From NCBI GenBank assembly GCA_028277845.1, contig JANQFL010000068.1, positions 1 through 64,000 of the forward strand: a stretch of DNA of 64,000 nt. The letters are read 5' to 3'. The position numbers and the translations under genes are program-made. Under the pieces are notes generated by a model. That model worked only from the letters and a program-made list of their open reading frames with translations. It made no database searches and was not told where the DNA came from. Each line of letters begins with the position of its first letter. Position 1 is the first letter of the stretch. Origin of the DNA: Sneathiellales bacterium. GTDB taxonomy: Bacteria > Pseudomonadota > Alphaproteobacteria > JANQFL01. Shown here one piece after another: positions 1 to 64,000 of the stretch.

Positions 1-1
1 T

Positions 2-88
2 GCCGTCTCGGCCATACCGCCAGGTATGGCCGTCACCGCCAGCCTTGGCCTTGGCGCCAATACGCTCCGTCAGAATGATTCCGTCTAA
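2..88 (+). CDS. C-terminal end of an unidentified protein (partial)
   Basis: An open frame runs in from the left edge and stops at TAA 86-88, giving 28 residues that end in LRQNDSV. Third-position GC is fairly high, as in neighbouring genes, which is the only support for coding. The GMAVTAS stretch loosely recalls the C-terminal strand of HlyD-type adaptor proteins, but this is too short to name. A 9-bp inverted repeat (10-18 with 23-31) lies inside it and has no T-run. It could equally be non-coding. Confidence 0.3.
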   Translation, partial: AVSAIPPGMAVTASLGLGANTLRQNDSV

Positions 89-266
89 GGATGAAACGCT
101 CTAGAATGCTTATACCAACTAACAACGATGACGCCGGGTTCGTCTGGAATGATCGAGAGGAATTCGCTCCCATCTACCATTCGGTGAAAGACTAGCGTAA
201 AGTTCGCAAGTAATGGCTCAATGAAGCCTTCGCCGAGCGAGTGCGGGCGAAACGTCGGAGGAGTAA

Positions 267-2051
267 GTGAGTACCCGTCGCGCCACACACTTTCTGACCA
301 CGCTTTTCGTGGTGCTGGTTGGCACCGGCATCGCCGGCGCCTTGTATCTCGGCAACCATCTTGAACGGCAGGCCTATACCTACTGGCAGCGCAGTGCCCT
401 GCTGGATTCCAACCGGCTAACGGAGATCGTCACGCTGGGAATGGACCGGGCGCGCGGTTTCCTGCGGTCGGTATCCGTCATTTTTCGCGACAACACGCAG
501 GCCGGCGTAAACCTGATGGACGACGATGCCTTTGCCAACGCCGTGTCACGCGCCTTGAACTGGGATGAGCCGCCCATTTTCAGCACGGTCGTGTACGCCC
601 AGCGGGTTCATCGCGATGAAAGGCCTGCCTGGGAGCGGCGTCTGAAAGGCTCCTTTCTTCAAGTTGGAAACGCGTCCCAGCAGGCACCCGACCAATTTGA
701 AAGCTTCCCCGTTCTGTTGCGCACGAACCCGGATCCCTTGCTGACCCACCGCACCGACATGTCGAGCCACCCCGAGATCGGTGAGGCCGTCGCCGCGGCC
801 TATGTCAGCCGGGACCGTGTGTCCGTAAGCCGGACGTTCCAGACGGCCAGCGGTTCCAACCACCTGGCCATGGCATTTGCCACATCCAACCGGGCCAAGG
901 CCGGTGTTGTCGTCGCGTTGCTGGACGTGAACGAATTTCTGGAAAAGATCCTGGTGCTGAACGCACCGTCCGGTTTCAGTGTGCGGTTGGCCCGCCGGGA
1001 AAGCGGGACCGGCGAAGAAATCGAGATCGAACCCATGATCGGGCCGTTGTCGTTGCCGGACACGGAAACCGATACGTTCGAATACCGCGTCGCCTACGGT
1101 CTGGCCAATTGGCGGATCAACTGGGACGTCAATTCGGGTTACAGCGGCGGCCCGCACCTGGCCTTCGCGCGAGCCGTCAAATACGGCGGAAGCATGTTGG
1201 CCGTATTGGTCGGGACCATCATCGTGCTGCTTGGTCATCAGAACATCCGCGTCAACAGAATGGTCAGGCAACGCACGACCGAGTTGGCCCATGCACGAGA
1301 TGCCGCAGAGACGGCGAACCGGGCCAAATCGGCCTTCCTGGCAACCATGAGCCACGAACTCCGTACGCCCCTCAACGTCATTATCGGGTTTGCCGAGATT
1401 ATCAGCGACCGCATTCGGTCGGCCAACAATGTGCACCAATGCCTTGAGTACACCGAGGACATTCGGCAAAGCGGAACCCACCTGCTGACCATGATCAACG
1501 ACATCCTTGATCTGTCGAAAGCGGAAGCAGGCAAACTCGAGCTTCATGAAGACCGCGTGAAAGTCGGCCCGGTCGTGAACACCAGCGTCCGCCTCATGAT
1601 CGAACAAGCCGGCCGCGCCGATTTGAAACTCCGCAACGATGTCGAACCGGGATTGCCCGACCTGTATGCCGACGAAAGGAAGATCCAGCAGATCCTTCTC
1701 AATCTGTTGTCCAACGCCATCAAATTCACGCCGGCCAACGGTGAAATATCGGTTACGGCGCAATTGCGCGACGGCGGCGAAATGAGCATTTCCGTCACCG
1801 ACACAGGCATCGGCATGTCCAAGGATTCGCTGCCCGAGGCCATGGCCCATTTCGGCCAGATCGATAGCTCGTTGCAGCGCGATCATTTCGGCACGGGCTT
1901 GGGTCTTCCGTTGGTCAAGACCATGATCGAGTTGCATAATGGACGCATGGAAATCGACAGCGAGCCCAAACACGGGACCAAAGTCAGCATCGTGTTCCCG
2001 GCCGAGCGTGTCGTGTCCGCGCCTGTAAACCTGAAAGCCGCGGGTTCGTAA
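267..2051 (+). CDS. Membrane sensor histidine kinase with periplasmic CHASE-type domain
   Basis: 594 residues. TM1 is at about residues 9-28, followed by a long extracytoplasmic region (about 30-300) of CHASE character, and TM2 (about 308-328). The kinase core follows: the H-box has SHELRTPLN with the predicted phospho-His at residue 363, then the N-box NLLSNAIKFTP, the G1 box DTGIGM and the G2 box GTGLGLPL. It should autophosphorylate and pass phosphate to a response regulator, but none is adjacent, so it is an orphan here. The start is GTG at 267, supported by GGAGG at 257-261, five bases upstream. The ligand cannot be read from sequence. Confidence 0.9.
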   Translation: MSTRRATHFLTTLFVVLVGTGIAGALYLGNHLERQAYTYWQRSALLDSNRLTEIVTLGMDRARGFLRSVSVIFRDNTQAGVNLMDDDAFANAVSRALNWDEPPIFSTVVYAQRVHRDERPAWERRLKGSFLQVGNASQQAPDQFESFPVLLRTNPDPLLTHRTDMSSHPEIGEAVAAAYVSRDRVSVSRTFQTASGSNHLAMAFATSNRAKAGVVVALLDVNEFLEKILVLNAPSGFSVRLARRESGTGEEIEIEPMIGPLSLPDTETDTFEYRVAYGLANWRINWDVNSGYSGGPHLAFARAVKYGGSMLAVLVGTIIVLLGHQNIRVNRMVRQRTTELAHARDAAETANRAKSAFLATMSHELRTPLNVIIGFAEIISDRIRSANNVHQCLEYTEDIRQSGTHLLTMINDILDLSKAEAGKLELHEDRVKVGPVVNTSVRLMIEQAGRADLKLRNDVEPGLPDLYADERKIQQILLNLLSNAIKFTPANGEISVTAQLRDGGEMSISVTDTGIGMSKDSLPEAMAHFGQIDSSLQRDHFGTGLGLPLVKTMIELHNGRMEIDSEPKHGTKVSIVFPAERVVSAPVNLKAAGS

Positions 2052-2088
2052 CCGTATTTGGCACTTCCGCCACCGTGGAATTGGAGCG

Positions 2089-2415
2089 ATGGCGCTTATG
2101 ACCAGTCACAATGCGAAATATTCGATCGGCCAGATCGTTGATCATCAATTGTTCGGATATCGCGGGGTGGTGTTCGACGTGGATCCTTGTTTCTCGGCGT
2201 CCGATGAGTGGTATGAAACCATGGCGCGGTCCCGCCCGCCGAAAGACGCACCGTGGTATCACGTCCTCGTCGACAACGCCTCGCACACGACCTACGTCGC
2301 CGAACGCAACCTGGGACCAAGTGCGGTCCTCGATCCGGTCCGTCATCCCCTCGTCGACGAACTTCTGGGCGCCTATGCAAACGGCAACTATGCCCGGCCT
2401 TCGTCACCCAACTGA
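2089..2415 (+). CDS. hspQ: HspQ / YccV-like hemimethylated-DNA-binding family protein
   Basis: 108 residues matching the HspQ (YccV) family over nearly the whole length. The N-terminal KYSIGQIVDHQLFGYRGVV strand is followed by a variable loop and the conserved PWYHVLVDN and TTYVAERNL blocks. In enterobacteria HspQ is a small heat-shock protein that binds hemimethylated oriC DNA and acts as a Lon specificity factor; whether either role applies here is not visible. An in-frame ATG at 2098 is an alternative start. GGAG at 2083-2086 lies only 2 bases from ATG 2089 but 11 from ATG 2098, so the start is unsettled. Confidence 0.85.
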   Translation: MALMTSHNAKYSIGQIVDHQLFGYRGVVFDVDPCFSASDEWYETMARSRPPKDAPWYHVLVDNASHTTYVAERNLGPSAVLDPVRHPLVDELLGAYANGNYARPSSPN

Positions 2416-2430
2416 ATACGGCGGCTTGGC

Positions 2431-2853
2431 GTGAAACCCACACTCACCCACATCGCGCTGCATGTCGCGGATTTGGAGCCGGTCATCGAATTTTACCGCA
2501 GTTACTGCGGCTTGGAGGTCGTCAAGGCGCGCGGGGCCGGCGATCACCGGGTCGTGTGGATGGCGGAACCCGCGAAAAAGGACGAATTCATCCTCGTGCT
2601 CATTCCCGGTGGTCCGGGACGCCAGCAAGTCGAACACGATTACAGTCATTTGGGGTTTGCGCTCGGTTCGCACGACGACGTCGATAAAATTGCCGCCCGC
2701 GCCGAACGAGATGGGCGCTTGGCATGGCCTCCCAAGAACGAACCCTATCCCGTTGGATATTATTGCGGAATCCGCGATCCCGACGGTGGCGTTGTCGAGT
2801 TCTCCTACGGCCAGCCGCTCGGCCCCGGAGCAACAAATTCATCGATTGAATAA
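2431..2853 (+). CDS. VOC (glyoxalase/bleomycin-resistance) superfamily protein
   Basis: 140 residues with the two beta-alpha-beta-beta-beta modules of the vicinal oxygen chelate fold. THIALHV opens module one, HLGFAL opens module two, and PDGGVVEFSY is the final strand. Histidines in the first strands and the glutamate of VVEF are the likely metal ligands, as in glyoxalase I-like enzymes. It begins at GTG 2431, 15 bases after hspQ, so it is probably co-transcribed with it. The substrate cannot be assigned; lactoylglutathione lyase is one possibility among many. Confidence 0.8.
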   Translation: MKPTLTHIALHVADLEPVIEFYRSYCGLEVVKARGAGDHRVVWMAEPAKKDEFILVLIPGGPGRQQVEHDYSHLGFALGSHDDVDKIAARAERDGRLAWPPKNEPYPVGYYCGIRDPDGGVVEFSYGQPLGPGATNSSIE

Positions 2854-2882
2854 ATCCAAGCCGCTTCCGGAAAGGATTTGGT

Positions 2883-2934
2883 AACCGGCGGACGCTACAG
2901 TGCGGGCTACCGGTTGAGCCGGCAAAAACGCCGG
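2883..2934 (+). terminator. Weak stem-loops after the VOC gene
   Basis: AACCGG (2883-2888) can pair with CCGGTT (2910-2915), and CCGGC (2919-2923) with GCCGG (2930-2934), the latter followed by GTTTCC. There is no real T-run, so this may only weaken or pace transcription between the VOC gene and the small membrane protein gene. Confidence 0.3.
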
Positions 2935-2965
2935 GTTTCCTAGCGTTTACAGGGAATTACAGAAC

Positions 2966-3142
2966 ATGAGTCAATCGCAACAGGCTACTGCTGAACCGAC
3001 GCTCAACAAAGCGGCGGGCACACTCGTTAAGATATTTTTCGGCGCCGTCGTCTTTATCGGTGCCGCGTATCTCGGGTACTGGGGGTATGAAACCTACCGG
3101 AACATCGAGGAACGCGGGGTTGCGGAAGCACTTCTCCGCTAA
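2966..3142 (+). CDS. Small single-span membrane protein (58 aa)
   Basis: ATG 2966 to TAA 3142 encodes 58 residues. A polar N-terminus (MSQSQQATAEPTLNKAAG) is followed by one clear transmembrane helix at about residues 19-41 (LVKIFFGAVVFIGAAYLGYWGY) and a charged C-terminal tail (TYRNIEERGVAEALLR). Codon usage is GC-rich at third positions like its neighbours, and the hydrophobic block is bounded as in real small membrane proteins. AGGGAA lies about ten bases upstream. No family is recognised. It sits between the VOC gene and the convergent RND permease gene. Confidence 0.6.
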   Translation: MSQSQQATAEPTLNKAAGTLVKIFFGAVVFIGAAYLGYWGYETYRNIEERGVAEALLR

Positions 3143-3166
3143 CCCCACCTCAAGGCTTTCCCGGCA

Positions 3167-6100
3167 TCACGTAAACTGCTTGCCGTCATCCCTTAGCCAG
3201 ACGTAAATGGCGGGGATGACGAGCACAGTCAGCGCCGTCGAAGACGCCAATCCGAACAGCAGCGAGATCGCCAATCCCTGGAATATGGGATCCGCCAGGA
3301 TCACCGCCGCACCCAACATGGCCGCGACGGCGGTCAGGAATATAGGCTTGAAGCGCACGGCGCCGGCTTCCAGCAAAGCATCGCGCAATGCCACGCCCGA
3401 TGTTTGCCGTTCTCGGATGAAATCGATCAGCAGGATCGAATTGCGCACGATAATGCCCGCCAGCGCGATAAAACCGATCATGGACGTCGCCGTGAATGCC
3501 GCATTCAGCAGCCAGTGCCCCAGCATGATGCCGATCAGGGTCAACGGCACCGGCACAAGGACCAGCAACGGCACCTTGAAACCGCCGAACTGCCCCACGA
3601 CCAGCAGATAGATCCCGACCATGGCGACGATGAAGGCGCCCCCCATATCGCGGAACGTGACATAGGTGATTTCCCATTCACCGTCCCACAGCAGGGTGGT
3701 GGCGGATTCGTCTTCCGGCTGACCGTAGAAGCGGAATTCCGGCGCGCCGGCGGCGCCCCAGTCCTGAGACGCGATCGCGTCCTGGACCGCAAGCATGCCG
3801 TAGATCGGCGCTTCGTACTGGCCGGCCAGTTCGCCCATGACCATTTCGGCATAGCGGCCATCGCGCCGGTAGATAGGGTACGAGGTGCGTTCCTTGCGCA
3901 CGGTGACCAGATCGCCCAATTCGACAACATGATCGGTCCGTGTGGACACCGGCGTCGACAGCAATCGCTCGCCGAGCATCAAATCGCTCTTGGGCAGCCG
4001 GATGGCGATCTCGATCGGATTGACGCCGCCGCCGCGATGGGAATAGCCCACGCTCCTGCCGCCCAACAGCGCCGCCAGGGTGTCGTAGAGTTCCACCTCC
4101 TCGACCCGGTGAAACTCGAGGCTTTCCTGGTCGACGGCGATGCGGATCCGCTCGGACGGATCGCCCAACGTGTCGTCCACGTCGACGACGAAATCCACCG
4201 CCTCGAAAGCCTGGCGCAATTTGACGGCCGAATCGCGCCTTGTCCGCGCGTCGGGGCCGTAGACTTCCGCCAACAACGTGGCGATGACCGGCGGTCCCGG
4301 CGGCACTTCGACCACCTTGATGGTTGCCCCGTCAGGCAGCTCCAATCCTGTCAACCGATCCCGTAAGTCGAGCGCGATCTGGTGGCTTGCCCGATCCCGC
4401 TCGTGCTTGGGCAGCAGATTGATCTGGAGTTGTCCCTGTTCGGGGCGGGACCGCAAATAGGTGTGACGCACCAGTCCGTTGAAGTTGAACGGTGCCGCCG
4501 TGCCAGCATAGAGCTGAATGTGGGTCAGTTCCGGCAAGTCGGCGAGCCGCCCCGCAACCTCGAACAAAGTACGTTCCGTCGCTTCGAGGCTGGCGCCTTC
4601 GGGCAGGTCCAGAACGATCTGCATTTCCGACTTATCGTCGAACGGCAAAAGCTTGACCACCACGTCGTTGGTGTAGAACAGGACCAGGGACCCCATGGTC
4701 AGGGCCGTGACGGCCAGCAGAAACAGCTTCGACCGGGCCCGGCCCTTGAGCAGCCAACGGGCGATCAGCAGATAAATGCGTCCCAGGATACCGCCGTCGT
4801 GATGGCTGTAATCCTCGGCCTTGGCGGCCGCTTGCTTCACCTTGCGGCTGCGCAGTTTGATCATCAGCCAGGGCGTGACGATCAGCGCCATGGCCAGAGA
4901 GAACATCATGGCCGCACTGGCGTTCACCGGGATCGGGCTCATATAGGGGCCCATCAGTCCGGATACGAACAGCATGGGCAACAGGGCGACAACCACGGTC
5001 AAGGTGGCGATGATGGTCGGGTTGCCCACTTCGGCCACGGCCTCGATGGTCGCCTGGATCTGATCCCGGCCATCGTTCATACGCCAGTGGCGCACGATGT
5101 TCTCGACCACCACGATGGCGTCGTCGACCAGAATGCCGATGGAAAAGATCAGCGCGAACATGCTGACCCGGTTGATGGTGTAGCCCATCAGCCATGCGGC
5201 GAAGAATGTCAGAAGGATGGTGGTCGGAATGACGAACAGCACCACCACGCCTTCCCGCCAGCCCAGGAAGACGGTCAGCAACACGACGATGGATACGGCC
5301 GCCAGGATGAGATGGAACAGCAGTTCGTCCGCTTTCTCGCTGGCGGTTTCGCCGTAGTTGCGGGCCACCGTGACGTCAACGCCGGCGGGAATGAGCCGGT
5401 CACGGACGCGTTCCAACCGGGCCAGAACCTCGTCGGCGATGACCACGGCGTTGGCGCCTTGGCGCTTGCCGATGGCAAAGCTGACGGCCGGGCGCGAATC
5501 GAAGGCATCGCCGCCGTCCGGCACCAGATGCCAGACCCGGTGTTCGTCGGGCCGGCCGCCGACCACGATGGTGGCCACGTCGCGCAAATAGACCGGCCGC
5601 CCGTCCAACGTGGTGATCAGCAGCTTGCCGACATCGGCCGTTCCCTGGAGGGTTTGGCCCGAAACGACCGGTAAGATCCGGTTGCGGTCGCGCAATGCGC
5701 CGATCAGGAAGGCCCGGTTGGCGCCCTCGACCTTCTCCACCAGCTGGTTGAGGGTGACACCGTAAAGGGCCAGACGTTCCGGATCGGGTTCGATGCGGAT
5801 CTGGGTCGGCCGGCCACCGACGATATAGGTCAGACCGACGTCCTCTTCCTTGACGAGTTCGTGCTGCAGTTCCTCGGCCAGATCGTAGAGCGATGCGTCG
5901 GTCCACCGGCCCGTATTGCCTTTCTCCGGCGACAGCGTCAAAACGAGAATGGCGACATCGTTGATGCCGCGGCCGATGATCAACGGTTCGGGAATGCCGA
6001 TGGGAATGCGGCTCATGTTGGCGCGCACTTCGGTATGCACGCGCAGAATGGCCGTATCCTCGCTATGACCGACATCGAAACGGGCGGTGACCAGGACCTT

Positions 6101-6376
6101 GTCGTCCTCGGTCATGGAGTAGACGTGATCGACACCGTCGATGCCCTTGATGATGTCTTCCAGGGGCTCGGTGACCAGCTCCGCCGCATCCTGGGCCTTG
6201 AGGCCGTTGGCCTGCACCAGAATGTCGACCATCGGGACGCTGATTTGCGGTTCCTCTTCCCGGGGAAGTGCGACCAGCGCCAAGGCCCCGACAATGAGGG
6301 ATGCCAACAGCAACAAGGGTGTCAGCGGTGATTTTATGAACGCACGGGTAACCGCGCCTGAAATGCCGAGCTTCAT
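3167..6376 (-). CDS. RND efflux transporter permease (AcrB/HAE1-like)
   Basis: 1069 residues, the usual length for inner-membrane RND pumps. TM1 follows the N-terminal FIKSPLTPLL segment. Two large periplasmic loops and the paired acidic residues of TM4 (LVDDAIVVVENI, about residues 415-425), which carry the proton relay, are present. The start is ATG at 6376; its ATGA overlaps the stop of the adaptor gene by 4 bases, implying translational coupling. An upstream in-frame extension to 6559 merely overlaps the adaptor gene and is not credible. No outer-membrane channel gene is nearby. The substrate is not predictable from sequence; see the operator in front of the operon. Confidence 0.92.
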   Translation of the reverse strand: MKLGISGAVTRAFIKSPLTPLLLLASLIVGALALVALPREEEPQISVPMVDILVQANGLKAQDAAELVTEPLEDIIKGIDGVDHVYSMTEDDKVLVTARFDVGHSEDTAILRVHTEVRANMSRIPIGIPEPLIIGRGINDVAILVLTLSPEKGNTGRWTDASLYDLAEELQHELVKEEDVGLTYIVGGRPTQIRIEPDPERLALYGVTLNQLVEKVEGANRAFLIGALRDRNRILPVVSGQTLQGTADVGKLLITTLDGRPVYLRDVATIVVGGRPDEHRVWHLVPDGGDAFDSRPAVSFAIGKRQGANAVVIADEVLARLERVRDRLIPAGVDVTVARNYGETASEKADELLFHLILAAVSIVVLLTVFLGWREGVVVLFVIPTTILLTFFAAWLMGYTINRVSMFALIFSIGILVDDAIVVVENIVRHWRMNDGRDQIQATIEAVAEVGNPTIIATLTVVVALLPMLFVSGLMGPYMSPIPVNASAAMMFSLAMALIVTPWLMIKLRSRKVKQAAAKAEDYSHHDGGILGRIYLLIARWLLKGRARSKLFLLAVTALTMGSLVLFYTNDVVVKLLPFDDKSEMQIVLDLPEGASLEATERTLFEVAGRLADLPELTHIQLYAGTAAPFNFNGLVRHTYLRSRPEQGQLQINLLPKHERDRASHQIALDLRDRLTGLELPDGATIKVVEVPPGPPVIATLLAEVYGPDARTRRDSAVKLRQAFEAVDFVVDVDDTLGDPSERIRIAVDQESLEFHRVEEVELYDTLAALLGGRSVGYSHRGGGVNPIEIAIRLPKSDLMLGERLLSTPVSTRTDHVVELGDLVTVRKERTSYPIYRRDGRYAEMVMGELAGQYEAPIYGMLAVQDAIASQDWGAAGAPEFRFYGQPEDESATTLLWDGEWEITYVTFRDMGGAFIVAMVGIYLLVVGQFGGFKVPLLVLVPVPLTLIGIMLGHWLLNAAFTATSMIGFIALAGIIVRNSILLIDFIRERQTSGVALRDALLEAGAVRFKPIFLTAVAAMLGAAVILADPIFQGLAISLLFGLASSTALTVLVIPAIYVWLRDDGKQFT

Positions 6377-7341
6377 GGCGTCACCACTTCGTCGCCATCG
6401 GTCAATCCGGACAGAATCTCTACGCCGCCCGGGAGGATTTGGCCGGTCTGCACGACGACCTCGGCGCCGGATTTCAGACGCACATAAGTCAGGCCAAAGC
6501 GATTGATCAAATAGTCCGCCGGCAGGGCATAGGTTTCGCGCACGCCCGTACTGATCCACACCCGGGCCCGTTCGCCGACGAAATAGTCACCCAACGCCGG
6601 AACCGCGACATCGGCGATGACCCGGCCGCCGGTGATTTCCGGATAGACCTGGCGCACGGTGCCCTCGCTCTGTTTCGCCGCCCCGTCCGCCAGCCCGCGG
6701 CGGCCGATGGCGATCGTGTTGCCGACCTGCATGTGACGGGCGTGACGTTCCGGTACCGAAAGGCGCAGGATGTAGGTATCTGCCGCGATTTCGGCGACGA
6801 CTTCGCCGGGATTAACGACACTGCCGGCAGTGGTCAGGACATTGAGGACTCGGCCGCCGGACGGTGCCAGGATTTCGCCCTCCTTCAATTGCTGGACGAT
6901 GACGGCACGCTCGGCTTTCAAGGCCGCGATTTCGGCTACCACGACATCAAGATTGGTGTTGGCCTCATCCAACGTCGCCTGGCTGACGGTGCCTTTCTTG
7001 CGCAGCTTCTGAACCCGGTCCAGTTGCGTTCCGGCCAGTTTACGCCGGGCCGAAGTGGCTTTGATGCGGGCGTCGAGAGCCACGAGTTGGAGTTTCAGCT
7101 TGTCATCCCAAACCCGGCCGATGACCTGTCCCGCCTTGACGGCACTGCCTTCATCGACATCGAGCGTCCGCAATGTACCGCCGATACGGCTGCGCGCTCG
7201 GGTCTGATCGATGCTTGTGACCACGGCAAACACGGCCTTCCGGTCCTCGACCATGGTCTTTCTGATGATCTGATCCGCATACGCCGGCACGGCGCAGGCG
7301 GTCAACAAGGCTAAAACAGGTACTGCTCTCCGCAACATCAC
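6373..7341 (-). CDS. RND efflux periplasmic adaptor subunit (HlyD family)
   Basis: 322 residues. The N-terminus carries a hydrophobic signal with a lipobox-like LLTAC (Cys16), so it is probably an inner-membrane-anchored lipoprotein; cleavage after AYA by signal peptidase I is the alternative. Lipoyl half-motifs (SRIGGTLRTLDVDEGSAVKAG and LAPSGGRVL) flank an alpha-helical hairpin (about residues 80-150), followed by a beta-barrel domain. It bridges the permease to an outer-membrane channel. It is first in the two-gene operon and is transcribed from the divergent promoter region at 7380-7440. Confidence 0.9.
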   Translation of the reverse strand: MMLRRAVPVLALLTACAVPAYADQIIRKTMVEDRKAVFAVVTSIDQTRARSRIGGTLRTLDVDEGSAVKAGQVIGRVWDDKLKLQLVALDARIKATSARRKLAGTQLDRVQKLRKKGTVSQATLDEANTNLDVVVAEIAALKAERAVIVQQLKEGEILAPSGGRVLNVLTTAGSVVNPGEVVAEIAADTYILRLSVPERHARHMQVGNTIAIGRRGLADGAAKQSEGTVRQVYPEITGGRVIADVAVPALGDYFVGERARVWISTGVRETYALPADYLINRFGLTYVRLKSGAEVVVQTGQILPGGVEILSGLTDGDEVVTP

Positions 7342-7384
7342 TGGCCCCTTTCCAAAGTTTGGGGAAAAAAATTCGTCTCCGGTC

Positions 7385-7432
7385 TTGACCTATATATTAG
7401 CTATTTCTAAATTAGCAATATCTGATATTCAA
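7385..7432. promoter_or_regulatory. Divergent promoters overlapping an AT-rich palindrome (candidate ArsR/BigR-type operator)
   Basis: On the + strand TTGACC (7385-7390) and TAAATT (7408-7413) form a 17-bp-spaced promoter toward the DUF2892 gene. On the - strand TTGAAT, 17 bases, then TAGAAA would drive the efflux operon. Between them lies the imperfect palindrome GCTATTTCTAAATTAGC (7400-7416), with the nested core TTAG-N6-CTAA (7397-7410). A repressor bound here would block both directions. DUF2892 membrane proteins are frequent partners of BigR/SqrR/YgaV ArsR-family persulfide sensors, which bind AT-rich palindromes. No such regulator gene is in the window, so the assignment is inference. 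Confidence 0.5.
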
Positions 7433-7487
7433 TTCGTTAGGGGGTAACGGAGAAATCGACCGAAACCCCTTGGGAAAGCGAGGATTT

Positions 7488-7691
7488 ATGTCCGTAGACC
7501 GTGCCGTGATGGCCTTCGCAGGCATCATGATTTTACTGAGTCTGGCCCTCAGTCAGCTCCATCACCCCTACTGGCTGTATTTCACCGCCTTTGTCGGCGT
7601 GAACATGTTCCAGGCGGCGTTCACCGGTTTCTGCCCGGTGGCCATGCTGTTCAAGAAACTCGGCATTCGTACGGGCGTCGCTTTCCAATAG
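7488..7691 (+). CDS. DUF2892 / YgaP-like transmembrane-domain protein (67 aa)
   Basis: 67 residues, almost wholly a two-helix hairpin: [21 protein letters not shown], then [29 protein letters not shown]. The ending [13 protein letters not shown] is the signature of the DUF2892/YgaP membrane domain, which elsewhere is fused to or encoded next to rhodaneses and sulfide-handling genes. The conserved Cys in GFCP is present. Start ATG 7488 is preceded by GAGGA (7480-7484). It is divergent from the RND operon and shares its promoter region, which suggests joint control. Its biochemical role is not established. Confidence 0.8.
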
Positions 7692-7701
7692 CTTCCCTCC
7701 T

Positions 7702-7784
7702 CCCAAAGTGAAAGCTTTGGGACTGGGCTGTGCCACACATAATGCTCTCCGCATTGTCTCCCCTGTGGCACAGCCCATTTTTTT
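7702..7784 (+). terminator. Tandem stem-loops ending in a T-run
   Basis: Hairpin one pairs CCCAAAG (7702-7708) with CTTTGGG (7715-7721). Hairpin two pairs GGGCTGTGCCAC (7725-7736) with GTGGCACAGCCC (7765-7776), a perfect 12-bp stem whose loop holds a further AATGC/GCATT stem (7741-7745, 7751-7755), and is followed by ATTTTTTT (7777-7784). It is a strong intrinsic terminator for the DUF2892 gene. Because the next start is only about 70 bases on, an attenuator role in the antiporter leader is possible. Confidence 0.85.
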
Positions 7785-7857
7785 GGGCGGAACGAATTGG
7801 AGTGACAAGGCATATCTCCCCTGGATGGAACCGGTCGGAACCGGTACTCTCCCCGCC

Positions 7858-9126
7858 ATGCAGCACGCCCTCGATATTATCGCCCTGCTTCTCGTGCTGG
7901 CCGCCGTCTTCGGCTACATCAATCATCGTTTCCTGAAGCTCCCCTCGACCATCGGTCTCGTGGTGATCGCCTTGGCGGCATCTCTGGGCGTGCTTCTGTT
8001 TGACGCGGTCAACCCTGACCTGGGGTTGGGTAACGAACTGCGCGAAACCCTCAACGAAATCGACTTCCGCGACGCGGTCATGGAAGGCATGCTCAGTTTC
8101 CTGCTGTTCGCCGGTGCCATGCATGTGGACCTGGGCGGATTGGCCAAGCGCGGTGGAGCCATCGCCAGCCTGGCCACCATCGGCGTACTGATGTCGACGT
8201 TTCTGGTGGCGTCCGGCCTGTGGGGCCTGACACAGCTGTTCGATCTGCAGTTGCCTTTTATCTACTGTCTGGTGTTCGGCGCCCTCATCGCGCCGACGGA
8301 TCCCGTGGCGGTACTGGGTATCCTGAAGAACCTGACCGTGCCCAAATCCCTGGAAACCAAGATCGCCGGAGAAAGCCTGTTCAATGACGGCGTTGGCGTC
8401 GTGGTCTTCAGCATTGTCGTGGCCCTGGCCCTGGGCGGCGATACACGGCCCGGCGCCACGGACGTGGCCATCCTGTTCGCGCAGGAAGCCTTCGGTGGCA
8501 TCGTGCTTGGTCTCATCACCGGTGCCGTGGCGTTCTTTTTCATGCGCAGCATCGATGATTACGTGCTGGAGATCATCATTTCCCTGGCCCTGGTCACCGG
8601 AACCTACTCCCTGGCGCACCTTATCCACACGTCGGGACCCGTGGCGGTCGTCATCGCCGGACTCCTGATCGGCAATCCCGGCACAAAACAGGCGATGAGC
8701 GAACTGACCCGCGAGCAGTTGCATAATTTCTGGAAACTGATCGACGAAATCCTCAACGCCATCCTGTTCCTGCTGATCGGACTGGAAGTGGTCGCCATCA
8801 GCTTCGAATCGACCTTCCTGGCCCTTGGCCTGCTGGCCATCCCCATTGTGCTGCTGTCCCGTTTCGTCAGCGTCGGACTGCCGCTGACCCTGCTTGGTCT
8901 GCGCAAAGATTTCACCACAGGTGCGATCCCGGCCCTAACGTGGGGCGGTTTGCGCGGCGGCATTTCCGTGGCCCTCGCCCTCTCGCTTCCCGACTGGCCC
9001 GAACGGGACCTGATCCTGACCATTACCTATGCCGTGGTGGTGTTCTCCATCGTCGTCCAGGGCATGACGGTCAGCCTCGTGGTCAAACGCTTCGTCAAAC
9101 CGGCCGAGCAGGAGCTGGACCTTTAA
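7858..9126 (+). CDS. Na+/H+ antiporter, CPA1/NhaP family
   Basis: 422 residues with about 12 membrane spans. Family motifs visible are [16 protein letters not shown] in the ion-binding region, [14 protein letters not shown] (the conserved N-D pair) and [18 protein letters not shown] near the C-terminus. It exchanges monovalent cations for protons across the inner membrane. Start ATG 7858 ([12 protein letters not shown]) places the first helix where the family has it; ATG 7825 is an alternative, and neither has a strong ribosome-binding site. Reading further upstream would pass through the terminator at 7765-7784, so longer starts are unlikely. The stop overlaps the start of the Nudix gene by one base. 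Confidence 0.9.
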
Positions 9127-9746
9127 TGGACCGCGACAACGACGTCGAACTGATCGAGAAGGAAACGGCGTATCAAGGCTATTTCCGGATCGACAGGTAT
9201 ACGCTACGGCATCGTAAATACGATGGGGGCTGGACCCGGCCGATTGAACGGGAACTGTTCGAACGCGGCCATGCCGTTGCCGTTCTGCCGTATGATCCGG
9301 TAACCGATACGGTCCTGCTGATCGAACAATTCCGGGTCGCGCCCTACGCCGCGGGCGATCATCCTTGGGTCCTGGAAGTGATCGCCGGAATCGTCGAGGA
9401 AGGAGAGAGCCAAGAAGATGTCGCGCGGCGTGAATCCCTGGAAGAAGCCGGGTTGGCCGTGGAGGACTTGGCGCCCATCATCGATTACTACGTCAGCCCC
9501 GGCGGCACGACGGAAAGTATCAAGATCTATCTCGCCCTGGCGGACTTGAGCCATGCCGGCGGCGTTCACGGCCTGGATCAAGAGGACGAGGACATCAAGG
9601 TCCTGACCATAAGTTTTGGGGATGCGATGAACGCCCTAAACAATGGCCGCATCGTTGCGAGCCCGGCGGTCATTGCCCTACAGTGGCTGGCCTTGAACCG
9701 GAACCGCATCCGGGAACAACGGCTTGGGCGATCCGAGCCGGAATAG
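9126..9746 (+). CDS. nudF: Nudix hydrolase, ADP-ribose pyrophosphatase type
   Basis: 206 residues. The Nudix box is intact at about residues 88-110: G-x5-E-x7-R-E-x2-E-E-x-G, beginning GIVEEGES and ending ESLEEAGL. The preceding EQFRVAPYAAG and the N-terminal FRIDRYTLRHRKYDGG resemble NudF/YqiE ADP-ribose pyrophosphatases, which hydrolyse ADP-ribose to AMP and ribose 5-phosphate. The start ATG 9126 overlaps the antiporter stop (TAATG), implying coupled translation. Specificity within the ADP-sugar group is inferred from the family pattern. Confidence 0.85.
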   Translation: MDRDNDVELIEKETAYQGYFRIDRYTLRHRKYDGGWTRPIERELFERGHAVAVLPYDPVTDTVLLIEQFRVAPYAAGDHPWVLEVIAGIVEEGESQEDVARRESLEEAGLAVEDLAPIIDYYVSPGGTTESIKIYLALADLSHAGGVHGLDQEDEDIKVLTISFGDAMNALNNGRIVASPAVIALQWLALNRNRIREQRLGRSEPE

Positions 9747-9855
9747 AGCGTACAATCAATCGGATAACGTGTAGGAGGCCATTGGCCCCTGCCGGATTTC
9801 GTGAAATACTGAACTTGTACATACAAATAACAACGGACCATATGGGAGGAAGGAC

Positions 9856-11433
9856 ATGAGACGCTTGATCTCATTTGTTGCCGCTCTCGCCCTGATGATC
9901 AGTGCATCGATTACGGGCGCGGACGCGCAGGGACGCAAGGACGTTCTTGTCGTCGGCATGGCAACCAGCGATTTGATTTCCCTCGACCCGGCCAAGGCAT
10001 TTGAATTCGCCGGTGTCGGCCTCGTTACCCAGATTTACGACCGTTTGCTCGATTTCCCCCCGGGCAAGTATGACGTGCCGGAGGCCTCGCTCGCGGAGAG
10101 TTGGAAGGTGTCCGACGACGGCAAAACCTGGACGTTCAACCTGCGCAAGGACGCCAAGTTCCACAGCGGCAATCCGGTCACCGCCGATGACGTGGTGTAT
10201 TCATTCAAGCGCGTGGTGACGCTGAAAGACCAGCCGTCCTTCATCCTCACCCAGTTCGGCATCACACCCGACAGCCTGAAGGCGCTGGACACGCACACCG
10301 TGCAGATCACCCTCGACAAGCAGTATGCCGGCGGCATCTTCCTGGCCTGCCTGGCCGCGGGTGTTGCCAGTGTCGTCGATTCCAAGGTCGTGGCGACCCA
10401 CGAGACCAAGACCGACAAGTACCCGGACGGCGACATGGGCCTGACCTGGCTGTCGACCAATTCCGCCGGTTCCGGTTCGTTCGTGCTGCGCCAGTGGGCC
10501 AAGAACGACAAGGTCATCATCGACGCCAACGCCAGCCACTGGGCCAACGTGCCCAGGGTCAAACGCGTGGTGGTCAAGGAAATCAACGAAGCCACCAGCC
10601 GCCGTCTGCAGGTCGAAAAGGGCGACATCGACATCGCCTGGGAACTGTTCCCCGACCAAGTCAAGGCGCTGGAAGGCAGTGACGGCCTGAACATCGCCAA
10701 GTTCCCCGGCACGACCATCTATTACATGGGCATCAACGTGTCGGCCGGTCCGTTGAAGGACAAGAAGGTCCGTCAGGCCATCCGCTACGCCATCGACTAT
10801 GACGGCATCGTCAACAATATCATGGGCGGCGCGGCCAAGCAGATCAGCACCTTCATTCCGGAAGGATTTGCCGGTTACACCGACAAGATCCATTACACCC
10901 AGAACCTGGAAAAAGCCCGGTCCCTGATGAAGGAGGCCGGCTACGGCGATGGCTTCGAAATCGAGATGGACACGGGCGATCAGACCCCCAATCCGGAACT
11001 GGCCCAGGCCGCCCAGGCGGCGTTGGCCAAGATCGGCATCAAGGTCAAGATCAACCAGCTGGTGTCGGCGCAATTGTGGCCGAAATACCGGGCCCAGAAG
11101 CACCAGATGATCATGGCGCGCTGGGGTCCCGACTACAACGACCCGCACACCAACGCACAGCCCTTCGCCGACCACACGGCCAAGCAGCTCTCGTGGCGCA
11201 ACACGTACTACAACGACGAAACGGCCGCCTTGATCAACAAGGCCGGTTCCGAAATGGACCAGGGCAAGCGGATCGCGTTGTATCAGCAGGCCAACGAAAT
11301 CATTCAGGACGACGGCCCGTACGTCTTCCTGTTCCAGCCGCTGTACCAATACGGTGTACGCAACAACGTCGTCGGCTTCGTACCGCCGCCGACCTTCGAT
11401 CTGTGGAAACTGTTCACCGTCAGCAAAAACTAG
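9856..11433 (+). CDS. ABC transporter substrate-binding protein, dipeptide/oligopeptide type (SBP_bac_5)
   Basis: 525 residues. The signal peptide MRRLISFVAALALMISASITGADA probably cleaves near ADA-Q. The mature protein shows the family 5 pattern: SLDPAKAFEF near the start, LAESWKVSDDGKTWTFNLRKDAKFHSG, and YMGINVSAGPLKDKKVRQAIRYAIDYD. It binds its ligand in the periplasm and delivers it to the two permeases downstream. GGGAGGAAGG directly precedes ATG 9856. The ligand class (peptides, opines, nickel complexes or glycosides) cannot be settled. It is the first gene of a five-gene operon. Confidence 0.92.
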   Translation: MRRLISFVAALALMISASITGADAQGRKDVLVVGMATSDLISLDPAKAFEFAGVGLVTQIYDRLLDFPPGKYDVPEASLAESWKVSDDGKTWTFNLRKDAKFHSGNPVTADDVVYSFKRVVTLKDQPSFILTQFGITPDSLKALDTHTVQITLDKQYAGGIFLACLAAGVASVVDSKVVATHETKTDKYPDGDMGLTWLSTNSAGSGSFVLRQWAKNDKVIIDANASHWANVPRVKRVVVKEINEATSRRLQVEKGDIDIAWELFPDQVKALEGSDGLNIAKFPGTTIYYMGINVSAGPLKDKKVRQAIRYAIDYDGIVNNIMGGAAKQISTFIPEGFAGYTDKIHYTQNLEKARSLMKEAGYGDGFEIEMDTGDQTPNPELAQAAQAALAKIGIKVKINQLVSAQLWPKYRAQKHQMIMARWGPDYNDPHTNAQPFADHTAKQLSWRNTYYNDETAALINKAGSEMDQGKRIALYQQANEIIQDDGPYVFLFQPLYQYGVRNNVVGFVPPPTFDLWKLFTVSKN

Positions 11434-11453
11434 TCGGACGGACGCGTATCCCA

Positions 11454-11484
11454 GGCCCGGCCCCTTCGTAATGGGGGCCGGGCC
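11454..11484 (+). other. GC-rich stem-loop between binding-protein and permease genes
   Basis: GGCCCGGCCCC (11454-11464) pairs with GGGGCCGGGCC (11474-11484), an 11-bp stem with no T-run. In binding-protein operons such structures protect the upstream message from 3' exonucleases, giving more binding protein than permease. That role is inferred from position. Confidence 0.6.
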
Positions 11485-11509
11485 GTTCGTACTGTAGTAT
11501 TGGCGCGGT

Positions 11510-12529
11510 ATGGCCCATTACATCATGAAGCGATTGTTCACGCTGATGATCACCGTTGCGGGGATCGCGGTCGTGACGTTCTTTCTGTCGCTGGTGGTTC
11601 CCCTGGACCCGCTGGCGGCCATCGCCGGTCCGCAGTCGCCGCCGGAAACGGTGGAGCGCCTGCGCAAGCTCTACGGCTTCGACCAGCCCACCTATGTCCA
11701 GTTCGGCCGCTATGTGGAACGCCTGGCGGAGGGCGACCTGGGCATGTCGTTCCAGACCAACCGGCCGGTACTGGATGATATCCTCAACTTTTTCCCAGCG
11801 ACCCTGGAACTGGCGACCATCGCGCTGATCTTCTCGGTCGTGTTCGGCATGATCCTGGGCATATTGTCGGCGGTCTACAAGGATTCCCTGCTCGATCACT
11901 TTTCCCGCATCATCAGCCTGATCGGCGTCTCCATGCCGGTATTCTGGCTCGGTCTGTTGCTGTTGCTGGTGTTCTATTTCCAGCTCGGCTGGCTGCCGGA
12001 ACCCGGCCGGCTCGACATCATGTTGATCGAACCGCCGCGCATCACCGGGGTGTTGCTCATCGACAGCGTTATCGCCGGCGACTGGGAGGTGTTCTGGGAT
12101 GCGCTCTGGCATGCCTTCCTGCCGGCCGTGGTCCTCGGCCTGTTCGGCCTGGCCGGAATCGCCCGCATCGCCCGCTCCAGCATGCTTGACGTGCTGTCCC
12201 AGGAATACATCAAAACCGCCCGCATCAAGGGCTTGTCGGAATATCTGGTCATCACACGGCATGCCTTGCGCAATGCCTTGGTGCCGACGGTGACGATGAT
12301 CGGCCTGACCTACGGCAGCCTGCTGGAAGGCGCCGTGCTGACCGAAACCATCTTCTCCTGGCCGGGCCTTGGCCGTTACCTGACCACGGCGTTCCTGACC
12401 CTCGACCTCAACGCCATCGTCGGCGGCACCATGCTTGTGGCCATCCTTTATTCGGTGGTCAACCTGCTGGTCGACCTGCTGTACGCCTACCTCAATCCTA
12501 AGATCACCCTGGCGCAACACGATGCCTGA
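11510..12529 (+). CDS. ABC transporter permease, DppB/OppB type
   Basis: 339 residues, six membrane spans. The N-terminal helix is MKRLFTLMITVAGIAVVTFFLSLVVPLDP, and ERLRKLYGFDQPTYVQF and GDLGMSF form the usual conserved periplasmic segment. The EAA loop is YIKTARIKGLSEYLVITRHALRNALVP, which contacts the ATPases. It pairs with the next permease to form the channel. The start is ATG 11510, or ATG 11525 (MKRLFTL) as an alternative. Its end overlaps the next gene by 8 bases. Confidence 0.92.
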   Translation: MAHYIMKRLFTLMITVAGIAVVTFFLSLVVPLDPLAAIAGPQSPPETVERLRKLYGFDQPTYVQFGRYVERLAEGDLGMSFQTNRPVLDDILNFFPATLELATIALIFSVVFGMILGILSAVYKDSLLDHFSRIISLIGVSMPVFWLGLLLLLVFYFQLGWLPEPGRLDIMLIEPPRITGVLLIDSVIAGDWEVFWDALWHAFLPAVVLGLFGLAGIARIARSSMLDVLSQEYIKTARIKGLSEYLVITRHALRNALVPTVTMIGLTYGSLLEGAVLTETIFSWPGLGRYLTTAFLTLDLNAIVGGTMLVAILYSVVNLLVDLLYAYLNPKITLAQHDA

Positions 12530-13430
12530 CGCCGCGACCAAAGCCCTCGACACGGCGGATATGCGCCGCCTGCGGGCCCAGGCCCGGAAGCGCTATCTGC
12601 ACGACAGTTACGTGTTGTGGAAACGCAACCCCATCACCGTCACGGGCACCTTGATTATCGTGTTCCTTGTTCTGGTCGCCCTCTTCGCCCCCTGGCTGGC
12701 GACCCACGACCCCTACGACCAGATCCTGGCCCAGCGGTTGATGCCGCCGTCATGGGACAACCTTTTCGGAACCGATAATCTCGGCCGCGACATTTACTCC
12801 CGCGTGGTCCACGGCGCGCGCCTGACCCTGATGATCGCCGTCCTGGTCGCCGCCATCAGCGCCCCCATCGGGCTGCTGGTGGGCGTTCTGTCCGGTTACC
12901 TGGGCGGCATCGTCGACGAGGTGCTGATGCGCCTCTCCGACATCTTCCTGGCGTTCCCGAAACTGATCCTGGCCATCGCTTTCGCCGCCGCGTTGGGCAC
13001 GGGCCTGGAAAACGCCATCATCGCCATCTCCATCGCCAACTGGCCCGGCTATGCCCGGCTGGTACGGGCCGAAACCCTGGCCATCCGCAACAGCGACTAT
13101 ATTCAGGCCATCCAGGTCCTCGGTGCAAGCCGTACGCGTATCATGCTGCAGCACATCACGCCCATGTGCCTGTCGACCCTGATCGTACGGGTCAGCCTCG
13201 ACATGGGCGCGATCATCCTCATCGCCGCCGGTCTCGGCTTCCTCGGTCTCGGGGCCCAGCCGCCGTCGCCGGAATGGGGCCTGATGGTCAGCGACGGGCG
13301 TAATTATCTCGTCGACCAGTGGTGGGTCTCGACCCTGCCCGGCTTCGCCATCCTCATCGTCGTACTCGGTTTCAACCTGGTCGGCGATGGCCTGCGCGAC
13401 ATCCTCGATCCCCATCAGAGGCAAAGCTGA
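12522..13430 (+). CDS. ABC transporter permease, DppC/OppC type
   Basis: 302 residues. A cytoplasmic N-terminal stretch leads to KRNPITVTGTLIIVFLVLVALFAPWLA (TM1), then HPYDQ-like and LFGTDNLGRDIYSRVVHGAR signatures of the DppC group. The EAA loop is YIQAIQVLGASRTRIMLQHITP. ATG 12522 lies inside the end of the upstream permease (8-bp overlap), and the stop shares one base with the next start. A longer reading upstream is only overlap with dppB and was discarded. Confidence 0.92.
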   Translation: MPDAATKALDTADMRRLRAQARKRYLHDSYVLWKRNPITVTGTLIIVFLVLVALFAPWLATHDPYDQILAQRLMPPSWDNLFGTDNLGRDIYSRVVHGARLTLMIAVLVAAISAPIGLLVGVLSGYLGGIVDEVLMRLSDIFLAFPKLILAIAFAAALGTGLENAIIAISIANWPGYARLVRAETLAIRNSDYIQAIQVLGASRTRIMLQHITPMCLSTLIVRVSLDMGAIILIAAGLGFLGLGAQPPSPEWGLMVSDGRNYLVDQWWVSTLPGFAILIVVLGFNLVGDGLRDILDPHQRQS

Positions 13431-14458
13431 TGGCCGCCGGCACGCCGAACACCACGCCGTTGCTCAGTGTCCGCGACCTGATCGTGCGCTTCTATACCCT
13501 GCGCGGCGTGGTCCATGCGCTGGAGGGCGTGTCGTTCGACGTGGGCCGGGAACAATCCATCGGTCTTGTCGGAGAAACCGGTTGCGGAAAGTCCATCACC
13601 GCCCGGTCGGTCCTGCGCCTGATCGATCCGCCCGGCCGTATCGACGGCGGCTCCATCGCGTTCCAGGGCCGCGATTTGATCCAGCTGCCGGAAACCGAAA
13701 TGCGCGCCATCCGCGGCGCCGACATTTCCATGATCATGCAGGAACCAAAAATGTCGCTCAATCCGGTCATGCGGATCGGCGACCAGGTGGCGGAAACCCT
13801 GCTGATCCATGACAAGTCCCTCAACCGGCGGACCGCCCGGGCCCAGGCCCTCGACATGTTGGCCTCGGTGTCGATCCCCGATCCCAAACGTCTGGCCCGG
13901 CGGTACCCCCACGAACTGAGCGGCGGCATGGCCCAGCGCATCATGATTGCCATGATGCTGGTCACCCGGCCCAAGCTGCTGATCGCCGACGAACCCACGT
14001 CAGCCCTCGACGTCACCATCCAGGCCCAGATCATCGAGCTGATGAACGCCCTGATCGACGATATCCAATCCTCGGTCCTGATGATTTCCCACGACCTGGG
14101 CGTGGTGGCCGAGACCTGCGACCGGGTCATCGTCATGTATGCCGGACAGGTTGCGGAAGCCGGCGACGTGGAAACCGTCATGAGCGACCCGCAGCACCCC
14201 TATACGGCCGCGCTGCTAAAGACACTGCCCGATCAGGTCGACGCCGACGAGCCGCTCTATTCCATCAAGGGCAATGTGCCCAGCCTGCTCACACCGCCCA
14301 CGGGCTGTCGCTTCGCCCCGCGCTGCGAGCATGCCATGGCAAGATGTCACAACGAGCGGCCGCGGGCCATTCCATTGACCGCCGATCATCAGGTCGCCTG
14401 TTTCCTGCACGACGCCGCGCCGGAACCGGCGGCTGAGCCCGCTGCGGTGCCGGCATGA
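13430..14458 (+). CDS. ABC transporter ATP-binding protein, DppD/OppD type
   Basis: 342 residues. Walker A GETGCGKS is at about 48-56, the signature is LSGGMAQR, Walker B is [12 protein letters not shown], and the H-loop is MISHDLG. The C-terminal oligopeptide-transporter domain carries the CRFAPRCEHAMARC cysteine cluster, which in the family can hold an Fe-S cluster. The tail is proline-alanine-rich (PEPAAEPAAVPA). ATG 13430 overlaps the dppC stop by one base (TGATG). It powers uptake together with the following ATPase. Confidence 0.93.
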   Translation: MAAGTPNTTPLLSVRDLIVRFYTLRGVVHALEGVSFDVGREQSIGLVGETGCGKSITARSVLRLIDPPGRIDGGSIAFQGRDLIQLPETEMRAIRGADISMIMQEPKMSLNPVMRIGDQVAETLLIHDKSLNRRTARAQALDMLASVSIPDPKRLARRYPHELSGGMAQRIMIAMMLVTRPKLLIADEPTSALDVTIQAQIIELMNALIDDIQSSVLMISHDLGVVAETCDRVIVMYAGQVAEAGDVETVMSDPQHPYTAALLKTLPDQVDADEPLYSIKGNVPSLLTPPTGCRFAPRCEHAMARCHNERPRAIPLTADHQVACFLHDAAPEPAAEPAAVPA

Positions 14459-15489
14459 ACGAAATGGCGACCAATGACGTGACGCCGCGTACGGACCCGG
14501 ACGCACCGCCGCTTCTGGAAATCGAGAAGCTGCATGTGCATTTTGCTTTGCGTGGCGGCGCCTTGATGCGCACCCAGGCCACGGTCAAGGCGCTGAACGG
14601 CGTCGACCTGACCCTGCGCCAGGGGGAGATTTTCGGGCTGGTGGGAGAATCGGGCTGCGGCAAGACCACCTTGGGCCGCGCACTGGTCGGCTTGGCGCCG
14701 GTGACCAGCGGGTCCATCCGGTTCAAGGGCGAGGACCTGATCGACGGCCGCCGCAACGGCGACGGCGACGAAAAATGGGCCTTGAAGATCCAGCTGATCT
14801 TCCAGGACCCCTACGCGTCCCTGCATCCGCGCAAACAGGTGCGCGATCTGGTCGGCGAAGGCCTCCACATCAACGGCCTGGCCAAGAACCACGAAATCGA
14901 CCGGCGCAGCCTGGAAATGCTGGAAAGGGTTGGCCTGGGCGTCGATCATCTTTACCGCTACCCGCACGAGTTTTCCGGCGGCCAGCGCCAACGCATCGCC
15001 CTGGCCCGCGCCCTGGTGCTGCATCCGGAATTGCTGGTGCTGGACGAACCGACGTCGGCGCTCGACGTCTCGGTCCAGGCCCAGACCCTCAACCTGCTGA
15101 AACAGTTGCAGCAAGAGCTAGGGTTGACCTTCCTGTTCATCTCCCATGACCTCGGCGTGGTGCGCTATATGAGCCACCGCATCGCGGTCATGTATCTCGG
15201 ACATATCGTGGAGATGGGTGAAACCCGGGACATATTCGCCGCACCGCGGCACCCTTACACCAAATCGCTGTTGTCGGCCCTGCCGTCGATCCATCCCGAT
15301 AAACGCTCCCGGCGCATCGTCCTGGAAGGCGACCCGCCGACCCCTATCGACCCGCCGCCCGGCTGCCCGTTCGCCGGCCGCTGCCCGCGCACCGAAGACC
15401 GCTGCCGGGCCGAAAAACCGGTTTTGCACCGGGCTCAGACGTCCGGCGTAAACCATGCCGTCGCTTGTCATTTTCCGGAAACGCCCTAA
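14455..15489 (+). CDS. ABC transporter ATP-binding protein, DppF/OppF type
   Basis: 344 residues. Walker A GESGCGKT is at about 64-71, followed by the DPYASLHPRKQV segment typical of OppF, signature FSGGQRQR, Walker [13 protein letters not shown] and the C-terminal CPFAGRCPRTEDRC cluster. ATGA overlap with the dppD stop (14455-14458). It is the last gene of the binding-protein, permease, permease, ATPase, ATPase operon; 110 bases of non-coding sequence separate it from the cysK-like gene. Confidence 0.93.
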   Translation: MNEMATNDVTPRTDPDAPPLLEIEKLHVHFALRGGALMRTQATVKALNGVDLTLRQGEIFGLVGESGCGKTTLGRALVGLAPVTSGSIRFKGEDLIDGRRNGDGDEKWALKIQLIFQDPYASLHPRKQVRDLVGEGLHINGLAKNHEIDRRSLEMLERVGLGVDHLYRYPHEFSGGQRQRIALARALVLHPELLVLDEPTSALDVSVQAQTLNLLKQLQQELGLTFLFISHDLGVVRYMSHRIAVMYLGHIVEMGETRDIFAAPRHPYTKSLLSALPSIHPDKRSRRIVLEGDPPTPIDPPPGCPFAGRCPRTEDRCRAEKPVLHRAQTSGVNHAVACHFPETP

Positions 15490-15599
15490 AACCCATCCGA
15501 GGGTCAACAATCCGGAACATCCCGGTTTGCAGTGCTTGATGACCGCCAGCCTGCTCGCTAGATTGACTAGGGGGCTCAACGGGAAAGATCCGCGTCATT

Positions 15600-16601
15600 A
15601 TGGACATTCGCAACGGCTTTATCGACACCATCGGGCGGACTCCGCTCATCCGCCTGCGCCGCGCCTCGGAGGAAACGGGCTGCGAAATTCTCGGAAAGGC
15701 CGAATTTCTCAACCCCGGCGGCTCGGTCAAGGATCGTGCCGCGCTGTACATCATCCGGGATGCCGAGGAAAAGGGCCTGCTGAAGCCCCGCGGCACCATC
15801 GTCGAGGGAACCGCGGGCAATACCGGCATCGGCCTGGCCCTGGTCGGCAACGCGCTGGGCTACAAGACCGTGATCGTCATTCCCGAAACCCAGAGCCAGG
15901 AAAAGAAGGATATGATCCGGCTGTGCGGCGCCGACCTGCGCGAAGTGCCGGCCGTGCCGTACAAGGATCCCAACAACTATGTGAAATACTCCGGCCGGCT
16001 GGCCGAGGAACTGAACGCCGAGCTGCCCAACGGCGCCATCTGGGCCAACCAGTTCGACAATGTCGCCAACCGGGACGGGCACTACAAGTCCACCGGTCCG
16101 GAAATCTGGGAACAGACCGACGGTACGGTGGACGGGTTTATTTGCGCCGTCGGTTCGGGCGGCACGCTGGCCGGCGTCGGCAAGTACCTGAATGAAGTCA
16201 AACCGGATGCCAAAATCGGCCTCGCCGATCCCATGGGCGCCGCCCTGTTCAACTACTACAAACACGGCGAGTTGAAAGCGGAAGGCACGTCCATCACCGA
16301 GGGCATCGGCCAGGGCCGTATCACCGCCAATCTCACGGAACTGACGGTCGACTGCCCGTATCAGATCCCCGATGCCGAAGCCCTTGAGATCGTCTTCAAC
16401 CTGGTGACCGACGAAGGCCTGGTCCTGGGCGGGTCCAGCGGCATCAACGTGGCCGGCGCCATCCGCATGGCTAAGGAATTGGGGCCGGGGCACACTATCG
16501 TGACCATGTTGTGCGATTTCGGCACCCGCTATCAAAGCAAGATGTTCAACCCGGCCTTCCTGCGCGAGAAAGGCCTGCCGACCCCCAGTTGGCTCGATTG
16601 A
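15600..16601 (+). CDS. Cysteine synthase-family PLP enzyme (CysK-like)
   Basis: 333 residues of the fold-type II PLP family. The Schiff-base lysine is K44 in NPGGSVKDRAA. The substrate loop reads EGTAGNTGIGLA, and the phosphate-binding loop GSGGTLAGVGKYL is intact. O-acetylserine sulfhydrylases make cysteine from O-acetylserine and sulfide. In this subgroup the usual TSGNTG is TAGNTG, so the exact acceptor (O-acetylserine, O-phosphoserine or another) should not be assumed. It starts at ATG 15600 and heads a run of alaX, sseA and a GNAT gene separated by only 9 to 29 bases. Confidence 0.85.
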   Translation: MDIRNGFIDTIGRTPLIRLRRASEETGCEILGKAEFLNPGGSVKDRAALYIIRDAEEKGLLKPRGTIVEGTAGNTGIGLALVGNALGYKTVIVIPETQSQEKKDMIRLCGADLREVPAVPYKDPNNYVKYSGRLAEELNAELPNGAIWANQFDNVANRDGHYKSTGPEIWEQTDGTVDGFICAVGSGGTLAGVGKYLNEVKPDAKIGLADPMGAALFNYYKHGELKAEGTSITEGIGQGRITANLTELTVDCPYQIPDAEALEIVFNLVTDEGLVLGGSSGINVAGAIRMAKELGPGHTIVTMLCDFGTRYQSKMFNPAFLREKGLPTPSWLD

Positions 16602-16610
16602 GGACGCCGC

Positions 16611-17321
16611 ATGACCGAGACACTGTTCCGCGACGACGCCTATTCCCGCACATGTGAAGCCACCGTCACCGCGGTCGACGAACAGGGCATCCAACTGGAC
16701 CGGACGATCTTCTATCCCACCGGCGGCGGTCAGCCCGGCGATACGGGGCGCCTGGTCAAGGCGGACGGCAACGCCGTCGCCATTGTCAACACGGTGAAGG
16801 GCGAAACGGCGGACGCCATCGTGCACCTGGCGGAAGACGGCGCCGCGATGCCGGCCGTGGGTGACACGGTGACGGCCGAGATCGACTGGGACCGGCGCCA
16901 CCGCCTGATGCGCATGCACACCGGTATGCACCTGCTGTCGGCGATCCTGCCCTACCCCGTGACCGGCGGCTCGGTCGGCGACGGCAAGGGGCGGCTGGAC
17001 TTCGATATCCCGGAAGCTACCCTGGACAAGGAACACATCACCGGCGAATTGAACCGCCTGATCGGCGAGGATCATCCCGTGGCGTCGCAATGGGTGACGG
17101 ACGAGGAACTGACCTCCAACCCCGATCTGGTCAAGACCATGGCCGTCAAACCGCCCATGGGTCAGGGCAAGGTCCGGCTGATCGACATCGACGGCCTGGA
17201 CCTGCAGGCCTGCGGCGGCACCCACGTGGCACGGACCGGCGAGATCGGCCAGTTGCGCGTGCGCAAGATCGAGAAAAAAGGCCGCCAGAACCGGCGGGTA
17301 TCCCTGGAATTTATTGAGTAA
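16611..17321 (+). CDS. alaX: Alanyl-tRNA editing protein AlaX (AlaX-M type)
   Basis: 236 residues. The free-standing editing domain carries the four expected zinc ligands: H103 and H107 in MHTGMH, and Cys and His of the CGGTHV motif near residue 200. The N-terminal beta-barrel (FYPTGGGQPGDTG) is also present, which identifies the medium-length AlaX-M class. Such proteins hydrolyse Ser-tRNA(Ala) and sometimes Gly-tRNA(Ala) in trans. It starts 9 bases after the cysK-like gene and 29 bases before sseA, so co-transcription with cysteine-linked genes is likely. Confidence 0.9.
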   Translation: MTETLFRDDAYSRTCEATVTAVDEQGIQLDRTIFYPTGGGQPGDTGRLVKADGNAVAIVNTVKGETADAIVHLAEDGAAMPAVGDTVTAEIDWDRRHRLMRMHTGMHLLSAILPYPVTGGSVGDGKGRLDFDIPEATLDKEHITGELNRLIGEDHPVASQWVTDEELTSNPDLVKTMAVKPPMGQGKVRLIDIDGLDLQACGGTHVARTGEIGQLRVRKIEKKGRQNRRVSLEFIE

Positions 17322-17350
17322 TCCGGACGCGAAAGGACAAGACCGTAATC

Positions 17351-18205
17351 ATGACGTCCTACACCAATCCCGACGCCCTGGTCAGCACCGAATGGCTGGC
17401 CGAGCACATCAACGCCCCCGACGTCCGCGTCGTGGATGCCTCGTTCTATCTGCCGGCGGAGAATCGCAACGCGCGTCAGGAATACGAGGACTGCCATATC
17501 CCGGGCGCCGTGTTCTTCGATATCGACGAGATCTGCGATACCGACAGCGACCTGCCTCATATGCTGCCGAGCCCGGAGAAGTTTTCCAGCCGGGTCCGCC
17601 GTCTGGGCCTGGGTGACGGAAACCGGATCGTCGTTTACGACGGCTGGGGCATCCGCAGCGCGCCCCGGGTTTGGTGGATGTTCCGGGCCTTCGGTCATGG
17701 CGATGTCGCCGTGCTGGACGGCGGCCTGCCGAAATGGCGCGAGGAAGGCCGGGCCGTTTCCGACATGCCTCCCGTACCGCGTGAACGCCATTTCACGGCG
17801 CGTCTCAACACGACCATGGTGCGGGACTACAGCCACGTTCTGAGGAACATCGACAGAAAAAAGGAACAGGTTCTGGACGCCCGTAGCGCCGGCCGCTTCA
17901 GCGGCAGCGATCCGGAGCCCCGCCCGGGCATGCGCGGCGGCCACATTCCCGGCAGTGTCAACCTGCCGTATACGGACCTGTTAAGAAAGGAAGACCGCAC
18001 CATGCTGGATGCCGACGGTCTGCGGGCGGCTCTGGCCGGTATCGGGTTCGACAGCCATCGGCCCGTGGTCACGACGTGCGGTTCGGGTGTCACCGCCTCG
18101 GTCATTGCCCTCGCACTGCATCTGTTGGGACATCGGGAGGTCGCCGTCTATGACGGATCCTGGTCCGAATGGGGCATGCGTGAAGACGCGCCCATCGAGA
18201 CATGA
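17351..18205 (+). CDS. sseA: 3-mercaptopyruvate/thiosulfate sulfurtransferase (tandem rhodanese)
   Basis: 284 residues with two rhodanese modules. The inactive N-terminal one begins at VVDASFYLPAENRNARQEYE, and the C-terminal one carries the catalytic loop TTCGSGVTAS with nucleophile C243. The CGSGVT loop is typical of mercaptopyruvate sulfurtransferases, whereas thiosulfate-type enzymes usually have CRxGx[R/T]. It would move sulfane sulfur from mercaptopyruvate to an acceptor such as thioredoxin or cyanide, in the cytoplasm (no signal peptide). It follows alaX in the same probable operon. Confidence 0.9.
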   Translation: MTSYTNPDALVSTEWLAEHINAPDVRVVDASFYLPAENRNARQEYEDCHIPGAVFFDIDEICDTDSDLPHMLPSPEKFSSRVRRLGLGDGNRIVVYDGWGIRSAPRVWWMFRAFGHGDVAVLDGGLPKWREEGRAVSDMPPVPRERHFTARLNTTMVRDYSHVLRNIDRKKEQVLDARSAGRFSGSDPEPRPGMRGGHIPGSVNLPYTDLLRKEDRTMLDADGLRAALAGIGFDSHRPVVTTCGSGVTASVIALALHLLGHREVAVYDGSWSEWGMREDAPIET

Positions 18206-18233
18206 TGACGCCCTGTTCGAACGGAGTCCGGAC

Positions 18234-18773
18234 ATGTCCGTAGGTGCGCGAAAGCTCGACCCGGTTCCGGTGACCATTACCTATCTCGAGATGAACGAGC
18301 GGCCCCGGCTCAGGACCGTGCATCCCGATCCCAAGCTGAAACTGGCCCTGATGCGGGCGGAGCAGCCGACCATCGGCTTCTATCGATATCTCTACGACAC
18401 CGTCGGGCGGGATTGGCTGTGGATCGACCGCAAGAAACTGTCGGACGACCGGCTCGGCGACATCATCCATGACGGCAATGTCGAAATCTACGTGCTGTAT
18501 TGCGGTGGCGTACCGGCCGGCTTTTCGGAATTGGATTTCCGCCGTCCGAAGGAAGGCAATTTGAACCTGTTCGGATTGATCCCCGAATTCACCGGTATGA
18601 AACTGGGCCGCTATTTCCTCAACTGGACCATCGAGGAAGCCTGGCAGCACCCCATCGAGCGCCTGACCATCAATACCTGCACCATGGACCACCCGGCCGC
18701 CCTGCCGCTCTATCAAAGTGCCGGTTTCGTGCCGTACGCGCGGCAGGAAACCATGGTCGATCCGAACGTTTAG
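18234..18773 (+). CDS. GNAT-family N-acetyltransferase
   Basis: 179 residues. The acetyl-CoA fold is visible from VEIYVLYCGGVPAGFSELDFR through LFGLIPEFTGMKLGRYFLNWTIEEAW, in place of the usual Q/RxxGxG/A loop, to the final TCTMDHPAALPLYQSAGFVPYARQE strand that marks the family. The start is ATG 18234, 28 bases after sseA. The substrate is unknown. The loose N-terminal 50 residues match no named subgroup that I recognise. Confidence 0.75.
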   Translation: MSVGARKLDPVPVTITYLEMNERPRLRTVHPDPKLKLALMRAEQPTIGFYRYLYDTVGRDWLWIDRKKLSDDRLGDIIHDGNVEIYVLYCGGVPAGFSELDFRRPKEGNLNLFGLIPEFTGMKLGRYFLNWTIEEAWQHPIERLTINTCTMDHPAALPLYQSAGFVPYARQETMVDPNV

Positions 18774-18805
18774 AAAACCTGTATCAGGAATCGCACGAAT
18801 TCCTG

Positions 18806-18849
18806 TTGCATCGGTTGGTGCGCTCATTTAACTTCTAACTTAGAAGTTA
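18806..18849 (+). promoter_or_regulatory. Promoter with perfect 21-bp palindromic operator before the nitronate monooxygenase gene
   Basis: TTGCAT (18806-18811), 17 bases, then TAACTT (18829-18834) is a plausible sigma-70 promoter. Starting at the -10 element is a perfect inverted repeat: TAACTTCTAA, one C, TTAGAAGTTA (18829-18849). A protein bound there would exclude polymerase. The downstream HxlR gene is the obvious candidate repressor, since HxlR proteins such as YodB and QorR bind dyads of this general form. Confidence 0.7.
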
Positions 18850-18873
18850 TTTTCCAAGCGAGGCGGCAAGAAG

Positions 18874-19869
18874 ATGAAAACACGGATCACGGAACTGTTT
18901 GAGATCGAGCATCCCATCATCCAGGGCGGTATGCATTATGTCGGTTTTGCCGAACTGGCGGCCGCGGTGTCCAACGCCGGCGGACTGGGCATCATTACGG
19001 GCCTGACCCAGAAGACCCCGCCGGATCTGGCCAACGAAATCGCCCGTTGCCGCGAGATGACCGACAAGCCGTTCGGCGTCAATCTCACCTTCCTGCCGTC
19101 CGTCAATCCGCCCGATTATCCGGGCTATGTGCGCGCCATCATCGACGGCGGCGTCAAGATCGTCGAAACCGCCGGCAACAATCCGCAGAAATGGCTGCCG
19201 GAGCTCAAGGAAAACGGCATCAAGGTCATCCACAAGTGCACCACGGTCCGCCACTCCCTCAAGGCCGAGGCCATCGGCTGCGACGCTGTTTCCGTTGATG
19301 GCTTCGAATGCGGCGGCCATCCGGGCGAGGACGACATCCCCAACATGATCCTGCTGCCCCGCGCCGCGGAGGAGCTGAAAATCCCCTTCGTCGCCTCGGG
19401 CGGCATGGCCGATGCACGGTCGCTGGTGGCGTCCCTGGCCATGGGCGCCGACGGCATGAACATGGGCACCCGCTTCATCGCCACCAAGGAGGCTCCGGTG
19501 CACGACAACGTCAAGAAGGCCATTCTCGACGCATCGGAAATCGATACACGATTGGTCATGCGTCCCCTGCGCAACACCGAGCGCGTGCTCAACAATGCCG
19601 CCACGGAACGCCTTCTCGAGAAGGAGAAAACGCTTGGCCCCGACATCAAGTTCGAGGACATCCTGGATGAAGTGGCCGGGGTCTATCCCAGGATCATGAT
19701 GGACGGCGACATGGACGCCGGTGTTTGGTCGTGCGGCATGGTTGCCGGATTGATCAACGACATCCCGACCTGTCAGGAACTGATCGACCGCATCATGCGG
19801 GAGGCGGAAGAAATTATCCGGGCGCGGCTGGAAGGCATTTTAACGGGAACGTCCGCCGCGGCGGCCTGA
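18874..19869 (+). CDS. Nitronate monooxygenase (NMO / 2-nitropropane dioxygenase family)
   Basis: 331 residues, an FMN-dependent TIM barrel. Visible landmarks are PIIQGGMHYVGFAELAAAVSNAGGLG at the N-terminus, GFECGGHPGEDD with the catalytic base H149, and the phosphate-binding VASGGMADARSLVASLAMGADGMNMGTRF. The class oxidises alkyl nitronates such as propionate-3-nitronate, but close relatives are enoyl-ACP reductases (FabK) or have unknown roles. AGGCGGCAAGAAG precedes ATG 18874. It probably forms an operon with the HxlR regulator 22 bases downstream, behind the palindromic operator. Confidence 0.85.
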   Translation: MKTRITELFEIEHPIIQGGMHYVGFAELAAAVSNAGGLGIITGLTQKTPPDLANEIARCREMTDKPFGVNLTFLPSVNPPDYPGYVRAIIDGGVKIVETAGNNPQKWLPELKENGIKVIHKCTTVRHSLKAEAIGCDAVSVDGFECGGHPGEDDIPNMILLPRAAEELKIPFVASGGMADARSLVASLAMGADGMNMGTRFIATKEAPVHDNVKKAILDASEIDTRLVMRPLRNTERVLNNAATERLLEKEKTLGPDIKFEDILDEVAGVYPRIMMDGDMDAGVWSCGMVAGLINDIPTCQELIDRIMREAEEIIRARLEGILTGTSAAAA

Positions 19870-19891
19870 TCGACAAAGCAAGGAAACCAAC

Positions 19892-20380
19892 GTGCCCCGG
19901 TCGTCCCTCGCCGATATCGACTGTTCCATTGCCCAAACGCTGGACGTTGTCACTGAATGGTGGACACTTCTGATTCTGCGCAACGCCTTTCACGGCATGC
20001 GCACGTTCGATGCCTTCCAGGAGCACCTGGAAATATCGCCGAGCGTACTCTCTGCCCGGCTGAAGAAGCTGACGGACCGGGGCATTCTCGAGAAACGCCC
20101 TTCCAGCACCGATGGCCGGTCGCATGAATACCGTCTGACCAGGCGTGGGCTGGATCTTTATCCGGTGCTTATCGCCCTCAAGGACTGGGGCGAGAAATGG
20201 GTCCCCAACGGCCGTGGCCGGCGCATGGAACTGATCGAGAAGGCCACGGGCAAGCCGATCCGCGGTGCGGCCGTGCTCTCTCACGACGGCCGGCCGCTCG
20301 ATCCCTGGGACGTGCAACCGACCGCCGGGCCGGGGGCGGACGACAAGATCCGTGGCTTAATGCGCAAGGCATCCGGCTGA
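19892..20380 (+). CDS. HxlR-family transcriptional regulator
   Basis: 162 residues. The winged helix shows the family order: C11 at the N-terminus, WWTLLILRNAFHGMRTFDAFQEHLEISPSVLSARLKKLTDRGIL, then the wing EYRLTRRGLDLYPVL. The N-terminal Cys is the redox- or electrophile-sensing residue in HxlR proteins such as YodB and HypR. A C-terminal extension of about 50 residues (KATGKPIRGAAVLSHDGRPLDPWDV) follows. The start is GTG 19892 with AAGGAAA upstream. It probably represses its own operon through the 18829-18849 palindrome in response to quinones, aldehydes or nitro compounds; the inducer is inference. Confidence 0.88.
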   Translation: MPRSSLADIDCSIAQTLDVVTEWWTLLILRNAFHGMRTFDAFQEHLEISPSVLSARLKKLTDRGILEKRPSSTDGRSHEYRLTRRGLDLYPVLIALKDWGEKWVPNGRGRRMELIEKATGKPIRGAAVLSHDGRPLDPWDVQPTAGPGADDKIRGLMRKASG

Positions 20381-20382
20381 AC

Positions 20383-20418
20383 AAGAAAGCGGCGCCCGAA
20401 GGCGCCGCTTTCTTTCTT
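20383..20418. terminator. Bidirectional intrinsic terminator
   Basis: AAGAAAGCGGCGCC (20383-20396) pairs with GGCGCCGCTTTCTT (20401-20414) around a CGAA loop, a 14-bp stem with A-rich and T-rich outer ends. It lies between the convergent HxlR and aapP genes and should serve both. Confidence 0.9.
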
Positions 20419-20435
20419 GCCGATCGATTGTCCGG

Positions 20436-21203
<768 letters not shown>

Positions 21204-21213
21204 GACTTTTTCC

Positions 21214-22503
21214 TTATCGTTTGTAGCCGGTGTCGAGCTTCTTCTCGAGGTACATCGAGTAGCGCGACATGCCAAAGCACAGGACGAAGAATACGAGGCC
21301 GATGAAGAAGTAGGCTTCGTGTTCCAGACCGTTCCACTTGGTGTCGGCCAGGGATGACACACCGGTTTGCAGGAAGTCGAACAGACCGATAATCAAGACC
21401 AGGGTCGTGTCCTTGAACAGTCCTATGAACGTACTGACGATTCCCGGGATAACGATCTTCAAGGCCTGCGGCATGATGATGAACCGCATCTTGAGGAAGT
21501 AGTTCAATCCCAGAGCGTCAGCGGCCTCGTACTGGCCCTTGCCGATCGCCTGCAGGCCGCCGCGCACAACCTCCGCCATGTAGGCGGCGGCAAACAGCGA
21601 CATGCCGACCAGGGCGCGAACGATGTTGTCGAAATCGACGCCTTCGGGCAGGAACAAGGGCAACATGAACTGCGCCATGAACAGCACGGTAATCAGCGGA
21701 ACGGCCCGGACCAACTCGATGAATCCGATACACAAGGTCCGCACGATCGGCATTTTCTGATTTTGCCGCCCGAGCGCCAAAACGATACCGAGCGGCATCG
21801 AAACGCCGATCGACACCGTGGCCAGGATCAGGGTCAGCATCAGGCCGCCGAATTTGTCGGTGCCGATCACCTTCAAACCGAATCCCCAGCGCAGGAAAAG
21901 GGCGATCGCGCAGAAGTAAGCGACGCCGAAGCCGATACCCATGAGGAGCAGGTTTAAGTTTTTTCGGCCGTGCCAGCCCAAGCCCAAACCGGCCAACAGG
22001 ACAAGCGAATAGATCGTGACGCCGACGCTCGAGCCCATGGTCGTCATGTTGACCGGTCCGTAAAGCATGGACACCGTGATCCACGGAAATACGAAGATCA
22101 AAAAGACAGCCGCAACGTTGCCGCCCGGGATCGAACGGAACAACACCGGGATCATGGCCAAGATGAAGATGATACCGACCAGATTGGGTCGCCAGTAGGC
22201 GTCGGAATCATAAAACCCGTACATCAGGAACGAGAACCGGTTGTCGATGAATCCCCAGCACGCGCCTTCACGGGTTACGGCCCAGCATTCCTGGTTGGAA
22301 TTACCGCCCCAGACGGCGGACAACAACGTCCAGTCGACAAGCGGCGGCAGCGCCAGATAGAGCAGATAGAGGATGAAGATGGTACCCAGCGAATTGTACC
22401 AGGTACTGAACAGGTTGTGCTTGAGCCAACCTATGACCCCCGTCTCGCTCACCGGTGGCGGAAGGTCGGGGTGGCTGCCAATTTCGTATGTTCGATCAGC
22501 CAT
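21214..22503 (-). CDS. aapM: General L-amino acid ABC transporter permease AapM
   Basis: 429 residues, much longer than simple HisM-type permeases, as expected for AapM/BztC. An N-terminal membrane region contains two cysteines in [20 protein letters not shown], a feature of the family. The permease domain follows, from [27 protein letters not shown] to the EAA loop [30 protein letters not shown]. It forms the membrane channel with AapQ. It begins 3 bases after the aapQ stop. Confidence 0.93.
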
Positions 22504-22506
22504 GGC

Positions 22507-23703
22507 CTAGCGCTCCACCAGCGCGACGCGCTTGTTGTACCAGTTCATGTATGCGGAAATCAGCAACGAGATGGTCAGATAGACCAGCATCGTCATGAGG
22601 ATGATTTCCACCGCGTTGCCCGTCTGATTGAGTGATATTCCCGTGAAGATGTTCACTAGATCGGGATAGCCGATGGCGATCGCCAGGGATGAATTCTTGG
22701 TCAGATTGAGGTACTGGCTGGTGACCGGCGGCACGATCACCCGCAAAGCCTGCGGAATGATGATCAGCCGGGTTGTCGTACCGGGCCGTAGGCCGACGGC
22801 ATACGCCGCCTCGGTCTGGCCGTGACTGACCGACTGAATACCGGCCCGGACGTTTTCGGCGATGAAGGCGCCGGTATAGAACGTCAGCGCGAACAGCATG
22901 CCCAGGAATGACGCGGGCAATTGCCCCCCGCCACGGTAGTTGAAACCCTTCAATTCCGGCACGTCCCATGCGAGGGGCTGCCCCGTGATGAACCACACCA
23001 CGGTCGGCAATCCAATGAGAATGGCGACAGATGCCCAAAACACCGGGAACTGCTGGCCGGTTGCGTCCTGCCGCTGATGCGCCCATCGCCGTAGAAAGAC
23101 GACAGCGACGATGGCAATGGCAACGGACGCCATGAAAATCCAAAAACCGGACTGCGGGATGGGCGATGGGAAGGCGATGTAGCGGTTGTTGAAGAAGATC
23201 ACCTCGCCCCAGTCCCACGATTTCCTCACCGCAGGAAACACCGCCAGAATGACCCCAAGATACCAAGCCAGGATTTGCAGCAGCAGGGGGATGTTTCTCG
23301 TACCCTCGACGTACACCGCCGCTACGAATTTGATCAGAATGTTGTCTGACAGCCGCATGACGCCGAAAACGAAACCGACGATGGTCGCCAGCACGATCCC
23401 GACCGCCGCGATCATCAAAGTGTTGACCAGACCTAGGAAGAACACTTCGCTGTGGGTCGAAATATTGACGTCGAAGTTGGTGATATTAAAGCCCGGACTC
23501 GTCGGCTGAAAACCGGCAATATCGTCCATGAAACCGAAGCCAGCCTTGAGGCCCCGTTTTTCCATGTTGATTGCCGTGTTGTCGACGATGAACCAGATGA
23601 ACCCAGCGAACAGTCCGACAACGAGTACCTGGACCAAAATCGCCCGAATCCGTTCGTCGTTCCACCAATGCGTACGTGGTGACGATTCTACTTCTACAGC
23701 CAT
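22507..23703 (-). CDS. aapQ: General L-amino acid ABC transporter permease AapQ
   Basis: 398 residues. A first helix (LVQVLVVGLFAGFIWFIVDNTAINMEKRG) leads to the SEVFFLGLVNTLMIAAVGIVLATIVGFVFGVMRLS permease module, interrupted by an inserted membrane/periplasmic segment as in AapQ/BztB. The EAA loop is AAYAVGLRPGTTTRLIIIPQALRVIVPP. It heterodimerises with AapM. A stem-loop in the 175-base gap after aapJ may lower its expression relative to the binding protein. Confidence 0.93.
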   Translation of the reverse strand: MAVEVESSPRTHWWNDERIRAILVQVLVVGLFAGFIWFIVDNTAINMEKRGLKAGFGFMDDIAGFQPTSPGFNITNFDVNISTHSEVFFLGLVNTLMIAAVGIVLATIVGFVFGVMRLSDNILIKFVAAVYVEGTRNIPLLLQILAWYLGVILAVFPAVRKSWDWGEVIFFNNRYIAFPSPIPQSGFWIFMASVAIAIVAVVFLRRWAHQRQDATGQQFPVFWASVAILIGLPTVVWFITGQPLAWDVPELKGFNYRGGGQLPASFLGMLFALTFYTGAFIAENVRAGIQSVSHGQTEAAYAVGLRPGTTTRLIIIPQALRVIVPPVTSQYLNLTKNSSLAIAIGYPDLVNIFTGISLNQTGNAVEIILMTMLVYLTISLLISAYMNWYNKRVALVER

Positions 23704-23782
23704 GGATAGCCCCTGCTGTAATTATTTGTGATTGCGCCTCGGTCTACGGTGCCGAGGTTCCGGTATGGGACGCTAAAAGAAA

Positions 23783-23822
23783 CAGGGGACTTGCCGGACC
23801 GTCAGGCCCGCCAAATCCCCTG
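23783..23822 (-). terminator. Attenuating stem-loop between aapJ and aapQ
   Basis: Read on the - strand, CAGGGGATTTG (from 23822) pairs with CAAGTCCCCTG (to 23783), 11 pairs including one G-U, and is followed by TTTCTTTT. It is a partial terminator or mRNA 3'-end protector, so aapJ message should exceed aapQMP message. This is common for binding-protein operons. Confidence 0.75.
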
Positions 23823-23878
23823 ATTTCGTTTCACGTCATGGTTTTACGAGGCTCAATAGAGCCCCGTAACCCTTGTTC

Positions 23879-24892
23879 TTACCGGAACGGGGGCGAGTAC
23901 AGGATGCCGCCGCTCGTCCACAGCGCATTCACACCGCGAGCCAAGCCGAGCGGGGTGTTGGCACCGATATGACGTTCGTAGATTTCGCTGTAGTTACCCA
24001 CGGACTTGATGACGTGGTAGCCCCAGTCCTTGCTCAGACCCAGCATCTCACCCAGGCTGCCTTCGCTGCCCAGCAGACGACGGACTTCCGGATTCTTGGA
24101 GGACTTCATGCTGTCGACATTGGCCTGGGTGACGCCGAGCTCTTCGGCCGTGACCAGCGCGTTCAGCGTCCAGCGGGCGATATCTCCCCACTGGTTGTCG
24201 CCGTGGCGGACCAACGGGCCGAGCGGCTCTTTCGAGATGATTTCCGGCAGAACCACGTGGGCGCCCGGATCGGGCAGCACGACACGGGTCGCGGCCAGGC
24301 CGGAACGGTCGGTGGTGTAGACGTCGCAGGCGCCCTTTTCGTAGTTGGCGCGGGCTTCGGCGTTGGTTTCGATAACCACCGGCGAGAACGACATGTTGTT
24401 GGCGCGGAAATAGTCGGCCAGGTTCAGTTCGGTCGTGGTACCGGTCTGGATGCAGACGGTGGCGCCGTCCAGCTCCGTGGCGCTCTTCACGCCCAGGTCC
24501 TTGCGCACCATGAAACCTTGACCGTCATAGTAGTTGACTCCGACGAACTCGAAGCCGAGGTCGACGTCGCGCGAGAACGTCCAGGTGGTGTTCCGGGCCA
24601 GGAGGTCGACTTCACCGGATTGCAGCGCCGTGAAGCGGGTCTTACCGGTGGTGGGGGTGTATTTCACCTTGTCCGGGTTCCCGAACACGGCGGCCGAGAC
24701 GGCACGGCAGAAATCAACGTCGAAACCCTGCCACTTGCCGGAATCATCCGGAGCCGCAAAGCCGGCCAGGCCGGTGGTCACACCGCAATCCAATACGCCT
24801 TTGGATTTTACATCATCGAGCGTCGCCGCACCGGCCGCCGTCGACAGCAATGCCACCGCGGCAGCTGCGGTAAGATGCTTGAGATACTTCAT
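23879..24892 (-). CDS. aapJ: General L-amino acid ABC transporter binding protein AapJ
   Basis: 337 residues. The signal peptide MKYLKHLTAAAAVALLSTAAGA cleaves before ATLDDVKSKG. The amino-acid binding-protein fold (SBP_bac_3) is recognisable from LDCGVTTGLAGFAAPDDSGKWQGFDVDFCRAVSAAVFG, and the AapJ/BztA ending NAL-WTSGGILYSPPFR is intact. In Rhizobium, Aap moves a broad range of L-amino acids. The start is ATG 24892 with GGGAAGG upstream; an in-frame ATG at 24955 would bury the signal peptide. It is divergent from metC, a neighbourhood I recall as common in alphaproteobacteria. Confidence 0.93.
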   Translation of the reverse strand: MKYLKHLTAAAAVALLSTAAGAATLDDVKSKGVLDCGVTTGLAGFAAPDDSGKWQGFDVDFCRAVSAAVFGNPDKVKYTPTTGKTRFTALQSGEVDLLARNTTWTFSRDVDLGFEFVGVNYYDGQGFMVRKDLGVKSATELDGATVCIQTGTTTELNLADYFRANNMSFSPVVIETNAEARANYEKGACDVYTTDRSGLAATRVVLPDPGAHVVLPEIISKEPLGPLVRHGDNQWGDIARWTLNALVTAEELGVTQANVDSMKSSKNPEVRRLLGSEGSLGEMLGLSKDWGYHVIKSVGNYSEIYERHIGANTPLGLARGVNALWTSGGILYSPPFR

Positions 24893-25169
24893 GGTTGGAA
24901 ACCTTCCCTGTTTATTCGTTATATTCATCGAGATGAATTCGTGATCGATGTCCAATCACTAGAAGCGCACGCTAACACAACTGTCGCAAGCCTCTCAAGC
25001 CCATGTAAGGCCTTGACTTTTCGGGAAATTGGCGGCTCAAAGGCGGTTTCGAACAGAAAAGAACGGTCCGGTTGCGCTGATCCCGGTGCAATAATCGCCA
25101 AGTAAAACCTGTGGATTGCGCTTAAGCGCCATGAATTGGCCCAAACCGGCACGTTAGCCGAGGAGTGAT
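24893..25169. promoter_or_regulatory. Divergent aapJ/metC intergenic region
   Basis: 277 bases without a credible gene. It must hold the divergent promoters of aapJ (leftward) and metC (rightward). The short ATTCATCGAGATGAAT repeat at about 24925-24940 is dyad-like and could be a regulator site. AGGAG at 25161-25165 is the metC ribosome-binding site. I could not place convincing -35/-10 pairs. Confidence 0.35.
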
Positions 25170-26342
25170 ATGAGGGAAGACACCAAGATCGTTACCGCCG
25201 GACGGGACCCGGAATCCAATCATGGCGTCGTCAATCCGCCGGTCTATCACGCCTCGACAATCCTGTATCCCGGCATGGCCGGCATCAAATCCATGTGGGA
25301 AGCCCGCGCGCGGGATGAAAAAGGCGTCTACTACGGCCGAATCGGCCACCCCACCAGCGCTGCGCTCGAAGGCCTGGTTGTGGCGGTGGAAGGCGGGTAC
25401 CGCTGCCTACTCTACCCGTCAGGCGCGGCGGCCATTACGGCATCCATCCTCAGCGTGCTGAAAGCGGGCGATCACTTTCTGGTCACGGATTCGGCCTATT
25501 ACCCGACCCGCAATTTCTGCAATGGCACCCTCACCCGCTTCGGCGTCGACGTCACCTACTATGATCCTCTCATCGGCGCGGGCATATCGGACCTGATGCG
25601 CCCCAACACCCGCGCCGTGTTCGTCGAGTCGCCAGGCTCGCAAACATTCGAGGTACAGGACATCCCGGCCATAGCCGAAGCCGCCCATAAAAACGACGCC
25701 AAGGTCCTGATGGACAATACCTGGGCGTCGCCGCTGTTTTACAAGCCGTTCGAACACGGCGTCGACATTTCCATTCAGGCCGGAACGAAATACATCGTCG
25801 GCCATTCCGACGCCATGATCGGCACCGCCACCGCCACCAAGGACGCCTGGCCTTCCCTGCGCGACACCACGGTCGAGCTCGGCCAGACCGCCGGTCCCGA
25901 TGACGTCTATCTGGCCCAGCGCGGCATGCGGACGTTGTCTGTCCGGATGAAGCACCAGCAGGACAGTGCCTTGAAGCTGGCCGAGTGGTTTCAAACCCGA
26001 TCGGAGGTGGAACGGGTCTTGTACCCGCCCCTGAAAAGCGATCCCGGCCACGCGTTGTGGAAAAGGGACTTTACCGGGGCCGCCGCGTTGTTCGGGGTCT
26101 TGATCAAGCCGTGTTCCGAGGCCGCGGTCGCCGCTTTTGTCGACGACCTCAAATTGTTCGGGCTGGGCGCGTCCTGGGGCGGTTACGAAAGCCTGATCCT
26201 GCCGCAAAAACCCGTTCGCACGGCCGTTCTCTGGGACAGCGAGTGCCAATTGCTGCGCTTCCACATCGGTCTGGAGGATATCGAAGACCTGAAGGACGAC
26301 CTCAAGGACGCATTCGACCGCCTGAATGCCGCCAGTTCCTGA
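25170..26342 (+). CDS. metC: Cystathionine beta-lyase (PLP, Cys/Met metabolism family)
   Basis: 390 residues. VNPPVYHASTILYP at the N-terminus, YYGRIGHPTSAALEGLVVAVEGG, LYPSGAAAITASILSVLKAGD and the Schiff-base lysine K207 in QAGTKYIVGHSDAM mark the MetC subgroup rather than MetB or MetZ. It cleaves cystathionine to homocysteine, pyruvate and ammonia in methionine biosynthesis; cytoplasmic. ATG 25170 follows AGGAG. It is divergent from aapJ and only 13 bases before hisI. Confidence 0.9.
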   Translation: MREDTKIVTAGRDPESNHGVVNPPVYHASTILYPGMAGIKSMWEARARDEKGVYYGRIGHPTSAALEGLVVAVEGGYRCLLYPSGAAAITASILSVLKAGDHFLVTDSAYYPTRNFCNGTLTRFGVDVTYYDPLIGAGISDLMRPNTRAVFVESPGSQTFEVQDIPAIAEAAHKNDAKVLMDNTWASPLFYKPFEHGVDISIQAGTKYIVGHSDAMIGTATATKDAWPSLRDTTVELGQTAGPDDVYLAQRGMRTLSVRMKHQQDSALKLAEWFQTRSEVERVLYPPLKSDPGHALWKRDFTGAAALFGVLIKPCSEAAVAAFVDDLKLFGLGASWGGYESLILPQKPVRTAVLWDSECQLLRFHIGLEDIEDLKDDLKDAFDRLNAASS

Positions 26343-26355
26343 AGAGAGACATCCC

Positions 26356-26754
26356 GTGGCAAACGAAAACGACGACATTCTCTCCGAGATCACCTTCGAC
26401 GACCGCGGGCTGGTGACCGCCGTCGCCCAGCAGCATGACACCGGCGAGGTCTTGATGACGGCCTGGATGAACGCTGAGGCCGTGCGCGAAACCCTCACCA
26501 GTCAACGCGTGTGCTACTGGTCGCGCTCGCGCGGTAAACTCTGGCGCAAGGGCGAAACGTCCGGTCAGGTGCAGATACTCAAGGAATTTCGCGTTGACTG
26601 CGATGGCGACACGTTGCTTCTGCTGGTCGACCAGACCGGCGTGGCATGCCATACGGGACGGCGGACGTGTTTCTTCCGTGCCGCGCGCGACGGCAAACTG
26701 GAAACGATAGAAGACGTCCTGGTAGACCCCAATGCGCTTTACGGCAAAAAGTAG
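26356..26754 (+). CDS. hisI: Phosphoribosyl-AMP cyclohydrolase
   Basis: 132 residues from GTG 26356, behind GAAGAGAGA. Conserved family blocks are MTAWMNAEAVRETL, YWSRSRGKLWRKGETSGQ, the metal-binding DCDGDT and VACHTGRRTCFF. It opens the ring of phosphoribosyl-AMP in histidine biosynthesis. It is the single-function form, with no HisE fused, as usual in alphaproteobacteria. Other his genes are absent from the window. An in-frame ATG at 26326 would overlap metC and has no ribosome-binding site. Confidence 0.92.
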   Translation: MANENDDILSEITFDDRGLVTAVAQQHDTGEVLMTAWMNAEAVRETLTSQRVCYWSRSRGKLWRKGETSGQVQILKEFRVDCDGDTLLLLVDQTGVACHTGRRTCFFRAARDGKLETIEDVLVDPNALYGKK

Positions 26755-26787
26755 TGAACGGCAGACAAGATAGTAAGGAAACTTAGA

Positions 26788-27618
26788 ATGGTGCGAGCGC
26801 GCCTTCATATGCTTCCATACTTGTTTGCCGCCACCATTCTTGCCGTGGCCATGCTGGCGTTGAGTGCCGCGTCCCACGTAAAAGCCGCGACGGTTACGGT
26901 GTTCGCTGCCGCGAGCACGGTCGACGTCATGTCCGCCGCGGCCAAACTCTATGAAAGCCAAACCGGGCACCGCGTACGGCTATCGGTCGCCTCCAGTTCC
27001 ACGCTCGCCCGTCAAATCGAAAACGGTGCGCCGGCAGACATCTTTCTGTCGGCCAACACCAAATGGATGGACTATCTGGACGAACGGAACTTGATTGCGC
27101 GGTCCAGCCGGCGCGCGCTGCTGAACAACCGGCTTGTCCTGATTTCTCCCAAGACCAACGGACAAATGCAACCGGATCAAATGACAACAAAGTCTGATTC
27201 AGCGGACATCCATGCCGTGTTGTCATCCCGCTTGACGCCCGCGGACCGCTGGGTGATGGGCGATCCCGATCATGTTCCCGCGGGAATATACGGCCAACAA
27301 GCCCTGACCAAGATCGGAGCCTGGACAGACATCCGGCATCGCCTGGCGCGCGCGCAGGACACCCGATCGGCTCTTATGCTGGTGGCCCGGGGTGAAGTGG
27401 CCGTCGGACTGGTCTATGAAACGGATGCCTTCGTGTCCGATCGCGTCGACGTGCTTGGACGCCTCCCCATCGACGCCCACGACCCGATCGTTTACCCCGT
27501 CGCCCTTGTCGCCGGGGCGCGCTCATCCATCGCGCGCGAATTCTACGACTATCTGTTCGGTCCCGAATGCGGCCGCATTTTTGCCGCCTCCGGGTTCGGA
27601 AGACCGGACATCCCGTGA
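26788..27618 (+). CDS. modA: Molybdate ABC transporter binding protein
   Basis: 276 residues. The signal peptide is long (MVRARLHMLPYLFAATILAVAMLALSAASHVKA), with cleavage before ATVTVFAAASTVDVM. The oxyanion-binding residues lie in FAAASTVDV, VASSSTLARQIENGAPADIFLSAN and the later VPAGIYGQQAL, where the family has VPAGxY. It captures molybdate or tungstate in the periplasm. AAGGAA precedes ATG 26788. modABC follows hisI by 33 bases, and I see no ModE-type box there, so it may be read through from metC. Confidence 0.92.
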   Translation: MVRARLHMLPYLFAATILAVAMLALSAASHVKAATVTVFAAASTVDVMSAAAKLYESQTGHRVRLSVASSSTLARQIENGAPADIFLSANTKWMDYLDERNLIARSSRRALLNNRLVLISPKTNGQMQPDQMTTKSDSADIHAVLSSRLTPADRWVMGDPDHVPAGIYGQQALTKIGAWTDIRHRLARAQDTRSALMLVARGEVAVGLVYETDAFVSDRVDVLGRLPIDAHDPIVYPVALVAGARSSIAREFYDYLFGPECGRIFAASGFGRPDIP

Positions 27619-27620
27619 TC

Positions 27621-28313
27621 ATGGATTGGATGACGCCCGCCGAAGTCGAAGCTCTAATGCTTTCCCTGAAAGTGTCGGTCACGGCGGTGATCGCCATCCT
27701 GCCCTTCGGCATCGCCGCCGCCTGGCTGCTGGCGCGGCGCGATTTTTTCGGAAAGACGCTGGTGGACGGTCTCATTCATCTGCCGCTGGTCGTCCCGCCG
27801 GTTGTCATCGGCTATTTGCTGCTCGTGCTGCTTGGCCGGCGCGGCGTTGTCGGGGCATGGCTCTACGACGTGTTCGATATCTCCATCGCATTTACGTGGC
27901 GCGGCGCCGCCGTTGCCGCGGCCGTTATGGCCTTTCCGTTGATGGTGCGCGCCATCCGCCTGTCTTTCGAAGCGGTCGATCCCCGATTGGAAACAGCGGC
28001 CCGGACTCTGGGAGCGGGGCCCATGAGGGTGTTTTTCACGCTTACCCTGCCATTGGTAACACCCGGCATCCTCACCGGCTGTGTGTTGGCCTTTGCCCGG
28101 GCACTAGGGGAATTCGGCGCGACCATCACCTTCGTCTCCAATATTCCGGGTGAAACCAGTACCCTGCCCCTGGCCATCTTTTCCTCCATTCAAAATCCGA
28201 GCGGCGAGGAAGCGGCATTCCGACTGACGTTGCTCGCCATCGCCTTGTCACTTGCCGCCCTGGCCGCATCGGAATTCCTGTCGCGGCGTCTCAGCAAGCG
28301 ATTGAAGGGGTAG
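27621..28313 (+). CDS. modB: Molybdate ABC transporter permease
   Basis: 230 residues, five membrane spans. ALMLSLKVSVTAVIAILPFGIAAAWLLARRDF starts the permease domain, and the EAA loop reads DPRLETAARTLGAGPMRVFFTLTLPLVTPGIL. LPLVVPPVVIGYLLL and RALGEFGATITFVSN are typical ModB segments. ATG 27621 begins 2 bases after the modA stop. It exports nothing; with ModA and ModC it imports molybdate. Confidence 0.93.
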   Translation: MDWMTPAEVEALMLSLKVSVTAVIAILPFGIAAAWLLARRDFFGKTLVDGLIHLPLVVPPVVIGYLLLVLLGRRGVVGAWLYDVFDISIAFTWRGAAVAAAVMAFPLMVRAIRLSFEAVDPRLETAARTLGAGPMRVFFTLTLPLVTPGILTGCVLAFARALGEFGATITFVSNIPGETSTLPLAIFSSIQNPSGEEAAFRLTLLAIALSLAALAASEFLSRRLSKRLKG

Positions 28314-28315
28314 CC

Positions 28316-29416
28316 ATGCTGGAAGTCGACGTCAGCCGGACCCTGGGATCCTTTGATCTGGCCGCCCGGTTTTCGGCCGGACGGGGCATTACGGCGTTGT
28401 TCGGACGCTCGGGCGTGGGCAAGACCATGCTGGTCAATATGCTTGCCGGGCTAGACCGCCCCGATACCGGACGTATCAGCATCAACGGTCAGGTGTTGTT
28501 CGACGGCAAGGCAAATATCGACGTCGCACCGGAGAAACGGCGCCTTGGATACGTTTTTCAGGAAAGCCGCCTGTTCCCGCACATGAGCGTTCGGGGCAAT
28601 TTGACCTACGGCATGAATCTTGTGGCGGCATCGGAACGCCGGGTCGATTTCGATACGGTCGTCTCATTACTGGATATCGCCCCCCTTCTGGAGCGCCGTC
28701 CGCACAACCTGTCGGGCGGTGAAAAGCAACGCGTCGCGATCGGCCGCGCCTTGCTTGCCTCGCCGCGGCTGGTGTTGATGGACGAGCCCCTGGCAAACCT
28801 GGATGCGGCCCGCCGGGCGGAAATTCTGCCGTTTATCGAATCCCTGCGTGACGAACTGGATATTCCGGTCGTCTATGTCAGCCATTCGATGGACGAAATC
28901 GTCCGCTTGGCCGACACGGTCGTCTTGATGACCAAGGGCCGGGTGGCGGCCAGCGGACCGGTCGAAGAAGTCCTGAGCCGGCTTGATCTGCGGCCATTGA
29001 CGGGGCGGTACGATGCCGGCGCCGTGCTGCCCGCCGTGGTCGAGGCCCACGAGTCGGCCGACAAACTGACCCGCTTGGCCGTACCCGGCGGCCCGCTGTT
29101 CGTCGCCCAATTGCGGCTTGATGTGGGAACGGAATTGCGTGTCCGGGTGCGCGCGCGTGATGTCACACTATCGCTCGAACCCCAAGATGGCCTCAGCGTT
29201 CTTAATCAGTTTCAGGGCGTCGTGGCGCAAATCGCCGACGATGACGGCCCCCATGTCGATGTCCTGGTGGATATCGGGACGCCGCTTTGGGCCCGCATAA
29301 CCCGCAGGTCCGCATACCGCCTGCAATTGGCGCCGGGCGCGCACGTTCATGCCCTGATTAAATCGGTCGCCATCGACCGCTATAGCCTGGGATTACGGGG
29401 CCGCAAACCGCGCTAA
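28316..29416 (+). CDS. modC: Molybdate ABC transporter ATPase
   Basis: 366 residues. Walker A GRSGVGKT is at about 30-37, followed by the ModC-type FQESRLFPHMSVRGNLTYG, signature LSGGEKQR, Walker B LVLMDEPLANLD and H-loop VYVSHSMDE. The C-terminal mop/TOBE domain starts around residue 295 (SVLNQFQGVVAQI) and can bind molybdate and feed back on transport. It starts 2 bases after modB. Confidence 0.93.
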   Translation: MLEVDVSRTLGSFDLAARFSAGRGITALFGRSGVGKTMLVNMLAGLDRPDTGRISINGQVLFDGKANIDVAPEKRRLGYVFQESRLFPHMSVRGNLTYGMNLVAASERRVDFDTVVSLLDIAPLLERRPHNLSGGEKQRVAIGRALLASPRLVLMDEPLANLDAARRAEILPFIESLRDELDIPVVYVSHSMDEIVRLADTVVLMTKGRVAASGPVEEVLSRLDLRPLTGRYDAGAVLPAVVEAHESADKLTRLAVPGGPLFVAQLRLDVGTELRVRVRARDVTLSLEPQDGLSVLNQFQGVVAQIADDDGPHVDVLVDIGTPLWARITRRSAYRLQLAPGAHVHALIKSVAIDRYSLGLRGRKPR

Positions 29417-29633
29417 AGTCTTGTAACCGGGTATTTCTTACCGCGTGTCTACTTGCACTTATAGTTGTCGAATGTAATGGCGAAAATCCATCCAGAATTG
29501 CTGAGTAACGGCATCCACCGAGTATGGCCCGGGCGAATAATGTCGCGACAAATACTTTCTCTAGGTGATTTTTCATAAAGGAATTTGAATTACTATTAAT
29601 CCCTAAAATTTTTGGGGTCGATCGGATGATGCT

Positions 29634-32321
29634 TTGAGCGGCGATAGCATCATATTTTTTGTTTACGGGTTGTCCTTCTTTTCCCTCGGTCTCGTTTTGT
29701 GGACAAGGACACACCGCGCCAACGAACGTGCGCTCCATCGCGCGTTCCGCTGGCTCGCCGTGTTTGGTCTGATACACGGCCTTTTGGAATGGTCTGTCAT
29801 GTACCGTCAACTGTCGCCGGAATCAGTCTGGCCGGCAACGTACGGACCGTTTCTGGGGATCGTCTCGTTCTGGGCCATGGCGCGCTTCGCCGTGCTGCTC
29901 TGGTTTGCGGACCAAGTTCAATCCGAACGCAATGTTGCGGAGCGACGCTGGCTGACGATTGCCGACCTGATCGGCATTTTGTTGTGCGTACTGCATATCG
30001 CGTCCGTATCAATTTCGAACGACGCACTGCTCGGGGAAATTATGGCCCGCTATCTGCTGGGTTTTCCTGGCGCCGTTCTCGCCGCTTTTAGTCTTTTGCG
30101 CAAAAGCCCCGACTGGCAATCGGGTTCCTGGTTCAACAGTTGGATTCGTTTGTTTGGAGTCTGCCTGCTTATCTATGGCGCCACAACGGCGATCACACCG
30201 GCGGCGCCATATTTCCCAGCATCGGTATTGAACTACGACTCAGTTCAAGCCCTGGTCATAATACCTGTGTTCGTCGTTCGAACATTTCTCGCCGCTGGCA
30301 TGTCGTTTAGCGTGCTCAAGGCATTTCTTGAAATGGAAGACTATGAAAGCGAAGCCCTCGCAGCCAAGGAGGCGAAGACGGCTTCGGAGCTTTCACAAAC
30401 GGTCGAGGAGCTACGACGCGCCCTCGATCAGACCGAGCAAGCGGAACAACGTGCACAGAACAATGAACAACGGTTTAAGGACTTCGCCGAGTCGGCATCG
30501 GACTGGTTGTGGGAGATGGACTCGGAGCTTCGTTTCTCCTACGTCTCCGACTTGGCCAAAAAATTTGCCGGTCTGTCCATAGACAAGATGATCGGTACCC
30601 GGCGGGAGGACCTGATTACCAAGCAGGAAGACCGGCCGAAATGGCAACCGCATCTGGACGACCTCCACGCGCGCCGCCCGTTTCGTGACTTCCGATATAC
30701 CTATGTCCGTCCCGACGGCGAGGAACGGCTCTGGTCGATCAGCGGCAAACCGGTTTATGACGGCGACGGCGCGTTCAAGGGGTACCGAGGCACCGGCCGG
30801 GACATTACCGAGCAGGTGCAGACGGAACTGGCGCTCGCCAAAAGCGAGGAGCGGTTCCGTTCACTGATCGAAAACGCCCTCGACATCATTACCGTTATCG
30901 ACGCGGATGGGACCATCCTGTTCGAAAGCCCGTCCGTTGAGCAGGTGCTGGGTTTTAAGCCGGAGGAACTGGTCGGGCTGAACGCCTTTGATCTCATGCA
31001 CCCCGACGACAGGGAGCGGGTCATGGCGACCGCCGCCGAAGGTGTGAAAAGCGGGAAAATAACCGAATCGATCGTCATGCGGTTTCAGCACAAGAACGGC
31101 GAATGGCGCGAGATCGAGGCGATCGGGCGCAATTTGCTGAAGAACGAATCCGTCAAAGGCATTGTGATCAATTCCCGTGACATCACCGAGCGCAATCAGA
31201 TTGCCGAGCAGTTGCGGCAGGCCCAGAAAATGGACGCCATCGGTCAGCTGACCGGCGGTGTGGCGCACGACTTCAACAACTTGCTGGCCATCATCCAGGG
31301 CAATCTCGAGATCGCGCGCGAAGATGAAACACTGACCGGGCCGGTGCAAAAGAACCTGTCGACAGCGTTGCGGGCGGCGCACCGGGGCGCCGAACTCACG
31401 CATCGTTTGTTGGCGTTCTCCCGCAAGCAAACCTTGACCCCGATCGTGGTCGACTTGAACGAGCGGATCGGCGGAGTGGTCGAAATGCTGCAGCGGCTGC
31501 TTGGTGAAACCGTCGACGTCGTGGTGGAGACCGAGCCCGAGTTATGGTCTTGCGAAGTCGATCCCGCCCAACTCGAAGTCTCGCTGGTCAATCTCGGGAT
31601 CAATGCCCGTGACGCCATGCCAAACGGCGGCACTCTAACGATCGCTGCACGCAATCTGAATCGCGCGGATGGGAAAGGATTCGTTTCGCTGGCCGTTTCA
31701 GACACCGGTGCCGGAATTGACCAGTCCGACCTGGACCGCGTGTTCGATCCGTTTTTTACGACCAAGGGCGTCGGCAAGGGCACGGGACTTGGATTGTCCA
31801 TGGTGTACGGATTCATCAAGCAGTCCGGTGGCAATGTTACGATCGAAAGCGAACTGGGCCGCGGCACGACAGTGACCCTATTGCTGCCGAAATCCGGGGC
31901 CGACAAGGCCGATCACCTTGACGGTGCAGGAGATCAGGTCGCGATGGCGAACGGCGAACGGATCATGGTGATCGAAGACGACAGGGACGTCCGCGATCTG
32001 GCGTTATCCCAGTTGAAGTCGCTCGGCTACAAGACCGTCGAGGCCAGCGACGGCGCGAGCGCCTTGAAGCTGGCGGGACAAACGCCCGATATCGATCTCA
32101 TTCTGACGGACATTGCCTTGCCCGGCGGCATGAACGGTCAACAGCTCGCCCGTGAAATGACCAAGCAACTGCCGCAGCTCCGCGTCCTGCTCATGTCCGG
32201 ATACAACAGGGATTCGGTGGACAATTCCCTGACACTGGACGACGGCGCGCTGCTGATTCAGAAGCCGTTTCAGAAGGCCGAACTCGCGCGCATGCTACGG
32301 ATCGCCTTGGAAGCGAACTGA
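29634..32321 (+). CDS. CckA-like membrane hybrid histidine kinase with PAS domains and receiver
   Basis: 895 residues. About seven membrane helices occupy residues 1-225 without a large periplasmic domain. A coiled coil (about 235-280) leads to PAS1 (FAESASDWLWEMDSELRFSYVS), PAS2 (LIENALDIITVIDADGTILFES), a DHp with GGVAHDFNNLLAII (H545), a catalytic domain (DTGAGI, GTGLGLSM) and a C-terminal receiver with D826 (LTDIALPGG). Phosphate probably runs His-Asp to a phosphotransferase, as with CckA. The start is TTG 29634, which keeps the first helix; no good ribosome-binding site is seen. It is related to the kinase at 40935-43541. Confidence 0.85.
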   Translation: MSGDSIIFFVYGLSFFSLGLVLWTRTHRANERALHRAFRWLAVFGLIHGLLEWSVMYRQLSPESVWPATYGPFLGIVSFWAMARFAVLLWFADQVQSERNVAERRWLTIADLIGILLCVLHIASVSISNDALLGEIMARYLLGFPGAVLAAFSLLRKSPDWQSGSWFNSWIRLFGVCLLIYGATTAITPAAPYFPASVLNYDSVQALVIIPVFVVRTFLAAGMSFSVLKAFLEMEDYESEALAAKEAKTASELSQTVEELRRALDQTEQAEQRAQNNEQRFKDFAESASDWLWEMDSELRFSYVSDLAKKFAGLSIDKMIGTRREDLITKQEDRPKWQPHLDDLHARRPFRDFRYTYVRPDGEERLWSISGKPVYDGDGAFKGYRGTGRDITEQVQTELALAKSEERFRSLIENALDIITVIDADGTILFESPSVEQVLGFKPEELVGLNAFDLMHPDDRERVMATAAEGVKSGKITESIVMRFQHKNGEWREIEAIGRNLLKNESVKGIVINSRDITERNQIAEQLRQAQKMDAIGQLTGGVAHDFNNLLAIIQGNLEIAREDETLTGPVQKNLSTALRAAHRGAELTHRLLAFSRKQTLTPIVVDLNERIGGVVEMLQRLLGETVDVVVETEPELWSCEVDPAQLEVSLVNLGINARDAMPNGGTLTIAARNLNRADGKGFVSLAVSDTGAGIDQSDLDRVFDPFFTTKGVGKGTGLGLSMVYGFIKQSGGNVTIESELGRGTTVTLLLPKSGADKADHLDGAGDQVAMANGERIMVIEDDRDVRDLALSQLKSLGYKTVEASDGASALKLAGQTPDIDLILTDIALPGGMNGQQLAREMTKQLPQLRVLLMSGYNRDSVDNSLTLDDGALLIQKPFQKAELARMLRIALEAN

Positions 32322-32330
32322 CGAATAGCC

Positions 32331-33173
32331 TCACGAATCGAGAAAATCATCGACGATGCGTTGCTCGTCGACCGTGTCGAACACAGGCGCATGGCCGCAC
32401 GCCGGAACGGTGATCAAATCGCACTTGGGTCCCCGCTGCGTCATTTCTTCGGCCGTTTCCCTGGACAGTACATCGGAATTTTCACCCCTGATCACCAGCG
32501 TTTTCGCGTCCACGGCCTCATAGGCCGGCCAGCCGTCCAAATCGGATGCATGGGTCGTGAACTGGGTGACGATTTTGGGATCGTAGTGCGCGGTGATCTT
32601 ACCGTCCTCCGTACGCCGGCATGTGGTTTCCGCCAATAGCCGCCAGGTGGCGTCGCTGCGCTCGCCGAACGGCGCGTAGACCGTGCGGATCCAGGTTTCG
32701 AAATCGGTGAAGCTGTCGAACGACGGCGGATTGCCGACATAGGTGGCGATCCGTTCGGCCGCCGCAGGCTCCACGACGGGACCGATATCGTTGATCAGCA
32801 GATGGCTGATCCGGCCCTTGAGGGGTCCGGCTGCGAGATGGGTACCGATCAAACCGCCCATGGAGGTACCGACCCACTTCAGGGACCCGACACCAAGCTG
32901 GTCCAGCAGGTCCACGGCCGTCGCACAATAGACATCGAAGCAATAGTCCTTGTCGCGATCATGCGCCCACTGGCTGAGTCCGCGACCGATGGTGTCGGGG
33001 CAGATGACCCGGTAACGGGCGGACAAATGGGCGGCCACCGCATCGAAATCCCGGCCGGACCGCGCCAGACCGTGCCAGCACACGACCGTCTGATCCTTGT
33101 CCGCGCCCCACTCGGTGAAATGGATTTCATACCCCGCGCAGGTCAGATAACGGGACGACATGACAGTATTCAC
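32331..33173 (-). CDS. Alpha/beta hydrolase
   Basis: 280 residues. The oxyanion region VVCWHGLARSGRDF (HGL), nucleophile elbow VGTSMGGLIG (G-T-S-M-G-G), an acid near VIRGENSDVLS and the catalytic His in CGHAPVFD complete the triad. The start is GTG 33173: AAGGAG lies 6 bases upstream and the codon overlaps the permease stop as GTGA. ATG 33161 is less well placed. It is last in the branched-chain-type ABC operon, which suggests it acts on the imported compound, for example an ester or lactone; that is inference. Confidence 0.85.
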   Translation of the reverse strand: MNTVMSSRYLTCAGYEIHFTEWGADKDQTVVCWHGLARSGRDFDAVAAHLSARYRVICPDTIGRGLSQWAHDRDKDYCFDVYCATAVDLLDQLGVGSLKWVGTSMGGLIGTHLAAGPLKGRISHLLINDIGPVVEPAAAERIATYVGNPPSFDSFTDFETWIRTVYAPFGERSDATWRLLAETTCRRTEDGKITAHYDPKIVTQFTTHASDLDGWPAYEAVDAKTLVIRGENSDVLSRETAEEMTQRGPKCDLITVPACGHAPVFDTVDEQRIVDDFLDS

Positions 33174-34228
33174 GACGAACTCCTTAGACGGCCGACGATG
33201 CCGGTTGGGAAGAAATAGACCGACAGCACGAACATGACACCGAGCCACAACAGCCAGCGGTCGGGATGGAACAGTTCGGGGACCAGCGGCAACGCGGCCG
33301 TCGCGTCGGACACGGCGCCCATCAGGTTCTGCAAATAGTTCTGGGCCAGAATGAAGATCGTCGCACCGAGCACCGAACCGTACAGGCTGCCCATGCCGCC
33401 GATCACCACCATCAGCAGGATGTCCACCATGATGTCGAAGCTGAGCGTGGTGTCGGGGCCGGTATACCGCAGCCACAGCGCCGCCAGGACGCCGGCCAAT
33501 GCCGCCATCAGGGCGCCCAGGCAACTGGCCAGGGAGCGGTAGATGACAGCCTGGAATCCCAGCGCCTCGGAGCGGAAATCGTTTTCCCGGATCGACTGCA
33601 GAACCCGGCCGAACGGCGAGTTGACGATGCGCAGCATGACCAGGAACAGGACAAACGATACGGAGAACACCAGGTAGTAGGCGACGATACGGCCGTTCAT
33701 GCGCACGCCGAACAGCTTGTCGTCCATCAGCTTGTAGGCCGGTGTCAGGATTTTCGGCACCGAATAGGACAGGCCGTCCTCGCCCCCGGTCAACCATGAC
33801 ATTTGCGATGCCAGCACCGCAAAGGCCGACGCCACCGCCAGCGTGACCATGGCGAAAAAGAGCGCTTTCACCCGCAACGAAAACAAGCCGATCACCAAGG
33901 CGACGACGACCGCCAACAGCAGGCCGACGATGGTGCCCAGAAGCACCGCGCCCCAGGATGCGCCCATATTGTTCAAGGCGATGGCCACGCCGTAGGCGCC
34001 GATGCCGAAGAACATGGTGTGCGACAGCGACACGATGCCGGTGTATCCCAGCATCAGATCGTAGCTCGCCACCAGGACGACGAAATAGCAGATCTTGGCG
34101 GCGACCGAGAGCGACCGTGTGCCGGGAAACAGAAACGGCGCGAACGCCAGCGATATGAAGATGACGATCAGGACGATGGTCAGCAGGCGGCTGCGCGGAA
34201 AATCGCCCGAGAGAATGGTGTTGAGCAC
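33170..34228 (-). CDS. Branched-chain amino acid-type ABC permease, LivM family
   Basis: 352 residues, about ten spans. YFVVLVASYDLMLGYTGIVSLSHTMFFGIGAY is the LivM hallmark, and the cytoplasmic loop SPFGRVLQSIRENDFRSEALGFQAVIYRSLA follows. The start is GTG 34228, with GGGGAGGG upstream; reading further up only crosses the LivH gene in another frame. It forms the channel with the LivH homologue. Confidence 0.9.
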   Translation of the reverse strand: MLNTILSGDFPRSRLLTIVLIVIFISLAFAPFLFPGTRSLSVAAKICYFVVLVASYDLMLGYTGIVSLSHTMFFGIGAYGVAIALNNMGASWGAVLLGTIVGLLLAVVVALVIGLFSLRVKALFFAMVTLAVASAFAVLASQMSWLTGGEDGLSYSVPKILTPAYKLMDDKLFGVRMNGRIVAYYLVFSVSFVLFLVMLRIVNSPFGRVLQSIRENDFRSEALGFQAVIYRSLASCLGALMAALAGVLAALWLRYTGPDTTLSFDIMVDILLMVVIGGMGSLYGSVLGATIFILAQNYLQNLMGAVSDATAALPLVPELFHPDRWLLWLGVMFVLSVYFFPTGIVGRLRSSS

Positions 34229-34242
34229 GGCGTTCCCTCCCC

Positions 34243-35268
34243 TTACCGCTTGGCCACGGGGAACAGCCCCTGGGGCCGCCACATCAGAACGATCACCATC
34301 AGGGCGATGTTGGAAACCAACGCCACCTTGGGCGCCAGAAAGCCGGCGTAATTGGCCACCAGCCCGACCAGAACGGCGCCGACGAAACAGCCCGTGACCG
34401 ATCCCAGGCCGCCGATGATGATGACGATGAAGACCAGCACCATGACCTGCATGCCCATATTGGCGGTCACCACTTCCTCGTACAGCGCCCACATGACCCC
34501 GCCCAGACCGGCCAGCGCCGAGCCGGCGATGAACACGCCGATGAACAGGCGGCGAATGCGGTAGCCGAGCGCCTCGACCATTTCGCCGTTTTCCACCCCG
34601 GCCCGGATCAGCAGGCCGATCTTGGTGCGGCTGAGAATGAGGCTGAGCACGGCGAACACAAGCAACCCGATGATCACGGCGATCAAGCGGTACTTCTCGA
34701 AGGTCACGTCGCCCAAGGTAAACGAGCCCTGGAAGGTCAGCGGCCGGATGAGCGGAATTTCGTCGGGTCCCCACAGAACGACAATGAGCTGTTCCGCGAT
34801 GATCAGGCCGCCCATGGTGATGAGGATCTGCTTCAGGTGATTGCCGTAGACCGGCATGATCAGAACCCGTTCGAAGACGTAGCCCAGCGCGCCCGCCATG
34901 GCCATGGCGACGGCGATGGCGGGCAGCAACGCCGCCAGATTGAGCCAGACGGAATCCGCTTCCATCCAGGGCGTCAACGGCAGCATCACCGCCGTGGCGA
35001 GAAACGCCCCGAACGAGATGAAGGCCCCGTGGCCGAAGTTCAGGACGTCCATCAAGCCGAAGACCAGCGTCAGACCGGACGCCATGATGAAGATCATCAT
35101 GCCCATGGCCAGCCCGGCGAGAGTCAGGACCAGCCACGTGGACAGGTCCATCAGCGCAATGGGCAGCAACGCGATCAGAATGACCACCAAAGCCGGCGCC
35201 TGCCCCTTGAGCCTGTCCAGCAACGGCGCGGTCCGTACCGCGGAAGATGTCGCTTCGCTTGTCGCCAT
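34243..35268 (-). CDS. Branched-chain amino acid-type ABC permease, LivH family
   Basis: 341 residues. The LivH motif LGLAMGMMIFIMASGLTLVFGLMDVLNFGHGAF is clear, followed by the EAA-like loop TKIGLLIRAGVENGEMVEALGYRIRRLF. ATG 35268 is chosen because the longer reading to 35412 only overlaps the ATPase gene. The N-terminus has a polar 20-residue tail, then helix ALVVILIALLPIAL. It lies 14 bases before the LivM gene. Confidence 0.9.
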   Translation of the reverse strand: MATSEATSSAVRTAPLLDRLKGQAPALVVILIALLPIALMDLSTWLVLTLAGLAMGMMIFIMASGLTLVFGLMDVLNFGHGAFISFGAFLATAVMLPLTPWMEADSVWLNLAALLPAIAVAMAMAGALGYVFERVLIMPVYGNHLKQILITMGGLIIAEQLIVVLWGPDEIPLIRPLTFQGSFTLGDVTFEKYRLIAVIIGLLVFAVLSLILSRTKIGLLIRAGVENGEMVEALGYRIRRLFIGVFIAGSALAGLGGVMWALYEEVVTANMGMQVMVLVFIVIIIGGLGSVTGCFVGAVLVGLVANYAGFLAPKVALVSNIALMVIVLMWRPQGLFPVAKR

Positions 35269-35299
35269 GTGAGTCGCTTCCCTGCTGTCCCGGCGGTTC

Positions 35300-36076
35300 C
35301 TATTGATGGGCGTCGAGGCTGAGACCGAGGAGTTGCTGCTGCAACTCCACGTTTTCGGCCAGTTCCGCCATGCTGCCCGCGTGCACGACGCGGCCGTCGT
35401 CCATGACGGCAACGCTGTCGCCCAGTGTCCGGGCGAACTGGAAGTTCTGTTCGACCAGAAGCACGCTGGTTTGCGCCTGCTTGAGTTCCTGGAAGGCCTC
35501 GATCATGGCGCCGACGATGGCCGGTGCCAGGCCCTTGGTGGGTTCGTCGATCAGCAGCAATTCCCGCGGCTCGATGATGGCGCGGGCGATGGCCAGCATC
35601 TGTTTCTGGCCGCCCGACAAGGCGCCCGCCTCCAGGCTCCAGAACTTCTTCAGGGCCGGAAACAGGTCGAAGATCCAGTTGAGCCGGGTGTCGTCCATTT
35701 CGCCCTGGCGGGCCGCCAGGACCATGTTTTCCTTCACCGTCAGGTCGGAAAAGATGCTCATGTCCTCGGGCACATAGGCGATGCCGCGGCAGGCGATATC
35801 CGGCGTGGCCGCCCCGCCGATGTCGGCGCCGTCGAAGGTGATGCGCCCTTGCGACACCTTCCACAGCCCCATGACGGAGCGCAGGGTGGTCGTCTTGCCG
35901 GCTCCGTTGCGGCCGAGCAGCATGGTGAACTGTCCACGCGGCACCTGGAACGAAACGCCCTGCAGAATGTGATACTGCTCGATGTGCGTGTGCACGTCGT
36001 CGAGGTCGAGCAGGATGTCCGCCGCCGGTACCGTCGACGCCATCGGAGCGCTATTCCGAACCAAGGGATCAGACAT
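35300..36076 (-). CDS. Branched-chain amino acid-type ABC ATPase, LivF family
   Basis: 258 residues. Walker A GRNGAGKT is at 55-62, then GIAYVPEDMSIFSDLTVKEN (LivF wording), signature LSGGQKQM, Walker B LLLIDEPTKGLAP and H-loop LLVEQNF. ATG 36076 overlaps the LivG stop by 8 bases. An ATG at 36097 would sit inside livG and is not preferred. Confidence 0.92.
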   Translation of the reverse strand: MSDPLVRNSAPMASTVPAADILLDLDDVHTHIEQYHILQGVSFQVPRGQFTMLLGRNGAGKTTTLRSVMGLWKVSQGRITFDGADIGGAATPDIACRGIAYVPEDMSIFSDLTVKENMVLAARQGEMDDTRLNWIFDLFPALKKFWSLEAGALSGGQKQMLAIARAIIEPRELLLIDEPTKGLAPAIVGAMIEAFQELKQAQTSVLLVEQNFQFARTLGDSVAVMDDGRVVHAGSMAELAENVELQQQLLGLSLDAHQ

Positions 36077-36866
36077 GACTCGACGCTCCCATGCCAAGGT
36101 AGGCCTCCTGCACGATCGGCGACGCGATCACTTCCGCCGGATCGCCGTCGGCAACGAGGAACCCGTTGTGCAGAACGATGATGCGGTCGGCCAGGGAGCG
36201 CACCACATCCATCTTGTGTTCGACCAGCAGCACGGTCTTGTCGCCCTGGTCCCTGATCTGCTGAATGAGATCGAGAACCACCGGCACTTCATCGACGCTC
36301 ATGCCCGCCGTCGGTTCGTCGAACATGAGGATATCGGGTTCGAGCGCCAGCAGAATCGCGACTTCCAGCTTGCGTTGGTCGCCATGCGGCAAGGATGACG
36401 CCGTGTCCCGCGCCCGGTCGATCAGCGCCACGCGGTGCAGATAGTGCTCGGCCCGTTCGATCAGTTCCACGTGCCGATCGGCCATGCTGAAGATATCGAG
36501 GCCGATACGGGATTTGGCCTGGATCGCCAGCCGCACGTTTTCCAGCACCGTCAGATTGGGAAACAGGTTGGTCAGCTGAAAGGCGCGGCCGATGCCCTTG
36601 TTGGCCCGGGCCGGCGCCGAGAGCCTGGTGATGTCCTCGCCGTAGAGCGAGATCGACCCGGCGCTGGCCTTCAGCTGACCGGATATCAGGTTGAAGTACG
36701 TGGTCTTGCCCGCGCCGTTCGGTCCCACGATGGCCGTCAACGTGCCTTGCCGGAAGGCGCAGCTGACGTCATTGACCGCGACGTGTCCGCCGAACCGGAT
36801 GGTCAGGCCGTGCGTCTCCAGGACCGGATGTTCTTCCGGCGAATGTGTTGGGTGTGTCATTGACAT
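36069..36866 (-). CDS. Branched-chain amino acid-type ABC ATPase, LivG family
   Basis: 265 residues. Walker A GPNGAGKT is at 48-55, then the LivG segment GIGRAFQLTNLFPNLTVLENV, a degenerate signature LPHGDQRKLEVA in place of LSxGQQR, Walker B ILMFDEPTAGMS and H-loop LLVEHKMD. The start is ATG 36866 or 36860. It follows the binding-protein gene by 69 bases. Confidence 0.92.
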   Translation of the reverse strand: MSMTHPTHSPEEHPVLETHGLTIRFGGHVAVNDVSCAFRQGTLTAIVGPNGAGKTTYFNLISGQLKASAGSISLYGEDITRLSAPARANKGIGRAFQLTNLFPNLTVLENVRLAIQAKSRIGLDIFSMADRHVELIERAEHYLHRVALIDRARDTASSLPHGDQRKLEVAILLALEPDILMFDEPTAGMSVDEVPVVLDLIQQIRDQGDKTVLLVEHKMDVVRSLADRIIVLHNGFLVADGDPAEVIASPIVQEAYLGMGASSHV

Positions 36867-36935
36867 GATGGCCGTCCCTGGTGCCCGGGGTCCGGACCAT
36901 AGCGGCCCGGAACCCCTGACGCCAAGCCCCGGAGA

Positions 36936-38123
36936 TTAGCGCTTGTTGCGAACCGGAATCGTCATGTCGCCGGCCTTCAGTTCCCGCACCAGTTCGGGAA
37001 CCGCCCATTTCACGTCGGGATCGACCTTGATCTTGAAGTGATACATGGACTGCAGGGCCTGGTGATCTTCCTTGCGGAAGGTCATGGTGCCCTTCGGTGT
37101 GTCGAAGGACATGCCTTCCATGGCCGTGATCAGTGCCTCGGTATCGCTGGAGCCGGCTTTCTTCAGGGCCGTCACGGCGGCGATACCGGCCGTCATGCCG
37201 CCGGCGGTGAAGAAGTCGGGCGGCGAGTTGTAGCGTTTTTGATGTTCGGCGACGAGCCAGTCGTTCACCTTGTTCTTGGGGATTTCGTAGTAGTAGTACG
37301 TCGCCCCTTCGAGACCGGGGAACTTCTTGTAACCCACCATGGCGGCCAGGATGTTGCCGCCGGTGGCCAGCTCGATGCCGTGCCGGCCCGGGTTCATGTC
37401 GTTGATCTTGCTCATCGGGTTGCCGCCGCCGGCCCAGATGACCCAGATGACCTTGCGGCCTTTTTTATCCTTCAAGGCGTCGAATATACGCTGAGCGGAC
37501 GCGGTGAAATCCTTGGTATCGCGCGGCGTATATTCCTCGAACACCAGGTTGGCGCCGGTGCTTTTCAGGGCATCCCTGAACGCGGCGACGCCGTCGCGGC
37601 CGAAGGCATAATCCTGAGCCAACGTGGCGATGTGGGTGTTGGGTGCGCCCAAAGCCACGGCGTTGGCGACCGCGTCCTGGTCGGAATTGCGGCTGGTGCG
37701 GAAGACATACCGGTTCCACTTGGCGCCGGTGATCGAGTTGGCCACGGCGGGCTCGACCAGCAGGATCTTTTCGAAATCCTGAGCCACCGGCAGCATGGCC
37801 AGGGCCACGCCCGACGACACCGGCCCGATCGCCAAATCGACCTCATCGTCGCCGTAAGCCTCTTCCAACAGGGCCTTGCCGAGGTCGGGTTTCAACTGGG
37901 TGTCCTTCTCGATCACCTCGATCTTCTTGCCCAGCACCTCCATGGTGCCGTTGGTGGCGTACTCCAGGCCGAGCATCAGGCCGTCGTGGGACTGCTTGGC
38001 ATAGGCCTCGAAAGGCCCGGTCTTGCCGTAAATGTGTGCGATCTTGATGGTATCGGCGGCGTGAGCTCCCCAGGCCGCCATCGCAGCCACAGCCACGACA
38101 CTCGTCAACAATGCCTTTTTCAT
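36936..38123 (-). CDS. Branched-chain amino acid-type ABC substrate-binding protein
   Basis: 395 residues. The signal peptide MKKALLTSVVAVAAMAAWGAHA cleaves before ADTIKIAHIYGKTGPFEAY. The fold is that of LivJ/AmiC receptors (YGDDEVDLAIGPVSSGVALAMLPVAQ). Many alphaproteobacterial members bind aromatic acids, urea, amides or other small acids rather than leucine. The operon hydrolase and sigma-54 control suggest a specialised substrate, which I cannot name. It is first in a six-gene operon behind the promoter at 38241-38259. Confidence 0.9.
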   Translation of the reverse strand: MKKALLTSVVAVAAMAAWGAHAADTIKIAHIYGKTGPFEAYAKQSHDGLMLGLEYATNGTMEVLGKKIEVIEKDTQLKPDLGKALLEEAYGDDEVDLAIGPVSSGVALAMLPVAQDFEKILLVEPAVANSITGAKWNRYVFRTSRNSDQDAVANAVALGAPNTHIATLAQDYAFGRDGVAAFRDALKSTGANLVFEEYTPRDTKDFTASAQRIFDALKDKKGRKVIWVIWAGGGNPMSKINDMNPGRHGIELATGGNILAAMVGYKKFPGLEGATYYYYEIPKNKVNDWLVAEHQKRYNSPPDFFTAGGMTAGIAAVTALKKAGSSDTEALITAMEGMSFDTPKGTMTFRKEDHQALQSMYHFKIKVDPDVKWAVPELVRELKAGDMTIPVRNKR

Positions 38124-38241
38124 GACGCGCTTCCTCTCCGTTCATCCGGCCGCCGGTGTGTCCGGTCTTGATTCAAGCCCAACAATCCGGCTTTCCTCCA
38201 GTCCAACGACGGACCCAGCCGGCGGCATTCCCTTAACCATA

Positions 38242-38258
38242 GGCAATTGCCGTGCCAA
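38242..38258 (-). promoter_or_regulatory. Sigma-54 (-24/-12) promoter of the LivJ-type operon
   Basis: On the - strand TTGGCACG, four bases GCAA, then TTGCC matches the sigma-54 consensus TGGCACG-N4-TTGC at every position. Transcription would start near 38231, leaving a leader of about 108 bases before the binding-protein start at 38123. The sigma-54 activator gene lies directly upstream in the same orientation. Confidence 0.9.
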
Positions 38259-38349
38259 TCCATCAAATATGCGCGGAATCAACCGTTTACCGGATCGATC
38301 CCGATACATGGCATGACCAAATCGCGGAAATTGGTTAACAACGACCGCA

Positions 38350-38466
38350 GACTGTCCGGATATCCGGACAGTCAAGTCTGCCTATCGATTTAACCGATTG
38401 AATAGCAACAAATATCCAAGTGTCTGGAAAATCAGACAGCTTGCGATTTGTCCGGTTTTCCGGACA
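38350..38466. promoter_or_regulatory. Three 18-bp activator-type palindromes (upstream activating sites)
   Basis: Pattern TGTCYGG-N4-YCRGACA occurs three times: 38353-38370 (TGTCCGGATATCCGGACA, extended by flanks to a perfect 24-bp dyad at 38350-38373), 38421-38438 (TGTCTGGAAAATCAGACA) and 38449-38466 (TGTCCGGTTTTCCGGACA). Centres lie about 131, 199 and 227 bases upstream of the predicted sigma-54 start. The second overlaps the stop of the activator gene and the third is within its coding end. They are the likely binding sites of the Fis-type helix-turn-helix of that activator. Confidence 0.8.
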
Positions 38467-39928
38467 CCATACCCAAATTGGCCAGTTTTTCGTAGAATTG
38501 GGCCCGGCTGATGCCCAACAGCCGCGCGGCCTGGGACTTTATGCCTCCGGAAGCCGCCAGAGCGTGGAGAATGGCCTGCCGTTCGGCCTCGGCAACCACC
38601 CGTTTCAACGGCAGAACATCGCCAGGCGCAATCTTCGTGACCGCCGGCGTGTCGTGGTCCGCGTCACCCGTTGCGGTGCCGTGTTCCGGTTCCGAGGCCG
38701 GATCCGGCGTCAGCGGCAGAACGGCGTGAAAATCCTTCGCCGACAAAACGGCCGAATCCGCATTGGCCGTCGCCTGCGCCAATATGTTCTGGAGTTCCCT
38801 GACATTGCCCGGCCAATCGTGGTGTCTCAACGCCTTTATACCATCGGCAGAGACTTCATGAGCCTCACCGTCGGCGGCCAGGGCATCGAGCAACGCGTCG
38901 CACAGCAACGGCAAGTCGTTCAAGCGGTCCCGCAGCGGCGGCAGCGACAACGGAAGCACGTTGAGACGGTAAAACAGATCGGCGCGGAACGTCCCCTGTT
39001 CCACCATCTGATCCAGGTTTCGGCTGGTCGCCGCGATGACCCTGACATCGACCGCATGGACGGTGTTGGCGCCCAGCGGCTCCACTTCGCCTTCCTGCAG
39101 GACACGGAGCAGTTTCGACTGTACGGCCAAAGGCAAGTCACCGATCTCGTCAAGGAACAGCGTGCCGCCGTCGGCCACCTGGAATTTGCCGATTCGCCCC
39201 TTGCGGTCGGCACCCGTATACGCACCGGGCGCCGTCCCGAACAATTCCGCCTCCAACAGAGTTTCCGGTATTGCGGCGGCGTTGACCCGCACCATGGATT
39301 TGTCGCCGCGCGGGCTATAGGCGTGTATGGCATGGGCCAACAATTCCTTGCCGGTCCCGGTTTCACCCAGCAACAGAATGGTGGCATCCCGTTCGGCGGC
39401 GCGGCGGGCAGACCGTTTCAATGACCGGACCACGTCGCTGGCGCCGACGAACTGGCTGAACCCGTACTTGGCCTTTCTCTGTTCGGCCAATTGGCGTTGA
39501 GCGACGGCCAGGTCCTCCTGCAGGCGACGGAATTTGCCCACCAACGGTTTCAGGGCCTGTACCCGGTCGTACAGAATGAGCCCCAGCGCCCCGGTGACAT
39601 CCCCCCGCTCGTCCTTCAACGGGATTCTCGAAATCACCGTTTGCCGTTCACCAATGGGGAAAATATCGACCAGATCGGCGCGACCCGACTGAACAACCTC
39701 CCGCATGAGACTATTGGGAATGACATCCTCGACCATCCGCCCCTCGACCGGGTCGGTGCCGTTCCATCCGAGCAACGCCTTATACTTGTTGTTCATCCAC
39801 AGGATGCGGCCGTCGCGGTCGATGGCGACGGCGCCTTCGTACAGGCTATCGAACAAATCGGCCAAAGTCCGTGCCGCGTGGGCGCGGATTTCAGCCTCGT
39901 CCGCAGGATGGGAAAACGAACCGACCAT
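38432..39928 (-). CDS. Sigma-54-dependent activator with N-terminal PAS domain
   Basis: 498 residues. The PAS domain is at about 22-130 (DSLYEGAVAIDRDGRILWMNNKYKALLGW), a linker follows to 160, and the AAA+ domain is at about 160-395 with Walker A GETGTGKE (188-195), the sigma-54 contact loop as GAYTGA (235-240, consensus GAFTGA), Walker B GGTLFLDEIGDLP and the R-finger region. The Fis-type helix-turn-helix AARLLGISRAQFYEKLANLG ends the protein. It should activate the operon promoter at 38242-38258; the PAS ligand is unknown. No kinase partner is needed with this architecture. Confidence 0.92.
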   Translation of the reverse strand: MVGSFSHPADEAEIRAHAARTLADLFDSLYEGAVAIDRDGRILWMNNKYKALLGWNGTDPVEGRMVEDVIPNSLMREVVQSGRADLVDIFPIGERQTVISRIPLKDERGDVTGALGLILYDRVQALKPLVGKFRRLQEDLAVAQRQLAEQRKAKYGFSQFVGASDVVRSLKRSARRAAERDATILLLGETGTGKELLAHAIHAYSPRGDKSMVRVNAAAIPETLLEAELFGTAPGAYTGADRKGRIGKFQVADGGTLFLDEIGDLPLAVQSKLLRVLQEGEVEPLGANTVHAVDVRVIAATSRNLDQMVEQGTFRADLFYRLNVLPLSLPPLRDRLNDLPLLCDALLDALAADGEAHEVSADGIKALRHHDWPGNVRELQNILAQATANADSAVLSAKDFHAVLPLTPDPASEPEHGTATGDADHDTPAVTKIAPGDVLPLKRVVAEAERQAILHALAASGGIKSQAARLLGISRAQFYEKLANLGMVSGKPDKSQAV

Positions 39929-40048
39929 GCCGGCCTACTCACTTGCTCAGAACGAATGCACCGATATTCCCGGGAATGCTAGAGCACAAACCGACCGATT
40001 AGAAGCCTGCAATACCGCGAACCGGCACGCTTCGACCGCAATACGGAC

Positions 40049-40669
40049 CTATCGGACGGGGGGTTTATCCCCCGCCAACCAGTCCAAGTATCCGTACAGA
40101 CGAAACCGCTTGGTACTGCCGGCATCAGCCATGTCATGTATATGCACATCCTCCGCCGCGTACTCCTTGAGAATGCGGCAAGCAGCCGTTTCGTGCTCCT
40201 TATCCCTGGCCCGGACCCACAAAAGCATGCCGCCGTAGGCGAGATGGTCGCGAAGATAGTGGCCGTGACGTCTGGTGATTTGCAGGGATATGAACACGCC
40301 CAATAGAGCCGCTAATCCGCCCGCCACAAGGGCGGACAGTATGGCCGATTCCGTGGACCCTTGATTGGCGACGACTGTCCCGGCGGCGACAACGGCACCG
40401 ATGAAAAACAAAACACCGATAATTACGGCACGCAATTCGGTCAACGAATCGCTGCCGAAATAGGCCATGCGGCGAACATCGGGATCGTCTTCCAACTCGG
40501 CCACCGAACCGTAGTCGTGCCCCAGTCCGGAAACAACTTTCTCTCGCCCGGCAAGAACACTGAGGTCGGCCCGGTCGAACCCGCTGACGAGCAGATCATC
40601 CGCCGCCGCCCGCAACATGGCATGGTCGCGAAAGAGGCCGACCGCTTCGCGTGCTGACAATGCAGTCAT
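40049..40669 (-). CDS. Hypothetical membrane protein with general-stress-like N-terminal region
   Basis: 206 residues. The N-terminal soluble part (AVGLFRDHAMLRAAADDLLVSGFDRADLSVLAG) resembles the YflT/17M general stress fold, in which a ferredoxin-like module precedes glycine-rich helices. Two hydrophobic helices follow (LRAVIIGVLFFIGAVVAAGTVVA and SAILSALVAGGLAALLGVFISL), then a second soluble part (HLAYGGMLLWVRARDKEHETAACRILKEYAAEDVHIHDMA). Family membership is tentative. It is a monocistron between the sigma-54 activator and the second hybrid kinase. Confidence 0.65.
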   Translation of the reverse strand: MTALSAREAVGLFRDHAMLRAAADDLLVSGFDRADLSVLAGREKVVSGLGHDYGSVAELEDDPDVRRMAYFGSDSLTELRAVIIGVLFFIGAVVAAGTVVANQGSTESAILSALVAGGLAALLGVFISLQITRRHGHYLRDHLAYGGMLLWVRARDKEHETAACRILKEYAAEDVHIHDMADAGSTKRFRLYGYLDWLAGDKPPVR

Positions 40670-40934
40670 GGCTGCACCTCCTGCCGGCCCGGTTTGATGC
40701 CAATTGTTACCAAGGCCAAGTTCACCACCGGAAGCCGGCGTGCCTCCCCTGCTGCTCCGCCCGCCTATATCCTAGCGGTTCCGACACCGCGCCGTATATG
40801 TGGCAGACGTCACGATGACGTGACGGGCAAGTCTTACAGGCCACCCGCTCGTTTAGTATTGCATCAATATTTATCACCTATTTATCGTTCCCAATACTTC
40901 CCTGCCTGTCACCACTTGTTGATTCTTTATATGA
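40670..40934. other. Divergent intergenic region
   Basis: 265 bases between the stress-like membrane protein gene and the hybrid kinase gene. The only structure I find is the inverted repeat ACGTCA-CGA-TGACGT (40807-40821). AT-rich sequence at 40855-40935 probably holds the kinase promoter. No gene seen. Confidence 0.4.
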
Positions 40935-43541
40935 TTGGAAACGTTTTATGTGGTTCCCTCCCATGTGAAAGCAAAACGGCCTGCATTGATACTTGATAAG
41001 GCCCCGGGTGACGTGAACGACAAGACGAAAATCGATCTCAATTCCGGCGACGTGGCAAGTTCCACGAAACCGGCGGCGCAAGCGGCGCTTTCCGTGACTC
41101 CAAAAAAAATGGAACTCGGGGCCGTTGTCGGCTTCATCAACGCAATTACGCGCAGTTGCAACGAAGCACCGTCCTTCGATCACGCGCTGAAGGCCTCGCT
41201 AAACCAAATATGCGGCTTTTCAGACTGGCCTGTGGGCCACGCCTATGCGGTAACGAGAAGCGGCGACGGCATCGTGCTGGTGCCCACGGGGATATGGTCG
41301 GACTCATCGAGTGATGCATTCGAATCATTTCGCCAAATTACGGAGACTGTACGCTTTTCACCGGGTGAAGGCCTGCCTGGAAGGGTCTTCGCCACCGGCG
41401 AGCCGCGTTGGATTGTCGACGTCACCGAAGATCCGAATTTTCCGAGGGCGGAGCTGGAGCAAAACATCGGCGTACATTCGGCGTTCGCCTTTCCCGTTCT
41501 GATCGGCCATGAAGTGGCAGCCGTGCTGGAGTTTTTCACGCCAAGTATCGTGGAACCGGAACTGGATTTTCTGGCCGCGTTGTCGCAAACGGGCATCCAG
41601 CTCGGGCATGTGATTGAACGCGAACGCGATCAGGCGGAGGCCGAGGAACTGCGAAACCGGCTCACGCATTTTGCCGAAGCGGCGTCGGACTGGTTCTGGG
41701 AAACGGATTCGGCCCACAGATTTACATACGTATCGAATCGGTTCGAGCAGACGACGGGTATCGACCGGAACGTCGTTATGGGACGAACACGTGAAGAACT
41801 CGCCAACCCGGAACAGGATTCGGACATTTGGAACGCTCACGTCGATGATCTCAACAACCAGCGTCCTTTCCGGGATTTTCAGTATTGGTGGTTCGACGAT
41901 CAAGAAAAGAAGCGATGGTTCAGGTTGAACGGATTGCCGTTTACGGACAACAAGGGCCGATTTGCCGGTTACCGGGGAACCGGTAGCGAAGTTACCAAAC
42001 AGGTGGAAGCGGAAACACTGAACACGCGGTTCGTCGATGCGATCGAAGGCGTTCCGGTTGGATTTGCCTTGTTTGACCAAGATGACCGTCTCGTGCTTTT
42101 CAATGAGAAATACAAGGAACTGTCATCTTCCATTCGGGACCTGATCGTTCCCGGAGTGCGGTTTGAAGCTTTGTTGTGGGCGTTGCTCGACCGCAATGTC
42201 ATTCCCGAAGCCATCGGCCGGGAGGAAGAGTGGATCCGGATGCGGCTTGACAAGCGCCACAATCCCACGGGTCCATTTCAGCTTCTGCGTACGGACGCGT
42301 CTCTGGAGGTGCGCGACCATCCAACCGCCGATGGCGGACATTTAACCATTCTGGTGGATATTACCGACCGCCGGGCGATTGAAGAACAACTGCGCCAAGC
42401 CCAAAAAATGGAAGCGGTCGGGCAATTGACCGGCGGGATCGCCCACGATTTCAACAATCTGCTTGCCATCATCGTCGGAAACGCCGAATTGCTGCGGGAA
42501 ACGCTGGATGAACAAGGCGTCGATACGACGTCGTTTCTGCCGCCACTGTTGCGCGCGGCCGGTCGCGGCACGGATTTGACCCAGCGGTTGCTGGCGTTTT
42601 CGCGCAAGCAGACGCTGCATCCCGTCGCCGTCAGAATCGATCGACTGATTTCAGGCATGGAGGATCTTCTGCACCGGTCATTGGGCGAAGCGATCGACGT
42701 TTCTTTGACGGCCGATAACGAGTTGTGGACTTGCGAGGTTGATCCGGGACAGCTCGAAAATGCGCTGCTGAACCTGTGCCTCAATTCGCGGGATGCCATG
42801 AACGGAACCGGCCGTCTGACTTTGAAAACTGAAAACCGGGTGCTGACCACCACCTTGCAGTCACCCCATGATGAAATTCCACCCGGTGAGTATGTGACTG
42901 TCTCCGTTGCCGATGAAGGATGCGGAATCGGCGCAGACTCGCTGTCCCATGTGCTCGAACCGTTCTTTACCACCAAGGATGTTGGCCGGGGCAGCGGATT
43001 GGGCCTGTCGATGGTCTACGGGTTCGTGCAGCAATCACGCGGACACCTTTCCATCGAAAGCACGCCGGGGACCGGTACCGTTGTCACTTTGTATTTCCCC
43101 GGTTCGGAAAAAGACCTGGCGTCGGAAAGCGGCGAAGAGCTCCCTGACCGGCACGACGACCATCGCGGTAACATTTTGATCATCGAGGACGATCCCGACG
43201 TCCTGGAACTGACTGCCGCAATGCTCGAATCCCTTGGCTACGACATCAGACAGGCGTCCGGCTACGACACGGCAATGCCTGTTCTGAACTCCGACGCCGA
43301 GTTGGACGTATTGCTTTCGGACGTTGTCCTGCGTGGCGGCACAAGCGGGCCGGAAATCGCGCAGAAAGCTCTGGAAATTCGCCCCGATTTGAAGGTCGTT
43401 TTCATGTCGGGATTCTCGGACTCCGCCTATCACGACAAAGCGGGACTGCTCGCTGCCGCACCCATTCTGAACAAACCGTTTCGCAAATCCGCACTTGCCG
43501 ACTTCATCGGCCGTGTCATCGACAACGATCCGGCGGACTAA
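40935..43541 (+). CDS. Soluble CckA-like hybrid histidine kinase (GAF-PAS-PAS-HK-receiver)
   Basis: 868 residues, no transmembrane segment. The GAF domain is at about 60-220 (SPGEGLPGRVFATGEPRWIVDVTEDPNFPRA), PAS1 opens FAEAASDWFWETDSAHRFTYVS, PAS2 opens IEGVPVGFALFDQDDRLVLFNEKY, and then come DHp GGIAHDFNNLLAII (H504), catalytic motifs DEGCGI and GSGLGLSM, and a receiver with D796 (LSDVVLRGG). Its PAS1, DHp and receiver wording parallels the kinase at 29634-32321, implying common ancestry. The start is uncertain: TTG 40935 and GTG 41010 are possible, and neither has a clear ribosome-binding site. Phosphotransfer target unknown. Confidence 0.82.
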   Translation: METFYVVPSHVKAKRPALILDKAPGDVNDKTKIDLNSGDVASSTKPAAQAALSVTPKKMELGAVVGFINAITRSCNEAPSFDHALKASLNQICGFSDWPVGHAYAVTRSGDGIVLVPTGIWSDSSSDAFESFRQITETVRFSPGEGLPGRVFATGEPRWIVDVTEDPNFPRAELEQNIGVHSAFAFPVLIGHEVAAVLEFFTPSIVEPELDFLAALSQTGIQLGHVIERERDQAEAEELRNRLTHFAEAASDWFWETDSAHRFTYVSNRFEQTTGIDRNVVMGRTREELANPEQDSDIWNAHVDDLNNQRPFRDFQYWWFDDQEKKRWFRLNGLPFTDNKGRFAGYRGTGSEVTKQVEAETLNTRFVDAIEGVPVGFALFDQDDRLVLFNEKYKELSSSIRDLIVPGVRFEALLWALLDRNVIPEAIGREEEWIRMRLDKRHNPTGPFQLLRTDASLEVRDHPTADGGHLTILVDITDRRAIEEQLRQAQKMEAVGQLTGGIAHDFNNLLAIIVGNAELLRETLDEQGVDTTSFLPPLLRAAGRGTDLTQRLLAFSRKQTLHPVAVRIDRLISGMEDLLHRSLGEAIDVSLTADNELWTCEVDPGQLENALLNLCLNSRDAMNGTGRLTLKTENRVLTTTLQSPHDEIPPGEYVTVSVADEGCGIGADSLSHVLEPFFTTKDVGRGSGLGLSMVYGFVQQSRGHLSIESTPGTGTVVTLYFPGSEKDLASESGEELPDRHDDHRGNILIIEDDPDVLELTAAMLESLGYDIRQASGYDTAMPVLNSDAELDVLLSDVVLRGGTSGPEIAQKALEIRPDLKVVFMSGFSDSAYHDKAGLLAAAPILNKPFRKSALADFIGRVIDNDPAD

Positions 43542-43553
43542 ACAGCTGGCCCC

Positions 43554-43584
43554 AGAGCAATTCCTCCTTGGATGGAATTGCTCT
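43554..43584. repeat. 11-bp inverted repeat (AGAGCAATTCC) between convergent genes
   Basis: AGAGCAATTCC (43554-43564) pairs with GGAATTGCTCT (43574-43584). No T-run follows on either strand. The same left arm plus TC recurs at about 57678-57690. Palindromes beginning AGAGCAATTCC are, as I recall, dispersed intergenic repeats in alphaproteobacteria. It may also act as a bidirectional transcription stop. Confidence 0.55.
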
Positions 43585-44200
43585 AGTTGGTCGGTTGCAT
43601 GGTTCCGGATTCTTCCATCTTGCGAATGACGTATTTTTGGAAGTGCTCGCCGGACTCATAACCCTTTTCCTTGACCCACTCGAACAGGGCCAGAAAGGTC
43701 AACTTGCCGAATGCGCCCGGCATTGACGCGACGGCTACATCGATACCCGATTTTTCCTCCACAGCCGCGGCATTGTCGGGAAAGAACACGATGGTGGGGG
43801 TAAACATGACGCGCCATTTTCGAGCCAGCGACTTTTCGGGCATCGCCTCACCGTCAAAGTCGGTCACTTCACGATCACCCCACAGATCCAACTGCACGAT
43901 ATCGAAATGCTTGCGCACATAGGCGTTGATCTTCGGATCGGTCAGGATCTCGGTTTGGATCTTGCGGCAGTAGATACACCCCTTCTGCTCAAACATGACA
44001 ACCAGCCGCTTTCCCTCCTCCGAGGAAGATGTCAGGTCGTCTTTCAAGTCGAGGAAGGAATCAAGAAACCAGGAATGATGATAGAGTCCGTTGTCCCCCA
44101 GTACCGGTTGTTCAACGGACTCCGCGACCGGCGCTCGGCCCGTCGCCAGGAATGAAAACAACACCAACGCAAACACAGCCAGTCTCGCCCCCGAGCCCAT
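43583..44200 (-). CDS. Secreted thioredoxin-like protein (SoxW/DsbE-like)
   Basis: 205 residues. The signal peptide MGSGARLAVFALVLFSFLATGRAPVA is followed by a thioredoxin fold with the redox pair C75-x-x-C78 in FEQKGCIYCRK and the cis-Pro region FTPTIVFF. The wording YCRKIQTEIL and VTDFDG resembles SoxW and related periplasmic thioredoxins near sulfur-oxidation genes. The start is ATG 44200 with AGGAG 8 bases upstream. It probably reduces or rearranges thiols in the periplasm. No sox genes are nearby. Confidence 0.85.
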   Translation of the reverse strand: MGSGARLAVFALVLFSFLATGRAPVAESVEQPVLGDNGLYHHSWFLDSFLDLKDDLTSSSEEGKRLVVMFEQKGCIYCRKIQTEILTDPKINAYVRKHFDIVQLDLWGDREVTDFDGEAMPEKSLARKWRVMFTPTIVFFPDNAAAVEEKSGIDVAVASMPGAFGKLTFLALFEWVKEKGYESGEHFQKYVIRKMEESGTMQPTN

Positions 44201-44231
44201 CTGGTCATCTCCTCGCTTGCTTGACAATTCC

Positions 44232-44269
44232 CTAATATTAGAATGCTCTAAATAACGAGGCTTTGTCAA
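44232..44269 (-). promoter_or_regulatory. Promoter region of the SoxW-like gene with TTAG-N6-CTAA element
   Basis: On the - strand TTGACA (44269-44264) is a strong -35. Downstream lie TTAGA-N4-TCTAA (44238-44251) and the perfect 10-mer CTAATATTAG (44232-44241). The TTAG-N6-CTAA core also occurs at 7397-7410 in front of the RND/DUF2892 genes. The best -10 is poor, so activation or a longer spacer is possible. Confidence 0.4.
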
Positions 44270-44304
44270 TCGATGGTGGTGCTGTCAGACACCAACGACG
44301 GCTG

Positions 44305-44757
44305 TTACTTCTGTTGAAACGCGGCAGCGACCGTTTCCAACGCCGAGATCAATGTCGCCGTCTTTCTCGGCCCCAGCAGTGCCGTTACTTCGGCGTGCAG
44401 TGCAGCCTTGACCTTTTGCGCCGCGCCGAGAAATGTCAGGCCACGCTGCGTGTAGCGCACCAGTTTGGCACGTTTGTCCGAAGGATCCGGTACGACTTCG
44501 ACATAGTTCAGCCGGCACAGTTCCTTTACGGTCTGCCCGACACCCTGCTTGGTAATACCACTGCGCACCGACAGTTCGGTCAGCCGGGTACCGTCTATGT
44601 CCAAATAGGCCAGCAACTGCGCCAGTCCGGGCGTCAAATCGGCGAAACCATGGTCGGCCAGCCGCGACATCATTTCCCGGACATAAACCTGCTCAGCGGT
44701 CCATAGCCGAAAACCCAAATGATCGATCTGCCCAGCCTTAACCCGGTCGATATCCAT
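44305..44757 (-). CDS. MarR-family transcriptional regulator
   Basis: 150 residues from ATG 44757 (MDIDRVKAGQ). The winged helix is LAQLLAYLDIDGTRLTELSVRSGITKQGVGQTVKELCRLNYVEVVPDPSDKRAKLVRYTQRG, with the DPSDKRA wing typical of MarR. A longer start at 44796 would place coding sequence over the palindromic operator and is less likely. It is divergent from the nucleoside hydrolase gene, and the 38-bp palindrome between them suggests autorepression and control of that gene. Confidence 0.88.
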   Translation of the reverse strand: MDIDRVKAGQIDHLGFRLWTAEQVYVREMMSRLADHGFADLTPGLAQLLAYLDIDGTRLTELSVRSGITKQGVGQTVKELCRLNYVEVVPDPSDKRAKLVRYTQRGLTFLGAAQKVKAALHAEVTALLGPRKTATLISALETVAAAFQQK

Positions 44758-44769
44758 GCGGCGCCTTTT

Positions 44770-44807
44770 AGTAAAGTATATTGACTTTTTAATCAATAAA
44801 CTTTACT
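44770..44807. promoter_or_regulatory. 38-bp imperfect palindrome, predicted MarR operator
   Basis: AGTAAAG (44770-44776) mirrors CTTTACT (44801-44807), and ATTGA (44780-44784) mirrors TCAAT (44793-44797), all around one centre at 44788.5. It covers the whole space between the MarR start and the leader of the nucleoside hydrolase gene, so it can control both. Confidence 0.75.
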
Positions 44808-44887
44808 AATTGGTAAATTCAAATACTTCCCCAACCTACACCGTGCACCAGCCAGCGACAATCACACTCCAGGAACGTCCTGCCCCA

Positions 44888-45772
44888 ATGCAGCGTCGCC
44901 ACAAAATCATTCTGGATTGCGACAACAGTTTCGGACTTCCCGGGCGCGATGTGGATGATGGGCTTGCGCTGCTCTATCTGCTCGGCCGACCGGACATCGA
45001 GTTGATCGGTGTCACCCATGCCGCGGGCAACACGACCGTCTCCGCCGCGGTACATTGTACAAGCCGCATGTTGGAACGGTTAGGCTATGACGGAATCCGG
45101 TTGGGCATGGGGTGGTCCGACGGCAATACCGATCGGCACGAAACCGATGCCGCGAAGTTCCTGGTGCAGTCCGCAGAGCAATATCCCGGAGAAATCACTG
45201 TTGTAGCGACCGGTCCATTGGCGAACGTGTCGGCCGCCGCCCGAATGGATCCTGGATTCTTCGGCCGCCTGGCGAGGATCAACGTGATGGGCGGCCGGTT
45301 TACCAGGCAGAAAGTCGGCGTCGTGCCTATTGGCGAACTTAATTTTTCCCGTCATCCGACGGCGGCGAGCGCGGTACTCCGTGCGCCCTGCCCCATCACC
45401 TTGTTTACAACGGAGGTGTGTCTTTCCGCGCCATTCCGTTGGTGGGATTTGACCATACTCCGACAATTGGACCCCTGGGTGGCACGCACGGTGTTGATCT
45501 GGATGGTCTGTTTCGGCACCCGCTACCTGCACCATGCCATCTATCTATGGGATGTCTTGCCGGCCATGGCCGTGACACACCCCGGGCAGTTCGAAACCGT
45601 CCCCTGCCGCTTGGGCCAGCAACATTCATCGCATGTCAGTGAGGGTTATCTGTCTCTCTCGGATGGACGAAACATCAATCGTGTGCGAAGCCTGCGCAAC
45701 CCTGCGAGACTGCTGCAAAGCGCGGCTTCAGCCTGGCGCCGGGCGGCGCCGCGGGTCAGGGTCATGAATTAG
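44888..45772 (+). CDS. Inosine-uridine-preferring nucleoside hydrolase family protein
   Basis: 294 residues from ATG 44888. The calcium-binding N-terminal motif is present as DCDN (D10, D12) followed by GRDVDDG (D23, D24), although with a longer insert than the canonical DTDxGxDD. VVATGPLANVSAAARMDPGF and INVMGGRF are further family blocks. It hydrolyses the N-glycosidic bond of nucleosides; purine or pyrimidine preference cannot be told. AGGAA lies 12 bases upstream; an in-frame TTG at 44810 overlaps the operator and is not favoured. The stop overlaps the convergent CRP-type gene by 4 bases. Confidence 0.8.
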   Translation: MQRRHKIILDCDNSFGLPGRDVDDGLALLYLLGRPDIELIGVTHAAGNTTVSAAVHCTSRMLERLGYDGIRLGMGWSDGNTDRHETDAAKFLVQSAEQYPGEITVVATGPLANVSAAARMDPGFFGRLARINVMGGRFTRQKVGVVPIGELNFSRHPTAASAVLRAPCPITLFTTEVCLSAPFRWWDLTILRQLDPWVARTVLIWMVCFGTRYLHHAIYLWDVLPAMAVTHPGQFETVPCRLGQQHSSHVSEGYLSLSDGRNINRVRSLRNPARLLQSAASAWRRAAPRVRVMN

Positions 45773-46485
45773 CGCGCGACCCCGTCGCCCTGCTCGCTCA
45801 AACGCTCGATCAGGGACTCCAGCCCATTCCGGTCCCGGATATACAGTGTCTTGCCTTTGCGATCCGCGATACCGGCGGCATTCAAATTGGACAATGCGCG
45901 GGCCACCGTCTCCCGCGTTGTACTCACCTGCCCCGCAATGGCGTGTTGTGTCGGGATCGGATAAATCGACCAAACGGCCGAATTCACAGGGTCGGGTTCA
46001 GCGATCCGCAGAACATAGCGGTAGACCCGTTGCATCGCGCCCAGCGTGCTGAGATCCATGATCCGGTCGTCACAGGAACGGATGATCGCGGCCAGCCGCT
46101 GAAGTACCTCCACGGCGGCCTGTGCATGGTCCAGTAAAAACTCGGCAAAGATGTCCGGAGAAAGACTGGCGAGTTGACAGTTTTCGATAGCGACCACCGT
46201 AGCCGACCGTGGTTGCCCATCGAGGGCGGACAATTCCCCAAAATAACCGCCATCCGACACCGTGGCGTACGCGACCTCCCGCCCCGACGACGAGAAATTG
46301 ACGATACGCACCGTGCCCTTGACCACGAACATGATGTCCCGGCTGTCGCTGTCCCGGTCGAGCACCTGTTCGCCACGCCGGTAATGACGCCACGTACTGC
46401 GTTGTTCCAGTTTGCGGACTTCGTCTTCCGGCAGCCCCGAAAACAGCCTTATGCCGTCCAAACGGCCTGGTAACGTTTGGCTCAC
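45769..46485 (-). CDS. CRP/FNR-family regulator, CRP-like with cAMP-type pocket
   Basis: 238 residues from GTG 46485. The cyclic-nucleotide domain holds the phosphate-binding cassette FGELSALDGQPRSATVVA, with the Glu, Arg and Ser that bind cAMP in E. coli CRP. The recognition helix STTRETVARALSNL has the R-E-x-x-x-R pattern that reads TGTGA. No FNR-type N-terminal cysteines are seen. A promoter TTGCGG-N16-TATAGA (46577 to 46550, - strand) starts near 46543, so a longer start at 46545 would be upstream of the transcript. TGTGACGGCCGTCACA lies 83.5 bases upstream of that start. Confidence 0.85.
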   Translation of the reverse strand: MSQTLPGRLDGIRLFSGLPEDEVRKLEQRSTWRHYRRGEQVLDRDSDSRDIMFVVKGTVRIVNFSSSGREVAYATVSDGGYFGELSALDGQPRSATVVAIENCQLASLSPDIFAEFLLDHAQAAVEVLQRLAAIIRSCDDRIMDLSTLGAMQRVYRYVLRIAEPDPVNSAVWSIYPIPTQHAIAGQVSTTRETVARALSNLNAAGIADRKGKTLYIRDRNGLESLIERLSEQGDGVAR

Positions 46486-46549
46486 GTCCTTTCCCCGAGT
46501 TATCCAACCCCGCCGGATCCGGTCTGCGCCGGATTCCGTCGCCAATCCA

Positions 46550-46595
46550 TCTATATCACGTGTGGATGTGGCCGCAAATCGACACTTTTTGTGTC
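46550..46595 (-). promoter_or_regulatory. Predicted promoter of the CRP-type regulator gene
   Basis: TTGCGG (46577-46572) and TATAGA (46555-46550) with a 16-base spacer on the - strand. Immediately upstream is the perfect repeat GACAC-TTTTT-GTGTC (46581-46595), centred about 45 bases before the predicted start, which could be a further regulator site. Confidence 0.5.
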
Positions 46596-46618
46596 ATACG
46601 GCGGAATTCGGGCAATCG

Positions 46619-46661
46619 TGTGACGGCCGTCACAGATTCCAGGGGGCGCTGACGGTACAAC
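46619..46661 (+). promoter_or_regulatory. CRP-consensus site and class II promoter for a small RNA
   Basis: TGTGACGGCCGTCACA (46619-46634) is a perfect TGTGA-N6-TCACA dyad centred at 46626.5. TACAAC (46656-46661) is a reasonable -10, giving a start at 46668. The dyad is then centred at -41.5, the class II CRP position, and the -35 position has no TTGACA-like hexamer, as expected for CRP-dependent promoters. Confidence 0.65.
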
Positions 46662-46667
46662 ATTCGC

Positions 46668-46739
46668 GTGCCTCCCCGGAGGCAGCCAACCCCTAGACCG
46701 ACTTAAGGGCCCGCCGAACAGCGGGCCCATCTTTTTTTT
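46668..46739 (+). ncRNA. Predicted small RNA (about 72 nt) ending in a strong terminator
   Basis: No ORF is present. The predicted transcript opens with a hairpin TGCCTC-CCCG-GAGGCA (46669-46684), has a single-stranded linker of about 22 bases (46685-46706) and ends in GGGCCCGC (46707-46714) paired with GCGGGCCC (46721-46728), followed by ATC and eight T (to 46739). The terminator faces the + strand, where no gene precedes it: the adjacent CRP-type and pentapeptide genes are both on the - strand. The first hairpin holds CCUCC, an anti-Shine-Dalgarno motif, as in several alphaproteobacterial regulatory RNAs. Length and start are predictions. Confidence 0.6.
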
Positions 46740-46748
46740 CAGGCTCGG

Positions 46749-48050
46749 TCAGGCCGCTCCAGGCAGAATAGCGCCCTCAACGATGGCGGATGACAGATCG
46801 ACGTCGTCCAGTTTCGCGCCCGTCATGTCCGCGCCACGCAGATCCGCCCGGTGCAACGCGACCCGGCTCATATCGGCGCGGCGCAGATCGGCGCCATTGA
46901 GGTCGGCGCCGACCAGATTGGCGCCCACCATGGACGTCGGCCATTGCCGTCCGGTCGGTTTGCCGTCCCGGTCGAGAATGTCCGCCGGCGACAGGTTCGC
47001 GCCCGATAACTTGGCGTTCGACATATCCGCGCCATTCAACCTGGATCCCGACATGTCGGCCTCGTTCAGATTGGCGTACCGAAGAACGGAACCGGACATA
47101 TCCGTCATGCGCAGTGTGGCATGGTTCAGATGTGTTCCCGTCATATCGGTTTGCCGCAAATCCGCCGCGCTCAGGTTCACATCGTTCAGACCGACATAGG
47201 ACAGGTCGACCTGCACGAGATCACCGCGTTCGCCCTCCACACCGAAGCTGGTGATCCACAGAACGTGCTTTTCCAGACATTCCTGCACATCCAATGGCAG
47301 ACTGTCCTTGCTGCGCACGTGCAGGGCTTCGGACAAATCCGTCTTCATGACCCCCGCTTTTTCCAGCTCCTCGAGGGATATGTCCGTGTCGTCGAGAATG
47401 GCGCGCGCCATTTTTGCGCCGGCCAGAATAGCGCCGTCCAATATGACGTTGGACAGGTTGGCGCCGGCGAAATTGGCATGGCTTAAATCAGCGCCCCGCA
47501 GATTGGAATCGCGCAGATCCGCGTCGACCAGACTGGCGTGCCGCAGAATGGCGCCCGACAGATCGGTTCGGATGATGCTTGCATTGGACAGATCCGCACC
47601 GGTCATGTTGGCACCGGTCATGACGCCGTTGGTGATTTCGATGTGCCGAAGGTCGGCCTTCTGCACCACCTTCCCGCCTTCGGCTTCCGGCTTCACCAGT
47701 ACGCCTTCCCGCATGTCGGCATGGGCCAAGTTCACGCCGACAAGATTGGCGCCTTTCAAACTGGCGCCCCGCAGATCCGTTTGCATCATGTTCGCCTGAC
47801 GCAAATCGGCACCCGACAGATTGGCGGCGAACATGTCGGCCTTGCTGAGATTGGCACCGGTCAGGACGCTTTCTCCCAAATTGGCGCCGGTAATTTTCGC
47901 CGAATTCAGATTGAGTGACGAAAAACGCCGTTTACGCAGATCCCGCAAAGACAGGTCAGCGCGCTTGCCACCACGGCCCAACAGCCATCGTTGATGGCGC
48001 TCGATGATTTCCGCAATGGAAACTCCGCGCTTTTTCGGGTTTTTCTGCAT
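46749..48050 (-). CDS. Pentapeptide-repeat protein
   Basis: 433 residues. After a basic 40-residue head (MQKNPKKRGVSIAEIIERHQRWLLGRGGKRADLS), tandem A(D/N)LxX pentapeptides run from about 45 to 245. A non-repeat segment of about 45 residues follows (LEELEKAGVMKTDLSEALHVRSKDSLPLDVQECLEKH), and repeats resume to the C-terminus. Such proteins fold as right-handed quadrilateral helices; some mimic DNA and bind gyrase, but most are uncharacterised. No signal peptide, so cytoplasmic. Monocistronic. Function unknown. Confidence 0.85.
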   Translation of the reverse strand: MQKNPKKRGVSIAEIIERHQRWLLGRGGKRADLSLRDLRKRRFSSLNLNSAKITGANLGESVLTGANLSKADMFAANLSGADLRQANMMQTDLRGASLKGANLVGVNLAHADMREGVLVKPEAEGGKVVQKADLRHIEITNGVMTGANMTGADLSNASIIRTDLSGAILRHASLVDADLRDSNLRGADLSHANFAGANLSNVILDGAILAGAKMARAILDDTDISLEELEKAGVMKTDLSEALHVRSKDSLPLDVQECLEKHVLWITSFGVEGERGDLVQVDLSYVGLNDVNLSAADLRQTDMTGTHLNHATLRMTDMSGSVLRYANLNEADMSGSRLNGADMSNAKLSGANLSPADILDRDGKPTGRQWPTSMVGANLVGADLNGADLRRADMSRVALHRADLRGADMTGAKLDDVDLSSAIVEGAILPGAA

Positions 48051-48161
48051 CCTGCCGATTTTCGCCGCGGACGGTTAATAGACGAATAATCAGCTATACT
48101 TGAGGTTAAGTTTAGAGTGCCAAATTGCAATCCTTTGTAGTATTCACCCAAATAATCGGTA

Positions 48162-48686
48162 CTAGGACACGGACTTGTCGCGGGAAGCCGCGTCACCACC
48201 GATGCGGCGCCTCTCCTTGCCTTTGTAGTCGGCTGGCCGCCGGCGCCTGCGATCGGGCCCGATATAATTTTCGACATCAACGAACGCCCTGGGGTTCCCG
48301 ATAGCCGACAATACCCGGGATTCCATTGCTTTCGCGGACACGGGGTTGGCCAATATCTCGTTGACGCCGACGTCTCTGGCTTGTTGAACGTTCTCGATTT
48401 TCGGCCTATCGGTGATCATAACGACCGGAATTTGGGACAATTTGGGATCACCCAGGTGGCGCAGGCCGTGCACAAAGGCGCAGCCGCTCTGCGGCTGGAG
48501 CTGGTCACCAATGATCAGCAGTTTGGTCCGTCCCAGCCGGATGCTTTGCATGGCGTCGGCAGAGTTGCTTTCCGCCGTGACCTGCTTGAACCCCAGGCCA
48601 TGCAAAATCGTCACGTATGTCCGCCTGTAGTATTCGTTGGGCTCAACGATCAGGACATTCAGATTGGCACGCAATTCCCGTTTCAT
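48162..48686 (-). CDS. Atypical receiver-domain protein with basic GPDRRRR tail
   Basis: 174 residues. A CheY-like receiver spans 8-130: the likely phospho-Asp is D61 (LLIIGDQLQPQSG) and the switch Thr is in VVMITD. However, the acidic pocket reads EPN (15-17) instead of D/E-D, and the conserved Lys of the KP motif is Asn (ILANPVS). The tail YIGPDRRRRRPADYKGKERRR is strongly basic. I recall GPDRRRR-type tails on other alphaproteobacterial receivers. It may be a phosphorylation-independent or altered receiver. No kinase is adjacent; its closest neighbour is the pentapeptide-repeat gene. Confidence 0.75.
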   Translation of the reverse strand: MKRELRANLNVLIVEPNEYYRRTYVTILHGLGFKQVTAESNSADAMQSIRLGRTKLLIIGDQLQPQSGCAFVHGLRHLGDPKLSQIPVVMITDRPKIENVQQARDVGVNEILANPVSAKAMESRVLSAIGNPRAFVDVENYIGPDRRRRRPADYKGKERRRIGGDAASRDKSVS

Positions 48687-48812
48687 GACTCCTCGGCTCC
48701 ATCGGCCCGGCGCGTAGTGGACTGAAGCAATTACACTCCATCCGGGTTACCAATCCGTTTTCAAGCGTGGCAAACTCCTGTTTCAGCGGCCAGGGTCGGC
48801 AAACAGTCGGCA

Positions 48813-49658
48813 ATGACCGTCCAGCCCAGGATTCCGATCGGAATTATTGTATTGAAAACAGTAATTTATCAGTCTTATCGCACGTCGGACGTGCCTTCGT
48901 GGATCAGCCGATGCATGGAGACCGTGCGACAATGGGCCGATGCCAATTCCTATGATTACGAATTCATCGACGATCGGCTGTTCACGTATCTGCCGGACTG
49001 GTATCGCAAGGCTTCGGGCGCGCAACTCCTGCCGCAAACGGATTTGGCGCGCCTAGCCGTCGCCAAGGAGCTCCTGGCCGGCCCCTACGACCGCGCGGTC
49101 TGGGTGGATGCCGATATCGTCATTTATGACCCCGACGGGTTCAAGATCGACACTCCCGTCGGATTTTCCCTGTGCCACGAGGTTTGGACCCGTCGCATGA
49201 AGGACGGCAGCGTTCGCGCAAGAACGAAGGTCAACAATGCCGTTCTGGTATTTCACAAGAACAACAGCTTTCTGGATTTCTACATTTTCGCCTGCCAGTC
49301 CATCATGCACAGCCGCGACGGCAACATTCACCACGACGACGTTGGAACCCGGTTTCTATCGAGTTTGAACGCAACCTGCCGGCTTCCCTTGCTCGCCACG
49401 GTCGGCATGTTCAGTCCCGACATGTGCCGCGCCATGCTGGATGACGACGAACCTTTTCTCGACCGTTACGCCGAACTGTGTCATGGCCCCTGTTATGCCG
49501 CCAATCTGTGCGCATCGCTCACCGACGCCAACCCGCAACGTCGCGAGGGAAACGTCTCGGATGCCGACATGCTTCGTCTTGTTGACAAGCTGATCGATAC
49601 AAAAGGCGCGCGTCTGAACGGGCTGATCGCCAAAGCAAGAGACGGCGACGGCACTTGA
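48813..49658 (+). CDS. Glycosyltransferase-like protein (GT-A fold, DXD motif)
   Basis: 281 residues, no signal peptide or membrane helix. SYRTSDVPSWISRCMETVRQWADANSYDYEFIDD followed by DLARLAVAKELLAGPYDRAVWVDADIVIYDPDG places a DAD metal/nucleotide-sugar motif at residues 99-101, in the order seen in GT8/GT32-like enzymes. NAVLVFHKNN and the acidic HHDDVGTRFL are consistent with the acceptor half. The start is ATG 48813. No polysaccharide genes surround it, so acceptor and sugar are unknown. Confidence 0.65.
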   Translation: MTVQPRIPIGIIVLKTVIYQSYRTSDVPSWISRCMETVRQWADANSYDYEFIDDRLFTYLPDWYRKASGAQLLPQTDLARLAVAKELLAGPYDRAVWVDADIVIYDPDGFKIDTPVGFSLCHEVWTRRMKDGSVRARTKVNNAVLVFHKNNSFLDFYIFACQSIMHSRDGNIHHDDVGTRFLSSLNATCRLPLLATVGMFSPDMCRAMLDDDEPFLDRYAELCHGPCYAANLCASLTDANPQRREGNVSDADMLRLVDKLIDTKGARLNGLIAKARDGDGT

Positions 49659-49674
49659 TTCCGGCCGGTATGTC

Positions 49675-51129
49675 TCACTTTCCCGGATCGTCCACCCTGG
49701 GCCAATAGGCGTCGGTGAATTTCTCATACGGTATGGTGGCGAAATCCGGTGGAATGCTGCCTGGCGCCGCAACGTAGATGACCTCGGACGCGATCGGCGC
49801 GAATCCCGCGTAGAAGTGTTGCGTCGACTTGACGACCACGACGTCGTATCCGGCCGGATCGATACCCAGTTGCGTGAAGGCATCGGGATGGAAGGTCTGG
49901 GTTCGCACCGTGTTGAGGACCAGATCGATACCGTCCGCCGCGACCCAGACGGCATCGCCCATGCGGTTCTTGGACGTGCCAAAGCTTTGGCTGGCGCCCT
50001 CGACGACCTTCTTGACCGTCACGACCAAATCCACCGGATCGCCCGAAGCCCGGCCGCACTTGCCGCCGATGCGCAGTTCGAAGGTCGAACCCTCGCCGGC
50101 TTCCTGACACATGCGCACGGCGATGGGATCCCAGTACAGACCGCTCAGCACATTGCTCATGCCCTTGTCGAGCATGGCCTGTAGGACGTATGTGGAGTCC
50201 GCCGGCGCACCGCCACCGGCGTTGTCGGAGACATCCGCCAGAACGACCGGCCCCTTTTCCGCCGCCGTCGCCTGGTCCAGGGCGTCATCGATGCTCGATG
50301 ACGACGGCGCCGTCTCGTGGCGCATGTCCCAGATCTCGCCACCCAGCGCCTGCGCCAACGCGTTGCCCTTGTCGGCATCGTTGTCGCTCACGACCACGAC
50401 CTTGGCGCTGGCATCGGGCACATCGCCCCAGGGAAAGCCATGGGCGAACGACACGGACAAAATGCCGTCCTTGCCTTCCAGGGACTTCATGCGTTCAACA
50501 AAACCCGTCATGGGTTCCACCGGGGTACGCCACATGTTGATCATGCGGGTGTCGTAGGTCGAGATGACCGGCTTGGCATCACCCACCACCTTCGCCAACA
50601 AAACCTCGAAGAGTTCCTCGGCCCGTTCCTTACCGTCGATGTGGGGATATTCCTTGAAGGTGATGATCACGTCGGCATTGTCGGTCATGCGCTTGGTGAT
50701 GGAGCAGTGCAGATCCAATTCACATCCCACGGCCGCATCGGGACCGACCACCTTCCGCACGCTTTCCAGGATATCGCCTTCGCAATCCAGATAGCCTTCC
50801 GCCACCATGGCGCCGTGCATGCACAGCAACACCATGTCGACGGGCATGGCTTTCCTCAAATCGTCCAGCAGTTCGTCGCGCAATGCTTCGTAGACAGGAC
50901 CGACGGTGGTGCCGGCCGGCTGGGCGAACGCGGCGATACTTTCCGCCACCTCCCAGTTGCGCGCCTCGGCGCACTGGCGCCAGACATGGAGCGGTTCCGA
51001 AAACAGGTTGGGCTCATGTTGCGTGGCATCGCCGTGAAACAGCATGGTTTCGGCGAAATTCTGCATCCCTGTGGGGATGGGCGAGAACGTGTTGGTTTCG
51101 GTGCCGAGGCAGGCAATAAAGGCTTTCAT
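49675..51129 (-). CDS. M81-family metallopeptidase (MlrC / microcystinase C-like)
   Basis: 484 residues. The N-terminus FIACLGTETNTFSPIPTG is the M81/DUF1485 signature. Zinc ligands are expected among D and H of LLCMHGAMVAEGY and GCELDLHCSIT; the C-terminal MlrC domain includes VVLADVSDNAGGGAPADST. The founding MlrC cleaves linear microcystin fragments containing D-residues and Adda, but most homologues have no known substrate. It is last in an operon with a TRAP transporter and a D-amino-acid dehydrogenase-like enzyme. Confidence 0.88.
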   Translation of the reverse strand: MKAFIACLGTETNTFSPIPTGMQNFAETMLFHGDATQHEPNLFSEPLHVWRQCAEARNWEVAESIAAFAQPAGTTVGPVYEALRDELLDDLRKAMPVDMVLLCMHGAMVAEGYLDCEGDILESVRKVVGPDAAVGCELDLHCSITKRMTDNADVIITFKEYPHIDGKERAEELFEVLLAKVVGDAKPVISTYDTRMINMWRTPVEPMTGFVERMKSLEGKDGILSVSFAHGFPWGDVPDASAKVVVVSDNDADKGNALAQALGGEIWDMRHETAPSSSSIDDALDQATAAEKGPVVLADVSDNAGGGAPADSTYVLQAMLDKGMSNVLSGLYWDPIAVRMCQEAGEGSTFELRIGGKCGRASGDPVDLVVTVKKVVEGASQSFGTSKNRMGDAVWVAADGIDLVLNTVRTQTFHPDAFTQLGIDPAGYDVVVVKSTQHFYAGFAPIASEVIYVAAPGSIPPDFATIPYEKFTDAYWPRVDDPGK

Positions 51130-51170
51130 GTTTGTCCTTGTCCGAGCGTTAGAGTCGTTCGATCAGGTTT

Positions 51171-51689
51171 TCAGGATTGTTCCTGTTCAGCCGGCGGCCG
51201 GTCTCCGGCCCACTGAGCCAGCAGGTGAATGAGAATGACCCCGGCGGCAACCGGTACGGCCATGGCGACGTAAATCATGGGAAATCCGAGCGTGTCGGCC
51301 GTCCGCATGATGGAGCGGCCGAGAAAGCCACGCGCCGCATTCATGCCCGGCCCGAAAATGGCGTAATACAGCACCGGTCCCATGAACATGATCGTGGCCA
51401 GGGAACGGACCGAAATCATGGTCCAGCGCGCCAGCGCCGACCCACGGTCCGCCAAGCGGATGAGCACGGGATCGAAACGGGTCTTGTAGGCCACCGTCGC
51501 ACCGAGCAGCCCGCCCCAGACCATGGAGTACCGGGCCAGTTCCTCGGTCCAGGTCGGGGGTGCCTGGAAGATGTAGCGGGCAATCACCTGAATGGCGACG
51601 AACACCAGCATGGCGGAGAAACATATCCCCGCGCCGATCAGACACAAGCGATTGAGCCGGTCGCTGAAACCGATGATTGCCCGCCGCAT
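51171..51689 (-). CDS. TRAP transporter small membrane subunit (DctQ)
   Basis: 172 residues, four spans. ICFSAMLVFVAIQVIARYIFQAPPTWTEELARYSMVWGGLLGA is the DctQ hallmark with the W-T-E-E motif. ATG 51689 begins 2 bases after the DctP stop. A longer reading to 51725 overlaps dctP. It bridges the binding protein and the large channel subunit. Confidence 0.9.
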   Translation of the reverse strand: MRRAIIGFSDRLNRLCLIGAGICFSAMLVFVAIQVIARYIFQAPPTWTEELARYSMVWGGLLGATVAYKTRFDPVLIRLADRGSALARWTMISVRSLATIMFMGPVLYYAIFGPGMNAARGFLGRSIMRTADTLGFPMIYVAMAVPVAAGVILIHLLAQWAGDRPPAEQEQS

Positions 51690-51691
51690 CG

Positions 51692-52675
51692 CTACTGCCG
51701 CGTCTTGTCGGCCGCTTCGATCCACAGCTTGGCTTGCTCCGGCGTCAACACGCCATCGCTGTAGACCTTACGCGAACGCTGCACGAACTCGGCCCGGGCT
51801 TCCGGCGTCAGGACGGTGACGTCGACGCCGGCCTTCTTGACGTCCTCGATCATCTTGGCCTCGGCCTTCATGACCCAGTCCCGGTTGGCCTTGGTCGCCG
51901 CGGCGACGGCGGCGTCGACGATTTTCCGTTCCTTGGCGCTCAGCCCCCGGTACCAGTCATCGGACGCCAACGCGGTGCGCATGGACGGGCTGACCTTGGC
52001 GTCCGTGAAGTACTTGATGAAATCGGTATGACCGAACATCACCGGCACGAAGACCGGGTTGATGTAGCCGTCGGCGACACCGGTCTGCAGGGCGTTGGGC
52101 ACTTCGGACCAGGACACGATGGTGCCGGTCGTCCCCCAGGTCTTGTACAGCTCGATCTGGGATTCATCGAGGGCGCGCATGCGCAGGTCGGCCATGTCGG
52201 AAACCGACTTCACCGGTTTCTTGGTGTTGAAAATACCGGCCGGCGGCCCCAGAGCCGTCAGGGCCAGAACGCGGATGCCGCTCGGCGCGATCTTCTCGTT
52301 GATCTTGGCCAACAGGCCGGCATCGCCCATGGCGCGGTCCAGATGGGCGGCGTTTTCAAACAGATACGGCAGGTAGGCGCCGAAGATCAGCTTGTCGACC
52401 TTGCCGGCCGACTTGACATCCGACATGGACACTTCGAGCAGCCCCTGGCTGACCTGGTCGAGCCGCTCGGCTTCCTCGCCCAACGCGCCGCGTTCGTATT
52501 CCTTGGCGTCCATGCCGTTGGCCTTGAGGTGTTCGGCAAACGTATGGGCCCAGACATAGGACCCGGACTTTTGCAAGTCCGCGGGCGAATCGAGCGCGAT
52601 TTTCACTTCCGCCTGGGCCGTGCCGGCGAACACCGCCGCAAGCAGGGCCACACTCGAGATCAACAATCGTTTCAT
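51692..52675 (-). CDS. TRAP transporter substrate-binding protein (DctP)
   Basis: 327 residues. The signal peptide MKRLLISSVALLAAVFAGTAQA cleaves before EVKIALDSPADLQKSGSYVWAHTFAEHLK. The family arginine that binds the ligand carboxylate is expected in DLRMRALDESQIELYKTWGTTG. DctP proteins bind organic acids, including amino acids and keto acids. ATG 52675 is chosen because of the signal peptide. Confidence 0.92.
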   Translation of the reverse strand: MKRLLISSVALLAAVFAGTAQAEVKIALDSPADLQKSGSYVWAHTFAEHLKANGMDAKEYERGALGEEAERLDQVSQGLLEVSMSDVKSAGKVDKLIFGAYLPYLFENAAHLDRAMGDAGLLAKINEKIAPSGIRVLALTALGPPAGIFNTKKPVKSVSDMADLRMRALDESQIELYKTWGTTGTIVSWSEVPNALQTGVADGYINPVFVPVMFGHTDFIKYFTDAKVSPSMRTALASDDWYRGLSAKERKIVDAAVAAATKANRDWVMKAEAKMIEDVKKAGVDVTVLTPEARAEFVQRSRKVYSDGVLTPEQAKLWIEAADKTRQ

Positions 52676-52698
52676 TGGAGCCTCCCTTTCGATGTGAA

Positions 52699-53985
52699 TC
52701 AGTTGACCGCGAAGCCGGCGGCCCGCGGCAGGAACAACGACAAATCGGGAACGAGAATCAGCACGCCGAGGACGACCACCTCGGCCGCGGCGAACGGCAG
52801 GATGGCGCGCGCCAGCCGCCAGTAGTTTTCCTTGGTGACCGTCGAGACGACGATCAGGCAACCGCCCAGCGGCGGGGTGATCAGGCCGATGCACAGATTG
52901 AAGCACAGCACGATACCCAGATGCACCGGGTTGATGCCCTGGGCGATGGCCACCGGCGCCAGGATCGGCACCAGCAATGTCAGCGCGACGGGAATGTCCA
53001 TGATCATGCCGGCGATCAGGAAGATCACGTTGATCATCAGCAGGTATTCAAGACCGTCGAGGCCGGCGGCGGCCACGAATTCGGCCAGATGTTGGGGCCA
53101 GCGCAATAGGCCAGCGATGTAGCCGATACAGGCCACGGCGGCCAGGATCATGAAGATGGCGCCGGTCAGGATGGCGGTACGTTCCAGGGACTGCCACACC
53201 ACCGGCCCGTTGATATTGCCGTACATGTAGCCGACACCAATGGCGGTCCCCACGGCCAGCGCCGCCGCTTCGGTGGGCGTGACGATACCGACGACGATGC
53301 CGCCGACGATGATGATCGGCAACGCCAGAGCCGGCGCCGCCTTGCGGAAGGCCGGCCAGAACGCGGGGATATCGGCGCTGCGTCCACCGGGGTGGTTGTG
53401 TCGATGCGCGAACCAGGCATTGACCGCAAACAGAGCCCCTGCGAGCACGAGACCTGGGACGATACCGGCGATAAACAGGGCTGCCACGGATGTTTCCATC
53501 AAAGCGCCGTAGACGATGAGGATGATGCTGGGCGGAATGATCGGGCCGATGATCGATGACGCAGCGGTCACCGCGCCGGCATAGAGTTTGGTGTATCCCT
53601 GCTCGCGCATGGCCGGCACCAGGGTATTGGACAGGGCCGCCGAGTCGGCGACGGCCGATCCGGAAATGCCGGCGAAAAATACCGATGTCATGATGTTGAC
53701 GTGGCCCAGCCCCCCCTTCAGCCGCCCGACCACGGACATGGAAAACTCGATCAGTGCCTTGGTGATACCCGCCCGGTTCATGATCTCGCCGGTCAGGATA
53801 AAGAGCGGCATGGCCATGAAGGCGAAGACATCAAGCTGGGCGAAAATGCGCTGCGGCAGGATGGCGAGGTAACGCGCCTTGTCGGCGGAGATATAGGTCA
53901 GCACGGCGGTTGCACCGGCAACATACGCAATGGCGGTGCCACACACCAGGAACACGACCATCGCTGCCAGCACGCCCCATGCCAT
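52699..53985 (-). CDS. TRAP transporter large membrane subunit (DctM)
   Basis: 428 residues, about 12 spans. Characteristic blocks are FAFMAMPLFILTGEIMNRAGITKALIEF, VFFAGISGSAVADSAALSNTLVPAM, and SSIIGPIIPPSIILIVYGA. It is the sodium-driven channel. Gene order here is M, P, Q from the promoter, rather than the common P, Q, M. It follows the oxidoreductase gene by 3 bases. Confidence 0.92.
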   Translation of the reverse strand: MAWGVLAAMVVFLVCGTAIAYVAGATAVLTYISADKARYLAILPQRIFAQLDVFAFMAMPLFILTGEIMNRAGITKALIEFSMSVVGRLKGGLGHVNIMTSVFFAGISGSAVADSAALSNTLVPAMREQGYTKLYAGAVTAASSIIGPIIPPSIILIVYGALMETSVAALFIAGIVPGLVLAGALFAVNAWFAHRHNHPGGRSADIPAFWPAFRKAAPALALPIIIVGGIVVGIVTPTEAAALAVGTAIGVGYMYGNINGPVVWQSLERTAILTGAIFMILAAVACIGYIAGLLRWPQHLAEFVAAAGLDGLEYLLMINVIFLIAGMIMDIPVALTLLVPILAPVAIAQGINPVHLGIVLCFNLCIGLITPPLGGCLIVVSTVTKENYWRLARAILPFAAAEVVVLGVLILVPDLSLFLPRAAGFAVN

Positions 53986-53988
53986 GGT

Positions 53989-55131
53989 CTAGGCTCCGTC
54001 TGCCGCTTGGTAGCGGCGCGGGCTGAGGGCGGCCTCGGTGACGCCGCGATCCCGCAAGTCGCCCGGTATTCCCTGTTCCACCGCCAGGGACGCCGCCAGA
54101 CGGCCCAGGGCGGGCGCCGTTTGAATGCCGTATCCCCCCTGACCGGCCAGCCAGAAGAAGCCGGCTTTGTCAGAATCGAAACCGACAACCGGCGTTTTAT
54201 CGGCGACAAAACTCCGCAATCCGGCCCAGCGATGACGGATCTGCCGGATGTCGATATCGGCGGCCTTGGTGATCCTGTCGACACAAACGGCGACGTCCAA
54301 ATCCTCGGGTTGGGCGTCACAGGGCGGAGACGGCGTTTCATCGGCCGGCGAGCCAAGCAAGGTGCCGGCATCGGGTTTGAAATAGAATTCCTCGTCAACG
54401 TCGATACAGGCCGGATAGCCGTCGATGGCGGCATCCGCCGGTGGCGCGAATTGGATTACGGTACGACGTTTCGGGACCAGTCCGACACGGTCGGCGCCGG
54501 CAAGCGAGGCGATGTCATCGCACCAGGCACCGGCGGCGTTGACAACGACCGGCGACCGGTACATTTCGGTCCCGCAATCAACGGTCCAAGTGCCGTCATC
54601 CCCGAGAACAAGGCCGGCGACATCGCTGTCGGTCACCACTTGGCCGCCACCGGACTTGATTCCCTTGAGAAAACCCATGTGCAAGCCATGCACGTCGATG
54701 TCCATGGCGTCCGGTTCCATGACGCCACCGGCAACATAGTCCGGCCGTAGCAGCGGAATGGTCTTCAGCACATCTGCCGAATCCATGCGGTACACGCTGT
54801 CGACCAGTGCCTTTCCCTGTTCGGCGGAACGGTCGAGAGACTCGATCTGAGAGGCGTTTCCGAGGTACAGGGCGCCACGTCGCGTCAGCAGATGACTTTC
54901 AGCAAAGCCCGCCGGCGGATTTTCGAAAAAAGGCCGTCCACCGGAAGACAGTGCGCGAATGACCGGATTACCGTATGTCTCGGAATACAATGCGGCCGAC
55001 CGTCCGGTCGTGTGGTAGCCGGGCTGGGACTCCCGTTCCAGAACCACGACCCGTCCGTGTTCCGACAGAAAATACCCGGCAGACGCCCCGGCCATGCCGC
55101 CGCCAATTATGAGAAAATCCGCCTCAATCAT
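53989..55131 (-). CDS. FAD-dependent D-amino-acid dehydrogenase, DauA-like
   Basis: 380 residues of the D-amino-acid oxidase/DadA superfamily. The dinucleotide motif GGGMAGASAGY is at 10-20, and GYHTTGRSAALYSETYG follows. The whole length resembles Pseudomonas D-arginine dehydrogenase DauA as I recall it, and numbering nearly coincides. The carboxylate-binding Arg222, the Tyr (here Y250) and Arg306 are kept. The side-chain residues His48 and Glu87 of DauA are Leu48 and Ala87 here. So it probably oxidises a non-cationic D-amino acid to the keto acid. It heads the five-gene operon and is divergent from the XRE-cupin regulator. Confidence 0.85.
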   Translation of the reverse strand: MIEADFLIIGGGMAGASAGYFLSEHGRVVVLERESQPGYHTTGRSAALYSETYGNPVIRALSSGGRPFFENPPAGFAESHLLTRRGALYLGNASQIESLDRSAEQGKALVDSVYRMDSADVLKTIPLLRPDYVAGGVMEPDAMDIDVHGLHMGFLKGIKSGGGQVVTDSDVAGLVLGDDGTWTVDCGTEMYRSPVVVNAAGAWCDDIASLAGADRVGLVPKRRTVIQFAPPADAAIDGYPACIDVDEEFYFKPDAGTLLGSPADETPSPPCDAQPEDLDVAVCVDRITKAADIDIRQIRHRWAGLRSFVADKTPVVGFDSDKAGFFWLAGQGGYGIQTAPALGRLAASLAVEQGIPGDLRDRGVTEAALSPRRYQAADGA

Positions 55132-55206
55132 TCAACGCGTTCCTGCCTCGAACCGGTATTGTTGCTTGTCTTGGAACCGGCTTCCCGGAACATAATGAAA
55201 TCACAA

Positions 55207-55247
55207 ATTTTCCGATCGGAAAATCAATTTTTTTCCAATCGGAAAAA
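55207..55247. promoter_or_regulatory. Two near-identical operators in the divergent dehydrogenase/XRE-cupin promoter region
   Basis: ATTTTCCGATCGGAAAAT (55207-55224) is a perfect 18-bp dyad, and TTTTTCCAATCGGAAAAA (55230-55247) is the same TTTTCC-N4-GGAAAA with one change in the centre. The centres are 23 bp apart, about two helical turns, as for co-operative binding. They lie 76 bases from the dehydrogenase start and 21 from the regulator start; the second will overlap the regulator promoter. Confidence 0.8.
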
Positions 55248-55267
55248 TTTTCGGGTAAAACGGGGTC

Positions 55268-55918
55268 ATGACAGTTTCGAATTCCGTTACGGCATCGGAT
55301 ATTGCGTCCGTCGACCGCTCCTCTCTCGGAGAACGTTTGCGCGAAATCCGAAAGGATAGAGGCTGGACCTTGTCCGATGTGTCCGAGAGGACCGGCCTGG
55401 CGGTGTCGACAATCTCCAAGGTGGAACGCGGCCGCATCGCGCTGGCATACGACAAATTCATGGCGTTGGCGCAAGGCCTGGGCGTCGATGTCACCGAGCT
55501 CATCGGTTATGCCGGCACCCGTTTCAAGCCCGGCGCCACGGCCGTGACCCGCCTTGATGCCGGCTACCGTCACGAAACCGACTGTTATGTCTACGAAATG
55601 CTCAATACGGAATTGCGCGACAAGCACATGCTGCCGTCGCGCGTCCGTGTGAAAGCCCGCGATATCTCCGAGTTTCCGGACTTTATTCGCCACTCCGGCG
55701 AGGAATTTATCTTTGTTCTGTCAGGCGAGTTGGCGGTCCATATCGAGGGACGCGAACCGGCCATGCTGGAAGCGGGCGACTCGATCTATTTCGACAGCGG
55801 CCTGGGCCATCTTTATGTGTCCGTCGGCGAACAAGACGCCATCGTATTGGGCGTGTGCTGGCAGCCCGAAGGCACCAACGCATTGCTTCAGCCCGTACTG
55901 GACAACGAAGACACTTAA
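55268..55918 (+). CDS. XRE-family regulator with C-terminal cupin domain
   Basis: 216 residues. The XRE helix-turn-helix is at about 20-78 (LGERLREIRKDRGWTLSDVSERTGLAVSTISKVERGRIALAYDKFMALA). The cupin domain is at about 125-205 (RHSGEEFIFVLSGELAVHIEGREPAMLEAGDSIYFDSGLGHLYVS). This class senses small metabolites, often amino acid derivatives, and controls the adjacent catabolic genes. ATG 55268 is used. It is divergent from the dehydrogenase/TRAP/MlrC operon and is the evident regulator of it. Confidence 0.9.
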   Translation: MTVSNSVTASDIASVDRSSLGERLREIRKDRGWTLSDVSERTGLAVSTISKVERGRIALAYDKFMALAQGLGVDVTELIGYAGTRFKPGATAVTRLDAGYRHETDCYVYEMLNTELRDKHMLPSRVRVKARDISEFPDFIRHSGEEFIFVLSGELAVHIEGREPAMLEAGDSIYFDSGLGHLYVSVGEQDAIVLGVCWQPEGTNALLQPVLDNEDT

Positions 55919-56000
55919 GCCGGTCTCTTTCATTTCCCGGGGACCCTCCCCATCTCTGGCTATTCACTAGTCCGTTGCAGCGGAACATTTGGGGGCGATC

Positions 56001-56408
56001 ATGTTCGACAAGAAGTTTGCCGTGGTGGTGCGAGAAGACTTGGCCGTTTGGCAGAAGCTCAATGTGACCGCCTTTCTCACCAGCGGCGTCGTGGCCGGCC
56101 ACGACGACTTGATCGGCGAACCCTATATCGACGCGACCGGAAACGCCTATCACCCCATGTCGATCCAACCGATCATCGTGCTCTCCGCCGACGGACCGAC
56201 ATTGTCGAAGATCCAGCGCCGGGCCTTGGACCGCGATGTTCCGGCGGCGCTATACATCGAGGAAATGTTCTCGACCGGCCACGACGATGCCAATCGTACG
56301 GTCTTTGCTGAATTCGGCCCCGAAGACGCCAAGGTCGTCGGCATCGCCTTGCGCGCCGACAAAAAGACCGTCGACAAGATTACCAAGGGCGCCAAAATGC
56401 ACGCCTGA
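56001..56408 (+). CDS. DUF2000-family protein
   Basis: 135 residues. FDKKFAVVVREDLAVWQKLNVTAFLTSGV, GHDDLIGEPYIDATGNAYHPMSIQPIIVLSA and VPAALYIEEMFSTGHDDANRT follow the DUF2000 pattern, a small alpha/beta fold related to peptidyl-tRNA hydrolase II. Function is unknown in the family. ATG 56001 follows GGGGGCG. It stands 82 bases after the XRE-cupin gene and could be in the same transcript. Confidence 0.8.
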   Translation: MFDKKFAVVVREDLAVWQKLNVTAFLTSGVVAGHDDLIGEPYIDATGNAYHPMSIQPIIVLSADGPTLSKIQRRALDRDVPAALYIEEMFSTGHDDANRTVFAEFGPEDAKVVGIALRADKKTVDKITKGAKMHA

Positions 56409-56725
56409 GTATCGAAAGGCATCAACTTGACGGGGCAGGTCATGACCGGTGACAAGGTGGTCTGTCAAACACCGATACCGGTAAAACAGCCGGTGCGCAT
56501 CGGTCGCTGGAAATGCGATGCGTCCGCCGTGCAATCCTGGAAGCCGTGCCGTGCAACGGAAAAGGGCCGCCTTTCAAGGAACTCGCGCGGCATGAGCCCG
56601 CAACGCGCCATGAAGCCCTTGGCATTTTGATACGGAATCCCCACTATACAAACCAGCCGCCGATATCGATCGGCGCTGAACGCAGGCTTGTTGCCTGACA
56701 TTTGCGGATCTCTGGGGGTGATCCG
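56409..56725 (+). other. Intergenic region with hairpins before the adenylate cyclase gene
   Basis: 317 bases without a gene I can support; an ATG-initiated frame at 56427-56630 lacks a family and has poor composition. CGCCGAT-ATCG-ATCGGCG (56658-56675) is a 7-bp stem. CGGATC (56705-56710) pairs with GATCCG (56720-56725) and exposes GGGGG in its loop; this is the cyclase ribosome-binding site, immediately before the GTG start at 56726. Confidence 0.45.
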
Positions 56726-57646
56726 GTGTCCGAGACGCACATCGAACGAAAACTGACAACGATTCTCTGCGCCGATGTGGCGGGCTACGCCCGTCTGATG
56801 GACGACGACGAGGAATCGACCCTGGCGCAATTGTCGGATTACCGCGACGTCTTCTCGGGATTCGTCGAACGGCATCGGGGCACCGTCGTCAACACCGCCG
56901 GCGATTCCGTTCTGGCGGATTTTCCCAGCGTCGTCGAGGCCGTGCAGTGCGCGGTCGAGGTGCAGCGTGAACTCGGCGCGCGCAACGCCCTGCTGCCGGA
57001 AGACCGGCGCATGGATTTCCGGGTCGGCGTCAATCTCGGCGATGTCATGGTCAAGAACGGCGACTTGTTCGGCGAAGGCATCAACATCGCCGCCCGCCTC
57101 GAACAGATTGCCCTGCCGGGCGGAATCTGCATTTCCGGTCCGGTGTACGATCAGGTTCGCAACAAGCTTTCGGTCGGCTTCGAATATCTCGGCTCCAAGA
57201 CCGTCAAGAACATCGCCGACGAAGTCCCCGTCTACCGGCTGGAAACCGGTGTCGAGCACTATTCCGTTGAGCCGGCGCCAGCGGAAACCGGGTCCGCCGG
57301 AAACGAAAAGCGCGCCAGCAAAAAACAACGAAAAAAGGCGCGCCGGGAAGCCGAGATATCGCAGCCGGCCGACACCACGGACGTGCGCGCCCGGAAGGAA
57401 GTTGCCCGGCTGAAGCGGTTCTACCGGCACTTGTCCTGGTATGGGGTTACCGTCGGCGCCTTGTTCATCATCAACATGGTCACCAGCGCCGGCTATTGGT
57501 GGTGGCTATGGGCGGCCTTCGGCCTGGGCATTCCCCTCGCCCTGCATGCCCTGCGCGCCTACGACATCACCGAAAAAGTCCTCGGTCCCAACTGGGAAGA
57601 GCGCAAAACCCGCGAAGTCAAGGAACGCCTGAAACGGGAAAGCTAA
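56726..57646 (+). CDS. Class III adenylate/guanylate cyclase with C-terminal two-helix membrane domain
   Basis: 306 residues from GTG 56726. The cyclase domain is at about 5-175: ERKLTTILCADVAGYARLM holds the first metal Asp (D17), HRGTVVNTAGDSVLADF the second, and GVNLGDVMVKNGDLFGEGINIAARLEQIA the transition-state Asn/Arg region. A basic low-complexity linker (KRASKKQRKKARREAE) leads to two helices at about 235-285 (YGVTVGALFIINMVTSAGYWWWLWAAFGLGIPLALHAL), a 2TM domain. It should make cAMP at the inner membrane and could feed the CRP-type regulator at 45769-46485. Confidence 0.88.
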   Translation: MSETHIERKLTTILCADVAGYARLMDDDEESTLAQLSDYRDVFSGFVERHRGTVVNTAGDSVLADFPSVVEAVQCAVEVQRELGARNALLPEDRRMDFRVGVNLGDVMVKNGDLFGEGINIAARLEQIALPGGICISGPVYDQVRNKLSVGFEYLGSKTVKNIADEVPVYRLETGVEHYSVEPAPAETGSAGNEKRASKKQRKKARREAEISQPADTTDVRARKEVARLKRFYRHLSWYGVTVGALFIINMVTSAGYWWWLWAAFGLGIPLALHALRAYDITEKVLGPNWEERKTREVKERLKRES

Positions 57647-57651
57647 TGAAA

Positions 57652-57678
57652 AGGCGCCCGCCGAATGGGCGAGCGCCT
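57652..57678 (+). terminator. Stem-loop after the cyclase gene
   Basis: AGGCGC (57652-57657) pairs with GCGCCT (57673-57678), with an inner CGCC/GGCG stem (57659-57662, 57668-57671). No T-run follows, so it may be Rho-assisted or only an mRNA end structure. The sequence AGAGCAATTCCTC starts right after it and repeats the arm seen at 43554. Confidence 0.45.
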
Positions 57679-57781
57679 AGAGCAATTCCTCGCGGTTGCG
57701 TTCAAGTTACCCGTTTCTCAACCTCGGATATCGCCTGGCAATCTCGACGCCAGTCCGCCCACACTGCAAATCATATCTCTC

Positions 57782-59236
57782 TTATGCCGCGCGTACGGTC
57801 TGGGCGAAATTGGATACTTCGGACCTGAGCCGTTCGATTTGATCGACAAGGTCGCCCGCGGTCCCCAACGTATCCTGGGATGCCCGGTCGGCGTTGTCCG
57901 CGGCGCCGCGCAGTTCGGCAATTTCCTGCGTTACCTGCTCCGTGCCCTGGGCGATACGGTTGGTGTTGTTGCTGACCTCGGCGACGGCGTTGCTTTGCTC
58001 CTGAACCGAGTTGGTGACCGTCATGGTCAGTTCGTTGATCTCGGAGATGGTTTCGCGGATCTTGCCGATGGCGTCGACCGCTTCCGTTGTCACCGACTGC
58101 ATTTCCGTTATGTGACCGGTGATTTCTTCCGTCGCACGGGCCGTCTGGGTGGCCAGGTTCTTGACTTCGGACGCCACCACGGCAAAGCCCTTGCCGGCGT
58201 CGCCCGCCCGGGCTGCCTCAATGGTGGCGTTAAGGGCGAGCAGGTTCGTCTGCTCGGCAATGTCGGAAATCAGGCTGGTGACCTCGCCGATCTTGTTGGC
58301 GGCCTCGGCCAGACCCTGCATGGTGCCGTCGGTCTGTTCGACCCGCGACACGGCATCGGTCGTGATTCGGCTGGAATGGCCGACCTGTTCCGAGATATCC
58401 CGGATCGATGCGCTCATTTCCTGGGTGGCCGACGCAACCGATTGGGTATTGCCGGTCATTTCGTTGGCCTGCTGTGACGTGCTGTCGGACAGGCTGCGCG
58501 CCTGGTTGGACGCGGCACTCAAGCTGGTCGCCTGCTCGTTGACCCGCGACGCGCTGGCCAGAACCGTTTCCACCAGATTGCCCACGTTTTGCTCGAATAC
58601 GTCCGCCAGTTCCGTCAACGTCTTGATGCGTTCTTCCGAGGCTTGGCGTTCCATCTGATTTTGCTTGTCGGCCAGCGATTGCGCCTCGGATTCGGCGCTT
58701 CGCGCCCGTTCCACCGATTGGGACGCCTCGTTGAAGGCGTTGACCAGCTTGAAACTGATCCACATCAGCGTCGCCGCTTCGATCACCACGATGCCGGCAT
58801 GCAGCACGACACGGAAGAAATCGGCGCCGTTCGGAAACACCGCGGCCGGCATGACGAAGTTCAGAACCAAGTGGTGCACGGCGACGGTCGCCGTTCCGAC
58901 CAGAATGGCCCGCCAATCGCACAGTGCCGTCAACATCGCCAGGGTGGCGAAGAAATACATATGAATATCGATTTGCCAGGGATGGCCCTTGAACAGGTAG
59001 AGAATCAAGGCAACCAGTCCCATCTGCGCGGCGGCGATGGTAAAGCGGGTGTTCGACCCGTCGCCCATGAACCGCCAGCTCAACGTCGCCGCGCCGGCCA
59101 GCGCCGCCGCACCGACCGAAGCCATTATCCAGTCGCCGAACAAGGCCCCTATGCCGGCAATGACGGGCACGTGGGCCCACAAGAACATGACGAACAGGGG
59201 CGTGACGCGTTTGCGGATATCTGCGATCGGATTCAT
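57782..59236 (-). CDS. Methyl-accepting chemotaxis protein with multi-span membrane sensor
   Basis: 484 residues from ATG 59236. The first 185 residues hold about six helices (from [20 protein letters not shown] to [19 protein letters not shown]) with almost no periplasmic loop, so the signal is sensed in or at the membrane. It carries HMYFF and AVHHLVLNF histidines. A coiled coil then leads to the signalling domain with the hairpin tip [38 protein letters not shown]. No HAMP domain is obvious. The start codon overlaps the stop of the small upstream gene as ATGA. Confidence 0.9.
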
Positions 59237-59622
59237 AACGGCTGTCCATTCTGCGTTTTGGTCGACGGTTCGGCGCACCCGCCGAGAAACACGGGATCCA
59301 GGCCGAACCAGGCCCCATGCCGCCAAAGCTGGCCGAGGCCGATGTCATGTCGGAAGGTGGCGATGACGATATTGTCCAGTCCGCCCTGGCGGATCACCTG
59401 GCCGTCGAGTGCGGCCACCCTTTGCACGGTCTGAATGGGATCCACACCCGGATCGAAAACCAGGGCGACAGGCTGCTTGGCCGACGGCAGTTTGAACCCG
59501 AGAGCAAGCAGAAACACAACCGTGGCGGCCACGAGCGACGCCGCCGGTACGTAGTTGCGCCATCCCTCGGCGCGAATACTTTGATTCGCCTGAATTAACG
59601 ACACGATCCCGACCCCATTCAA
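59233..59622 (-). CDS. Small single-span membrane protein coupled to the chemoreceptor gene
   Basis: 129 residues. One membrane helix at about 24-44 ([20 protein letters not shown]) is followed by a compact soluble domain ([41 protein letters not shown] ... [15 protein letters not shown]). I recall similar alphaproteobacterial hypothetical proteins ending LDPxxxGGC. Its stop overlaps the chemoreceptor start by 4 bases (ATGA), so it is probably an accessory of that receptor. No strong ribosome-binding site. Function unknown. Confidence 0.7.
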
Positions 59623-59869
59623 TTGGTCGGATACGATCCACGAAAATTCTTAACGAGTGGTTGAATTGGAACTTGTCTACTTCGCGTCCCATGTTCCCGA
59701 TACCACAAGAATGTTGCCCCATCTTCCAACTTCCCTGATACAACGGCGAATGGCTTGGATCAGGCGTTTCGGCGGACTGACCGGCGACGCTGATCGACGA
59801 TCTTTCCGCCTGGATGACTTCATCGTTTTCCGGCCCGATCATTCGATAAATGAAAAAGGACCGTGTGCC

Positions 59870-61072
59870 TTGCCCGATGACCGGCAATCACAAGACATCC
59901 GATTTGGCGAATTCGTGGCATTGTCCGCCTCGTTGTTCGCGCTGGTGGCTCTCTCGATCGATGCCATTCTGCCGGCACTGCGGGAAATCGGCCGGGACCT
60001 GGACGTGGCGCAGGCCAACGACACCCAGCTGATCATTTCGTTTCTGTTTTTCGGCTTTGCATCGGGCCAGATCCTGTACGGACCGCTGTCGGATACCATC
60101 GGCAGGAAGGTCACGATCTATATCGGCGTCGGCCTGTATCTGATCGGAACCTTGGTCGCCATGCTGGCGGGCGATCTGACATGGATGCTCGCGGGCCGAG
60201 TCCTGCAAGGGCTGGGTGTGGCTGCCCCTCGGACCGTGATGGTTGCCGTCGTGCGCGACAAATACGAAGGCGCCGCCATGGCGCGGGTCATGTCCTACGT
60301 GATGGCGGTGTTTATCCTTGTGCCGACCATCGCACCGTCACTGGGCCAGGCCATCCTGTTTTTCGCCGACTGGCAGGCCATTTTCGTCATGTTTTTTGCC
60401 TTCGCCTTGATGAGCGTCTCATGGTTCGCCCTGCGATTGCCGGAAACGCTCAAACCGGAAAACCGCATCCCGTTTTCATTCCGGAGAACGTCATCGGCCA
60501 TCGCCAGCGTCTTCCGCAACCGTACGGCCTTCGGCTACACCATCACGACCGGCATCATTTTTGGTGCGTTTCTGGGGTATTTAAGCTCCGCCCAACAGGT
60601 ATTCCAGGAATACTACGGCCTGGGAGAGTGGTTCGCCCTGTACTTCGCGTTGCTCTCACTTGCCATCGGCGCCGCGGCGATCACCAACGCCAAGCTCGTG
60701 ATGCGGTTCGGCATGCGGCCATTGACTTGGCGGTCCTTGTTGTCCATGAGCGGTCTATCGATTGTGTTTCTGGGTTACGCCCTGATCGCCGAACCGCCGC
60801 TGTGGGCGACAACGGTGTACTTCCTTGCGGCGTTTTTCTTTGTCGGCATCCTGTTCGGCAATTTGAACGCTCTGGCCATGGAGCCCCTGGGCAAGATCGC
60901 CGGTACCGGGTCGGCGGTCATCGGCGCCATGACGTCGTTGATGTCGCTGCCGATGGGAATCGCCATCGGGCGCAGTTACGACGAATCGGTTGTTCCGCTG
61001 GTGGCGGGTTTTGCCGTGCTCGGTTCACTGGCCTGTGTCAGCATGTATCTGACAGACAGAAAATCCCTATAG
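59870..61072 (+). CDS. MFS multidrug transporter, Bcr/CflA family
   Basis: 400 residues from TTG 59870, preceded by AAAAAGGA; this gives the family's normal length. Twelve spans begin with FVALSASLFALVALSIDAILPAL; family motifs are GQILYGPLSDTIGRK (motif A) and RVLQGLGVAAPRTVMVAVVRDKYEG. It is a proton-driven drug or metabolite exporter. Upstream in-frame starts (GTG 59657, ATG 59711, ATG 59750) would add up to 71 poorly conserved-looking residues. The coding direction is certain; the start is not. Confidence 0.82.
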   Translation: MPDDRQSQDIRFGEFVALSASLFALVALSIDAILPALREIGRDLDVAQANDTQLIISFLFFGFASGQILYGPLSDTIGRKVTIYIGVGLYLIGTLVAMLAGDLTWMLAGRVLQGLGVAAPRTVMVAVVRDKYEGAAMARVMSYVMAVFILVPTIAPSLGQAILFFADWQAIFVMFFAFALMSVSWFALRLPETLKPENRIPFSFRRTSSAIASVFRNRTAFGYTITTGIIFGAFLGYLSSAQQVFQEYYGLGEWFALYFALLSLAIGAAAITNAKLVMRFGMRPLTWRSLLSMSGLSIVFLGYALIAEPPLWATTVYFLAAFFFVGILFGNLNALAMEPLGKIAGTGSAVIGAMTSLMSLPMGIAIGRSYDESVVPLVAGFAVLGSLACVSMYLTDRKSL

Positions 61073-61223
61073 AGTTTTGATTGTAAACAGTTTTACTTAA
61101 CTTCTGCATGGCACGCATAGCGAACCTGCATGGGCAAGCATGGTCACTCCAGCCGAGGTGGTGGTAGTGTTCGCTCCTCCAGACGGACCCGCGGCTTGAC
61201 CCGGACACAACAGGACGACATTG
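61073..61223 (+). other. Intergenic region between two MFS genes
   Basis: 151 bases. AT-rich at 61075-61105, GC-rich later. AGGA at 61212-61215 is the likely ribosome-binding site for GTG 61224. No terminator or clear operator seen. Confidence 0.4.
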
Positions 61224-62474
61224 GTGACCGATCACATCGCAACGGCACGCCTGCATCAGGGCGAAGTCGACGGACCCCGTGCGTGGCTGCGCATGGCCAT
61301 CTGCATGGTGCTGGGCACCATCGGCAGCATCGGCATGTGGGCCGTCGTCGTCGTGCTGCCGGCGGTTCAGGCCGAGTTCGGCGTCGACCGCGGCACGGCG
61401 TCCATGCCCTACACCACCACCATGATCGGCTTCGCCGTCGGCAACGTGGTGCTGGGACGTTACGTCGACCGCTGGGGCATCATGTGGCCGACCATCGGCG
61501 CCGCCATCGCCCTTGGCCTGGGGTTCATTCTGGCCGGTGTCTCCAGCGATATTTGGCAGTTCGCGGCGGTGCAGGGGTTCCTGATCGGTGTCGGCAACGC
61601 CGCCGGTTTCGGACCGCTCATCGCCAACATCTCCCATTGGTTCAAGCGCCGCCTGGGTATCGCCGTGGCCGCCGTCGCCAGCGGTAATTACATCGCCGGC
61701 GCCATCTGGCCGCCGGTGCTGACCGCGTTCATCGAAGCGGATGGCTGGCGCACGACGTATGTCATCGCCGGTATCTTTTGTATCGCCACCATGATTCCGC
61801 TGGCGTATCTCCTGCGCCGCCCCATGCCGGTCGATACCACGCGTCAGTCGGCCGGTTCGTCACCCCAGGCCGCGGACGTTCAGCCCATTTCCCTATCGCC
61901 CCGTGCCCTGCAGGCGCTGCTCGTGATGGCCGGACTGGCCTGTTGCGTCGCCATGTCCATGCCGCAGGTTCATGTGGTGGCCTATTGCGTCGACCTGGGC
62001 TACGGCGTCGCACGGGGTGCGGAGATGCTGTCGCTGATGCTGGCAGGCGGAATCGTCAGCCGGTTGGCGTCGGGATTCCTGGCCGACTATATCGGCGGTA
62101 TCCGCACTTTGTTGCTGGGATCCGTCCTGCAGGGGCTGTCGCTGTTGTTGTTCATTCCCTTCGACGGGCTGATGTCGTTGTACATCGTGTCGCTGATCTT
62201 CGGCCTGTCGCAAGGCGGCATCGTGCCCAGCTACGCCGTCATCGTCCGCGAGTACCTGCCGGCCCGCGAAGCCGGCCAGCGGGTCGGCATCGTCATCATG
62301 TCCACGATCATCGGCATGGCGCTGGGCGGCTGGCTGTCCGGCTGGATCTACGACCTGACCGGATCCTATGAAAAGGCGTTCCTCAACGGCATCGTTTGGA
62401 ACCTGCTCAACCTGTCGGTCATGCTGTTCGTGTTGTGGCGCACGCGGGGTCCGGCGGCCGCGGCGACCGCGTAG
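61224..62474 (+). CDS. MFS transporter, monocarboxylate/oxalate-formate-like
   Basis: 416 residues from GTG 61224 (TTG 61221 also possible). Twelve spans; AICMVLGTIGSIGMWAVVVVLPAVQAEFGVDRGTASMPYTTTMIGFAVGNVVLGRYVDRWG covers TM1-2 and motif A. NISHWFKRRLGIAVAAVASGNYIAGAIWPP is typical of the YbfB/OFA-type anion and monocarboxylate group. The substrate is not known. It converges on the M20 amidohydrolase gene with 5 bases between. Confidence 0.85.
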   Translation: MTDHIATARLHQGEVDGPRAWLRMAICMVLGTIGSIGMWAVVVVLPAVQAEFGVDRGTASMPYTTTMIGFAVGNVVLGRYVDRWGIMWPTIGAAIALGLGFILAGVSSDIWQFAAVQGFLIGVGNAAGFGPLIANISHWFKRRLGIAVAAVASGNYIAGAIWPPVLTAFIEADGWRTTYVIAGIFCIATMIPLAYLLRRPMPVDTTRQSAGSSPQAADVQPISLSPRALQALLVMAGLACCVAMSMPQVHVVAYCVDLGYGVARGAEMLSLMLAGGIVSRLASGFLADYIGGIRTLLLGSVLQGLSLLLFIPFDGLMSLYIVSLIFGLSQGGIVPSYAVIVREYLPAREAGQRVGIVIMSTIIGMALGGWLSGWIYDLTGSYEKAFLNGIVWNLLNLSVMLFVLWRTRGPAAAATA

Positions 62475-62479
62475 CCCGA

Positions 62480-63655
62480 TTATTTGGCCAAACGGGTCTC
62501 GATCAGACGGGCAAAGAAGCTGGCGCCCTGCGGCAGCGCTTCGTCGTTGAAGTCGTAGGCCGGATTATGCACCTCGCAGACCTCGCCGCCGCCCTCGCCC
62601 GCGCCATTGCCCACGTTGATGTAACAGCCCGGTACCTTCTCCAGCATGAAGGAAAAGTCCTCCGACGCCATGATCAGCGGCGGGTCGCGCTCCACGTTCT
62701 CGGCGCCGACGATCTCGTTGCAAATGCTGGCCGCGAACTCGGCTTCCCGTTCATTGTTGATGGTCGGTGCGAACGTCACCCGGAAGTCCACATCGACCGT
62801 CGCCCCCATCCCTTCCGCCACACCCGTTGCGATGCGGCGCATGTTTTGCTCAACCAGCGTCATGGTGTCGCGGGAAAAAGCCCGCACGGTGCCCGACAAA
62901 TGCGCCGTCTGCGGGATGACGTTGTAGGCGTCGCCGCCATGAATTTGCGTCACCGAAAGAACCGTCGAATTGAGCGGCCCGGTGTTGCGGGCGACGATGC
63001 TCTGCAACGCCGTAGTGATGTGCGCCGCTATCAGCACCGTATCGATGCCGCTTTCCGGCCGCGCGCCGTGGGCGCCCTTGCCGGTGATGTCGATATCGAA
63101 CATGGCCCCGCCGGCCATCATGGGACCTGACCGCACCGCGAACTGGCCGACCGGCAAGCCCGGCCGGTTGTGCATGCCGAAGACCGCCTCGCAGGGAAAG
63201 CGGTCGAACAGACCGTCATCGATCATGGCCATGGCGCCGCCCAGGCCCTCTTCCGCCGGCTGGAAAATGAAATGCACCCGGCCATCGAAATTCCTGGTTT
63301 CGGCAAGATAGCGTGCCGCACCCAGCAGGATCGCCGTATGGCCGTCATGCCCGCAGGCGTGCATCTTGCCCTCATGGCGTGAACGGTGATCGAAGGTGTT
63401 GGCCTCAACGATCGGCAGAGCATCCATGTCGGCGCGCAGGCCGATGGCGCGGTCGCCGGTGCCGGCCTTCAACGTGCCGATCACGCCGGTCTTGCCGACG
63501 CCCCGCGTCACCTCGATGCCGAAGGCTTCCAACTTCTCCGCCACGATGTCGGCGGTGCGCTGTTCCTCGAAGCCCAGTTCCGGATGCGCATGGATGTCGC
63601 GCCGCCAGGCGGTCATGTCCTCGTGAAAGTCGGCAATTCGGTTGACGATCGGCAC
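62480..63655 (-). CDS. M20-family amidohydrolase (hippurate hydrolase-like)
   Basis: 391 residues. RRDIHAHPELGFEEQRTADIVAE opens the catalytic domain. The metal ligands are C101, H103 and H106 of MHACGHDGHTA, E of PAEEGLGGA, and H of FGMHNRPG. The dimerisation lid domain follows. The family cleaves N-acyl amino acids, hippurate or IAA-amino acid conjugates. It lacks a signal peptide, so it is cytoplasmic. ATG 63655. Monocistronic and divergent from the aldehyde dehydrogenase gene. Confidence 0.9.
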   Translation of the reverse strand: MPIVNRIADFHEDMTAWRRDIHAHPELGFEEQRTADIVAEKLEAFGIEVTRGVGKTGVIGTLKAGTGDRAIGLRADMDALPIVEANTFDHRSRHEGKMHACGHDGHTAILLGAARYLAETRNFDGRVHFIFQPAEEGLGGAMAMIDDGLFDRFPCEAVFGMHNRPGLPVGQFAVRSGPMMAGGAMFDIDITGKGAHGARPESGIDTVLIAAHITTALQSIVARNTGPLNSTVLSVTQIHGGDAYNVIPQTAHLSGTVRAFSRDTMTLVEQNMRRIATGVAEGMGATVDVDFRVTFAPTINNEREAEFAASICNEIVGAENVERDPPLIMASEDFSFMLEKVPGCYINVGNGAGEGGGEVCEVHNPAYDFNDEALPQGASFFARLIETRLAK

Positions 63656-63869
63656 GCTGTGTTCCCCTTGTCCTTGTCTGTTTCAGCCTATGTAGCACGT
63701 GTCGCGGGAAAATTCTCCGTCAAGGTCTGGCCTGTCGCAAACAGTGCCCAATATGGACCTTACGTAGGGTCAGCAGCCTTTTTCGGTATATGAATGCGCA
63801 AATGGTTTCCTTCGGCGCAAAAATGGACTAGACCCTGGGCAAAAGAGCCTTCATTCAGCGAGGAGCGTT
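63656..63869. promoter_or_regulatory. Divergent intergenic region, amidohydrolase/aldehyde dehydrogenase
   Basis: 214 bases. No gene seen. It should hold both promoters. AGGAG at 63861-63865 is the ribosome-binding site of the rightward gene. No convincing palindrome found. Confidence 0.4.
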
Positions 63870-64000
63870 ATGACGAACAGAACCGGTTTCTACATCAACG
63901 GCGCCTGGGTCGAGTCCGGCGGCACCGAGACCATGGATATCATCAACCCGGCGACCGAGGACGCCATCGGGACGCTGACCATGGGCACGACGGAGGATGT
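63870..64000 (+). CDS. NAD(P)-dependent aldehyde dehydrogenase (partial, N-terminal 43 residues)
   Basis: ATG 63870 with AGGAG just upstream. The visible residues TGFYINGAWVESGGTETMDIINPATEDAIGTL are the classic aldehyde dehydrogenase N-terminus (YINGxW, then NPATE). The gene runs off the right edge, so the catalytic Cys and Glu are not seen and the substrate cannot be suggested. Confidence 0.88.
   Translation, partial: MTNRTGFYINGAWVESGGTETMDIINPATEDAIGTLTMGTTED

Follow-up and report, generated by a model that had tools for sequence, protein, structure and literature searches.

Enterobacteria are well known for small RNAs (sRNAs) controlled by CRP, and in Yersinia such CRP-dependent sRNAs are common (PMC4376681). 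The CRP-like receptor Clr of S. meliloti directly induces the sRNA SMelC181, whose function is unknown and which is the one uncharacterized Clr-induced sRNA named in a report that calls such cases few (PMC10127613). For the crp promoter of E. coli, a divergent RNA (tic) was described in 1986 (Okamoto and Freundlich) and reinterpreted in 1991 (Hanamura and Aiba), as cited in PMC9600491. Here we analyze a locus in a 64-kb window (the whole stretch of DNA under study) in which positions 46668-46739 very probably constitute a real sRNA gene, divergent from a gene for a CRP-type regulator. The features of the locus are listed below.

45769-46485, - strand: CRP/FNR-family regulator gene, proposed activator, with a cNMP-binding domain and a CRP-type HTH
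46550-46555, - strand: possible -10 (TATAGA) for the crp-like gene, weak and predicted from sequence
46619-46634, no strand (centre 46626.5): CRP-type dyad TGTGACGGCCGTCACA, at -41.5 from the predicted RNA start
46656-46661, + strand: weak -10-like hexamer TACAAC (4/6), separated from the dyad by 21 nt as in a class II promoter
46668-46739, + strand: predicted small RNA gene of about 72 nt, pointing away from the crp-like gene, supported by conservation and fold
46669-46684, + strand: 5' hairpin UGCCUC-CCCG-GAGGCA, supported by fold and model match
46685-46706, + strand: unpaired linker GCCAACCCCUAGACCGACUUAA, within which GCCAACCC is invariant; a probable pairing seed
46707-46739, + strand: intrinsic terminator, eight G-C pairs followed by ATC and eight T
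46749-48050, - strand: pentapeptide-repeat gene flanking the RNA

The dyad, hairpin, -10-like hexamer and terminator located in the preliminary description of this DNA are all present, and its observation that the + strand terminator is an orphan was borne out. The closest gene on the + strand encodes a nucleoside hydrolase and stops at 45772; the crp-like gene (- strand, probable GTG start at 46485) lies in between, so the terminator needs a promoter within the 263-bp intergenic region. The gene list of the window holds no annotated-size + strand gene feeding the terminator at 46707-46739, and the next gene downstream of the RNA sits on the other strand. The hairpin was also considered as the terminator of that pentapeptide-repeat gene, and this was ruled out because it has no T-tract on the - strand. 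A separate palindrome, GACAC-TTTTT-GTGTC (46581-46595), is located between the dyad and the crp-like gene and is possibly a second regulator site or a hairpin.

TGTGACGGCCGTCACA is the sole perfect TGTGA-N6-TCACA dyad in the window, where 0.06 are expected from shuffles, and the genome to which the window belongs contains nine perfect dyads versus one match to the reversed control pattern. The hexamer taken in the preliminary description for a -10 element (46656-46661) does lie there, but TACAAC is weak, with 4/6 matches and without the conserved final T. The six loci that carry the RNA (the window and five Zavarzinia genomes, see below) all have a hexamer whose first base is at the class II (-41.5) position, with a spacer of 21 nt from the dyad. 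The Zavarzinia hexamers at spacer 21 are CACATT, CAGAGT, CACCTT, GATGGT and CAATAT; A2 is invariant in the six loci, and T6 is found in the five from Zavarzinia and is absent in the window. The distance from the end of the dyad to the T of TGCCTC is 32-34 nt in every case. Taken together, hexamer position and spacing put the predicted +1 of each genome at the hairpin foot, give or take one base, with the dyad at -41.5, which agrees with the class II geometry proposed earlier and gives the predicted RNA a consensus dyad at the distance expected of a CRP-activated sRNA. Near the nine perfect dyads of the genome, considering both orientations, spacer 21 accounts for four hexamers with at least 4/6 matches to TATAAT and spacer 20 for one; spacer 22 has none. 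Dyads with nANNNT at class II spacing number 17 in eight genomes (a count that includes the sRNA loci) versus 0 for the reversed pattern. We consider class II activation of the RNA by a CRP-type protein likely.

Folding of the predicted 72-nt RNA gives the two hairpins and nothing else (-28.5 kcal/mol, z = -3.6), and its terminator, GGGCCCGC-N6-GCGGGCCC-ATC-T8, is among the few strong ones in the window. Across the loci, the stem of the 5' hairpin and the unpaired GCCAACCC are invariant, the UGCAC-AACUU stretch is looser, and the terminator helix is kept while its sequence differs in every species. Terminators occur at 6/6 loci and no reading frame is conserved, as expected of a stand-alone short transcript. 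The combination of an invariant hairpin stem and unpaired linker with a freely varying terminator matches how trans-acting sRNAs with a seed in the linker are laid out, and pairing in trans through the linker is moderately probable. The preliminary description had assigned an anti-Shine-Dalgarno role to CCUCC. This idea fails, because the motif lies mostly in the hairpin stem rather than the loop and is not conserved, its Zavarzinia counterpart being CCUCG in the stem; judged from sequence, the conserved unpaired linker GCCAACCC would be the likelier seed. When complements of the seed were sought before ATG codons, many places were found, and the one common to both lineages appears to lie antisense inside coding sequence; we therefore claim no targets.

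Comparison genomes were drawn from the same class only (Alphaproteobacteria), and the window's genome is the sole one of its order among them. Whole-region blastn against 142 and 385 genomes returned nothing but dyads and chance fragments and missed Zavarzinia, so that recognizing homology needed a hairpin-linker pattern, TGCCTC-N3-8-GAGGC-N0-3-CCAACC. This pattern matched eight times in 385 alphaproteobacterial genomes and had 0 matches in 20 Mb of random sequence. Four of the eight matches (the window and three Zavarzinia loci) are divergent beside crp with dyad and terminator; the remaining four are without crp neighbor, dyad or terminator. Two more Zavarzinia genomes have the RNA beyond the three matched by the pattern. 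In a pattern scan of genome contigs, Zavarzinia marina, Z. aquatilis and a Zavarzinia MAG were found to carry the element. The stricter pattern gave 25 matches in genome contigs, nine of which were tested with a Zavarzinia-only model that fitted only the three Zavarzinia loci; the remaining matches look like chance, judged by organism. A protein scan of genome contigs found nothing.

In five Zavarzinia genomes the same RNA thus adjoins a crp orthologue whose protein is 47-48% identical, and all five share divergence from crp, a TGTGAC-N6-CACA dyad, the hairpin, the linker and the terminator. The common RNA motif is UGCCUC-loop-GAGGC(A)-GCCAACCC, followed by unpaired linker and terminator. Conservation of the dyad spacing and hairpins, which had been chosen beforehand as the check on the preliminary description, was found in these five genomes, and the conserved layout beside crp supports its proposal of an unannotated, putatively CRP-activated sRNA of about 72 nt. 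The neighborhood is conserved on the crp side only, and indels of 1-2 nt disrupt any reading frame. The five Zavarzinia loci come from one genus, so together with the window they represent only two independent lineages. Examination of about 29 crp-like loci of other families turned up the RNA at the Zavarzinia one only. Among the 22 best-matching loci scanned for a strong terminator opposite crp, one Zavarzinia locus (48% identical protein) has it, preceded by CTGCCTCGCACCCGAGGCGCCAACCC.

MAFFT alignments of the core that shifted the window hairpin were set aside in favor of another. Model R1 of the RNA (72 positions) includes the window sequence, so the 62.2 bits scored by the window are partly by construction. 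Model R2 is Zavarzinia only and independent of the window, and the best match that it gives in the window is 46669-46692 (20.4 bits; E 1.2e-4 over 64 kb). In a class-wide search with R1, the four true loci scored 62-87 bits and the next best match 28.5; the inspected matches at or below 28.5 bits had no crp gene and no good dyad. The 28.5-bit match (G266:C4:1086323-1086401) is a terminated hairpin RNA with a CCAAACUUAGACCGG linker and no crp or dyad nearby, perhaps another sRNA.

The protein encoded next to the RNA matches Pfam cNMP_binding and HTH_Crp_2, and scores 70.8 bits against the NCBIfam CRP model NF008732, below its cut-off of 266. Its recognition helix has a conserved RETVxR, as would be expected for TGTGA half-sites. 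The assignment of the RE..R residues to the bases of TGTGA half-sites is established for E. coli CRP. The cAMP-type pocket of the preliminary description was recovered in part: the equivalents of G71, E72, R82 and S83 are kept, but T127/S128 are replaced by C and D (E. coli CRP numbering). Clr of S. meliloti has TT at the T127/S128 positions and accepts both cAMP and cGMP (PMC10127613). One of the nine perfect dyads (G000:C76:13177-13192), identical to that of the window, precedes a class III adenylate/guanylate cyclase-TPR gene by approximately 107 bp, which ties the dyad to cyclic-nucleotide control. Activation of the RNA by the protein next door is, in our judgment, probable.

The cyclase-gene dyad has a TATCAT at about class I distance, and the regulator may feed back on cyclic-nucleotide synthesis there. 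A candidate second CRP class II sRNA or leader follows the perfect dyad at 120040-120055 of G000:C23, with a spacer of 21 nt, TATAGT (5/6), about 100 nt and then a terminator, GGCCCCGGTCTCTCCCCGGGGCC-TC-T7. Approximately 40 nt further on comes an ORF, some 264 aa long, that by eye reads like a hydratase. Perfect dyads also lie directly upstream of a pentapeptide-repeat gene, with TATATC at class II spacing (G000:C51:62824-62839), and approximately 700 bp from a pentapeptide-repeat gene (G000:C23:15776-15791); the window RNA likewise abuts a pentapeptide-repeat gene.

The dyad may have a further role toward crp itself. The Zavarzinia crp genes share a crp-facing promoter, TTGACC/G-N16-TAnnCT, that would put the dyad centre at -71.5/-72.5, the distance of a class I site, and in the window a weaker TTGCGG...TATAGA facing crp would put the dyad near -83. 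On this sequence evidence, a single bound dimer could act in both directions. We tentatively entertain, as something short of an even chance, that the RNA is a companion of CRP, the dyad being at once a class II site for the sRNA and a class I site for the regulator's own gene. If true, each rise in cyclic nucleotide would yield the regulator together with a conserved RNA arm, which would act back on its regulon or widen it, and the pairing of RNA and crp would have been kept across two bacterial orders while other neighbors changed. The dyad might instead be the autoregulatory site of the crp-like gene, with the divergent RNA mainly a by-product or a cis-acting tuner of crp, a role that has been proposed for tic. 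The symmetry of the palindrome, its position 141 nt upstream of the crp start and the class I spacing near -71.5/-72.5 in Zavarzinia are all consistent with autoregulation, and the crp leader of the window has GGGGUUGG, complementary to CCAACCCC of the linker. This linker-leader pairing, however, is no better than that of shuffled sequence in 5/6 loci, the octamer GGGGUUGG is not conserved in Zavarzinia, and a by-product would not need the conserved RNA body that is observed. We regard this explanation as unlikely, while noting that autoregulation is partly compatible with the sRNA reading, as one CRP dimer can serve both promoters.

Membership in the alphaproteobacterial suhB/MmgR (alpha-r8) sRNA family, as a divergent copy, is very improbable. 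The locus does give a full-length match to RF00519, but at 23.8 bits versus a gathering threshold of 41, and its layout and linker ending are similar; the best crp-linked copy of Zavarzinia reaches 23.2 bits, and the crp-linked locus scores among many noise matches. The window's own genome has two separate suhB/MmgR copies above the Rfam cut-off (G000:C34:25976-26053 and C31:3490-3570; 69.2 and 46.8 bits) and the Zavarzinia genomes have at least one, and because real copies sit elsewhere in these genomes the suhB identity was set aside. No Rfam family was found at the gathering threshold in the window or in three Zavarzinia loci. Conservation could also stem from a small protein-coding gene, for which there are two candidates: a - strand ORF of 35 aa and a + strand ORF whose end is at 46696. 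The 35-aa ORF (46663 to 46556) overlaps the promoter region and has its ATG at 46663 approximately 7 nt after GGGGAGG, the complement of the hairpin CCUCCCC, yet it is not conserved in Zavarzinia. Searches of the small ORFs against Zavarzinia by tblastn gave no convincing match, the weak + strand matches (E 0.05-2) reflecting conserved DNA with a frame broken by indels of 1-2 nt, and we hold a coding origin to be extremely improbable. That an ordinary terminator merely stands beside a chance palindrome would fit the weak -10 and the finding that terminator-like sites in general are not enriched in the window. Its probability appears negligible given that every element and spacing is conserved beside crp in a second order, that a perfect dyad has an expectation of 0.06 in the window, and that the hairpin-linker pattern is absent from 20 Mb of random sequence.

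From the elements, their conservation and spacing, and the linkage to crp observed here, we consider it quite likely that the locus encodes a stand-alone sRNA subject to class II CRP-type activation by its neighbor and likely to pair in trans. In the mechanism we propose, the neighboring CRP-type protein, loaded with cyclic nucleotide, would bind the dyad at 46619-46634 and activate transcription of the RNA from the class II position (-41.5). The RNA would start at the foot of the 5' hairpin, carry the unpaired linker GCCAACCC...ACUU and end at the intrinsic terminator. Its predicted function would most probably be to pair in trans via the linker with putative targets, extending the CRP regulon post-transcriptionally. 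The result is an RNA family that is physically tied to a regulator gene and that the window's lineage and Zavarzinia have both conserved. Its promoter prediction is sharp, and cultured Zavarzinia strains make the RNA directly testable.

SMelC181 is similar to the window RNA in being an alphaproteobacterial sRNA under a CRP-like cyclic-nucleotide receptor, Clr-cAMP/cGMP (PMC10127613). Clr reads GTNNCNNNNGNNAC, whereas the dyad of the window RNA is TGTGA-N6-TCACA, and SMelC181 is compared here by description only. Like the window RNA, CyaR and other enterobacterial CRP-dependent sRNAs are short, terminated and located behind TGTGA-N6-TCACA, and they are activated by CRP-cAMP (PMC4376681; for CyaR, papers cited in PMC10127613). 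They are not beside crp, however, and no sequence relation to the window RNA was seen (no Rfam match at threshold). CyaR exposes a seed of the CCUCC type, a feature that the window RNA family does not conserve. The tic RNA likewise runs divergently from crp and starts beside a CRP site, and it is under CRP control; in E. coli the starts of tic and crp are within a few nt of each other, and the effect is on crp transcription (cited in PMC9600491). The window RNA differs from tic as a short terminated unit with a conserved body and a predicted start approximately 180 nt from the crp start codon. The suhB/MmgR RNAs (RF00519) have the same order of 5' hairpin, C-rich unpaired linker and terminator, at about 75 nt, and also occur in Alphaproteobacteria. 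CRP-activated sRNAs are thus already known as a kind, and the sRNA family described here is very probably a new and previously undescribed one among them.
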